Below are positions 1 through 37,915 of a stretch of DNA of 37,915 bases, piece by piece. Both the position numbers and the translations under genes were made by a program. This DNA comes from Thioalkalivibrio sp. (lineage in GTDB: Bacteria > Pseudomonadota > Gammaproteobacteria > Ectothiorhodospirales > Ectothiorhodospiraceae): assembly GCA_011389655.1 (NCBI GenBank), contig JAABTX010000024.1, positions 1 through 37,915 of the forward strand, read 5' to 3'. Numbering within the stretch: position 1 is the stretch's first letter; each line of letters opens with the position of its first letter. Below the pieces are notes generated by a model. That model did not search any database. It worked only from the letters and a program-made list of their open reading frames with translations, and had not been told where the DNA came from.

Positions 1-156
1 ACGCCGCGCAAGATGCGGGCGTTGCAGCGACTGGGAGTTCCCTACACCGACGAGCAGATTGCGAATGCGTCGGAGGAGGTCGGCGGCAGCACCGAAATGG
101 ATGCCCTGATCGCCTATCTCCAGGGACTCGGTACCGCGCTTGCGCATTGGAGATGA
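1..156 (+). CDS. ccoO: cbb3-type cytochrome c oxidase subunit II (3' end)
   Basis: This is the C-terminal end, about 51 codons, of CcoO, the mono-heme c subunit of cbb3 terminal oxidase, which passes electrons from CcoP toward the CcoN catalytic subunit in the inner membrane. The visible residues ([12 protein letters not shown] early, then [16 protein letters not shown] near the stop) are the typical CcoO tail. The heme-binding part lies outside the window. The TGA stop is followed after three bases by ccoQ, as in the standard ccoNOQP operon. The gene is partial only because of the window edge. Confidence 0.93.
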
Positions 157-159
157 CGG

Positions 160-339
160 ATGAGCTTCGGCGTATTGCACGGCCTGCTCACCCTGCTGGT
201 GATGATCCTGTTCCTGGGGATCGTCTGGTGGGCCTTCAGCAGCAGGCAGAAGAAGCGCTTTGACGAAGCCGCCAATCTCCCCTTTGCGGATGAAGACGAC
301 AAGCCGGACCCCGAGCGGTCGCGGAAAGGAGACGAATAA
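160..339 (+). CDS. ccoQ: cbb3 oxidase small subunit CcoQ/FixQ
   Basis: This 59-residue protein has one N-terminal membrane helix (about residues 7-27, ending in WWAFSSRQKKR) and an acidic hydrophilic tail. That matches the CcoQ/FixQ subunit, which stabilises the cbb3 oxidase complex. It begins three bases after the ccoO stop, and its TAA stop overlaps the ccoP ATG by one base (TAATG), implying coupled translation. The position between ccoO and ccoP and the size make the assignment secure even though the family is poorly conserved. Confidence 0.9.
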   Translation: MSFGVLHGLLTLLVMILFLGIVWWAFSSRQKKRFDEAANLPFADEDDKPDPERSRKGDE

Positions 340-1265
340 TGAACGAGTACGACATGAGTACCTTCTGGCATTGGTGGGTCGTGCTGCTCACGCTCGCCAA
401 TATCGCAGGCATCTACTGGCTGATCCGCTGGACTGCCAAGAAGCGCCCGGGCGAGGCGGCCGAGGGCTCGGAGACGGGCCACACCTGGGATGGCCTGAGC
501 GAGTTCAACAACCCGTTGCCTCGATGGTGGCTGTACATGTTCTACTTCACCATCGTGTTCGCGCTGATCTATCTGGTGCTCTACCCCGGGCTCGGCCGCT
601 TTGCCGGCATGCTCGGGTGGCATTCCGGAAACATGCTGAATGTCGAGGAAAGCCAGTACACCCGGGAGATGGAGCGCGCGGAAGAGCGTTACCAGCCGAT
701 CTTCGCAGCGATGGCCGAGCAGGACATCCCGGTGCTCGCCGAGGACTCCGACGCGCTGACCACGGGGCGTCGCCTCTACCTCAATTACTGCTCCACCTGC
801 CATGGCTCCGATGCTGGCGGTGCCAGCGGATTCCCCAACCTCGCCAATGGCGTCTGGCAGTGGGGCGGCTCCCCGAGTGCGATCCAGACCACCATCGCGG
901 AGGGCCGGCAGGCCAACATGCCCGGCTTCGGGGATTCCCTCGGTGAAGAGGGCGTGGAAGATGTCGCGCATTACGTGCTGCAGCTCTCCGGTCGCTCCGA
1001 CGCCGACGAGGCCAGGGCCGAGGCGGGACAGGCGCAATTCCAGACGTTCTGTGCCGGTTGTCATGGACAGGATGGAAGCGGCATGGAGATGCTCGGCGCG
1101 CCACCGCTGACCGAGAATGCCTGGATCTACGGCGGATCGCTGGCGGCGATCAAGGACACCATCGAGAATGGCCGTGCAGGCGTGATGCCGGCCTTCGGGG
1201 AACTGCTGGGCGAAGACAGGGTGCATGTGCTGTCGGCCTACGTCTACAGCCTCGATCCCGATTAG
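339..1265 (+). CDS. ccoP: cbb3-type cytochrome c oxidase diheme subunit III
   Basis: CcoP (308 aa) is the diheme cytochrome c subunit that feeds electrons from soluble cytochrome c into the cbb3 oxidase, a high-affinity terminal oxidase used at low oxygen. Two membrane segments are visible at about residues 12-30 and 64-82, followed by two periplasmic cytochrome c domains with CSTCH at 151-155 and CAGCH at 238-242. MPGFG and MPAFGE motifs could supply the axial methionines. The start overlaps the ccoQ stop. A strong terminator follows, so ccoNOQP probably ends here as a transcript, apart from any readthrough into ccoG. The length is normal for the family. Confidence 0.97.
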   Translation: MNEYDMSTFWHWWVVLLTLANIAGIYWLIRWTAKKRPGEAAEGSETGHTWDGLSEFNNPLPRWWLYMFYFTIVFALIYLVLYPGLGRFAGMLGWHSGNMLNVEESQYTREMERAEERYQPIFAAMAEQDIPVLAEDSDALTTGRRLYLNYCSTCHGSDAGGASGFPNLANGVWQWGGSPSAIQTTIAEGRQANMPGFGDSLGEEGVEDVAHYVLQLSGRSDADEARAEAGQAQFQTFCAGCHGQDGSGMEMLGAPPLTENAWIYGGSLAAIKDTIENGRAGVMPAFGELLGEDRVHVLSAYVYSLDPD

Positions 1266-1285
1266 ACATCGGTCTGCGTTAGCCA

Positions 1286-1322
1286 GGGCGGGCTGCACTC
1301 CACGGTGGCCCGCCCTTTTTTT
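1286..1322 (+). terminator. intrinsic terminator after ccoP
   Basis: A perfect 8-bp GC stem (GGGCGGGC at 1286-1293 with GCCCGCCC at 1308-1315) is followed directly by seven T residues at 1316-1322. It lies 20 bases after the ccoP stop and before ccoG, so it should end or attenuate the ccoNOQP transcript. Confidence 0.9.
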
Positions 1323-1356
1323 CTTCGCTTCACCCCACCCGATACCGAGTAAGACC

Positions 1357-2781
1357 ATGGCAGAATCCGACACGAAACGCAGCAAGAAGACCGCGGCCAC
1401 GCCCGCAGAGGGGCTGGAAAACGAGTTTTACGCCAAGCACGAAAAGATCTACCCGCGGCAGGTAAGCGGCATGTTCGCCAGGCTTCGGGTCACGGCGATG
1501 CTCGTGCTGCTTGGCATTTTTTACGGGCTGCCCTGGGTGCAATGGGAGGGCCGGCAGGCCGTGCTGTTCGACCTGCCCGAGCGGAAGTTCCACGTATTCG
1601 GTCTGACGTTCTGGCCGCAGGACTTCTTCCTGCTCGCCATGCTGCTGGTGATCGCCGCGCTAACCCTGTTCTTCTTCACCGCGCTCGCCGGGCGGCTCTG
1701 GTGCGGTTACGCCTGCCCGCAGACGGTCTGGACCGAGGCCTTCCTGCGTATCGAGCGCTGGTTCGAGGGCGACCGGGCCAAGCAGATGAAGCTGGACAAG
1801 GCGCCGTGGAACAAGGAAAAGATCCTGCGCAAGGCGGGCAAGCACTCGGTCTGGATCCTGCTCGCACTGTTCACCGGTCTGACCTTCGTCGGTTACTTCG
1901 TTCCCATCACCGACCTGATCCCCCGCTTTGTCACCCTGAACACCGGTGGCTGGGAGACCTTCTGGGTCCTCTTCTACGGATTCGCAACCTGGGGCAACGC
2001 CGGCTTCATGCGTGAGCAGGTCTGCATCTACATGTGTCCCTACGCGCGCTTCCAGAGCGCCATGTTCGACAAGGACACGCTGATCATCTCCTACGACGAG
2101 GAGCGCGGCGAACCCCGTGGCCCGCGCAAGCGCGGCACGGATCGCAAGGCCAAGGGGCTGGGCGACTGCATCGACTGCACCCTCTGTGTACAGGTCTGTC
2201 CGACGGGCATCGACATCCGTGACGGCCTGCAGTACCAGTGCATCGGCTGTTCGGCGTGTGTCGATGTCTGTGATGAAGTCATGGACAGGATGGGTTATCC
2301 GAGGGGGCTGGTCCGCTACACCACGGAAAACGCGATGGCGGGCAAGCCCACCAAGGTGCTGCGCCCGCGCGTGTTCCTCTACGGAATGCTGCTGCTGGTG
2401 CTGCTGGCCGGCTTTGTGTACGGGGTCTCTGCGCGCAATCCGGTGGGGATCGACGTGATTCGCGATCGCAACGTGCTCTACCGCGAGCTGCCCGACGGCC
2501 AGGTCGAAAACGTGTACACCCTGAAGCTGACCAACCGCGCGCCTGCCGAACGCCATTTCGAGATCAGCATCGAGGGGCTGGACGGCGCCGAACTGGCCTG
2601 GCAGGAGGGCGACTATATCGCGGTCCCCCCCGGACGCGTGACCGAGTTCCCGATCAGCGTGCGCATGGATCCCTACGAGTTGACGGGAGCAAGCAGCGAG
2701 GTCATCTTCCGTGCAGAGGTCGTGGACCAGCCAGAACTCTCCAACGAACGGTCAAGCCGTTTCGTCGGTCCGTTACGTTGA
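1357..2781 (+). CDS. ccoG: cytochrome c oxidase accessory protein CcoG/RdxA/FixG
   Basis: CcoG (474 aa) is a membrane-bound iron-sulfur protein of cbb3 oxidase maturation, reported in other bacteria to act in reducing copper for the oxidase. It has an N-terminal hydrophobic region with several helices (an early LGIFYGLPWVQW, a CGYACPQTVWTE motif), then CIYMCPYARFQSAMFD. Next come two 4Fe-4S ferredoxin-type clusters (CIDCTLCVQVCPTGI and CIGCSACVDVCDEVM), another helix near residue 345, and a C-terminal immunoglobulin-like FixG domain. I chose the ATG at 1357 because the reading frame farther upstream runs through the ccoP terminator and resembles no family member. fixH follows 26 bases downstream. 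Confidence 0.95.
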   Translation: MAESDTKRSKKTAATPAEGLENEFYAKHEKIYPRQVSGMFARLRVTAMLVLLGIFYGLPWVQWEGRQAVLFDLPERKFHVFGLTFWPQDFFLLAMLLVIAALTLFFFTALAGRLWCGYACPQTVWTEAFLRIERWFEGDRAKQMKLDKAPWNKEKILRKAGKHSVWILLALFTGLTFVGYFVPITDLIPRFVTLNTGGWETFWVLFYGFATWGNAGFMREQVCIYMCPYARFQSAMFDKDTLIISYDEERGEPRGPRKRGTDRKAKGLGDCIDCTLCVQVCPTGIDIRDGLQYQCIGCSACVDVCDEVMDRMGYPRGLVRYTTENAMAGKPTKVLRPRVFLYGMLLLVLLAGFVYGVSARNPVGIDVIRDRNVLYRELPDGQVENVYTLKLTNRAPAERHFEISIEGLDGAELAWQEGDYIAVPPGRVTEFPISVRMDPYELTGASSEVIFRAEVVDQPELSNERSSRFVGPLR

Positions 2782-2807
2782 TCGTTTCAGCCTGAGGATC
2801 TGCATTC

Positions 2808-3314
2808 ATGCGTTATCCCCGTGAAGATACCCTGCCCTGGTACAAGCAGTTCTGGCCCTGGTTCGTGATCACCCCGCCGCTTGCCGGTATCGTTCTCGGC
2901 GTGCTCCTGATCACCTTCGCCACCAATGATCCGGACGGGATGGTGATCGGCGACTACTCCAAGGAGGGGCGCGGGATGAACCAGAGCATCGAGCGGGCCC
3001 GCTTCGCGATGCAGCTCGGGCTGGCCGCCGACGTGGAGATCGAGGGCGAGCGCGTCTGGGTGCGGCTCGAGAGCAACCCGGCCATTCCGAGGCAGGAGCT
3101 TCAGATCAGGTTCGTGCACCCGACCCGCGATCATTTCGACCAGCAGATGGTGCTGAGCCATGATCCCGTACGGAACCGCTACTACGCGGACATCGAGGCC
3201 CTGCAGACCGCACTCTGGTACGTGTACATCGAGCCGGCTGACGGTGCCTGGCGTCTGCGTGGCCGCATGGCCGAATTCGATTCACAAGCGGTTCGTCTCG
3301 AGCCGAGCGCCTGA
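2808..3314 (+). CDS. fixH: FixH family protein (cbb3 oxidase assembly)
   Basis: This 168-residue FixH-family protein has one N-terminal membrane helix (about residues 17-38, within WFVITPPLAGIVLGVLLITF). A GDYSKEGRGMNQSIERA segment typical of FixH follows, then a periplasmic domain ending in a YVYIEPADGAWRLRGR-type strand region. FixH is needed for assembly of cbb3 oxidase, probably in metal or protein maturation. In many genomes fixG-fixH is followed by the copper ATPase ccoI and by ccoS. Here the next gene is hemN, so neither lies directly downstream. Confidence 0.92.
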   Translation: MRYPREDTLPWYKQFWPWFVITPPLAGIVLGVLLITFATNDPDGMVIGDYSKEGRGMNQSIERARFAMQLGLAADVEIEGERVWVRLESNPAIPRQELQIRFVHPTRDHFDQQMVLSHDPVRNRYYADIEALQTALWYVYIEPADGAWRLRGRMAEFDSQAVRLEPSA

Positions 3315-3388
3315 GCAAGGCCGATCCGGGGCCGGGCGCCGCGCCATCGCGGGTCCGGCCTGCTCGAGCCGCGTCCCGCCCGTTCCGG

Positions 3389-4780
3389 ATGCAACCGATG
3401 CAAGCAAATCCGATCTTCGATGCCGACCTGATCCGCCGCTACGACAAGGCCGGTCCGCGCTACACGTCCTATCCTACCGCGGTGCAGTTCCACCCGGGAT
3501 TCGACGAGGCGCAGTTCCGGCAGCAGGCTGCCGTCAGCAATGCCCGCGGCGGCCCCCTGTCGCTCTACTTCCATATCCCCTTCTGCGACACCGTCTGCTT
3601 CTACTGCGCGTGCAACAAGGTCGCGACCAAGGACCGCAGCAGGGCCCAGCCCTATCTCGAGGACGTCTACCGGGAGATGACGCTGCAGTCGGCCCTGTTC
3701 GACGACGGCCGGCCGGTCGAGCAGCTGCACTGGGGCGGAGGCACGCCGACCTTTCTGAGTCTCGACCAGATGCGCGAGCTGATGGGCCGCACCGGCGAGC
3801 ACTTCCAGCTGAAGACGGACGACACCGGCGAGTACTCGATCGAGATCGACCCGCGCGAGGCCGATCCGGCGACGGTGGCGGTACTGCGCGAACTCGGCTT
3901 CAACCGCATGAGCCTGGGGGTGCAGGACTTCGATCCCCGGGTGCAGAAGGCGGTGAACCGCATCCAGTCGGAGGAAGAAACGCTCGCGGTGCTGCAGGCC
4001 GCGCGCGCGGAGGGCTTCCACGGCATCAGCATCGACCTGATCTACGGCCTGCCCTTCCAGAGCGTCGACGGCTTCCTGCGCACGCTGGACCGGGTGATCG
4101 AGGCGAGCCCCGACCGGCTGTCGGTGTTCAACTATGCACACCTCCCCACGCGCTTCATGCCGCAGCGCCGCATCAGCGACGCAGACCTCCCGACACCGGC
4201 GGAGAAGCTCGCCATCCTCGAGGCGACGATCCATCACCTCACGGGCGCGGGCTATGTGCTGATCGGCATGGATCACTTCGCAAAGCCCGATGACCCGCTC
4301 GCGCGCGCCCAGCGCGAGGGCAGCCTGTACCGGAACTTCCAGGGCTACGCCACCCACGCCGAATGCGACCTGGTCGCGATGGGCGTATCGGCGATCAGCC
4401 AGGTCGGCGATTCCTTCAGCCAGAACGTGAAGGACATCGACACCTACAGCCGGATCCTCGCTGATGGCCGGCTGCCGCTCGAGCGCGGCTTCGTGGTCAA
4501 CGAGGACGACAAGCTGCGCCGCGCGGTCATCACGGAACTGATCTGCCACTTCGAACTGGACGGCGACCGGATCGGCGCCCGCTTCGGCATCGACTTCGAG
4601 GAGTATTTCGCGGACGAACTCGAGAACCTCGAACCCTTCATCGACGACGGACTGCTGTCGGTCGAGGGAAGCCAGATCCGCGTCCTCCCGGTCGGCCGCC
4701 TGATGATCCGCAACATCTGCATGACCTTCGACCGCTACCTCGACACCACCGGCGAACGCCGCTTCTCGCGCACTCTGTAG
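3389..4780 (+). CDS. hemN: oxygen-independent coproporphyrinogen III oxidase (radical SAM)
   Basis: HemN (463 aa) converts coproporphyrinogen III to protoporphyrinogen IX without oxygen, a step of heme synthesis in the cytoplasm. The radical SAM cluster motif is visible at C66, C70, C73 with the extra C75 (CDTVCFYCAC), spaced exactly as in genuine HemN. The N-terminal GPRYTSYPTA and the GGGTPTFL motif are also HemN hallmarks, which separates it from HemW-like paralogues. The start is uncertain: ATG at 3389 or the in-frame ATG at 3398; neither has a good Shine-Dalgarno sequence. It lies 74 bases after fixH on the same strand, a common partnership because both serve low-oxygen respiration. I see no clear FNR box just upstream. 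Confidence 0.96.
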   Translation: MQPMQANPIFDADLIRRYDKAGPRYTSYPTAVQFHPGFDEAQFRQQAAVSNARGGPLSLYFHIPFCDTVCFYCACNKVATKDRSRAQPYLEDVYREMTLQSALFDDGRPVEQLHWGGGTPTFLSLDQMRELMGRTGEHFQLKTDDTGEYSIEIDPREADPATVAVLRELGFNRMSLGVQDFDPRVQKAVNRIQSEEETLAVLQAARAEGFHGISIDLIYGLPFQSVDGFLRTLDRVIEASPDRLSVFNYAHLPTRFMPQRRISDADLPTPAEKLAILEATIHHLTGAGYVLIGMDHFAKPDDPLARAQREGSLYRNFQGYATHAECDLVAMGVSAISQVGDSFSQNVKDIDTYSRILADGRLPLERGFVVNEDDKLRRAVITELICHFELDGDRIGARFGIDFEEYFADELENLEPFIDDGLLSVEGSQIRVLPVGRLMIRNICMTFDRYLDTTGERRFSRTL

Positions 4781-4820
4781 CCCCCTCCCCGCCTGCGGGC
4801 GAGGGCCGTAGGAGCGGGCC

Positions 4821-4888
4821 GTAGGAGCGGCTTCCAGCCGCGATCCCCACCCACCGCCGCATCGCGCCCAAAGGCCGCTCCCACCGCC
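4821..4888. repeat. REP-like inverted doublet, copy 1
   Basis: The arm GTAGGAGCGGCTTCCAGCCG (from 4821) is followed after a short spacer by an inverted partner containing AAGGCCGCTCCCACC (ending near 4885). This is the shape of a REP doublet (REPIN), as known from Pseudomonas and other gammaproteobacteria. Each arm also has its own small hairpin (CGGCTTCCAGCCG). A truncated GTAGGAGCGGG at 4808-4818 lies just before it. It sits between convergent hemN and the TIGR02001 gene. Confidence 0.8.
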
Positions 4889-4921
4889 CACAGCCGCAGG
4901 AACGGGCCGCAAGAGCGGGCT

Positions 4922-4996
4922 GTAGGAGCGGCTTCCAGCCGCGATCCCCGCGCCACCCCACCACCGCATCGCGGCCAGAGGCCGCTCCCACCACCC
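4922..4996. repeat. REP-like inverted doublet, copy 2
   Basis: This is a second copy of the same doublet. GTAGGAGCGGCTTCCAGCCG starts at 4922 with its inverted partner AGAGGCCGCTCCCACC near 4978-4993. The outer arms are nearly identical to copy 1, while the spacer is somewhat longer and differs. Copies 1 and 2 are in direct orientation about 100 bases apart. No transposase of the RAYT type is in the window. Confidence 0.8.
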
Positions 4997-5026
4997 ATCG
5001 TCCCTGGCACCCCAGACCGGAACCAA

Positions 5027-5062
5027 TAAAAAAGGGTCCGGGCCTTTGCCAGACCCGGACCC
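5027..5062 (-). terminator. intrinsic terminator of the TIGR02001 gene
   Basis: A perfect 9-bp stem (GGGTCCGGG at 5034-5042, CCCGGACCC at 5054-5062) with an 11-base loop is followed on the minus strand by TTTTTTATT. It lies 23 bases beyond the stop codon of the minus-strand outer-membrane protein gene. The rest of 4781-5085 holds only the REP doublets. Confidence 0.92.
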
Positions 5063-5085
5063 TGCCACACACCTCTGAAACCGGA

Positions 5086-5817
5086 TCAGAAGCCCTTCGA
5101 CCAGCCCACCCAGGTCTTCAGGTCGTCGGAATTGACCGTTCCCAGGGCGTCGCCCTCATCGATATCGGCATATTCGAAGTTGAGCGAGAACTCGCCAAGA
5201 TCGCCGGCATCCTTCGCCAGATTCACCGCAAAGTGCGAGTAACTGGCATCCCCCACATCGGCGCTGCCGTCGTTATCGAAGTCGTAGAAGCCGAGGGTCA
5301 GGCCGAGCGAGAAGTCCTCGGGAAGCGGGAGGCCCGCGCCGACATAGTAATAGGCATCCCCGGAATCGAACAGACCGTCGTCATTGTCGCTGTTGATGGT
5401 GTACGCAAGGCCCGCGTAGAACATCTCATAGCTGAGCTCGCCGTAGATCTCGCCGAAATCGATACTGTCCGGCGCATCGGGGTAGGCATAGTAGACATAG
5501 CCCACGTCATAGCCGATGCCATTGGCCACCTCACCCGCGAACCCGAGATAGAGGTCCAGCTCGTAGCTGGTTCCATCGTCGAAGTCGACATTGGAGGTCC
5601 AGGCGCCGGCATAGAACCCGGAGGCGTCCTCGAAGTCGACGCCGCCCTGAACGGCTGCGGAGTCGAGGGTCTGCGTCACACCGCGGAAGTAGTAGTTGGA
5701 GACCACACCGATATTGGCGGACATCTCCGCGGTGGCGGTGGCGGTCATCGCAAGGCCGCCGGTCGAGACCGCCGCGACGACAGCGGCGGAGAGGGCGGAA
5801 CGGGTCAGTTTCTTCAT
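5086..5817 (-). CDS. TIGR02001 (TorF-like) family outer membrane protein
   Basis: This 243-residue protein has a cleavable signal peptide (MKKLTRSALSAAVVAAVSTGG..., cleavage probably near residue 30). The alternating aromatic/small-residue strands of a small outer-membrane beta-barrel follow, ending in WVGWSKGF with a C-terminal Phe as barrel proteins require. The opening of the mature protein (SANIGVVSNYYFRGVTQT) and GFYAGAWTSNVDF are the signature of the TIGR02001 family, of unknown substrate and possibly a porin. The loops are rich in Asp and Glu. GGAG lies eight bases before the ATG. A sigma-54 promoter and an NtrC-like site upstream suggest nitrogen control, and a strong terminator shows that it is a single-gene unit. 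Confidence 0.88.
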   Translation of the reverse strand: MKKLTRSALSAAVVAAVSTGGLAMTATATAEMSANIGVVSNYYFRGVTQTLDSAAVQGGVDFEDASGFYAGAWTSNVDFDDGTSYELDLYLGFAGEVANGIGYDVGYVYYAYPDAPDSIDFGEIYGELSYEMFYAGLAYTINSDNDDGLFDSGDAYYYVGAGLPLPEDFSLGLTLGFYDFDNDGSADVGDASYSHFAVNLAKDAGDLGEFSLNFEYADIDEGDALGTVNSDDLKTWVGWSKGF

Positions 5818-5899
5818 GGGTCGTGCTCCTGATGGAAGTGTTGTGCAGTGACCAGTCGGCGGTCGGTTGTCATCTGTCGTTCATCGACGCCCAGACCCC

Positions 5900-5916
5900 T
5901 GCATGAGCTGTGCCAA
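5900..5916 (-). promoter_or_regulatory. sigma-54 (RpoN) promoter of the TIGR02001 gene
   Basis: Read on the minus strand the site is TTGGCACAGCTCATGCA. It matches the RpoN consensus YTGGCACGRNNNTTGCW at all but two positions and keeps the invariant GG and GC at the correct spacing. The predicted transcript start is near 5889, leaving a leader of about 70 bases before the ATG at 5817. Confidence 0.8.
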
Positions 5917-6010
5917 CCAGTACCGGGCCCCGAAAATCGGCTTCTTACAACACATGTCGCCCTGGTACGACACCCTGATGCCCCAAGCCGGGGCGGCTGT
6001 CCCGGGAATG

Positions 6011-6027
6011 CGCACCGTTCCAGTGCA
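6011..6027. promoter_or_regulatory. NtrC-like enhancer site
   Basis: CGCAC-N7-GTGCA fits the NtrC dyad TGCAC-N7-GTGCA with one mismatch. It is centred about 130 bases upstream of the predicted sigma-54 transcript start, where NtrC enhancers normally lie. Only one good site is visible. The remainder of 5818-6172, a gap of more than 300 bases, shows no gene. Confidence 0.55.
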
Positions 6028-6172
6028 TCTGCGCCCGCAGGCCTCGGCTGCGGGCGCCAGACGCCGGATGCGGCCATCCACCCATGCGGCCGTCGCACGC
6101 GGCGCCAGACCGATTGTCTCTCGGCCCCTTTTCGCCCAGACTCGAAGCCCTTATGAAGCCAGACGCACGTTC

Positions 6173-7720
6173 ATGAGCGACACTTTGCCCGGCTACGACG
6201 AGATCCCCTACGAGAGCTTCCCGATCACCGAGACCCACCCCGACCGGCTGGCCGTGATCGGCCGCCTCTTCGGGCTGGCGGCCCCGGATCCGGCCCGCTC
6301 GCGGATCCTGGAACTAGGCTGCGCCGCCGGCGGCAATCTCCTCCCGATCGCCTTCCATCTTCCGGACACCCGCTGCACCGGGGTGGAGCTCTCCCGCGCG
6401 CAGGCGCTCGAAGGAGCGGAAACCAGCCGGGCGCTGGGCCTCGATAACGCCGAGATACGGCATCAGGACATCCTGCAGGTCCCGCTGGCGGGCGAGCCGT
6501 TCGACTACATCGTCGCGCACGGCGTGTTCTCCTGGGTGCCCACTGCGGTGCAGGAACACATCCTCGCCCTCTGCGGCGCCCGGCTCGCTCCCGGGGGCAT
6601 CGCCTACGTCAGCTACAATGCGCTGCCCGGCGGACGGCAGCGCAGCATGCTCAGGGACATGCTGCTGCATCACGTGCGCGACATCACCAGTCCGCGCGAG
6701 CGCCTGGCCGGTGCGCGCGAGATGCTGGCCTTCCTCGCGACCCCGCTCAGGGACACGCCGCCGGGCCACGACTGGCTGCGCAAGGAGCTGGAGCGACTGC
6801 AAGCCGCCCGCGACAGCTATCTCTACCACGAGTACCTGGAGGAGACGAACGAGCCGGTGCTGTTCCGCCAATTCGTGGACCGCGCGGCAGCGCACGGACT
6901 CCAGTACCTCGCCGACACCCGTCTGCACACGATGTTTCCGTCCACCCTGGGGGCGGATGCGGAGGCGAGCCTCGCGCGCTTCGATGACCTGACGGTTGCG
7001 GAGCAATATGCGGATTTCCTGACGCTGCGCCCGTTCCGCCGGTCCCTGCTGTGCCGGAGTTCGGAACCGCTGACGCGCGAGATCGATCTGGACCCGCTGT
7101 TCGCCCTGCCCCTGTACACGGATCTCGCGCCGGACCAGGAGGGGGTCTTTCGCAACGCCGCCGGCCGGTCCTTCCGGGTCGAACCCCCGCTGCTCCGCGC
7201 CGTGATCGAGTCGCTGAGCGAGGCCTTTCCGCGCGCACGACTCCTGGAGGAGATCATGCCCGAGGCATCCGAACGGGCGGCCCGGTCCGGACATGCACCG
7301 ACGTCCGGAGATCTCCGGTCCCTGCCGGAGCAACTCTTCAGTCTTTTCGCGTCCGCCGGCCTGCAGGTCACGCTCTGCCCTCCGGATCCCGTGATCAGCG
7401 CGATGCCTGCCGGATCAGGACCCCGGGCCACAGACCTGGCGCGAACGCTCGCGGAACGGGGCGAGCGCCTGATCCCGACCGCCCGGCACCAGTCTCTCCA
7501 GCTCGATCCCGTTTCCACCCGCATACTGGCCCGGCTCGACGGAAGCCGCGAGCCGGCGGCACTGGTGGAGGACCTGATCGCGGCCGCCGCGCGTGATCCC
7601 GAACTGACGCGGGAACTGGGCCCCGCCACACCGGACCGCCAGCGCGAACGGCTGGAGGCACGCGTGAGCGGCCTGCTGGCGCTGCTGGAGCGTCACGGCC
7701 TGCTGGTTGCGCTACGATAG
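6173..7720 (+). CDS. class I SAM methyltransferase with methyltransferase regulatory domain
   Basis: This 515-residue protein begins with a Rossmann-type SAM methyltransferase domain. Motif I is ILELGCAAGGN at about residues 45-55, an acidic motif follows in GVELSRAQ, and then FDYIVAHGVFSWVP. The middle part (about residues 215-300, including YLYHEYLEETNEPVLFRQFV) matches the methyltransferase regulatory domain found in large bacterial methyltransferases. The C-terminus is a winged-helix-like region. The substrate is unknown; some relatives are annotated as protein lysine methyltransferases. The ATG at 6173 is chosen because upstream codons of the frame lie in the promoter region of the divergent gene. 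No good ribosome-binding site is visible. cfa follows 53 bases later. Confidence 0.82.
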   Translation: MSDTLPGYDEIPYESFPITETHPDRLAVIGRLFGLAAPDPARSRILELGCAAGGNLLPIAFHLPDTRCTGVELSRAQALEGAETSRALGLDNAEIRHQDILQVPLAGEPFDYIVAHGVFSWVPTAVQEHILALCGARLAPGGIAYVSYNALPGGRQRSMLRDMLLHHVRDITSPRERLAGAREMLAFLATPLRDTPPGHDWLRKELERLQAARDSYLYHEYLEETNEPVLFRQFVDRAAAHGLQYLADTRLHTMFPSTLGADAEASLARFDDLTVAEQYADFLTLRPFRRSLLCRSSEPLTREIDLDPLFALPLYTDLAPDQEGVFRNAAGRSFRVEPPLLRAVIESLSEAFPRARLLEEIMPEASERAARSGHAPTSGDLRSLPEQLFSLFASAGLQVTLCPPDPVISAMPAGSGPRATDLARTLAERGERLIPTARHQSLQLDPVSTRILARLDGSREPAALVEDLIAAAARDPELTRELGPATPDRQRERLEARVSGLLALLERHGLLVALR

Positions 7721-7773
7721 GGGCAGTCGCAGACACGCAAGAGACCTTCCAACCATTATTCAGGGATGGAGAC

Positions 7774-8952
7774 ATGACACTATTCGGGCTCCTGGAAGAA
7801 TACCTGCGCGAAGGAACCCTGAACGTGCAGCTGCCGGACGGTACCCGGCGCCGCTTCGGATCCGGACAACCCGAGGCGGGCATCGTGCTCAACGAGCCCT
7901 CGACCCTCCGGCGCATCGCCGCGGATCCCGGCTTCGAGTTCGGCCAGACCTACATGGAGGGCGGCTGGACGCCAGGTGACGAGGGCCTGCGCCCCCTGCT
8001 CCACCTGACCATGAGCAACTTCGCGGAGATGTTCGCCCAGCAGCGCCGGCAACCGCTGGGGCTGGTGCGCAAGGTCCTGCAGCAGGGAAACCGGGTGCGC
8101 CGGGCCTATCGCAACGTGTCCCATCACTACGATATCGACGAATGGCTCTTCCGCCGCTTCCTCGACGACGGGATGTTCTACTCCTGCGCCTACTTTGCGC
8201 AGCCGGACATGAGCCTCGAAGCGGCGCAACAGGCGAAGTGCCGCCACATCGCGCTGAAACTGCGCCTGGAGCCCGGGATGCGGGTGCTGGACATCGGCTG
8301 CGGCTGGGGCGGGCTTGCGATGTACCTCGCCTCCGAGTTCGACGTGTCCGTGGACGGGCTGACCCTGTCCCAGGAGCAGCTGCGCGTCGCGCGGGAGGAG
8401 TGCGCCCGGCGCGGCCTCGACGACCGGGTCGCGTTCCACTTCCGGGATTACCGTGAACACCGGGAACAGTATGACCGCATCGTCAGCGTCGGCATGTTCG
8501 AGCACGTGGGGCAGCCCTATTACGGGGCCTTCTTCCGGCAACTCGGCGAACTGCTGAAGGAGGACGGCGTCGCGCTGTTGCACACCATCGGCCGCACCTG
8601 CGGCCCGGGCACCACCAATGCCTGGCTGCGGCGCTACATATTCCCCGGCGGGTACACCCCGGCCCTGTCCGAACTCTCCGCGGCGCTCGAGCAGACCCCG
8701 CTGATGGTCACCGACCTGGAGGTCTGGCGATTGCACTACGCGGAGACCCTGGCAGAGTGGTATCGGCGCTTCCAGTCGGTGCGGACGGAGGTCGCCGAGC
8801 GCTTCGACGAGCGCTTCTGCCGGATGTGGGAGTTCTATCTCGCCTCCTGCGAGGGCACCTTCCGCTTCTGGGACCAGGTCGTCTTCCACGTCCAGATGGC
8901 GAAGCGGCACGACGCGGTGCCGATCACCCGTGATTACCTGTGCCGCCCCTGA
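7774..8952 (+). CDS. cfa: cyclopropane-fatty-acyl-phospholipid synthase
   Basis: Cfa (392 aa) transfers a methylene group from SAM to the double bond of unsaturated fatty acids in membrane phospholipids, making cyclopropane rings that toughen the membrane under acid, salt or stationary-phase stress. Visible hallmarks are YDIDEWLFRRFLDDGMFYSCAYF with C138 matching the active-site region, the SAM motif VLDIGCGWGGLA at about 170-182, a GLTLSQEQ segment, and MFEHVGQPYY. The C-terminal WRLHYAETLAEWYRRF is also typical. GGAG lies just before the ATG. The length agrees with the family. Confidence 0.96.
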   Translation: MTLFGLLEEYLREGTLNVQLPDGTRRRFGSGQPEAGIVLNEPSTLRRIAADPGFEFGQTYMEGGWTPGDEGLRPLLHLTMSNFAEMFAQQRRQPLGLVRKVLQQGNRVRRAYRNVSHHYDIDEWLFRRFLDDGMFYSCAYFAQPDMSLEAAQQAKCRHIALKLRLEPGMRVLDIGCGWGGLAMYLASEFDVSVDGLTLSQEQLRVAREECARRGLDDRVAFHFRDYREHREQYDRIVSVGMFEHVGQPYYGAFFRQLGELLKEDGVALLHTIGRTCGPGTTNAWLRRYIFPGGYTPALSELSAALEQTPLMVTDLEVWRLHYAETLAEWYRRFQSVRTEVAERFDERFCRMWEFYLASCEGTFRFWDQVVFHVQMAKRHDAVPITRDYLCRP

Positions 8953-8965
8953 CCAGGTCGAAGAG

Positions 8966-9172
8966 ATGAACCGGCGGCGAATCGACGAGGGGCTGGTGAT
9001 CGTTGGGCTGGTGCTGATCGGCATCGGAACCTACGCGCTGTACACCGGCGAGGTCTTCATCAGCCGACTCACCGTCAGCGAGGGACAGAGCCTTGGCGGA
9101 ATCGGCGCGCTCGCCATCGGCGCGATCTTCATCGCCGCCGGCGTCTACTTCCTGATCCAGTCCCGGAAGTGA
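8966..9172 (+). CDS. small two-helix membrane protein, unknown function
   Basis: This 68-residue protein starts MNRRRIDEG and has two hydrophobic segments (about residues 9-28 and 43-63) separated by a short polar stretch (SEGQSLGG), ending in QSRK. I do not recognise the family. The start is set at the ATG at 8966, preceded by GAAGAG and 13 bases after the cfa stop; an upstream GTG-type start inside cfa is less likely. The close spacing suggests co-transcription with cfa, so a membrane-related role is possible but is only inference. It converges on the YihY gene. Confidence 0.6.
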   Translation: MNRRRIDEGLVIVGLVLIGIGTYALYTGEVFISRLTVSEGQSLGGIGALAIGAIFIAAGVYFLIQSRK

Positions 9173-9177
9173 TGGAT

Positions 9178-9196
9178 GGCGGGGCCCGAACCCGCC
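9178..9196. terminator. stem-loop between convergent genes
   Basis: A 6-bp GC stem (GGCGGG at 9178-9183 with CCCGCC at 9191-9196) sits in the 27-base gap between the small membrane protein and the YihY gene. There is no T-tract, so a termination role is only possible. Confidence 0.3.
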
Positions 9197-9199
9197 GCC

Positions 9200-10564
9200 T
9201 CAGGACCCGGGCCCCGAAGCGGGCTCGCGCCCGGTCAGCAGATCGCGCAGCGTCAGGGAATCCAGGACCTCTGAGCGCCTGCGTTCAATCCGCTCGACCA
9301 GGGACTCCACCGTGCCCGGACCCTCCATGCGCCGATAGAGGTAATCGTCTTCCTGGTGGCGCAGAGCGTTCAGGATCTCGTTGACCGGGATCGCGGCCAG
9401 ATCCCGACCGGGCAGATAGCGCGGATCGTCCTCGCCCGTGACCACCAGCAGTCCCGAACGCTCGAGCGCATCCGCCGGCCCGGCCAGGACCCGGCTGGGC
9501 ACTTGCAGCCGGTGGGCCAGATCTTCCAGCGCCGGCGCGCTATCTCCCTCCAGGAAGCGATGACCCACCTCGGCCATCAGGTGCATCCCAAGGCGCTCGC
9601 GCATCGCGGCCGAGGGCGGCTCGCCGGCGCCGCGTACCCGGATGTACTCGGGATTCTGTATGTAGAAGGCGATCATCGACCCGACCAGCAGGATCAACCA
9701 GGCAAGGTAGACCCAGATCAGCAGCATGATCACGATCGCAAAGCCCGAGTAGATCGCGTCATAGCGCGTGGAGCCGGCCACGATCGTGGCGAAGCCCCAG
9801 CCCACCGCCTGCCACAGGATCCCGGCGATCAACGCGCCGATCAACGCGGGCATCAACCGCACGCGCGTATTCGGAACGAACATGTAGATGAAGGTGAAGG
9901 CACTCACGATCAGCGCGAACGGGAGCAGGGTGGAGGCCGTCTCGAACAGCATGCCGAGCGGCTCGACCGCGGTCACCCGCTGCATCAGCGTCGAGGACAT
10001 TACCGTCGCCGTGACCCCCAGCGCGGATACCACCAGCAACGGCCCGATCATGATCACCGACAGATAGTTGCTGAAGCGCTGACCGAAACTGCGCATGCCC
10101 TCAACGTGCCAGATGCCATTGAAGGCCTGTTCGATCTTCTGCACGAGCGCGATAACGGTGTAGACGAGGAACATCAGGCCAACGAACCCGAGGACTCCGA
10201 CCCGCATGTTGTCGACGAACTCCAGCACGTTCCGGGTGATCTCCACGCCCTGTGGGCCGAGTGGCTGCAGCAGGTTCAGCATCACGGGCTCCACCGCATT
10301 GTGGGCACCGAAGGCCTTCAGGACCGAGAATGACAGCGCCAGCAGCGGCACCATCGACAGCAGCGTGGTGTAGACCAGGCTCATCGCCCGCAGGGTCAAC
10401 TGGCCTTCCGTGGCCTCGCGCACGATGCCGCCGATTCCGCGCACGACACCGATCGCCAGCGCCTGGCTGCGCGGGAGCGTCGCGAGGTCCGCGCGGTTCA
10501 GCAGCTCGTCGGCCCGCTCGCGCCAGCGGCCCAGGCGCCCCGGCTCGGCCTTCCCCCGGCTCAC
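9200..10564 (-). CDS. YihY/BrkB family (UPF0761) inner membrane protein
   Basis: This 454-residue protein belongs to the YihY/BrkB family, older annotations of which as ribonuclease BN are wrong. It has about six membrane helices between residues 55 and 305, including LTLRAMSLVYTTLLSMVPLLAL, the family hallmark. A soluble C-terminal extension of about 130 residues contains a winged-helix-like part (LMAEVGHRF...LAHRLQVPSRV). The role is uncertain. I chose the GTG at 10564 because it overlaps the TGA of the upstream ydbL-like gene (GTGA), a normal coupling arrangement; the ATG at 10627 would give a 67-base overlap and an unrelated N-terminus. Confidence 0.88.
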   Translation of the reverse strand: MSRGKAEPGRLGRWRERADELLNRADLATLPRSQALAIGVVRGIGGIVREATEGQLTLRAMSLVYTTLLSMVPLLALSFSVLKAFGAHNAVEPVMLNLLQPLGPQGVEITRNVLEFVDNMRVGVLGFVGLMFLVYTVIALVQKIEQAFNGIWHVEGMRSFGQRFSNYLSVIMIGPLLVVSALGVTATVMSSTLMQRVTAVEPLGMLFETASTLLPFALIVSAFTFIYMFVPNTRVRLMPALIGALIAGILWQAVGWGFATIVAGSTRYDAIYSGFAIVIMLLIWVYLAWLILLVGSMIAFYIQNPEYIRVRGAGEPPSAAMRERLGMHLMAEVGHRFLEGDSAPALEDLAHRLQVPSRVLAGPADALERSGLLVVTGEDDPRYLPGRDLAAIPVNEILNALRHQEDDYLYRRMEGPGTVESLVERIERRRSEVLDSLTLRDLLTGREPASGPGS

Positions 10565-11178
10565 TTCTGACGCCAGTTGCCGTTCCCGTCCTGGTACCAG
10601 TATCCGGATGGCGCCTCCTCCACCCACACACGGGCAAAGGTCTCGCGGATCTGGTCCTCCCAGTCCGGACGGTCATTGGCCCGGGCGATCTCCTGGTACA
10701 GGGCCCGGCGGTCCGCATTCTCCTCGTTCACCAGCCGCTGAACCCGGGAGCGTTCCCGCAACGGCACGTCGGAGAGATCCCGGACCTCGACGAAACCGTC
10801 ACGTGCGAACCCGATGGCACCGCTACGCAGGTAGGGGACCAGTTCCGCACTGCGCGAGCGCATGGATGCCCGCAGCCGGTTGATGGCGGGACTCTCCGCG
10901 CGCAGGTCGGGCGTCTGCGCGGAGGCCGGCGCGACCAGCCTGTCGAGGCCCCAAGCGACCGCCGGCATGATCAACGGCGTGATGCCGCGGCTCGTCGGCT
11001 CGGGCCCGGCATCCGGCTCGTTTGGTGGCTTGGCATCGGGCGCCTCGAGGACATCCCGCACGATGGTCCTGGCGGCCTCCTCGGCGGCAGCGGCGGGGAA
11101 GTAGATGTGGATCGTTACGCAGGCGCTGGCCACCAGCACCACCACCAGTATCGCGAACATGCGACTCAGGTCCCTCAT
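10561..11178 (-). CDS. YdbL family (DUF1318) protein, probable lipoprotein
   Basis: The protein has 205 residues. Its C-terminal part (VQRLVNEENADRRALYQ..., ending GYWYQDGNGNWRQK) matches YdbL/DUF1318, which in E. coli belongs to the ydbH-ynbE-ydbL envelope lipid-transport locus. It is about twice as long as E. coli YdbL. The N-terminus has a hydrophobic segment ending VASAC (C20), close to a lipobox, followed by VTIHIYFPAAAAEEAA, a stretch seen in other DUF1318 lipoproteins. GAGGAG stands ahead of the ATG at 11178. It follows ydbH by 53 bases and overlaps the YihY start. No separate ynbE gene lies between. Confidence 0.82.
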   Translation of the reverse strand: MRDLSRMFAILVVVLVASACVTIHIYFPAAAAEEAARTIVRDVLEAPDAKPPNEPDAGPEPTSRGITPLIMPAVAWGLDRLVAPASAQTPDLRAESPAINRLRASMRSRSAELVPYLRSGAIGFARDGFVEVRDLSDVPLRERSRVQRLVNEENADRRALYQEIARANDRPDWEDQIRETFARVWVEEAPSGYWYQDGNGNWRQK

Positions 11179-11231
11179 TACGCTTCTCCTCTGCGCAGGG
11201 CGCAGCCACGGGGGAACTCCCTTTTCTGCGA

Positions 11232-13304
11232 TTACTGTACAACAGCCGTGTGACCTTCTCGAACGGTGTTCAGGCGCCGCATCAGTTCCGGCCAGTCCAC
11301 CCGCCGGTTGTGGCCGATCACGTCGATTCGCGGCAGTCCCCCGCCCTCCACCAGCACAAAGGTACCGTCCGGGCGCTCCCCGACCCCCGAGGCCAGGCAG
11401 ACGTCGCCGTCGAGATCGCAGTCGAACCCCAGTCTGCGGTAGGCAAAGGCGTCGAACAGGCGCAGGAAGGTCGCCGCCAGCCTGCCCTGGACCCCACCGC
11501 CGATCGCGGTGAGATTCTCGACCGCACGCTGGCTGATCCGGCGGCGTCCCGGATCTTCTTCGGGTGTGGCCAGAGACAGGTGCATCCGGTGCGGCCCCCA
11601 CTCGACCAGCAACAGGTCCTCGACGGTCCCGGAAAGACGCCCCTCGATCCGGCCGAAGTCCAGGGCGCTCGTCAGAAGATCCAGTTCGAGCCGCCGCACC
11701 TGTGCCGAGACCTCCAGTTCGGGGGTCACCCCGAACAGGTTGCGGATGCGCAGACCACTGAGCACGATCTCGCCATCGAAGACCTCCACCAGCAGCTGGC
11801 CATCGACGCGCAGGCCGTCGATGTCATAGAACACGCGCGGGACGATGCCGGCCAGCGTGCCGGAAAACCGGGGCCAGCCAACCGCCTCGGTCAGCCGTTC
11901 CAGGCTCAGGGCACGGATGCCGCCCTCGAACTCGATCTCCGGCCCCTCGGAGCCCCAATGCAGACGGAAGTGATCCACGCCCGCACCGCCGTCCAGCACC
12001 GGAACGAACAGCGGCTCCAGCAGCCGAAGGCCGCGAGGCTCGAGCTGGAAGTCCATCCGGAAGGGGCCGACCGGCAGACCACGGACCTCGCCGGCGGCCA
12101 CGGCAATCGACGATTCCCGGGCCACCCCCTCATCGCTCCAGGCGACACTGCCGGCGGAACCCGTCAGCCCGAAGCGGCCGAACTCATCCCTCAGTCCCAG
12201 GTCCTGCCAGAAGGCCGTCAGCGCCCGGGCACGACCCTCCGATAGGCGCAAGCGGCCGCGGGTCTCGCCCTCGAAACGGCTGCGGCCAAGGACGGTGCCG
12301 ACAAGCAGTGGTTCAACCAGTATCCTGCCCGCGAGATCCAGGCGTCCGATCTGCCACGCGATCTCGCCACGCTCGAGCCGGTCGCCCGAGTGCACCAGCC
12401 CCGTGCCCTGCAGAAGGGTGTGCCCTGCGAGCGCCGCTTCTGCCGAGGCCGCGCGCCACGCCCTGGGGCGCGGATGCCGGGGGACGGGCTGCAATGAAGA
12501 AACCGACAAGGCCACCGGTCCTGCCTCTCCGAGATCCAGAAACCAGGGCTCGAAGAATGCCGCGCCCTCCGTGAACCGGGCCTGAACATCGTAGCCTCCC
12601 GCGCCGTGGGCCAGTCTCCCGGACCCGGACAGGCCCTCCGCGGCGTGCAGCCCGGCGGGATCACTGAAGCCCAGGCCCGAGACGGACAGATCCAGCTCCA
12701 CGATCGGCAGCCGCCCGCGGGTATCGATACGGCCGGCAGCCCGCGCGAACCCGGCGTCGATTGCGACCGGCATCTTCAGCGGCAGCAGGCCGGAGTCCGC
12801 CAGCATCGGCAGATCCAGCCCGTCCAGGTCGAGGTCCACGCGCAGCCCGGCAGCCCCAGCGACACCGCTGACGTGTCCGTGACCGCGGAACAGGCCCGGC
12901 CAGGGTGCCGAAAAGCGCAACGAGTCCGCCTCCCGGTCCCAGTCGAAGTTCAGCCTTGCCGCGTCGAGACGCCACCCGTCTCCCCGTGCGGTCAGGCGGC
13001 CATCGGCACAGGCCAGCCGCCTCGCGGTGACCTCCACGCGCGGGCAGTCGAGGCGGAGGCCCTCGACCACACCCACCGGGTCGGCGAGGCGCAGGCGGTC
13101 GGCCCGGACCTCGAAGCGGGGCTCAGGCCCGACCCAGGAGACATGGGCACGCAGGTTGCGTGCATCGAAGGCCTCGTGGACCATCGAGCCGATGTCCACC
13201 TCCAGCGAGAGGCCGGACTCGGGCCAGCCCGGGGCCGGCACTGCGGCGAACAGCGGAATCGAGGCCAGCACCCCCAGGCGGCGACGGCCGGCTCCGTTGA
13301 TCAT
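11232..13304 (-). CDS. ydbH: YdbH-like intermembrane phospholipid transport protein (AsmA-like)
   Basis: This 690-residue protein has an N-terminal hydrophobic signal/anchor segment (LGVLASIPLFAAVPAPG) and then a long run of short beta-strands rich in Gly, Leu, Asp and Arg, the make-up of AsmA/TamB-like bridge proteins. The C-terminal part with DGEIVLSGLRIRNLFG and RISQRAVENLTAIGGG resembles YdbH, one of the three AsmA-like proteins that carry phospholipids across the periplasm in E. coli. It is shorter than E. coli YdbH (about 880 residues). The ATG at 13304 is the only in-frame start after a stop 36 bases upstream. The adjacent ydbL-like gene supports the call. Confidence 0.82.
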   Translation of the reverse strand: MINGAGRRRLGVLASIPLFAAVPAPGWPESGLSLEVDIGSMVHEAFDARNLRAHVSWVGPEPRFEVRADRLRLADPVGVVEGLRLDCPRVEVTARRLACADGRLTARGDGWRLDAARLNFDWDREADSLRFSAPWPGLFRGHGHVSGVAGAAGLRVDLDLDGLDLPMLADSGLLPLKMPVAIDAGFARAAGRIDTRGRLPIVELDLSVSGLGFSDPAGLHAAEGLSGSGRLAHGAGGYDVQARFTEGAAFFEPWFLDLGEAGPVALSVSSLQPVPRHPRPRAWRAASAEAALAGHTLLQGTGLVHSGDRLERGEIAWQIGRLDLAGRILVEPLLVGTVLGRSRFEGETRGRLRLSEGRARALTAFWQDLGLRDEFGRFGLTGSAGSVAWSDEGVARESSIAVAAGEVRGLPVGPFRMDFQLEPRGLRLLEPLFVPVLDGGAGVDHFRLHWGSEGPEIEFEGGIRALSLERLTEAVGWPRFSGTLAGIVPRVFYDIDGLRVDGQLLVEVFDGEIVLSGLRIRNLFGVTPELEVSAQVRRLELDLLTSALDFGRIEGRLSGTVEDLLLVEWGPHRMHLSLATPEEDPGRRRISQRAVENLTAIGGGVQGRLAATFLRLFDAFAYRRLGFDCDLDGDVCLASGVGERPDGTFVLVEGGGLPRIDVIGHNRRVDWPELMRRLNTVREGHTAVVQ

Positions 13305-13474
13305 CCCGGATGGGACGAACCGGAGATCCCGACCCCGTCAGCGGTCAGCAGCGTGACGTGCATACCGCCCCCTGCTCCGTCAGCGCCGACCCGATGCGGA
13401 CCCCGGACGGTGAACCGCAGCATGGCTCGACGCAGAAACGCCCATCTGACCCGTGATCGCAAGGAAGGCGTCCA

Positions 13475-14227
13475 TCAGCCCTGCCGGTCCAGCTCGCAGA
13501 GCCGCTCCTTCTCCGGCGGCAGGTTGTCGGGGCAGACGCCGCAGCCCACGTTGCCCGGCAGGGCCCAGTCGATCTTCTTGGGATAGGGCAGATCCATGCC
13601 GTCCATGATCTGCACGAACTCCTCCAGGCTCTTGCCCTTGCCCAGCCGGGGATTCCGGAGCTTCTCCTGACCGATCGTGGTGATCTGCCGCTCCTCGTAG
13701 TCGTGTGCCGGATACACCAGCGTCTCGTCGGGCAGCGTGAAGAACTTGTCGTGGATGGAGTGATACAGGGTGGTGGCATCACCCGACTGGAAATCGGTAC
13801 GCCCGCAGGCCTCGATCAGCAGCGCATCGCCCGAAAACAGCATCGGCAGGCCCCCGTGATCCAGCAGATACGCGTGGTGGGCATCGGTGTGCCCCGGGGT
13901 GAACAGCGGGTTGAGCACCAGGTTCCCGATGCGCATCGGTTCCCCCTCGCGCAGCCCGATGTCCCGACAGGGCAGTTCGTCCAGTGCCGGACCCGCAAGC
14001 TTGCAGCCGGTGTGCTCGCGCAGCATCCGTCCGCCGGTAATGTGATCGGCGTGGATGTGCGTCTCGATCGCGTAATCGAGGTGCAGGCCCAGCTGCTGGA
14101 GGGTCTCCAGATCGCGTTCCACCGTCTCGATCACCGGGTCGATCACCGCGGTGATGCCGGTGTCGGGGCAATGGAGCAGGTAGGTGTAGGTCGACGATTC
14201 GGGTTCGAACAACTGTCTGAAGATCAT
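13475..14227 (-). CDS. ETHE1-like persulfide dioxygenase (MBL fold)
   Basis: This 250-residue metallo-beta-lactamase-fold enzyme is of the ETHE1 type, which oxidises glutathione persulfide to sulfite in sulfide detoxification. The metal-binding motif HIHADH is at residues 57-62, followed by TPGHTDAHH, FSGDALLIEACGRTDFQ and YPAHDYEERQ. The GRTDFQSGD segment is characteristic of persulfide dioxygenases rather than glyoxalase II. A Cys-containing tail (GCGVCPDNL) is present. A strong ribosome-binding site (GGAGGAG, about seven bases away) fixes the ATG at 14227; longer versions of the frame are not credible. It is divergent from the ibaG-like gene. Confidence 0.9.
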   Translation of the reverse strand: MIFRQLFEPESSTYTYLLHCPDTGITAVIDPVIETVERDLETLQQLGLHLDYAIETHIHADHITGGRMLREHTGCKLAGPALDELPCRDIGLREGEPMRIGNLVLNPLFTPGHTDAHHAYLLDHGGLPMLFSGDALLIEACGRTDFQSGDATTLYHSIHDKFFTLPDETLVYPAHDYEERQITTIGQEKLRNPRLGKGKSLEEFVQIMDGMDLPYPKKIDWALPGNVGCGVCPDNLPPEKERLCELDRQG

Positions 14228-14340
14228 TGGCCTGTCTCCTCCGGTGGCAGCTCTACGTGCTTGGGTCCCGCGCGAAGCACCGAGTTCCGCGCAGTACCCG
14301 ACCAGCCGTGCGCCTGGCTGTGGACGGTAGCCGATTTGGC

Positions 14341-14346
14341 TATCAT
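14341..14346 (+). promoter_or_regulatory. possible -10 box of the ibaG-like gene
   Basis: TATCAT, five of six matches to TATAAT and preceded by TTTGGC, would start transcription near 14353, about 29 bases before the ATG at 14382. I see no convincing -35 box, so this is tentative. Confidence 0.35.
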
Positions 14347-14381
14347 GCCGCATCCCGAGACTGTGTACATGGAGACGTCCG

Positions 14382-14621
14382 ATGCAATCGAGCGAAGTCG
14401 CCGAAATCATCCGTTCCCGTCTGCCCGAGGCCGAAAAGGTCGAGGTGACCGGCGGCGAAGGCAAGTTCGAGGCCCTGGTGGTCAGCCCGATGTTTGCCGA
14501 CATGAACGCGGTGAAGAAGCACCAGACGGTCTATGCCACCGTCCGCGACGAGATCGCCAGCGGGGCCGTGCACGCGCTGTCCATCCGCGCGCTGACGCCG
14601 GAGGAGTACAGCGCCTCCTGA
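14382..14621 (+). CDS. BolA/IbaG family protein
   Basis: This 79-residue protein has the BolA fold pattern and is closest to IbaG (YrbA): VEVTGGEGKFEALVVSPMF in the first half, then AVKKHQTVYATVRDEIASG and VHALSIRALTPEEY at the end. BolA-type proteins work with monothiol glutaredoxins in handling iron-sulfur clusters. The His of VHALSI is kept, but the His of the usual GSHF loop is replaced by GKF. GGAGA precedes the ATG. In many relatives ibaG sits next to the mla/murA genes; here it is elsewhere. Its TGA overlaps the next ATG by one base. Confidence 0.88.
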   Translation: MQSSEVAEIIRSRLPEAEKVEVTGGEGKFEALVVSPMFADMNAVKKHQTVYATVRDEIASGAVHALSIRALTPEEYSAS

Positions 14622-15172
14622 TGGGAACGGCGGACACGTCCGTGACGGATGAGCGGAGTCCCGATGCCGGGCAACCCTCGGCCCGGCATCGCTGCACCCC
14701 GGGGCACCTGCCCGCCCTGCAGGAACTGCTGGGAAGGTTCGGGATCGGCCTGGCGGTGCATTCCGAGGATGGCCATCTTCCGGGCAGCTTCTGGGGTGAA
14801 CCCGAGGCGGGGATCGTCCGCGGCACCCTGCACGTCCGTCCCGACACGCCGGTGCACTCTGCCCTGCACGAGGCCTGCCACCTGATCTGCATGGATCCGG
14901 CACGCCGCGCAGGGGTGCATACGGACGCGGGCGGCGACGATCTGGAGGAGTCCGCGGTCTGCCGCCTGCAGGTGCTGCTGGCGGGTCACCTGCCGGGGAT
15001 CGGACGGGCTGCGCTGATGGATGACATGGACGCCTGGGGCTACAGCTTCCGCCTCGGTTCGACCTCCGCCTGGTTTCACGAGGACAGCGGGGACGCGGAC
15101 GCCTGGCTGCGCGGCCACGGCCTGGTCGATGCCGACGGCCGGGTCCGCTTCCGCACGCGCGGCCAGCCCTGA
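14621..15172 (+). CDS. conserved hypothetical protein with HEXXH motif
   Basis: This 183-residue protein has no signal peptide. It contains [11 protein letters not shown], with the zinc-protease-like motif HEACH at residues 83-87, followed by [18 protein letters not shown], where an acidic residue near 109-110 could be a third ligand. The C-terminus has [19 protein letters not shown] recall similar conserved hypothetical proteins with HEACH and EE..VC in other proteobacteria, but know of no function. The start is set by overlap with the TGA of the ibaG-like gene (TGATG), showing translational coupling. A metallopeptidase activity is possible but unproven. Confidence 0.75.
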
Positions 15173-15374
15173 CGATCGCTCCCGTCACCCGCTTGCGGGA
15201 CGAATCCGCCGGGATCCGATCTCGAACCGACGAATGCCCGGCCTAACGCGTTCGGGTGGGCGCGCGCCGGTAACCCGACCCGGCGCCCGGAGTCATGCAC
15301 GGACTGGCGCCGGCTGGCATAGTAGGCGCGCAACGATGCCGGCAGCATCGGCAGAACCGCAGACGGAGCAAGCC

Positions 15375-16355
15375 ATGGAGACCCCGAAACGAGTCCGCCA
15401 GGGAGAGAAGATGCGCGCCGAGGAAAAGGTGGCGCGCATTCCCGTGAAGATCACGCCCACCGAGCGGCCGCTGCGCAAGCCGCGCTGGATCCGCGCCCAG
15501 AGTCAGGCCGCGCCGGGTGTTCAGCGGATCAAGCGCATCCTTCGCGAGCAGCGGCTGCACACGGTCTGCGAGGAGGCGAGCTGCCCCAACCTGGGTGAAT
15601 GCTTCGCGCACGGGACCGCGACCTTCATGATCATGGGCGACATCTGCACCCGACGCTGCCCCTTCTGCGACGTGGCACACGGCCGCCCGAACCCCCTGGA
15701 TCCGGATGAGCCAAGGCATCTGGCCGAGACCATCCGTGCCATGGACCTGCGCTACGTGGTGATCACCTCGGTGGACCGTGACGACCTGCGCGACGGCGGC
15801 GCCGCCCACTTCGTGGCCTGCATCCGCACGGTGCGCGAACAGAACCCGGACATCCGCATCGAGATCCTGGTACCGGATTTCCGCGGCCGCGTGGACACCG
15901 CCCTGGACATCCTGCGGAAGGCGCCCCCCGACGTCTTCAACCACAACCTGGAGACCATCCCGAGGCTCTATCGCAAGGCCCGGCCGGGCTCCGATTACCG
16001 GGCCTCGCTGGAACTGCTGCGGGCCTTCCGCGCGGAGCATCCCGGAGTACCCACGAAATCGGGACTGATGCTCGGCATCGGCGAGACGCGCGAGGAGCTG
16101 CTCGAGGTCCTGCGGGATCTCCGCGATCACGGCTGCGAGATGCTGACCCTGGGACAGTATCTGCAGCCCAGCCGGCACCATCTCCCGGTCGAGCGCTATC
16201 TGGAACCCGCCGAGTTCGACGAGCTCGCGGACCGTGCACGCGAGATGGGCTTCCGGCAGGTGGCCAGCGGCCCAATGGTGCGCTCCTCCTATCACGCGGA
16301 CCTGCAGGCCCGGGAAATTGTCGGCGACGCGCCCCTGGCAGCTGGCCAGGACTAA
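15375..16355 (+). CDS. lipA: lipoyl synthase
   Basis: LipA (326 aa) is a radical SAM enzyme that inserts two sulfur atoms into octanoyl groups bound to lipoyl domains, making the lipoyl cofactor. Both clusters are visible: the auxiliary cluster motif [12 protein letters not shown] and the radical SAM motif [45 protein letters not shown] and the C-terminal RSSYHA are further hallmarks. GGAG before the ATG at 15375 fixes the start. About 200 bases upstream carry no gene. It ends three bases from the end of lipB on the other strand, whereas the two genes usually run in the same direction. Confidence 0.97.
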
Positions 16356-16358
16356 CGG

Positions 16359-17033
16359 TCACGTCCGGGCGAGCACGCGAACCAGCGGTTCGGGCAGCAC
16401 AGGCGCGGCTTCGGTCGGGCATTCCAGCAATTCCGCCAGCCGCGTCTCCAGCCTCGCCGCGACCCGTTGCGGGTCGGCCTGCACACCGAGGCATTGCATT
16501 GAGGTAACGGCCAGCCCCGGATAGCCGCAGGCATCGATGCGCTCGAATGCCGCGAGGCCCGGACCCACGTTCAGCGATAGCCCGTGCATGCTGAATCCGT
16601 GCCGCACCCGCAGGCCCAGCGCGGCGATCTTCGCGCCGTCCACGTAGACACCGGGCGCATCCGAGCGGGCCTCGGCCGGAATGCCCAATTCCGCGAGGCT
16701 GTCGATCACGACCTGCTGCAGCAGATCCACCAGAGCGCGTACGCCGAGACGATGGCGGCGCAGATCCAGCAGCGTGTACAGCACGATCTGGCCGGGGCCG
16801 TGAAAGGTCACCTGCCCGCCCCGGTCCACCCGGATCACCGGTATCGCCCCGGGCGCCCGCAGGTGGCCGGGGCGCGCATTGCGGCCGAGGGTGAAGACGG
16901 GCGGGTGCTCCACCCTCCAGAGCTCGTCGGGCGTTGCCTGCGCGCGCTCGTTCAGCTGCAGCTGCATCGCCCGCCATACCGGCACGTACGGCTGCCGGCC
17001 GAGCCGGTAACAGCGCAGCGGCGGGCAGGTCAC
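16359..17033 (-). CDS. lipB: octanoyl-[acyl-carrier-protein]-protein N-octanoyltransferase
   Basis: LipB moves octanoate from acyl carrier protein to lipoyl domains, the step before LipA. Family motifs are VEHPPVFTLGRNA, RGGQVTFHGPGQIVLYTLLDL and GAKIAALGLRVRHGFSMHGLSLNV with the active-site Lys, and the catalytic Cys in DACGYPGL. The GTG at 17033 gives 224 residues beginning close to where other LipB proteins begin. The ATG at 17066 would add 11 residues, the first several encoded by an inverted repeat belonging to the adjacent mobile element. Neither start has a clear ribosome-binding site, so the N-terminus is uncertain. It is the last gene of the cell-wall operon. Confidence 0.93.
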   Translation of the reverse strand: MTCPPLRCYRLGRQPYVPVWRAMQLQLNERAQATPDELWRVEHPPVFTLGRNARPGHLRAPGAIPVIRVDRGGQVTFHGPGQIVLYTLLDLRRHRLGVRALVDLLQQVVIDSLAELGIPAEARSDAPGVYVDGAKIAALGLRVRHGFSMHGLSLNVGPGLAAFERIDACGYPGLAVTSMQCLGVQADPQRVAARLETRLAELLECPTEAAPVLPEPLVRVLART

Positions 17034-17050
17034 GCGGGCCGGAGGGTCAG

Positions 17051-17098
17051 ACCGAACTTTCCGCATGGGCCACTAGTGGGCCATGCGGAAAGTTCGGT
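17051..17098. repeat. 48-bp near-perfect palindrome centred on CTAG
   Basis: Arms 17051-17072 and 17077-17098 pair at 21 of 22 positions around CTAG; the only mismatch is 17069 with 17080. The left arm is a third, solitary copy of the terminal repeat of the neighbouring element, and the right arm is that element's own left end. In the ybeD-lipB transcript it would form a long hairpin containing the lipB ATG at 17066. Confidence 0.92.
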
Positions 17099-17236
17099 GA
17101 CTATGGAGCACAGCCAGAAGGGCCGGAGCAAGGAGGGCAAGTGCAGGAATAGTGGGCCTATTTCAAACTTGCCCAACGCAGCGCCGGCGCTTCTCGCGAA
17201 GCGATCTGGTACTGAACCTTCCGCATGGCCCACTAG
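17073..17236. mobile_element. MITE-like element with terminal inverted repeats and CTAG ends
   Basis: The segment begins CTAGTGGGCCATGCGGAA and ends with its inverse. The 22-base repeats at 17077-17098 and 17211-17232 differ at two positions. CTAG stands at both ends (17073-17076 and 17233-17236) and looks like a 4-base target duplication. The interior has no credible gene but has hairpins at 17135-17174 and 17188-17203. At 164 bases without a transposase it fits a non-autonomous miniature element. CTAG-type duplications are known for IS5-related elements, but assigning a parent family is inference. It separates ybeD from lipB. Confidence 0.75.
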
Positions 17237-17502
17237 AGCACCATCCGGACGCCGGGACAGGCGCCCAGTGCCCGGTACAGGCCATCCAGCTGCTCCTGGC
17301 TGGTTGCGGTCAGGGTGATGGTCACTCCGACGTAGTTGCCGGCCGACGACTCCCGGTGCACCACATCCACCGTGTCGGGTTCCGGCACGTGCCCGGCGAT
17401 GCAGGCCTCCACCGCCTCGAGGAATTCCTCGTGGGCCTCGCCCATCACCTTGACCGGAAAGCGGCAGGGGAAGTCGAGCAGGGTGTCGCGATCATCCGTC
17501 AT
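17233..17502 (-). CDS. ybeD: YbeD family (DUF493) protein
   Basis: This 89-residue DUF493 protein is a small ACT-like fold protein found next to lipB in many gammaproteobacteria; its function is not firmly known. The pattern DFPCRFPVKVMGEA, GNYVGVTITLTATSQEQLDGLYRAL and the ending VRMVL are as in E. coli YbeD. The ATG at 17502 overlaps the TGA of dat (ATGA). Its TAG stop at 17233-17235 is part of the CTAG at the edge of the MITE-like element, yet the protein ends at the normal family position, so the coding sequence was not shortened. Confidence 0.92.
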   Translation of the reverse strand: MTDDRDTLLDFPCRFPVKVMGEAHEEFLEAVEACIAGHVPEPDTVDVVHRESSAGNYVGVTITLTATSQEQLDGLYRALGACPGVRMVL

Positions 17503-18368
17503 CGTACGGCTCCGGCATCTTCGATTCCCAGCGATCGGTCGCGGGCGCAGCGAAAGATCTCGAGCGCACGCCGCCAGACCGGACACGGCCGCCCTCCTCC
17601 AACCGGCCTGCCGTCGAGCGAGGTCACGGGCACCAGTTCCCGGGTCGAACTGGTGACCCAGATCTCGTCGGCCGAGTGCAGGGCCTCTTGCGGCACGGGC
17701 GCCTCGCGGCAGTCCCAGCCCGTATCCCGCAGCGCGTCCAACAGGAATCGACGGGTGATCCCGGGCAGGATCGCGTGTCCGAGGGGTGGCGTGCTGACCG
17801 TGTTGCCGTGCACCACGAAGACATTGCTCGCGGCACCCTCGGTGACCCCCCCGTCGCGCAGCAGGATGGCCTCCACGGCCCCGCTCTCCACGGCCTGCTG
17901 GCGCGCGAGCACATTGGCCAGCAACGCGACCGACTTGATGTCGCAGCGTCCCCAGCGCTGATCCGGCAGCGTGATCGCGGCGATCCCCGCCTCGCCGGGA
18001 TCCGCCCGAGTCTGCGCGATCGGGCTGACCATCGCGAACACGGTCGGAGCCGCGCTCGCGGGAAAGGCGTGATCCCGCGGCGCCGCGCCACGACTGACCT
18101 GCAGGTAGACCGAGCGGTCGCCGCCGGGATTGCGTTGCAGCAGCCCCTCGAGGATCGGTTCCCAGCCCTCGTCCAGCCCGGGTTCCGGCATGCGGATTCC
18201 GCCAAGCGACCGGCGCAGACGCTCGAGGTGCTCATCGAGCAGGAAGAACGCGCCCCGGTAACTCGGAATGACCTCGTAGACCCCGTCAGCGAACAGGAAA
18301 CCGCGGTCCAGCGGCGAGATCGAGGCCTCCTCGGGGGGCAGGAAGGCACCATTGAGGTAAACGATCAC
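17499..18368 (-). CDS. dat: D-amino acid aminotransferase (PLP fold type IV)
   Basis: This 289-residue enzyme interconverts D-amino acids and 2-oxo acids, for example D-alanine and D-glutamate. The opening IVYLNGAFLPPEEASISPLDRGFLFADGVYEV, the PLP lysine K145 (DIKSVALLANVLA) and E177 in LLRDGGVTEG fall at the same residue numbers as in the Bacillus D-amino acid transaminase. A branched-chain aminotransferase or aminodeoxychorismate lyase of the same fold is possible but fits less well. It lies six bases after dacC and overlaps ybeD by four, so it is part of the cell-wall operon, where D-amino acids are made and recycled. Confidence 0.9.
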   Translation of the reverse strand: MIVYLNGAFLPPEEASISPLDRGFLFADGVYEVIPSYRGAFFLLDEHLERLRRSLGGIRMPEPGLDEGWEPILEGLLQRNPGGDRSVYLQVSRGAAPRDHAFPASAAPTVFAMVSPIAQTRADPGEAGIAAITLPDQRWGRCDIKSVALLANVLARQQAVESGAVEAILLRDGGVTEGAASNVFVVHGNTVSTPPLGHAILPGITRRFLLDALRDTGWDCREAPVPQEALHSADEIWVTSSTRELVPVTSLDGRPVGGGRPCPVWRRALEIFRCARDRSLGIEDAGAVR

Positions 18369-18374
18369 GCCGGT

Positions 18375-19613
18375 TCAGAACGGCCAGGCGGAACGCAGGC
18401 CCAGCGCGGCGCTGTCCCAGACCCAGCGGAACATGCCGCCCGACTCCACCGGCGCCAGGGCCACCAGCGGCTTGCGGTCCAGCATCTCGCCACCCAGCGT
18501 CACGATCACCTCGCCCAGCGTCTCACCCGCGTCGATCGGCGCCTGGTGCGGACCCCACAGTTCCATGGTGGCCTCGAGACGCTCGGCCTGCCCCTGTGGC
18601 AGCACCACCCAGAGTGGCTCCGCGAGTCCGGCCTGCACCGAGGTGCTGGCCCCCTTGTACACCCGCGGCTCGTTCAGCACGACGCCCTCCTCGAAGAGCT
18701 TGCGGGACTCGAAGAAGCGCATGCCCCAGTTGATCAGCGCCTGGGACTCGTTGGCACGGATGATGCCGCCGCGCTGGTGGTTCGGGGCGTCGATCCCCAT
18801 CACGACCGCGATCAGGCGGCGATCATTGCGTTTGGCGGAAGACACGAGATTGTATCCCGCGCCCGAGGTCCAGCCGGTCTTCAGGCCATCGAAGCTCTCG
18901 TCGCGCCACAGCAGCAGATTCCGGTTGGACTGCTCGATGTCGTTGTAGCGGAACGACCGTTCGCTGTAGTAGCCGTAGAGCTCGGGGAAGTCCCGGATCA
19001 GTGCCCGGGCCAGACGGGCCATGTCGGCGGGGGTCGTATACTGCGCCTCGTCACTGGGCAGACCATGCGGATTCGTGAAGTAGGATCGGTGCATGCCCAG
19101 GGCCCGGGCCTGGGCGTTCATCAGGTCCACGAAGGCCCCTTCCGAGCCGGCCACCAGTTCCGCCAGGGCGGTGGAGGCATCATTCCCGGATTGCACGATC
19201 ATCCCGCGCAGCAGGTCCTCGACCGGCACCTGGTCCCCCACCTCGATGAACATCCGCGAGGCACCTTCCTTGCCGGTGCGCCAGGCGCGCTCGCTGACGG
19301 TCACCAGGTCATCGAGGCCGATCTTGCCCGCCTTGATCTCGCCGAAGACCACGTAGGCCGTCATCAGCTTGGTCAGGCTGGCCGGCTCGCGCTCGAGGTC
19401 GGGATCCAGCGCCGCGACCGGCAGGCCGGAATCGAAGTCCAGGAGGATGTAGCTCTTGGCGGTGATATCGGACGGCGGGCGCGGGGTCACGGCCAGCGCC
19501 GCGGCACCGTTGGCACCCGCGGTGCCTGGCGTGGGCAGCGTCTGGGCCATCGCCGCCAGCGAGACAAGCGCCAGCAGCAGCGGGCCGGCGAAGCGCAGAA
19601 CGGATTTCATCAT
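18375..19613 (-). CDS. dacC: D-alanyl-D-alanine carboxypeptidase (PBP5/6 type)
   Basis: This 412-residue low-molecular-weight penicillin-binding protein removes the terminal D-alanine from peptidoglycan stem peptides in the periplasm. A signal peptide (MMKSVLRFAGPLLLALVSLAAMAQ) is followed by the active-site SLTK at residues 79-82, SGN in IVQSGNDAST, and KTG in FDGLKTGWTSGAGYN. A PBP5-type C-terminal beta domain and an amphipathic tail ending SAALGLRSAWPF should attach it to the membrane. Two adjacent ATG codons (19613 and 19610) are possible starts; the longer frame to 19676 is not credible. The gap of 188 bases to rlpA is the largest inside the operon and might hold a promoter I cannot identify. 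dacA is an equally valid name. Confidence 0.95.
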   Translation of the reverse strand: MMKSVLRFAGPLLLALVSLAAMAQTLPTPGTAGANGAAALAVTPRPPSDITAKSYILLDFDSGLPVAALDPDLEREPASLTKLMTAYVVFGEIKAGKIGLDDLVTVSERAWRTGKEGASRMFIEVGDQVPVEDLLRGMIVQSGNDASTALAELVAGSEGAFVDLMNAQARALGMHRSYFTNPHGLPSDEAQYTTPADMARLARALIRDFPELYGYYSERSFRYNDIEQSNRNLLLWRDESFDGLKTGWTSGAGYNLVSSAKRNDRRLIAVVMGIDAPNHQRGGIIRANESQALINWGMRFFESRKLFEEGVVLNEPRVYKGASTSVQAGLAEPLWVVLPQGQAERLEATMELWGPHQAPIDAGETLGEVIVTLGGEMLDRKPLVALAPVESGGMFRWVWDSAALGLRSAWPF

Positions 19614-19801
19614 TGGACACTCAACCTGAAGATCGAAGCGGTGAACGGATTGCCGGGATCGCGACTGGCGCGCCACGAAGCGGAGGCCGCGTGACGGGTC
19701 CCGGCGCCGGCCATTCTATCCCGAGCGCGCGGTCTCTGCCCGGTTCGGGCGGGATCGGCGCATCACGCCGTTCGTGCCGGTGGACCCGGGCCGCCGCGGT
19801 C

Positions 19802-20671
19802 TCACCTCGCCTCATCGACCACGACGCGGTAATCCTGCAGCGCGGCCTGGTGCAGACGCTCGGCGACCTCCTGAACCGCCGATGCATCCGCCAGGGGCCC
19901 GATGCGCACGCGGTGCAGCGGTGCATCCGGGTTACCGGCGACGGTGGTGACGCGCACATCGTCAAAGCCGAGGGCGCGCAGGTCGTTCCCGATCCTTTCC
20001 GCAGCGTCGCGGTCGGCAAACGCACCCACCTGCACATAGCTGGCCGAAATCGTCTCGCCGTTGCCCGGCTCGCTCCCGGCCGGCTGCGCAGGGGGCTCGA
20101 CCTGGGCGACGCGCACCGGCTCCGGAGCCAGGTCGGAAGGCCCCACCGCTCGGATCCGCACCGGCGCCACTCCCTCCTCGATGATCCCCAGGCGATGCGC
20201 GGCCGTGTAGGAGAGATCGATGATCCGTCCGCCGACGAACGGACCGCGATCGTTCACGCGCACGATCACGCGCCTGTCGTTGTCCAGGTTCGTCACCTCA
20301 ACGAAGCTCGGTAGCGGCAGCTGGCGGTGCGCCGCGGTCATCGCGAACATGTCATAGGGTTCGCCACTGGAGGTCCGGCGGCCGTGGAACTTGGTCCCGT
20401 ACCAGGACGCGAGTCCCCGCTCCTCGAAACCCGCACTGGAGTCGAGTGTCCGGTAGCGGCGCCCGAAGACCTCGTATTCCGGCGGATTCCCGTAACGGCT
20501 GCGCGGCTCGGCGCGCGGCACCGCGTCCGGTATCGCGGCCAGATCGACGGGCACTGCCGCGGGGTGGCCATCGGCCACGCGCCGGTCGGGGCTGCTTCCG
20601 CAGCCGGCGAGCATCAGGACCAGAAGACCGCCGGCCGTGAGCGGTATCAGCGCGCCGCTCGCGCGGATCAT
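19802..20671 (-). CDS. rlpA: RlpA septal/lateral lytic transglycosylase lipoprotein
   Basis: RlpA (289 aa) is an outer-membrane lipoprotein that cuts denuded glycan strands. The lipobox LAGC puts the modified Cys at residue 24. The double-psi beta-barrel domain (about residues 83-178) shows ASWYGTKFHGRRTSSGE, MTAAHR, PLPSFVEVTNL and NDRGPFVGGRIIDLS. A C-terminal SPOR domain (about residues 210-287, ASYVQVGAFADRDAAERI) targets it to septal peptidoglycan. The ATG overlaps the mltB stop as ATGA. The order mltB-rlpA-dac is as in Pseudomonas. Confidence 0.96.
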   Translation of the reverse strand: MIRASGALIPLTAGGLLVLMLAGCGSSPDRRVADGHPAAVPVDLAAIPDAVPRAEPRSRYGNPPEYEVFGRRYRTLDSSAGFEERGLASWYGTKFHGRRTSSGEPYDMFAMTAAHRQLPLPSFVEVTNLDNDRRVIVRVNDRGPFVGGRIIDLSYTAAHRLGIIEEGVAPVRIRAVGPSDLAPEPVRVAQVEPPAQPAGSEPGNGETISASYVQVGAFADRDAAERIGNDLRALGFDDVRVTTVAGNPDAPLHRVRIGPLADASAVQEVAERLHQAALQDYRVVVDEAR

Positions 20672-21705
20672 GGGCGCAGCGCCTCCGTCAACTGGTGCAC
20701 CACCATCGCGTACAGAGGGCTACGGTTGTACCGCGTGATCACGTAGAAATTCGGGTAGCCGAGATAGAACTCGTGTCCATCCCGCCCCTCCAGCCGGATC
20801 AGCGAGAAGCGGCCGTCCGCGGGCACGGTCTCGACGGGGCGGACCCCGCGGGCCGCGAGTTCCTCCAGCGAGAACCGTGCCTGGTACCCCCCGCCGAGCA
20901 GGGCCTCGTGGGCATCGCCCTCGGCACGGGCCCGGGCCACTACCGGCTTGCCGGGCTCCCAGTCGTGTTCGCGGAAGTAGTTCGCGACACTGCCGATCGC
21001 ATCCGGCCAGGAGTTGATCAAGTCGCGACGGCCGTCGCCGTCGAAATCCACCGCATAGGCCCGGTAGCTCGACGAGATGAACTGTCCCCGTCCCATCGCG
21101 CCGGCGTAGGAGCCGCGTGTCTCCTGCAGGTCCAGGGACTCTTCCCGAGCCAGCTCCAGAAAGTGGCCCAGCTCGCTGCGGAAGAAGGTCTGTCGTGGCG
21201 GATAATCGAAGCCCAGGGTCACCAGAGCGTCGAGGACCCGGAAGCCACCGAGGTTGCGGCCGTAGTTCGTCTCGACGCCGATGATCGCCGCAATCAGCGC
21301 AGGATCGACGCCATAGCTCTCCTCGGCCCGCTTCAGCCAGTCCGCCTGCTCGCGCATGAAGGTCCGGCCGCGCTCGATCCGGAGATCGTTCACGAAGATG
21401 GGTCGATAGTCCTTCCAGGGTCGCGCCTCCGCGGGGCGCGAGATCAGGTCGAGGATGCGCTGTTGCGGCTCGACCCCGGCAAACAGCTGTTCCAGCGCGG
21501 CGCGCTCCATCCCCGACTCGACTTGTTCGTCGATGAAGGCCATGACCTCGGCGCGTTCGAGGTACGGAGGATCCCCGGCCCGGAACTCGGACTGCGAGAC
21601 GGCAACGCCGGGCAGCGAACAGGCAGCGAGCAGCGATACGAACAGGCCCGAGATGCCGGCATGGGCCAGCAGACGGCCCGCCCGGGGCGGCGAGATTAGG
21701 GTCAT
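20668..21705 (-). CDS. mltB: membrane-bound lytic murein transglycosylase B
   Basis: MltB (345 aa) cleaves the glycan backbone of peptidoglycan from the outer membrane side. The lipobox LAAC has its Cys at residue 29. The catalytic Glu is E145 in IIGVETNYGRNLG, followed by the GSYAGAMGRGQFISSSY and YAVDFDGDGRRDL signatures of family 3 lytic transglycosylases. It overlaps rodA by four bases upstream (ATGA at 21702-21705) and rlpA downstream, so it is translated as part of the elongation-machinery operon. The length is close to the family norm. Confidence 0.96.
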   Translation of the reverse strand: MTLISPPRAGRLLAHAGISGLFVSLLAACSLPGVAVSQSEFRAGDPPYLERAEVMAFIDEQVESGMERAALEQLFAGVEPQQRILDLISRPAEARPWKDYRPIFVNDLRIERGRTFMREQADWLKRAEESYGVDPALIAAIIGVETNYGRNLGGFRVLDALVTLGFDYPPRQTFFRSELGHFLELAREESLDLQETRGSYAGAMGRGQFISSSYRAYAVDFDGDGRRDLINSWPDAIGSVANYFREHDWEPGKPVVARARAEGDAHEALLGGGYQARFSLEELAARGVRPVETVPADGRFSLIRLEGRDGHEFYLGYPNFYVITRYNRSPLYAMVVHQLTEALRP

Positions 21706-22820
21706 CGATTCACCAGTCGCTGTCGGGAATGAACGGCCATCAGAATACCGAAGCCCACCATGAGCGTCACCAGAGAGGTGCCGCCGTAGCTGATCAGCGG
21801 GAGCGGGATGCCCACCACCGGCAGCAGACCCGTCACCATGCCCATGTTGACGACCACGTACACCGCAAAGGTCAGGCTGATGGCGCCGGCGATCAGCCGG
21901 CAGAAGCGCTCCTGGGCCATCGCCGCGATCCACAGCCCGCGGCCCACGATCAGGAAGTACAGGGCCATCAGGAGCACCACGCCGAGGAACCCGAACTCCT
22001 CGGCGTAGACCGCGAACACGAAGTCGGTGGAGCGTTCCGGCAGGAACTGCAGCTGCGACTGGGTGCCGTTCAGCCACCCCTTTCCATAGAGGCCGCCCGA
22101 ACCGATCGCGATCTTCGACTGGATGATGTGGTAGCCGGCGCCGAGCGGATCCGATTCCGGGTTCAGCAGGGTCAGTATCCGCTGCCGCTGGTAATCGTGC
22201 ATCTGCGTCCACAGCAGCGGAATCACCGCCGCGATCGCGAGCCCCAGACCGAGGAACCAGCGCCAGTGGAGACCGGCCAGGAAGATCACCAGCAGGCCCG
22301 CCACACCGACCAGCAACGCGGTACCCAGATCCGGCTGACGCATGATCAGCAGCACCGGCACCAGGATCAGCACAGCCACCACCAGCAGGTCCACGAATCG
22401 CGGCGGAGCATTGCGCAGCGACAGATACCACGCCACCATCAGCGGCATTGCCAGCTTCATGATCTCCGAGGGCTGGAACCGGATCACGCCGAGATCGAGC
22501 CAGCGCCGGGCCCCCTTGCCGACGTCACCGAACAGCACCACCGCAAACAGCAGCCCCAGGCCCGCGAGGAACAGCCACGGAGATAGCGCGCGCAGGGTAC
22601 TGATCGGGACCCTTGCCATCACGAGCAGCGCCAGCACACCCAGCGCAATGCGACCGATCTGACGCTGCAGCGCCTCCACGCTCTCGCCAGAGGCGCTGAA
22701 CAGGACCGCAAGGCCGAGCATCAGCAGCACCGTGATCAGCACCAGCAGCGTGCCGTCCAGACGCAGGCTGCGCAACAGCCACTGGGAGGTGGTCAGCTCA
22801 CGCCCGGTGACGCTGATCAT
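21702..22820 (-). CDS. rodA: rod shape-determining protein RodA (SEDS glycosyltransferase)
   Basis: RodA (372 aa) is the SEDS-family peptidoglycan polymerase of the elongasome, working with PBP2. About ten membrane helices are visible. Hallmarks are FQPSEIMKLAMPLMVAWYL, QPDLGTALL, the extracellular loop with GAGYHIIQSKIAIGSGGLYGKG and FLPERSTDFVFAVYAEEFG, and PLPLISYGGTSL near the end. The ATG at 22820 overlaps the mrdA stop (ATGA) and is preceded by GAGAAGG. Longer forms of the frame lie inside mrdA and are not real. Together with mrdA it forms the conserved pair that drives lateral wall growth. Confidence 0.97.
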   Translation of the reverse strand: MISVTGRELTTSQWLLRSLRLDGTLLVLITVLLMLGLAVLFSASGESVEALQRQIGRIALGVLALLVMARVPISTLRALSPWLFLAGLGLLFAVVLFGDVGKGARRWLDLGVIRFQPSEIMKLAMPLMVAWYLSLRNAPPRFVDLLVVAVLILVPVLLIMRQPDLGTALLVGVAGLLVIFLAGLHWRWFLGLGLAIAAVIPLLWTQMHDYQRQRILTLLNPESDPLGAGYHIIQSKIAIGSGGLYGKGWLNGTQSQLQFLPERSTDFVFAVYAEEFGFLGVVLLMALYFLIVGRGLWIAAMAQERFCRLIAGAISLTFAVYVVVNMGMVTGLLPVVGIPLPLISYGGTSLVTLMVGFGILMAVHSRQRLVNR

Positions 22821-24703
22821 GATCCTTCTCCCGCGGCCGCGACCTGGCCCCGGGACGACAGATAGAAGTCGATCACCTCGCGTGCGATCGGCGCCGCGAC
22901 ACGACCGCCGCTGCCCCCGTGCTCGACCAGCACGGCCACCGCGATCTCCGGAAGATCCGCCGGCGCATAGGCAAGGAACAGGGCATGATCCCAGAGCAGG
23001 CGATTCAGTTCCTCCTCCTCGTATTCCTGGTCCGGCGCGAGGCTGAAGACCTGGGCGGTACCGGTCTTGCCGGCGATGCGATATCCCGTGGGCGGGTCGC
23101 TGCCAATGCTGCCCCAAGCCGTTCCGTGGCGTGCGTGCACCGACTCGATCATCGCCTCGTGGATCGCGTCCCAGTGGGCGTCCCTCGCGATCACCGGAGC
23201 CAGGTGTCGGACGGGCTGGGTCACCGTCTCACCGCTGCTTCCGTCGCGGATCGCCCGAAGCAGCCGCGGCTGCACGCGCTGCCCCCGGTTTGCCAGCGTG
23301 CTGGCGACATCCGCGAGCTGCAGGGGCGTCGCCAGCAGGTAACCCTGCCCGATCGCGGTGATCACGGTCTCGCCCGGAAACCAGGGCAGATTCTGCACCG
23401 ACCGCTTCCACTCCCGGCTCGGCAGAATGCCCGGACGTTCGCCGGTGGCGTCGATGCCGACGCGGCTGCCGATACCGAAGGCACCGAGCATCGGTGCCAT
23501 GCGGTCGATCCCCAGCTTGTGCCCGAGGTCGTAGAAATACACGTCCGCGGACACCGCGATCGCCCGCGACAGGTCCACCCAGCCGTGGCCACCGCGCTTC
23601 CAGTCCCGGTAGCGCCGCCCGTGACCGGGCAGCTGGAAGTATCCGGTGGCAAACATCCTGCGCTCGGCCGTGGTCACTTCCTCTTCCAGACCCGCAAGGC
23701 CCACGAGGGGCTTCAGCGTCGAACCCGGCGGGTACTGTCCGCTGAGGGCGCGGTTGAACAGCGGCTTGTGCGGGTCTGACTGCAGTGCGTCGAAGGCCTG
23801 ATGAGAGATTCCGTTCACGAAGGGATTCGGATCGAAGCCGGGTTTGCTGACCAGCGCCAGCACTTCGCCGGTGGCCGGGTCGAGCATCACCACCGCCCCG
23901 TCGTGTGGTGCCAGGGCGTCACGGGCCGCGCGCTGCAGTTCCACGTCAATGCTCAGGGTCAGGTCCTGCCCCGGCACCGGCGGCACAGCGGAGAGTTCGC
24001 GGATCACGCGTCCCTCGGCGTTGACCTCCACCTGCTTGTGGCCGGTGTTGCCGTGCAGGATGTTCTCGTAATAGCGTTCGACGCCGGTCTTGCCCGTGTG
24101 CGAGGTGCCGGCGTAATTGCGCGCATCCAGGCGCTGCAGGTCCCGCTCGTTGATGCGGCCGACGTAGCCGACCACGTGGGCGAAATCCTCTCCCAGGGGG
24201 TAGTGACGAACCGGTCGCGCCTGGATCTCCACACCGGGCAGCTCGGGCCGCGCCACCGCGATCCTCGCCACCGCCTCGTCGTCCAGATTCGCCTTCAGCA
24301 GCACCGGCTGGAAGGGCCGTCGCTGCCCCACTGACCCCCGGAAGCGTTCGATCTCCAGCGGCGACAGCTCGACCAGCGCGGACAGACGCCCCAGCAGCTC
24401 GTCGAGGTCGCCGGCCTGCTCCACGGTGACCTCCAGCTGGTAGGCCGGCCGGTTCTCCGCCAGCAGCACGCCATTGCGATCGAAGATCAGGCCGCGTGTC
24501 GGCGGAACCGGCTCGATGCGCAGGCGGTTGTTCTCGGACAGGGTGGTGAAATGCTCGTGCGCACCGACCTGCAGGGTGAACAGACGCACCCCGAGCGCCA
24601 TCAGCAGCAGTGACAGGATCAACAGCGAGACGAGGACGCGGACAGAGAAAAGCCGCTGATCCCGCCCTTCCTCGTCGTAGGAATCCTGACGGTCAATCAA
24701 CAT
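22817..24703 (-). CDS. mrdA: penicillin-binding protein 2 (peptidoglycan transpeptidase)
   Basis: PBP2 (628 aa) cross-links peptidoglycan during cell elongation as the partner of RodA. It has a cytoplasmic tail, one membrane helix at about residues 21-44, a pedestal domain, and a transpeptidase domain with the SXXK motif at 328-331 (PPGSTLKP), the SXD variant at 385-387 (SADVYFY) typical of PBP2, and KTGT at 546-549. The start at 24703 has only a distant GGAG. ppa lies 80 bases upstream on the same strand, so co-transcription is possible. Confidence 0.97.
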   Translation of the reverse strand: MLIDRQDSYDEEGRDQRLFSVRVLVSLLILSLLLMALGVRLFTLQVGAHEHFTTLSENNRLRIEPVPPTRGLIFDRNGVLLAENRPAYQLEVTVEQAGDLDELLGRLSALVELSPLEIERFRGSVGQRRPFQPVLLKANLDDEAVARIAVARPELPGVEIQARPVRHYPLGEDFAHVVGYVGRINERDLQRLDARNYAGTSHTGKTGVERYYENILHGNTGHKQVEVNAEGRVIRELSAVPPVPGQDLTLSIDVELQRAARDALAPHDGAVVMLDPATGEVLALVSKPGFDPNPFVNGISHQAFDALQSDPHKPLFNRALSGQYPPGSTLKPLVGLAGLEEEVTTAERRMFATGYFQLPGHGRRYRDWKRGGHGWVDLSRAIAVSADVYFYDLGHKLGIDRMAPMLGAFGIGSRVGIDATGERPGILPSREWKRSVQNLPWFPGETVITAIGQGYLLATPLQLADVASTLANRGQRVQPRLLRAIRDGSSGETVTQPVRHLAPVIARDAHWDAIHEAMIESVHARHGTAWGSIGSDPPTGYRIAGKTGTAQVFSLAPDQEYEEEELNRLLWDHALFLAYAPADLPEIAVAVLVEHGGSGGRVAAPIAREVIDFYLSSRGQVAAAGEGS

Positions 24704-24744
24704 GGGCTAGTGCATTCGCTCCGTCATCACGGGCGCGGATCGGC

Positions 24745-24763
24745 CGGGCCGCTACGCGGCCCG
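24745..24763 (-). terminator. GC stem-loop between ppa and mrdA
   Basis: A perfect 8-bp stem (CGGGCCGC at 24745-24752 with GCGGCCCG at 24756-24763) with a three-base loop lies in the 80-base gap after ppa. It lacks a T-tract, so it may attenuate rather than fully end the ppa transcript. Confidence 0.35.
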
Positions 24764-24783
24764 CGAAGGGAGCCGGGAGGCCC

Positions 24784-25320
24784 TCAGACCTTGCTCTTCT
24801 GGTAGCGCTTGTAGCTGGCCATGATCTCGGCCTTGGCCGCCTCGGCATCCGACCACCCCTCAACCTTGACCCATTTGTTGCGTTCCATCTCCTTGTAATG
24901 GCCGAAGAAATGGGTGATCTGATCAAGCAGCTCGCGCTGCACATCCTCCGGACCCTGAACGCGCTCGTACTGGGGATCCAGCTTGGTGACCGGCACGGAC
25001 AGGACCTTGGAATCCGGACCCGCCTCATCCGCCATCTGCAGGAGCCCAACCGGCCGGCAACGCACCACCACGCCGGGAACCAGCGGGACCGGCGTGATCA
25101 CCAGCACATCCAGTGGGTCGCCATCCTCGGCCAGCGTGTGCGGAACGAACCCGTAATTGCAGGGATAGAACATGGCCACCGTCATGAAGCGATCGACCAT
25201 CAGCGCGCCGCTGTCCTTGTCGATCTCGTACTTGACGGGTTGTCCCAGTGCCGGAATCTCGATGACGACATTGAAATCGTTCGGCAAATCCCGACCGGCA
25301 ACGATTTTGTTCAGATCCAT
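24784..25320 (-). CDS. ppa: inorganic pyrophosphatase (family I)
   Basis: Ppa (178 aa) hydrolyses pyrophosphate in the cytoplasm, pulling biosynthetic reactions forward. The signature [10 protein letters not shown] has metal-binding aspartates at D66, D68 and D71, matching the E. coli enzyme within one residue. [22 protein letters not shown] and [11 protein letters not shown] are further family motifs. I chose the ATG at 25320 ([13 protein letters not shown]), preceded by GAGGG; the longer frame upstream overlaps the promoter. A clear -10 box lies 32 bases upstream of the ATG. Confidence 0.97.
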
Positions 25321-25351
25321 GCCCGCACCCTCGTAGCTGATTTGACGCGCC

Positions 25352-25357
25352 ATTATA
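25352..25357 (-). promoter_or_regulatory. -10 box of the ppa promoter
   Basis: The minus strand reads TATAAT, a perfect sigma-70 -10 box, placing the transcript start near 25345 and giving a leader of about 25 bases. The -35 region at suitable spacing is weak (around TTCCTC). Confidence 0.6.
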
Positions 25358-25385
25358 ACGGCGTTCCCGGCGAGAGGAATCGCCC

Positions 25386-25414
25386 TTGCGGGTCCTGTTC
25401 CCAGCAGGTATAAG
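25386..25414 (+). promoter_or_regulatory. sigma-70-like promoter upstream of lptD
   Basis: TTGCGG at 25386-25391 and TATAAG at 25409-25414 are separated by exactly 17 bases. Transcription would start near 25421, giving a leader of about 165 bases before lptD. The promoter is back-to-back with that of ppa. I see no convincing sigma-E promoter, which drives lptD in E. coli. Confidence 0.5.
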
Positions 25415-25585
25415 TCGGCGGGCGGGAAGGCAGAACCGGGCGAACCCGCGCGCCAATCGGCGCGCCTGGCCGGGGCCGCGGATGTCGCGGTTTTCCGGGC
25501 GCCGGATACCCGTCGCGCCTGGCCCCGCGCCGGCCCGCCACAGGAACCCACTGATGCATTGCTCCGGACACAGCGCCCGCAGACC

Positions 25586-27799
25586 ATGACGGCGAAGCGA
25601 CCGTGCTCCGGAAGGCTCGTCCCGATGGCGGCTGCCATTGCCGTGGCCCTGACCCTGATCCCGGTGACCGGAGATGCGAACTACCTGTCTTCCTGCCGGG
25701 CACCCGCCTCCTCGTTCTGGCCGGAACTCCGCTCCCTGCCCCCGGAGGTGGTCGAGATCGAGGCGGATGCGATCGAGGCGATTCCCGGAGAACGGGTCCG
25801 CGCCCGCGGCGAGGTCCGCGTGTTCGCTGATGGCCGCCGGCTGGATGCGCAGGCCATTGATTACCGTATTCCCACCCAGACCGTGGAGACCGGGGAACAG
25901 ACCAGGCTGTTCGACGGCGATTTCCTGGTCGAGGCCGACTCGGGCCGCTACCGGATCGACGACGAGACCGGGGAGTTCAATGACATCGACTACTGGCTGC
26001 GGTCGCGCCGGGCACGCGGGAGCGCGGATGATGCCGCCCAGGACGGGCCGGGGCGGGTGCGCCTGCGTGGGGGCAGCTTCACCACCTGCCCGGAGGGGGA
26101 TGACAGCTGGTGGCTTTACGCGGACCGCATTCGCCTGGACCAGGAGACCGGACGCGGCCACGGCTACAACGTCTCGCTGCGCTTCAAGAATGCGCCGATC
26201 TTCTACACCCCCTACATCAATTTCCCGATCGACGACCGTCGCCAGTCGGGCATCCTGACGCCTTCGGCCGGATACAGCTCCCGATCGGGCCTGGATGTTG
26301 CCGTCCCATGGTACTGGAACATCGCGCCCAACTACGATGCCACGATCACGCCGCGCGTACTGTCCCAGCGCGGCCTGAAGCTCGAGACCGAGTGGCGCTA
26401 TCTGCGTCCGCGCATGAGCGGCCAGATCGACCTCTCGGCCCTGCCCGATGACCAGGTGGCCGAAGAAGACCGATACCTCGTTCGCCTGCAGCACCGCGCT
26501 TCGATCCGTCCCGGGCTGTCCCTGCGGGTGGATGCCACCGAGGTGTCCGACCAGGACTACTTCCAGGACTTCGGCACCGACGCATTCTCCTCCAGCACCT
26601 CGGTGGTGGAACGCCGGGCGGACCTGACCTACAACCGGCCCGGCATTCGGCTGACCGGAAGGGTCCAGGATTTCCAGGTTCTGGATCCTACCCTGGCGCC
26701 AGGCCAGGAACCCTATCGCCGCCTGCCGCAGGTGCTGCTGGAAGCGGGTGAATCGAGGGAGAGCGGCCTGTTCTGGGATCTGCGTTCGGAGCTGGTCCGG
26801 TTCGACCGGAGCAACTCGGTGACCGGGCTGCGCTTCGACGTGGAACCGGAGATCGGATTCCGTCATGACACCGGGGGCTATTTCGTGGAGCCCCGCGTCG
26901 CGCTGCGCTACACGGGTTATGACCTCGACGGAAACCCGCCCGAAGTGGACACGAATCCAACCCGGACGATACCCCGGATGAGCATCGACGGTGGGCTCAT
27001 CCTGGAACGGTGGCTGGACAGCGGCTCACTGCAGACGCTGGAGCCCCGGGTGTACTACGGCTACGTACCGTTCCGGGACCAGGGGGATATCCCGCGATTC
27101 GATACCTCCGAACGCGAGTTCAGCTTCGACAGCCTGTTCACCACCCGGCGCTTCGTGGGGGGGGACCGGGTCGGCGACACTCATCAGGTCACCACCGCGC
27201 TGACCAGCCGCATCATCGATCCGGGGACCGGCAGGGAACGCCTGAGCCTGTCTGCCGGACAGATCACCTACCTCGACGACCGCCGGGTCAGCCTGCGGCC
27301 AGGTGATCCCGCATTGCCCCGCAATCGCCCGCAACTGGCGGCGGAGGCGGTGGCACGCGTTGGCCGCAGCTGGCAGGCCCAGACCTCGGTGATCTTCGAC
27401 ACCGATCGCGAGCGTACCCGCCTCGCGACGCTGGGCATCGCGTACAATCCGCACGACCGGGCGCGTCTGAATCTCGGTTACCGGCTCCGCGAGGAGCGGA
27501 TCGAACAGACCGACATCTCCGGATTCTGGCCCCTGAACGATCGCACCCAGTTCATCGGACGCTGGAACTACAGCCTCTTTGACGAACGCACCATCGAACT
27601 CCTGGGTGGAATCGAGTATCGAAGCTGCTGTTACGGTCTGCGCGTGGCCCTGCGCAGGCACCTGACCGATTTCGAGGGCGAGTACAATAACTCGATCTAT
27701 TTTCAGTTGACGCTGGACGGATTGACGCGCTTCGACACGGGGCTCGAAGATCTTCTGCAAGAGGGAATTGCCGGATATGAGACCAATGATTATCGCTAG
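25586..27799 (+). CDS. lptD: LPS assembly protein LptD (outer membrane)
   Basis: LptD (737 aa) is the outer-membrane beta-barrel that, with LptE, inserts lipopolysaccharide into the outer leaflet. A signal peptide lies in about residues 1-30 ([24 protein letters not shown]). An N-terminal periplasmic OstA-type domain follows ([21 protein letters not shown]), then the barrel beginning near [25 protein letters not shown], a strong LptD signature. Cysteines for the interdomain disulfides are present: one at residue 37, one in TTCPEGD, and the adjacent pair in YRSCCYGL near the C-terminus. I chose the ATG at 25586; a TTG at 25559 or an ATG at 25625 are alternatives. surA follows with a short overlap. 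Confidence 0.96.
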
Positions 27800-29237
27800 C
27801 GACACGCGGATCGGGCCGGGACGATCCGGCCGTCCCGACGCGGCGGTTCAGTCACTGCGCCAGGGACCGGAGCGGGATCGATCGCCGCGGCCCCGGGCGC
27901 GCGGCAATGATGGCGCGGGCCCTCTCGCTGCCGGCGGGATGATCGCCCTGTTCCTTGCGCTGTGGCTCCTGGCGGCGGGCGGCGCGCAGGCCCAGTTCCA
28001 GGAAGAGGATCGGCTGCTGGATCGCATCATCGCAGTCGTGGGCGACGACGTAATCACCGAGAGGGAACTGGTCGAGCGCATGAACCTTGCAGCGCAGGAA
28101 CTGGCGCAGCGTGGAGTCCGCCCGCCCAGCCAGGCTGCGCTGGCGCGGCAGGTGATGGAGCGGCTGATCGTCGAACGCGTCCAGCTCCAGGAGGCCCGCA
28201 GAGTCGGTATCAGCATCGATGAAATCACGCTGAATCGCACGATGGAAGACATCGCCGCGGAAAACGATCTGACCCTGCTGGAGCTCCGCAACGCCCTCGC
28301 CGCGGAGGGGATGGAATTCACGGCCTTCCGCCAGCAGATTCGCGACGAACTCACCATCGCCCAGCTGCGTCGCCGGCAGGTGGAGAACCGCCTGCGCGTG
28401 GGCGAGCAGGAGATCGACGATCTGATTGCGGCGGAGAGCGGCGCCATCGACCGTGACGTTCGCTACCGGCTGTCGCACATCCTGGTGGCCCTGCCGCAGG
28501 GCGCGGACTCGTCCACCATCGCGGAAGCTCGCGAGAAGGCCGAAGAGCTGCGGGCCAGGGCGCGCGCGGACGAGGACTTCGCAGGACTGGCGATCAGCCA
28601 TTCCGACGCCCCCGATGCGCTGGAGGGTGGCGACATGGGCTGGCGCGGCGCCGCCGACATCCCGACGCTCTATGCGCGTAAGGCGATCCTGATGCGTCCC
28701 GGCGAGGTCAGCCAGGTCCTGCGCTCACCCAACGGCTTCCACATCGTGAAACTCGTTGATCGCGAAGCGGGCTCGGGACTTCAGGTGTCGCAGACGCGCG
28801 CCCGGCACATCCTGGTCAGTCCCGACGAGATCCGCAGCGAGCGCGACGCCGAGGCCCAGGCCAGGAGCCTGTACAACCGCATCCGCGAGGGGGCACCGTT
28901 TGCGGAGCTTGCCAGGGCCCACTCCGACGACAGCGGCTCGGCCGCGCAGGGCGGCGAGCTGGGATGGCTGAGTCCCGGCGAAACGGTCCCCGCCTTCGAG
29001 GATGCAATGAACGAACTCGCGGTGGGCGAGATGAGTGCACCGATACAGAGCCAGTTCGGCTGGCACATCATCGAGGTCCTCGAACGGCGCGAAACCGATG
29101 CAACCCGAGACCTGCTCAGGGCCCGGGCCCAGGAGGTGCTGCAGAACCGGAAGCTCGAAGAGGAAACCGAACTCTGGCTGCGCAGACTGCGCGACGAGGC
29201 CTTCGTCGAGTACCGGGTCGAGGGACTCGACTCCTGA
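27777..29237 (+). CDS. surA: periplasmic chaperone / peptidyl-prolyl isomerase SurA
   Basis: SurA escorts outer-membrane proteins such as LptD through the periplasm. After a hydrophobic signal (MIALFLALWLLAAGGAQA) come the N-terminal chaperone domain (LLDRIIAVVGDDVITERELVERM), two parvulin domains (starting near RYRLSHILVALPQ and TRARHILVSPDE, each with a GGDMGW or GGELGW motif) and a C-terminal helix. The start is uncertain. The ATG at 27777 lies inside the lptD end, has GAGGG 11 bases upstream and gives 486 residues with a 54-residue leader before the signal; the ATG at 27939 gives 432 residues, close to the E. coli length, but without basic residues ahead of the signal. Confidence 0.95.
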   Translation: MRPMIIASDTRIGPGRSGRPDAAVQSLRQGPERDRSPRPRARGNDGAGPLAAGGMIALFLALWLLAAGGAQAQFQEEDRLLDRIIAVVGDDVITERELVERMNLAAQELAQRGVRPPSQAALARQVMERLIVERVQLQEARRVGISIDEITLNRTMEDIAAENDLTLLELRNALAAEGMEFTAFRQQIRDELTIAQLRRRQVENRLRVGEQEIDDLIAAESGAIDRDVRYRLSHILVALPQGADSSTIAEAREKAEELRARARADEDFAGLAISHSDAPDALEGGDMGWRGAADIPTLYARKAILMRPGEVSQVLRSPNGFHIVKLVDREAGSGLQVSQTRARHILVSPDEIRSERDAEAQARSLYNRIREGAPFAELARAHSDDSGSAAQGGELGWLSPGETVPAFEDAMNELAVGEMSAPIQSQFGWHIIEVLERRETDATRDLLRARAQEVLQNRKLEEETELWLRRLRDEAFVEYRVEGLDS

Positions 29238-29259
29238 CCATGTGGCGGTGTGCAAACCG

Positions 29260-30303
29260 ATGCCCGCAGTAACAGCCCGTCTGGCCTTGACCGTCGGCGA
29301 GCCTGCAGGGGCAGGCCCGGACCTGCTGCTGCAGCTCGCCACCCGCCCGAGCGGGGCCCAGCGCGTGGTCATCGGCGATCCTGCGGTCATCGAGCAGCGG
29401 GCCCGGCAGCTCCGGCTCGACGTTCGCCTGCGCGAGTTCACGCCCGATGAGCCCCCGCGCCCCACCCCCGCAGGCAGCCTCGAAATCAGTCCGGTGCGGA
29501 CCCGCAACCCGGTGCTTCCGGGCCGGCTCGATCCGGAGAACGCCGACCACGTGCTGGCGCTCCTGGAGACCGCCGCGGGTGGCTGCATGGAGGGGGTCTT
29601 CGATGCCATGGTCACCGGCCCGGTCCACAAGGGCGTGATCAACCAGGGCGGACACGCGTTCACCGGTCACACCGAGTGGCTTGCGGCGCGTGCCGGCATT
29701 CGCCGGCCGGTTATGATGCTGACCGGCGGAGGCCTGCGGGTTGCCCTGGCGACCACCCACCTTCCGCTGCGCGCGGTTGCCGATGCGATCACGGCGGAAC
29801 TGCTGCACGAAGTGCTGACGATTCTCGACCACGACCTGCGCCGGGACTTCGGTTGCGCCAGACCGCGCATCCTGGTCTGTGCACTCAATCCGCATGCCGG
29901 CGAGCAGGGCCTGCTGGGAACCGAGGAGCAGACCGTGATCGCACCCGCACTGGATGCACTGAGGGCGCGCGGCCTCGATCTGCGCGGACCGGTACCGGCC
30001 GACACCGCATTCACGCCCACCGCGCTCGCCGATGCCGATGCCGTCCTCGCCATGTACCACGACCAGGGGCTGCCGGTGCTCAAGCACGCGGGCTTCGGCG
30101 AGGCGGTAAACGTGACCCTGGGCCTGCCGTTCATCCGCACATCCGTGGACCACGGGACCGCACTCGACCTCGCGGGTACCGGGCGTGCCGACGCCGGCAG
30201 CTTCCTGGCGGCGGAACGCCTGGCACTGCAGCTTGCGGGCATCCGGCGCGGCGGCCGCGAGGGTACGCCGCCCGATCCCGCCAAAGCCCGGGCCCCGACG
30301 TGA
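29260..30303 (+). CDS. pdxA: 4-hydroxythreonine-4-phosphate dehydrogenase
   Basis: PdxA (347 aa) oxidises 4-phosphohydroxy-L-threonine in the DXP-dependent vitamin B6 pathway. Motifs include LTVGEPAGAGPDL at the start, MVTGPVHKGVIN, FTGHTEWLA with a metal-binding His, ATTHLPLRAV, ALNPHAGEQGLLGTEE, MYHDQGLPVLKH and RTSVDHGTALDLAGTGRAD. The ATG at 29260 starts 22 bases after the surA stop; in-frame GTG codons just upstream are possible but less likely. The TGA is shared with the rsmA GTG (GTGA), so the two genes are coupled. Confidence 0.97.
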   Translation: MPAVTARLALTVGEPAGAGPDLLLQLATRPSGAQRVVIGDPAVIEQRARQLRLDVRLREFTPDEPPRPTPAGSLEISPVRTRNPVLPGRLDPENADHVLALLETAAGGCMEGVFDAMVTGPVHKGVINQGGHAFTGHTEWLAARAGIRRPVMMLTGGGLRVALATTHLPLRAVADAITAELLHEVLTILDHDLRRDFGCARPRILVCALNPHAGEQGLLGTEEQTVIAPALDALRARGLDLRGPVPADTAFTPTALADADAVLAMYHDQGLPVLKHAGFGEAVNVTLGLPFIRTSVDHGTALDLAGTGRADAGSFLAAERLALQLAGIRRGGREGTPPDPAKARAPT

Positions 30304-31163
30304 AACCTCCGCTGGCGCCACGGAAACGCTTTGGACAGAACTTCCTGCACGACCCGGCGGTGCTGGCGCGCATCGTCGCGGCCATTGCCCCCGACAGGCA
30401 GGATGCGATGATCGAGATCGGGCCGGGCCGGGGGGCGCTTACCCGCCCGCTGCTCGAGAGGCTCGATCACCTGGAGGTGGTGGAACTCGACCGCGACCTC
30501 ATCCCGGGGCTGCGCGCACTCGCACCCCCGGAGCGGTTGACCATCCACTGCGCCGACGCGCTGACCTTCGATTTTGCCGCCCGGGCGCCCTCGCAGGGGA
30601 AGCTCAGGATCGTCGGCAACCTGCCGTACAACATCTCGACGCCGCTGCTCTTCCATCTGCTCGAGCAGGCCGGCGCAATCCGCGACATGCACTTCCTGTT
30701 GCAGAAGGAGGTCGTGGAACGGCTGGTCGCCGTACCGGGAAGCAAACGCTACGGACGCCTTGGCGTGATGCTCGCGGCCCGTTCGGATGCCAAGCAGCTG
30801 TTCACGGTCGGACCCGGCGCGTTCCGGCCCGCGCCCAGGGTGGATTCCGCGGTGGTCCGCATCCAGCCACTGACCGCGCCGCGGGTTCCGGAATCCCTGA
30901 CAGGGCCGTTCCGGCAGGTGGTCAACCAGGCCTTTGCCAACCGTAGAAAGACGTTGCGGCGGGCACTGGCCGGTCTGGTGGAGCCGGCGGATATCGCGGC
31001 GTCCGGCATCGACGACGGACTCAGGCCCGAACAGCTGCACATCGCCGACTTCGTGGCACTGGCCCAGGCGGCACAGCAGCGTGCAGAGCGGCAGTCCGGC
31101 ATCGTATCGCCGGCTCCGGTCGGCGCGCGCCCACCGGACATCAAACAGGCGGAGCGGACATGA
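30300..31163 (+). CDS. rsmA: 16S rRNA (adenine1518/1519-N6) dimethyltransferase
   Basis: RsmA/KsgA (287 aa) dimethylates two adjacent adenines near the 3' end of 16S rRNA during late 30S assembly. The opening KRFGQNFLHD, the SAM motif IEIGPGRGALT, the catalytic NLPYNIS and FRPAPRVDSAV, then NQAFANRRKTLRRAL, are all standard. The start is a GTG at 30300 overlapping the pdxA stop by four bases, since KPPLAPRKRFGQNFL directly follows it and no nearby ATG exists. The C-terminal tail is slightly longer than in E. coli. glk overlaps its stop by four bases (ATGA). Confidence 0.96.
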   Translation: MKPPLAPRKRFGQNFLHDPAVLARIVAAIAPDRQDAMIEIGPGRGALTRPLLERLDHLEVVELDRDLIPGLRALAPPERLTIHCADALTFDFAARAPSQGKLRIVGNLPYNISTPLLFHLLEQAGAIRDMHFLLQKEVVERLVAVPGSKRYGRLGVMLAARSDAKQLFTVGPGAFRPAPRVDSAVVRIQPLTAPRVPESLTGPFRQVVNQAFANRRKTLRRALAGLVEPADIAASGIDDGLRPEQLHIADFVALAQAAQQRAERQSGIVSPAPVGARPPDIKQAERT

Positions 31164-32167
31164 ACCTGGTCGTTGCGGACGTGGGCGGCACCAAGACACT
31201 GGTCGCAGTCGCGCGTGAAGAAGACGGCGCATGGCGGTTCACGCACAGGGAGAGGCTGGTGAGCGGGGACTACGCGAGCCTGCCGGAACTCCTGCGCCAA
31301 TGGCTCGGCTCGCAATTCCCGGGCAACGGGGAGATCGACGGACTCGGCCTTGCCGTGGCCGGCCCGGTAAACGGGTCCGGACAGGCCGCAACGGCCCGCG
31401 TCACCAACCTGGACTGGCCGTCGCTGGATGCCGGGGAACTCGGTCGCCGCTTCGACGCGCCGACGGTGCTGATCAATGACTTCGCCGCGATCGGTGCCGG
31501 GCTCGACGCACTGGGGCCCGAAGACACCGTGACCCTGCAGTCCATCGAACCCGACAGTGACGGGCTGCGCCTGGTGGTCGGGGCAGGCACGGGTCTCGGC
31601 ACCTGTCTGGTGGGTCCGCCGCCGGATTCCCGGATCCATGCCGGCGAAGGCGGTCACGCCGACTTCTCCCCGGCGGATGCATGCCAGTCGGCCCTGGCCG
31701 AATGGGTGCGCAAGGCTGAGGGCCGCTGCACCCGCGAGCACCTGCTCAGTGGCCGGGGGATCGCGCGGATGGCCAATTTCCTGAACCGCGAGATCTCCGA
31801 CCCTGACCTCGAGGCGGCCCTGGAGACGGATGATCCGGCGGCCACGATCGGCCAGCTGGCCGATGACGGACATCATCCGGCCTTGCAGGTGATCCAGCGC
31901 TTTGTCAGCATCTACGCCGGTCAGCTCGGAGACCTCGCGCTCACGGCCCTTCCCCGTGGCGGGATCTTCATCGCCGGCGGGATTGCCCCCCGGCTGGTGG
32001 AGCATTTTCAGGCCCCTGCCTTTCTCCATGCCTTCCGCGACAAGGTCCCGATGCAAGAACTGATGAAGGGTCTGCCGCTCCACCTGATCGTACACCCTGA
32101 ACCCGGCCTGCTGGGCGCTGCGGTAACGGCGCACCGGGCCATGGCAACTGCTGGAGAGCGTCCATGA
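31160..32167 (+). CDS. glk: glucokinase
   Basis: Glk (335 aa) phosphorylates glucose with ATP in the cytoplasm. It is of the bacterial glucokinase family rather than ROK, with ADVGGTKT at the N-terminus, LAVAGPVNG, LINDFAAIGAG with the catalytic Asp, VVGAGTGLGTCLV, EGGHADFSP, HLLSGRGIARM and FIAGGIAPRLVEHF. It sits between rsmA and apaG with four-base ATGA overlaps at both ends, so it is a true member of this operon; in E. coli apaG directly follows rsmA. Base composition appears like that of its neighbours. Confidence 0.95.
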   Translation: MNLVVADVGGTKTLVAVAREEDGAWRFTHRERLVSGDYASLPELLRQWLGSQFPGNGEIDGLGLAVAGPVNGSGQAATARVTNLDWPSLDAGELGRRFDAPTVLINDFAAIGAGLDALGPEDTVTLQSIEPDSDGLRLVVGAGTGLGTCLVGPPPDSRIHAGEGGHADFSPADACQSALAEWVRKAEGRCTREHLLSGRGIARMANFLNREISDPDLEAALETDDPAATIGQLADDGHHPALQVIQRFVSIYAGQLGDLALTALPRGGIFIAGGIAPRLVEHFQAPAFLHAFRDKVPMQELMKGLPLHLIVHPEPGLLGAAVTAHRAMATAGERP

Positions 32168-32544
32168 GTTCCTCGGAACATCGCATCGAGATCGAAGTGG
32201 CGACCGCCTTCATCGAGGACCAGTCCGACCCGTCCGAGTCCCGGTTCGTCTTCGCCTATCACATCACCATCCGCAACACCGGCGATGCGGCGGTCCAGCT
32301 GTTGAACCGTCACTGGATCATTCGCGACGCGCGCGACCAGACCCAGGAGGTCCGCGGCGAGGGCGTGGTCGGAAAGCAGCCCAGAATCCCGCCCGGCGAG
32401 GAGTTCGAGTACACGAGCGGTACCGTGCTTGAGACACCGGTCGGAACCATGGAGGGCAGCTACGAGATGCGGGACGATTCCGGGTTCACCTTCAACGCGC
32501 CGATACCGCCGTTCACCCTTTCCGTGCCGCGCTCCCTTCATTGA
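32164..32544 (+). CDS. apaG: ApaG (Co2+/Mg2+ efflux-linked protein)
   Basis: ApaG (126 aa) is a single fibronectin-like domain protein whose exact role is unresolved; mutants in other species show altered cobalt resistance. Sequence hallmarks are FVFAYHITIRNTGDAAVQLLNRHWIIRDA, VVGKQPRIPPGEEFEYTSG and GTMEGSYEM. The ATG at 32164 overlaps the glk TGA, and apaH begins 24 bases after its stop, keeping the usual apaG-apaH order. Confidence 0.96.
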   Translation: MSSSEHRIEIEVATAFIEDQSDPSESRFVFAYHITIRNTGDAAVQLLNRHWIIRDARDQTQEVRGEGVVGKQPRIPPGEEFEYTSGTVLETPVGTMEGSYEMRDDSGFTFNAPIPPFTLSVPRSLH

Positions 32545-32568
32545 CGCAGCACACTGCCCCGAACCGCA

Positions 32569-33393
32569 ATGGCCGTCTACGCGATCGGTGACCTGCAGGG
32601 TTGTCTGGGACCCTTCGAGCGACTGCTCGAGCGTGTATCCTTCGAACCCTCCCGCGATCGCCTCTGGCTGGTCGGCGACCTGGTGAACCGGGGTCCGCAA
32701 TCCGGAGCCTGCCTGCGCCGCGTCCGCGACCTCGGCGAGGCAGCCGTCGTCGTGCTCGGGAACCATGACCTGCACCTCCTGGCCACCGCCGCCGGCTTCC
32801 GGTCCCTGCGGCCAAAGGACACCCTCAAGCAGGTCCTCGATCGGGCCGACGCGGCCGAACTGCTGGAGTGGCTTGCCTGTCGCCCACTGATCCACCATGA
32901 CCCGAAGCTGGGCTGGACCCTGGTGCATGCGGGCATACCCCCGGCATGGAATCTGGAAACCGCCCAGCGGGAGGCGCGCCGCGTGGAGCACGTACTGCGT
33001 GATTCCGCCGCCCGGCGGACGTTCTTCGAAGCGATGTACGGCAACACCCCGGATCGCTGGAGTGACACGCTCGACGGCGTGGATCGGCTGCGCTACACGG
33101 TCAATGCATTCACCCGGATGCGCTTCCTTCAGCGCAACGGCGCACTGGACTTCGAGGAAAGCGGGCCGCCCGAAGGGGCTCCCGCCCGGCTCTCACCATG
33201 GTTCGGGGTGCCCGGCCGGCTCACGGCCGGTCTGCCCATCGTGTTCGGACACTGGTCAGCGCTCGGGTACCGGCACGGCCGGGACTGGCTGTCGCTGGAC
33301 AGTGGCTGCGTGTGGGGCCGCAGACTCACCATGGCCCGAATCGACGACGCGGGCCCCAGGGACGCACCCGTCTGGCACGAAGACTGCCATTGA
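32569..33393 (+). CDS. apaH: symmetrical bis(5'-nucleosyl)-tetraphosphatase
   Basis: ApaH (274 aa) hydrolyses Ap4A to two ADP and also removes Np4 caps from RNA in E. coli. Metallophosphatase motifs are in order: YAIGDLQGC, LVGDLVNRGP, VVLGNHDLHLL, LVHAGIPPAWN and FGHWSALGY. The ATG at 32569 is closely spaced to apaG and the length matches the family. It appears to be the last gene of the lptD-to-apaH operon; the next gene starts about 120 bases later. The E. coli neighbour folA is absent here. Confidence 0.97.
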   Translation: MAVYAIGDLQGCLGPFERLLERVSFEPSRDRLWLVGDLVNRGPQSGACLRRVRDLGEAAVVVLGNHDLHLLATAAGFRSLRPKDTLKQVLDRADAAELLEWLACRPLIHHDPKLGWTLVHAGIPPAWNLETAQREARRVEHVLRDSAARRTFFEAMYGNTPDRWSDTLDGVDRLRYTVNAFTRMRFLQRNGALDFEESGPPEGAPARLSPWFGVPGRLTAGLPIVFGHWSALGYRHGRDWLSLDSGCVWGRRLTMARIDDAGPRDAPVWHEDCH

Positions 33394-33514
33394 GCGGTTC
33401 CACTGCCGCAGCGGCCACCTGCGAGCACCGGCACCGCAAGCCACGATGCCGCATTCGGGGATCCGGCATTCGGGCGTTACACTGCCGGCGGGACCCCATC
33501 GCAGGGGCACTGCA

Positions 33515-34156
33515 TTGATCAATGGAAGGCCGAATGCGAAGAGCTCGCTGCCCCGGCTCCTGGCGGTCGCGGGCCGGCTGTTGCTGCTTCCGGTGGTGGT
33601 CGTGTTGCTCGGCTATCTCTGGCTGTCCGTGGCGGGTCGCGCGGAATCACCAGCCTGGATCGGACAGCTGGTCCTGGTGTCGCCGGTGGCCTTCACGGCC
33701 TACTGGCTGCTGGGCTGGTCCTCGCAGGCGTATCACCTGCCCCGGCGGATGCTGCTCGGGATCACCGTGCTGCTGATGCTGCCGGCGCTCACCGTGGTCC
33801 TGGCCGTGGAGCCCTGGCAGCGTGCGGAGATGCAGCGGCAGCATGCCCTTTATGCCAACCAGACCCACCTGGACACCGCCCTGGAGCGCCATGACTGTCC
33901 GAACGGGGACACCCTCGTGGTCGCGCCCTGGTTGTTCGTCATTGAGGGGAAGGAGCTCCGGCGCCTGGTCGAACTGCGGCTCGTCCCCACGGACCGAACC
34001 TCATCGTCGCCATTGCTCGTCCGCGCCACTGCGCGCGGCGATCTTGCGCATCGGCAGACAACGGCGGAGGAACAGGAAGCGGCGGTCGCCTGCATCGGCA
34101 ACGCAGGCGCGCTGGAGGGCCTGGTGCAGCGAATTGCCGAGGGCACCTTCGAGTGA
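33515..34156 (+). CDS. uncharacterised membrane protein
   Basis: I do not recognise this 213-residue protein. After a short basic start come three hydrophobic segments (about residues 16-37, 45-66 and 76-94), then a soluble domain containing HDCPNGDTLVVAPWLFVIEGKELRRLVELRLVP and a second Cys in AVACIGNAGALEG. The two cysteines in this part might form a disulfide. The start is uncertain: a TTG at 33515 has AGGGG upstream and begins just before the basic stretch; the ATG at 33446 would give a longer form without a ribosome-binding site. It might be an accessory or structural protein, but its neighbours give no clear hint. Confidence 0.6.
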   Translation: MINGRPNAKSSLPRLLAVAGRLLLLPVVVVLLGYLWLSVAGRAESPAWIGQLVLVSPVAFTAYWLLGWSSQAYHLPRRMLLGITVLLMLPALTVVLAVEPWQRAEMQRQHALYANQTHLDTALERHDCPNGDTLVVAPWLFVIEGKELRRLVELRLVPTDRTSSSPLLVRATARGDLAHRQTTAEEQEAAVACIGNAGALEGLVQRIAEGTFE

Positions 34157-34280
34157 GCGCCGGCGACCATGGCCCGGGGGCCCTCCTTGCCGGATGCAAT
34201 CACCGGATCCGCGCTTCGATGCTTCCGGAAATCGAGTTGCCTGCAGGGGTGCTGGACCGGCATGCACCGACGGTGACGGC

Positions 34281-35912
34281 ATGAATCGCCTGCTGGTCGA
34301 ACGCGCGACGTCCGAGCCGCTGTCGGGGGCCGTGGTGGCACCGCATCACCTCGCCGCCCGCGCGGGTGCCGAGGTGCTGGCCGAGGGTGGCAACGCGCTC
34401 GAGGCGATGATCGCGGCCGCCGCCAGCATCGCGGTGGTGTACCCCCACATGAACGGCCTCGGCGGCGACGGCTTCTGGCTGCTGCAGGCCCCGGGCGAAC
34501 CCGCCCGCGCGATCGAGGCCTGCGGATATGCCGGGGCCCGGGCCGATCGCGAGTGGTACCGTGCTCGCGGTCTCGCGGCCATCCCGCATCGGGGCGGCCC
34601 GGCCGCCTGCACCGTCGCGGGTACCGTGGCTGGCTGGCAGGTCGCATACGAGTGGTCGCGGCGGCACTGGGGCGGCCGGTTGCCCCTGCACCGGCTGCTT
34701 GCGGGCGCGCACGAACAGGCGGTACAGGGATTTGCCGTGAGCGCCTCGCAGTTCCGGACCCTCGAGGACAAGGCCGACGAATTGCGGGGGCGCGCCTCCT
34801 TCGACTCGGTCTTCTGCCCGCAAGGCCGCATCCCCGCCGCTGGAACGGTCTTCCGCCAGCCGGACCTGGGCGCAGTACTCGAACGGCTCGGTCGCGCCGG
34901 CTGTGGCGACTTCTACCACGGCGAGATCGCCACGACACTGGCCGCGGGCCTGGCGGCCCAGGGGAGCCCGCTGCAGGCCGGAGATCTGGCCGGCTTCACC
35001 GCCCGGATGGTCTCTCCCCTGGAGCTGGCCACGCCCGTGGGAACCCTTGTGAACCTGCCGCCCCCGACGCAGGGGATCGCGTCGTTGCTGATCCTCGGCA
35101 TCTACCAGCAGCTCCTCGCGCAATCGCCCCACCCCGCCGACGGGATCGATTACGTGCACACGCTGGTCGAGGCCACCAAGGCCGCCTTCCGGGTTCGTGA
35201 CGCCCTGGTCACCGACCCGGACCACCTCCCGGAAGACCCGGCGCGGTATCTCACCGCCGACGCCATCGCCCGCCTGGCGGCCCAGGTGGATCCGTTGCAC
35301 GCGGCGCCGTGGCCGAGCCCTCCCGCCGGCGGCGACACCGTCTGGCTGGGCGCGATGGACGCCTTCGGCAATCAGGTGAGCTTCATCCAGAGCCTCTATC
35401 ACGAATTCGGTTCCGGCGTGGTTGCACCGGGAACGGGCATTGTCTGGCAGAACCGCGGGCACGGCTTTTCGCTGGATGCCCGGTCGCTCAATCCGCTGCA
35501 GCCGGGGCGGCGGCCCTTCCACACCCTGAATCCGGCGGGCGCCCGGTTGCTGGACGGACGTTCGCTGGTCTACGGCACCATGGGCGGGGAAGGCCAGCCC
35601 CAGACACAGGCCGCCATCTTCAGCCGTGTCATCCTCCACGGTCAGGATCCTGCCCACGCGATCGCCTCGCCGCGCTGGCTTCTCGGCCGTACCTGGGGCC
35701 GGGGCACGGACTCGCTGAAGGTGGAGGACGATCTGCCCGCCGAGGTGGTCAGCGGTCTGCGCGCCCGCGGCCACACGATCGACCGGGTGCCGGCCCGCAA
35801 CTCGATGATGGGACACGCAGGCCTGCTGCTGCGCGATCCCGAGGGCCGGGTCAGCGGTGCCTCCGATCCCCGCTGCGACGGTGCGGTGGCCGGAGTCCCG
35901 GCGCCGGCCTGA
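34281..35912 (+). CDS. gamma-glutamyltransferase family protein
   Basis: This 543-residue protein belongs to the Ntn-hydrolase gamma-glutamyltransferase family. The N-terminal part shows GAVVAPHHLAARAGAEVLAEGGNALEA and NGLGGDGFWL; NLPPPTQGIASLLIL follows. The probable self-cleavage and nucleophile residue is T353 (GGDTVWLGAMDAFGNQVSFIQS), then the FGSGVVAPGTGIVWQNRG and GTMGGEGQPQTQ motifs. It has no signal peptide, so it is probably cytoplasmic, unlike periplasmic GGT. Relatives include amide hydrolases such as oxamate amidohydrolase, and the true substrate cannot be told from sequence. The ATG at 34281 was chosen because the protein then starts right at the family domain. Confidence 0.85.
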   Translation: MNRLLVERATSEPLSGAVVAPHHLAARAGAEVLAEGGNALEAMIAAAASIAVVYPHMNGLGGDGFWLLQAPGEPARAIEACGYAGARADREWYRARGLAAIPHRGGPAACTVAGTVAGWQVAYEWSRRHWGGRLPLHRLLAGAHEQAVQGFAVSASQFRTLEDKADELRGRASFDSVFCPQGRIPAAGTVFRQPDLGAVLERLGRAGCGDFYHGEIATTLAAGLAAQGSPLQAGDLAGFTARMVSPLELATPVGTLVNLPPPTQGIASLLILGIYQQLLAQSPHPADGIDYVHTLVEATKAAFRVRDALVTDPDHLPEDPARYLTADAIARLAAQVDPLHAAPWPSPPAGGDTVWLGAMDAFGNQVSFIQSLYHEFGSGVVAPGTGIVWQNRGHGFSLDARSLNPLQPGRRPFHTLNPAGARLLDGRSLVYGTMGGEGQPQTQAAIFSRVILHGQDPAHAIASPRWLLGRTWGRGTDSLKVEDDLPAEVVSGLRARGHTIDRVPARNSMMGHAGLLLRDPEGRVSGASDPRCDGAVAGVPAPA

Positions 35913-35928
35913 CCAATGCGCTGAAGAC

Positions 35929-35953
35929 CCCGCGGCCACCAGAGGTCTGCGGG
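35929..35953 (+). terminator. weak stem-loop after the GGT-like gene
   Basis: CCCGC at 35929-35933 can pair with GCGGG at 35949-35953, with inner ACC/GGT pairing around AGA. No T-tract follows. I see no gene in the rest of the gap 35913-36187. Confidence 0.25.
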
Positions 35954-36187
35954 CGCCTTGCTGTCGAGTGCCGCAGTCCGCCCCGCCGGCGATCTCGCCG
36001 CAGGACATCCGCGGGTTCTTCGTCAGCAGCCGCCGGACTCGCGTTTCGATGCGCATCGGTGCAGTCTGGTGAGGCCATGTCGAGACGGTGATCCCGGTTC
36101 CGGCCCGGCACAACGCGGCGTACGGACATCCACGGAATCACCAAGGCTCGATCACGCGCTCAACGGCAAATCCCGGAGGTGCGACGA

Positions 36188-36982
36188 ATGCCGGAACTCC
36201 CCGACGTACAGGTCTTCAGGGAATATCTCGACGCGACCTCGCTGCACCAGCGCATCGCACGCGTCGACGTGCGACGCGAGAAGGTGCTGGAGAACCTGTC
36301 GGCGCGGGCGCTGCAGCAGCGGCTAGCGGGCCGATCGCTGGAATCGACGCGTCGTCACGGAAAACACCTGTTTGTCCGGGTCGGCGACGACGGCTGGCTC
36401 GTGCTGCATTTCGGCATGACGGGGTATCCCGACTATTCGAGCGCGGAGGACCCCCCGCGGCACACCCGCGTGCTCTTGCGGTTCGACAACGGATTCCATC
36501 TGGCCTACGTCAGTCAGCGCATGATCGGCAGGCTCGACTGGACGGATGATCCCGGGGAATTCATCGAGCGGCATCGCCTGGGGATCGACGCCCTCGACGA
36601 CCGCCTCGATGCCGGGCGGTTCCGGGAGGCGATCGGCCGCAAACGCGGGAGCATCAAGTCCGCCCTGATGGATCAGGGAACCATTGCCGGCCTCGGAAAC
36701 GTCTATACGGATGAGATCCTCTTTCAGGCGGGGGTCCACCCCCGGGCAGCGGCCTCCGACATGGATGCAACGACCTTGACGGAGATCCATCGGCAGATGC
36801 GGCGCGTTGTGCAGTCCGCGATCAAGGCGCGGGCGCAGCCAGAGCGAATGCCGAAGGACTTCCTCACTCCGCGCCGCGGTGCCGACGACGCGACGTGTCC
36901 CCGTTGTGGAAAACCGCTTGAACGGGAAAAGGTTTCGGGCCGCACCGCGTATTTCTGCCCGACCTGCCAGGCGATGCACTGA
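36188..36982 (+). CDS. Fpg/Nei family DNA glycosylase
   Basis: This 264-residue base-excision repair enzyme starts MPELPDV, so after Met removal it has the catalytic Pro and Glu. The conserved Lys lies in RRHGKHLFVRV, and GTIAGLGNVYTDEILFQAGVHPR is the helix-two-turn-helix signature. The C-terminal zinc finger is CPRCGKPL...CPTC with the DNA-binding loop SGRTAYF. The usual DPRRFG-type strand of MutM is replaced by SQRMIGRL, so it may be a divergent subfamily rather than classical MutM. GGAGG sits before the ATG at 36188. polX follows 13 bases downstream, suggesting a repair operon. Confidence 0.92.
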   Translation: MPELPDVQVFREYLDATSLHQRIARVDVRREKVLENLSARALQQRLAGRSLESTRRHGKHLFVRVGDDGWLVLHFGMTGYPDYSSAEDPPRHTRVLLRFDNGFHLAYVSQRMIGRLDWTDDPGEFIERHRLGIDALDDRLDAGRFREAIGRKRGSIKSALMDQGTIAGLGNVYTDEILFQAGVHPRAAASDMDATTLTEIHRQMRRVVQSAIKARAQPERMPKDFLTPRRGADDATCPRCGKPLEREKVSGRTAYFCPTCQAMH

Positions 36983-36995
36983 GTGGGAGAGAGCA

Positions 36996-37915
36996 ATGCC
37001 GATCCACAACAAGCAGGTGGCGGAGCAGTTCAGTCGCCTAGCCGATCTGCTGGAGATCCAGGGGGCGAACACGTTTCGCGTGCGTGCCTACCGCAATGCC
37101 GCGCAGACCGTTGAATCGCTGCCGCGCGATGCGCAGGAGATGCTGGATGATGGCGAGGACCTCTCTGAATTGCCTGGAATCGGTGCCGATCTTGCCGGCA
37201 AGATCGAGGAAATAATAAAGAACGGGGAACTGGCGCTGCTGCAGGAAACCGAGGAGCAGACCACCGCGGAACTCGGCGAGATGATGAAGCTTCCCGGCGT
37301 TGGCCCCAAGAGGGTGAAGGCCATCCACGACGCACTCGGCGTCGAGTCGCTGGGCCAGCTGAAGGAAGCAGCCGAGAAGCGCCAGGTGCGGCAACTCGAG
37401 GGGTTCGGAAGGAAGACCGAAGCGATGATCCTGCGGGAGATCGAACGCAGGAAGGACCACGAACAGCGCACCAAGCTGTCCTCCGTCGATCCCATCGCCC
37501 GCTCGCTGGAACAATATCTCTCCGGGATCGACGGGGTGAAAAAGGTGGTGGTCGCGGGAAGCTATCGGCGTCGGAAGGAAACGGTCGGCGATCTCGATAT
37601 CCTGATCACCTGCAAGGACGACTCCCCGGTGATGGACCGCTTCGTCGAGTACGACGAGATCGAGGAGGTGGTGGAGCATGGCAGGACGCGCTCCATGGTG
37701 ATCCTGCAGTCGGGCCTGCAGGTCGATCTGCGGGTCATGCCGGAGGTCTGCTACGGGGCTGCCCTGTACTACTTCACCGGCTCGAAGGCACACAACATCG
37801 CCGTGCGCAGGATTGCCCAGGAAGAGGGCCTGAAGATCAACGAATACGGTGTGTTCAGAGGCGAAGACCGCATTGCCGGCGCAACGGAGGAGGAAGTCTT
37901 CCAGCAGGTGGGACT
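36996..37915 (+). CDS. polX: DNA polymerase/3'-5' exonuclease PolX (5' part)
   Basis: The first 306 residues of a family X DNA polymerase are present; the gene runs off the window. Helix-hairpin-helix motifs are visible in LPGIGADLAGKIEEI, LPGVGPKRVKAIHDAL and LEGFGRKTEAM. The nucleotidyltransferase signature GSYRRRKETVGDLDILI supplies two catalytic aspartates, and VDLRVM the third; the TGSKAHNIAVRRIA motif is the dNTP-binding part. The PHP phosphoesterase domain expected at the C-terminus is outside the window. GGGAGAG precedes the ATG. The role is gap filling in base-excision repair, in keeping with the glycosylase gene just upstream. Confidence 0.95.
   Translation, partial: MPIHNKQVAEQFSRLADLLEIQGANTFRVRAYRNAAQTVESLPRDAQEMLDDGEDLSELPGIGADLAGKIEEIIKNGELALLQETEEQTTAELGEMMKLPGVGPKRVKAIHDALGVESLGQLKEAAEKRQVRQLEGFGRKTEAMILREIERRKDHEQRTKLSSVDPIARSLEQYLSGIDGVKKVVVAGSYRRRKETVGDLDILITCKDDSPVMDRFVEYDEIEEVVEHGRTRSMVILQSGLQVDLRVMPEVCYGAALYYFTGSKAHNIAVRRIAQEEGLKINEYGVFRGEDRIAGATEEEVFQQVG

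Follow-up and report, generated by a model that had tools for sequence, protein, structure and literature searches.

The ends of the Correia/NEMIS elements of Neisseria start with TAGTGG. These elements are TA-flanked hairpin MITEs of 107–155 bp that are found in transcripts; RUP of Streptococcus pneumoniae (107 bp), which goes with IS630-Spn1, is a multicopy, hairpin-forming, IS630-ended MITE inserted at TA; and ERIC/IRU of Enterobacteriaceae (127 bp) is a fixed-length imperfect palindrome that lies at TA and is co-transcribed (PMC2229807). IS630 of Shigella sonnei prefers the TA within 5'-CTAG-3' as its target and duplicates this TA (Tenzen and Ohtsubo 1991, as cited in PMC2170065), and CTAG is given as an IS630 target elsewhere as well (PMC6811581). 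MITEs of the IS5 group with CTAG or YTAA duplications also exist (PMC3189936).

The element analyzed here shares with IS630 of S. sonnei the TA target in 5'-CTAG-3', the (most likely) TA duplication and related ends (TAGTG...), but is only 158 bp long and lacks a transposase, whereas IS630 is ~1.1–1.2 kb and encodes one. It resembles RUP in kind but differs from it in sequence and phylum, and no common structured core is reported for RUP; Correia/NEMIS, which it resembles in the first six bases of the ends, appears to have another interior. With the IS5-type MITEPsy1 of Pseudomonas syringae it has in common the CTAG site, the small size and the lack of an ORF, but the 4-bp duplication and the ends of MITEPsy1 are different.

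The Element in the ybeD-lipB Gap

The window, i.e., the whole stretch of 37,915 nt from Thioalkalivibrio sp. (contig JAABTX010000024.1), contains at 17073–17236 an element of 164 bases counting the CTAG flanks (17073–17076 and 17233–17236). If TA is the duplicated target (see below), the element proper (158 bp, G...C, plus strand in the consensus orientation) extends from 17076 to 17233, between the target-site TA dinucleotides at 17074–17075 and 17234–17235, with C17073 and G17236 belonging to the target DNA. It starts with the terminal inverted repeat GTGGGCCATGCGGAAAGTTCGGT (17076–17098, plus strand) and ends with its counterpart on the minus strand (17211–17233). The earlier note had described a MITE-like element with CTAG at both ends, 22-base inverted repeats with two mismatches and a hairpin-forming interior without a transposase. 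This description is borne out, the repeats being slightly better than stated (26 bases matched with 2 mismatches, 1 of these in the first 22). The element has no long ORF of its own. The whole 164 nt folds into a single hairpin on the plus strand (–99.8 kcal/mol, z –9.7; equaled by 0 of 200 shuffled sequences), and the minus-strand fold has –90.9 kcal/mol. The window contains 3 occurrences of the 17-base end motif, compared to 0.04 expected.

The element abuts the end of ybeD (17233–17502, minus strand). The stop codon TAG of this gene is read at 17235–17233, where its G is complementary to the last base of the element, so that, as the earlier note had it, the right CTAG supplies the stop and the YbeD protein still ends in VRMVL. 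In the two closest relatives at this junction, the site is empty, with 5 nt between the ybeD stop and the lipB start: CTC-TAG-TCCGC-GTG in one (G016, ybeD 93% identical) and CTC-TAG-CCCGC-GTG in the other (G003). Empty sites in orthologous gaps, which the earlier note had proposed to look for, thus exist, and, judging by these sequences, the native ybeD stop is CTC-TAG and was the target of insertion. The element was found at the ybeD-lipB junction in none of the relatives examined.

An older head-to-head end, overlooked in the earlier note, directly adjoins the left CTAG. This 22-base remnant of another copy (17051–17072, minus strand) accounts for a 48-base palindrome (96% palindromic) centered on that CTAG and, together with the present element, for a ybeD-lipB gap of ~200 nt vs 5 nt in the relatives. 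The gene lipB, taken from the GTG start that is conserved in relatives, occupies 16359–17033 (minus strand), and its frame is open up to an ATG within the remnant (17066–17064). This new in-frame ATG may be used instead of the GTG at 17033; a start there would extend the N-terminus of LipB by MRKVRSDPPAR. Hence only half of the claim that neither protein was harmed is shown, the half that concerns YbeD; lipB now has a widened gap in front of it and, perhaps, a new start.

Other, unrelated repeats are present in the ybeD-lipB gaps of two relatives, a GTCATTGCGAGC-type repeat and a long AT-rich palindrome (L065 of G008 and L089 of G031), and this junction therefore appears to be a place of repeated invasion. 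A native ybeD 3' end that resembles the end of the element (GTCCGCATGGTCCTCTAG, G015:C40:33401-33416) was set aside as probably a chance similarity.

Copies and Distribution

Copies beyond the window, which the earlier note had anticipated, are numerous. The own genome yields 41 BLAST pieces in ~25 places, including intact 164-bp copies at unrelated sites, and many contigs of this assembly end inside the element. Among the congeneric genomes (species), 16 of 29 contain the element and the other 13 do not; beyond the genus, the same sample gave a single marginal match by DNA similarity, and the named copies come from Thioalkalivibrio. The length, counting the CTAG flanks, is exactly 164 bp in 89 of 110 copies, and CTAG is present at both ends in 60 of the 110. 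Neither plasmids searched with the whole element, nor viral contigs searched with the end motif, nor plasmids and phages searched with the end and IS-end queries gave a match, or, in the last case, a convincing one. The element end GGGCCATGCGG turned up in no relevant open-access paper.

Given the very stable hairpin in an intercistronic gap, the segment could be conceived as a non-mobile part of the ybeD-lipB operon with a fixed regulatory role (a terminator, attenuator or mRNA stabilizer). However, the gap lacks the element in all relatives examined, dozens of copies reside elsewhere, and the copies are oriented both ways with respect to the upstream gene (24:14, not significant). We regard this explanation as extremely unlikely, and refuted as an account of the origin of the element; a secondary effect on expression is possible.

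At one locus (L033, G014), the element is flanked on both sides by one sequence in inverted orientation, apparently the rlpA 3' end, and one of these flanks also occurs in L048 (G014), which reflects either inversion through the palindrome or a chimera in MAG assembly. A lone element end is located just upstream of a nadK-like gene in a Thiohalomonas MAG (L126:6619). A contig of an Ignavibacteriales MAG (L139) ends in 36 bp of the Thioalkalivibrio element and is probably mis-binned.

Target Duplication and Probable Affiliation with the IS630 Family

The window copy by itself fits a duplication of TA as well as one of CTAG, and the choice between the two was made on other copies. The informative ones are few: L023 has GTAG...CTAC and L177 has ATAG...CTAG. 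These flanks assign the outer base to the target and the inner G/C to the element, and they do not fit a 4-bp duplication. Most likely, then, the duplicated target is the TA inside CTAG, with CTAG as the preferred context. The proposal that the native stop CTCTAG was both targeted and duplicated is accordingly retained for the target and replaced, for the duplication, by TA.

An insertion sequence with matching ends was traced in Reinekea marinisedimentorum DSM 15388, where two pairs of contig ends (C15, C19, C36 and C16) bear this end at CTAG and continue into coding sequence. This IS was read from its two ends (TAGTGGGCC), no full-length IS with these ends being assembled; its right end encodes AKPFKWTKSAEKIIASVERAKKVLPN followed by a stop codon. 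The peptide AKPFKWTKSAEKIIASVERAKKVLPN is 48% identical over 23 aa to the C-terminus of an IS630-family transposase (E 6e-6), which itself matches the IS630 profile and has plasmid relatives annotated as IS630. On this sequence evidence, Reinekea has an autonomous IS630-family element that shares these ends; the IS that the earlier note proposed to look for has thus been recovered as ends, although not as a full-length sequence.

Within the genus, IS630 elements end in C-TA-GTGTCCTTTAACATTAGTTCG and have TAGTG and AGTTCG in common with the MITE at the same offsets; the ends of the intact IS630 elements delimited there nevertheless differ from those of the 164-bp element. The DDE_3 profile (PF13358) detects only an IS630-family fragment in the own genome and matches over the family cut-off in 4 of 30 genomes of the genus. 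No transposase was found among the ORFs beside unpaired element ends in the stretches examined.

The CTAG present at both ends of 60 of the 110 copies, together with the known IS5-group MITEs that have CTAG/YTAA duplications (PMC3189936), might suggest an IS5-group MITE with a 4-bp CTAG (YTAR) duplication, like MITEPsy1; the ends of the element would then be TGGGCC...GGCCCA. We consider this very unlikely, given that L023 and L177 depart from a 4-bp YTAR duplication, that the Reinekea IS, which has these ends, codes for a C-terminus of the IS630 type, and that the IS630 ends of the genus share TAGTG and AGTTCG with the element. The element lacks a transposase, has terminal inverted repeats, is multicopy, shows TA duplication in the few informative copies and an empty site in relatives, and shares its ends with an IS630-family element; from the TA duplication and the shared ends, it is best described as an IS630-ended MITE. 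We put at about 90% the probability that it is a non-autonomous element of the IS630/Tc1-mariner type that was moved in trans into the TA of CTAG, with the stop rebuilt as TAG.

Under this scenario, an IS630-family transposase acting in trans would recognize the ~23-bp ends and move the element into TA, preferentially within 5'-CTAG-3', and insertion would duplicate the TA. At ybeD, a first copy would have entered the CTC-TAG stop and decayed to the 22-bp end, after which a second copy entered the same CTAG. Both the mobilization in trans and this order of events are inferred.

Insertion at Stop Codons

The element starts with G and ends with C, so that TAG is always remade when the target is the TA of a TAA or TAG stop; hits at TAG (or TAA) stops are therefore free of cost for the upstream protein. 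In the sampled stretches of two congeners (L346-L384), CTAG is ~12-fold depleted relative to base composition (104 and 90 seen vs 1179 and 1253 expected) and ~3-fold relative to the trinucleotide expectation. Insertions occupy TAG stops in 38 of 84 cases (45%), compared to 31 of 172 background CTAGs (18%; OR 3.8, p 1e-5), and the bias persists against intergenic CTAGs only (OR 2.7, p 0.002), these p-values being approximate because of the home-made gene finder, the partial use of MAG-contig flanks and ~3 pairs of sites that look orthologous. Stops here are those of predicted genes, and the gene finder overlooks short genes, even ybeD. The background CTAGs come from separate stretches, an earlier background made of the sequence around the elements having been discarded as relics may inflate it. 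Among the copies with intact ends, 20 of 39 are at TAG stops. The insertion bias toward TAG stops is real.

The 2.7- to 3.8-fold excess, the intergenic-only comparison included, could be taken to mean that stop codons are actively sought by the transposition machinery (e.g., by TAG context or translation-coupled access), over and above what CTAG preference and selection produce. This appears unlikely to us: selection suffices, inasmuch as insertion may do harm where an intergenic CTAG serves as a promoter or regulatory site, and stop insertion is automatically silent. The simplest account of the bias is CTAG preference combined with the purging of hits in coding and control regions and the silence of stop insertion. 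Under this account, the strong depletion of CTAG inside genes would leave surviving insertions often at stops and between genes, with purifying selection the likely cause of the bias. Thus, the target choice at CTAG-type stops suggested in the earlier note stands as a bias, and a special strategy is not needed to explain it.

A Structured Core Module

The interior of the window element includes a hairpin module (CAAGGCG...GCAGG...CAA...CAACGC) at 17113–17197, on the plus strand, which scores 94.8 bits. In an alignment of 46 elements that represent several genera, 28 of the 46 pairs are doubly changed with pairing kept, 94.8% of the cells pair, and the covariation score is 0.283 vs 0.139 after shuffling; the observed level is reached in 0 of 500 shuffles. 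Among the non-Watson-Crick cells, G-U exceeds A-C (170 vs 40 in the interior and 65 vs 16 in a wider set), which points to selection on one strand, although the structure was derived from the same strand and many of the cells are related.

According to the first covariance model, built from the inner 85 positions of the element, most ~268-bp elements of Competibacteraceae, Chromatiaceae and others contain two modules. Of the 185 gammaproteobacterial genomes sampled, at least 31 have the module at E <= 1e-6, in some cases in more than 20 copies; the figures for the class are minimum values, since only a limited number of candidates is scored in the genome scan, which gave zero modules for the congener G029 vs many in another module search. 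In that genome, which has no 164-bp copy, the module is embedded in a ~300-bp MITE family with other ends, CTAGGGAAACACTGAT. This is a second MITE family of the genus, with ends CTAGGGAAACACTGATCAATG and two inverted core modules, likewise at CTAG (L364:5486-5788 in G029, with similar places in L346, L348, L356 and L363; ~300 bp where delimited). Elements in the gammaproteobacterial sample are either ~268 bp long, with two modules, or 151–170 bp long, with one; they have several unrelated ends, e.g., TAGTGTCCCTTAACAGAAGTTCG, CTAGTGTCCTGTCACACGTC, CTAGTGTAGTGCGTCACTC and TACTAAGACAAACGATAACAAAGCC, and are mostly flanked by TA or CTAG.

In the wider set of 48 modules, the alignment of which was fitted to the structure, compensatory changes occur in 28 of 29 pairs (score 0.834 vs 0.201 shuffled), and CAAGGCG, GCAGG, CAAG and CAACGC are nearly fixed at mostly unpaired positions. 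A second model, trained without the Thioalkalivibrio 164-bp copies, recovers the window module at 77.9 bits (E 6e-17). Rfam gives no match over the gathering score at 12 module loci, nor at the window. ERIC has AAGGCG at the matching place in a weak covariance-model alignment, but is not a demonstrated relative: at the E. coli ERIC locus (L410), models R1 and R2 reach at most 8.8 bits (E 0.1, not significant).

We favor the interpretation that the core is kept by selection on the folded strand, be it RNA or folded single-stranded DNA. On this view, selection would act on the pairing, the spacing and the unpaired motifs of a conserved hairpin module between the ends. Either the ends were exchanged by recombination around a selected core, or the core is a unit that was captured repeatedly. 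More tentatively, the 85-nt core could function throughout the class as a single-strand structure, most likely as RNA, and serve as a cassette in many gammaproteobacterial MITEs with swapped ends (several of the IS630 type, and others); such a cassette might come in one or two cores with the element length kept nearly fixed (~164 or ~268 bp), an idea that we consider somewhat less likely than not. Protection of upstream mRNA, relief of polarity in operons and a part in transposition are possible roles.

Implications

The element represents a new family within a known type: it is an IS630-ended MITE that, by construction, inserts silently at stops. The target TA plus the terminal G makes TAG, which is the molecular reason why a transposon on a stop codon costs the upstream protein nothing. 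What is new beyond the MITE itself is a strongly covarying, uncatalogued hairpin in small transposons with different ends, across Gammaproteobacteria. The interiors of MITEs are commonly regarded as neutral filler. Here, they appear to bear selected structure, so that the question why ERIC-, NEMIS- and RUP-like elements are folded becomes directly testable.
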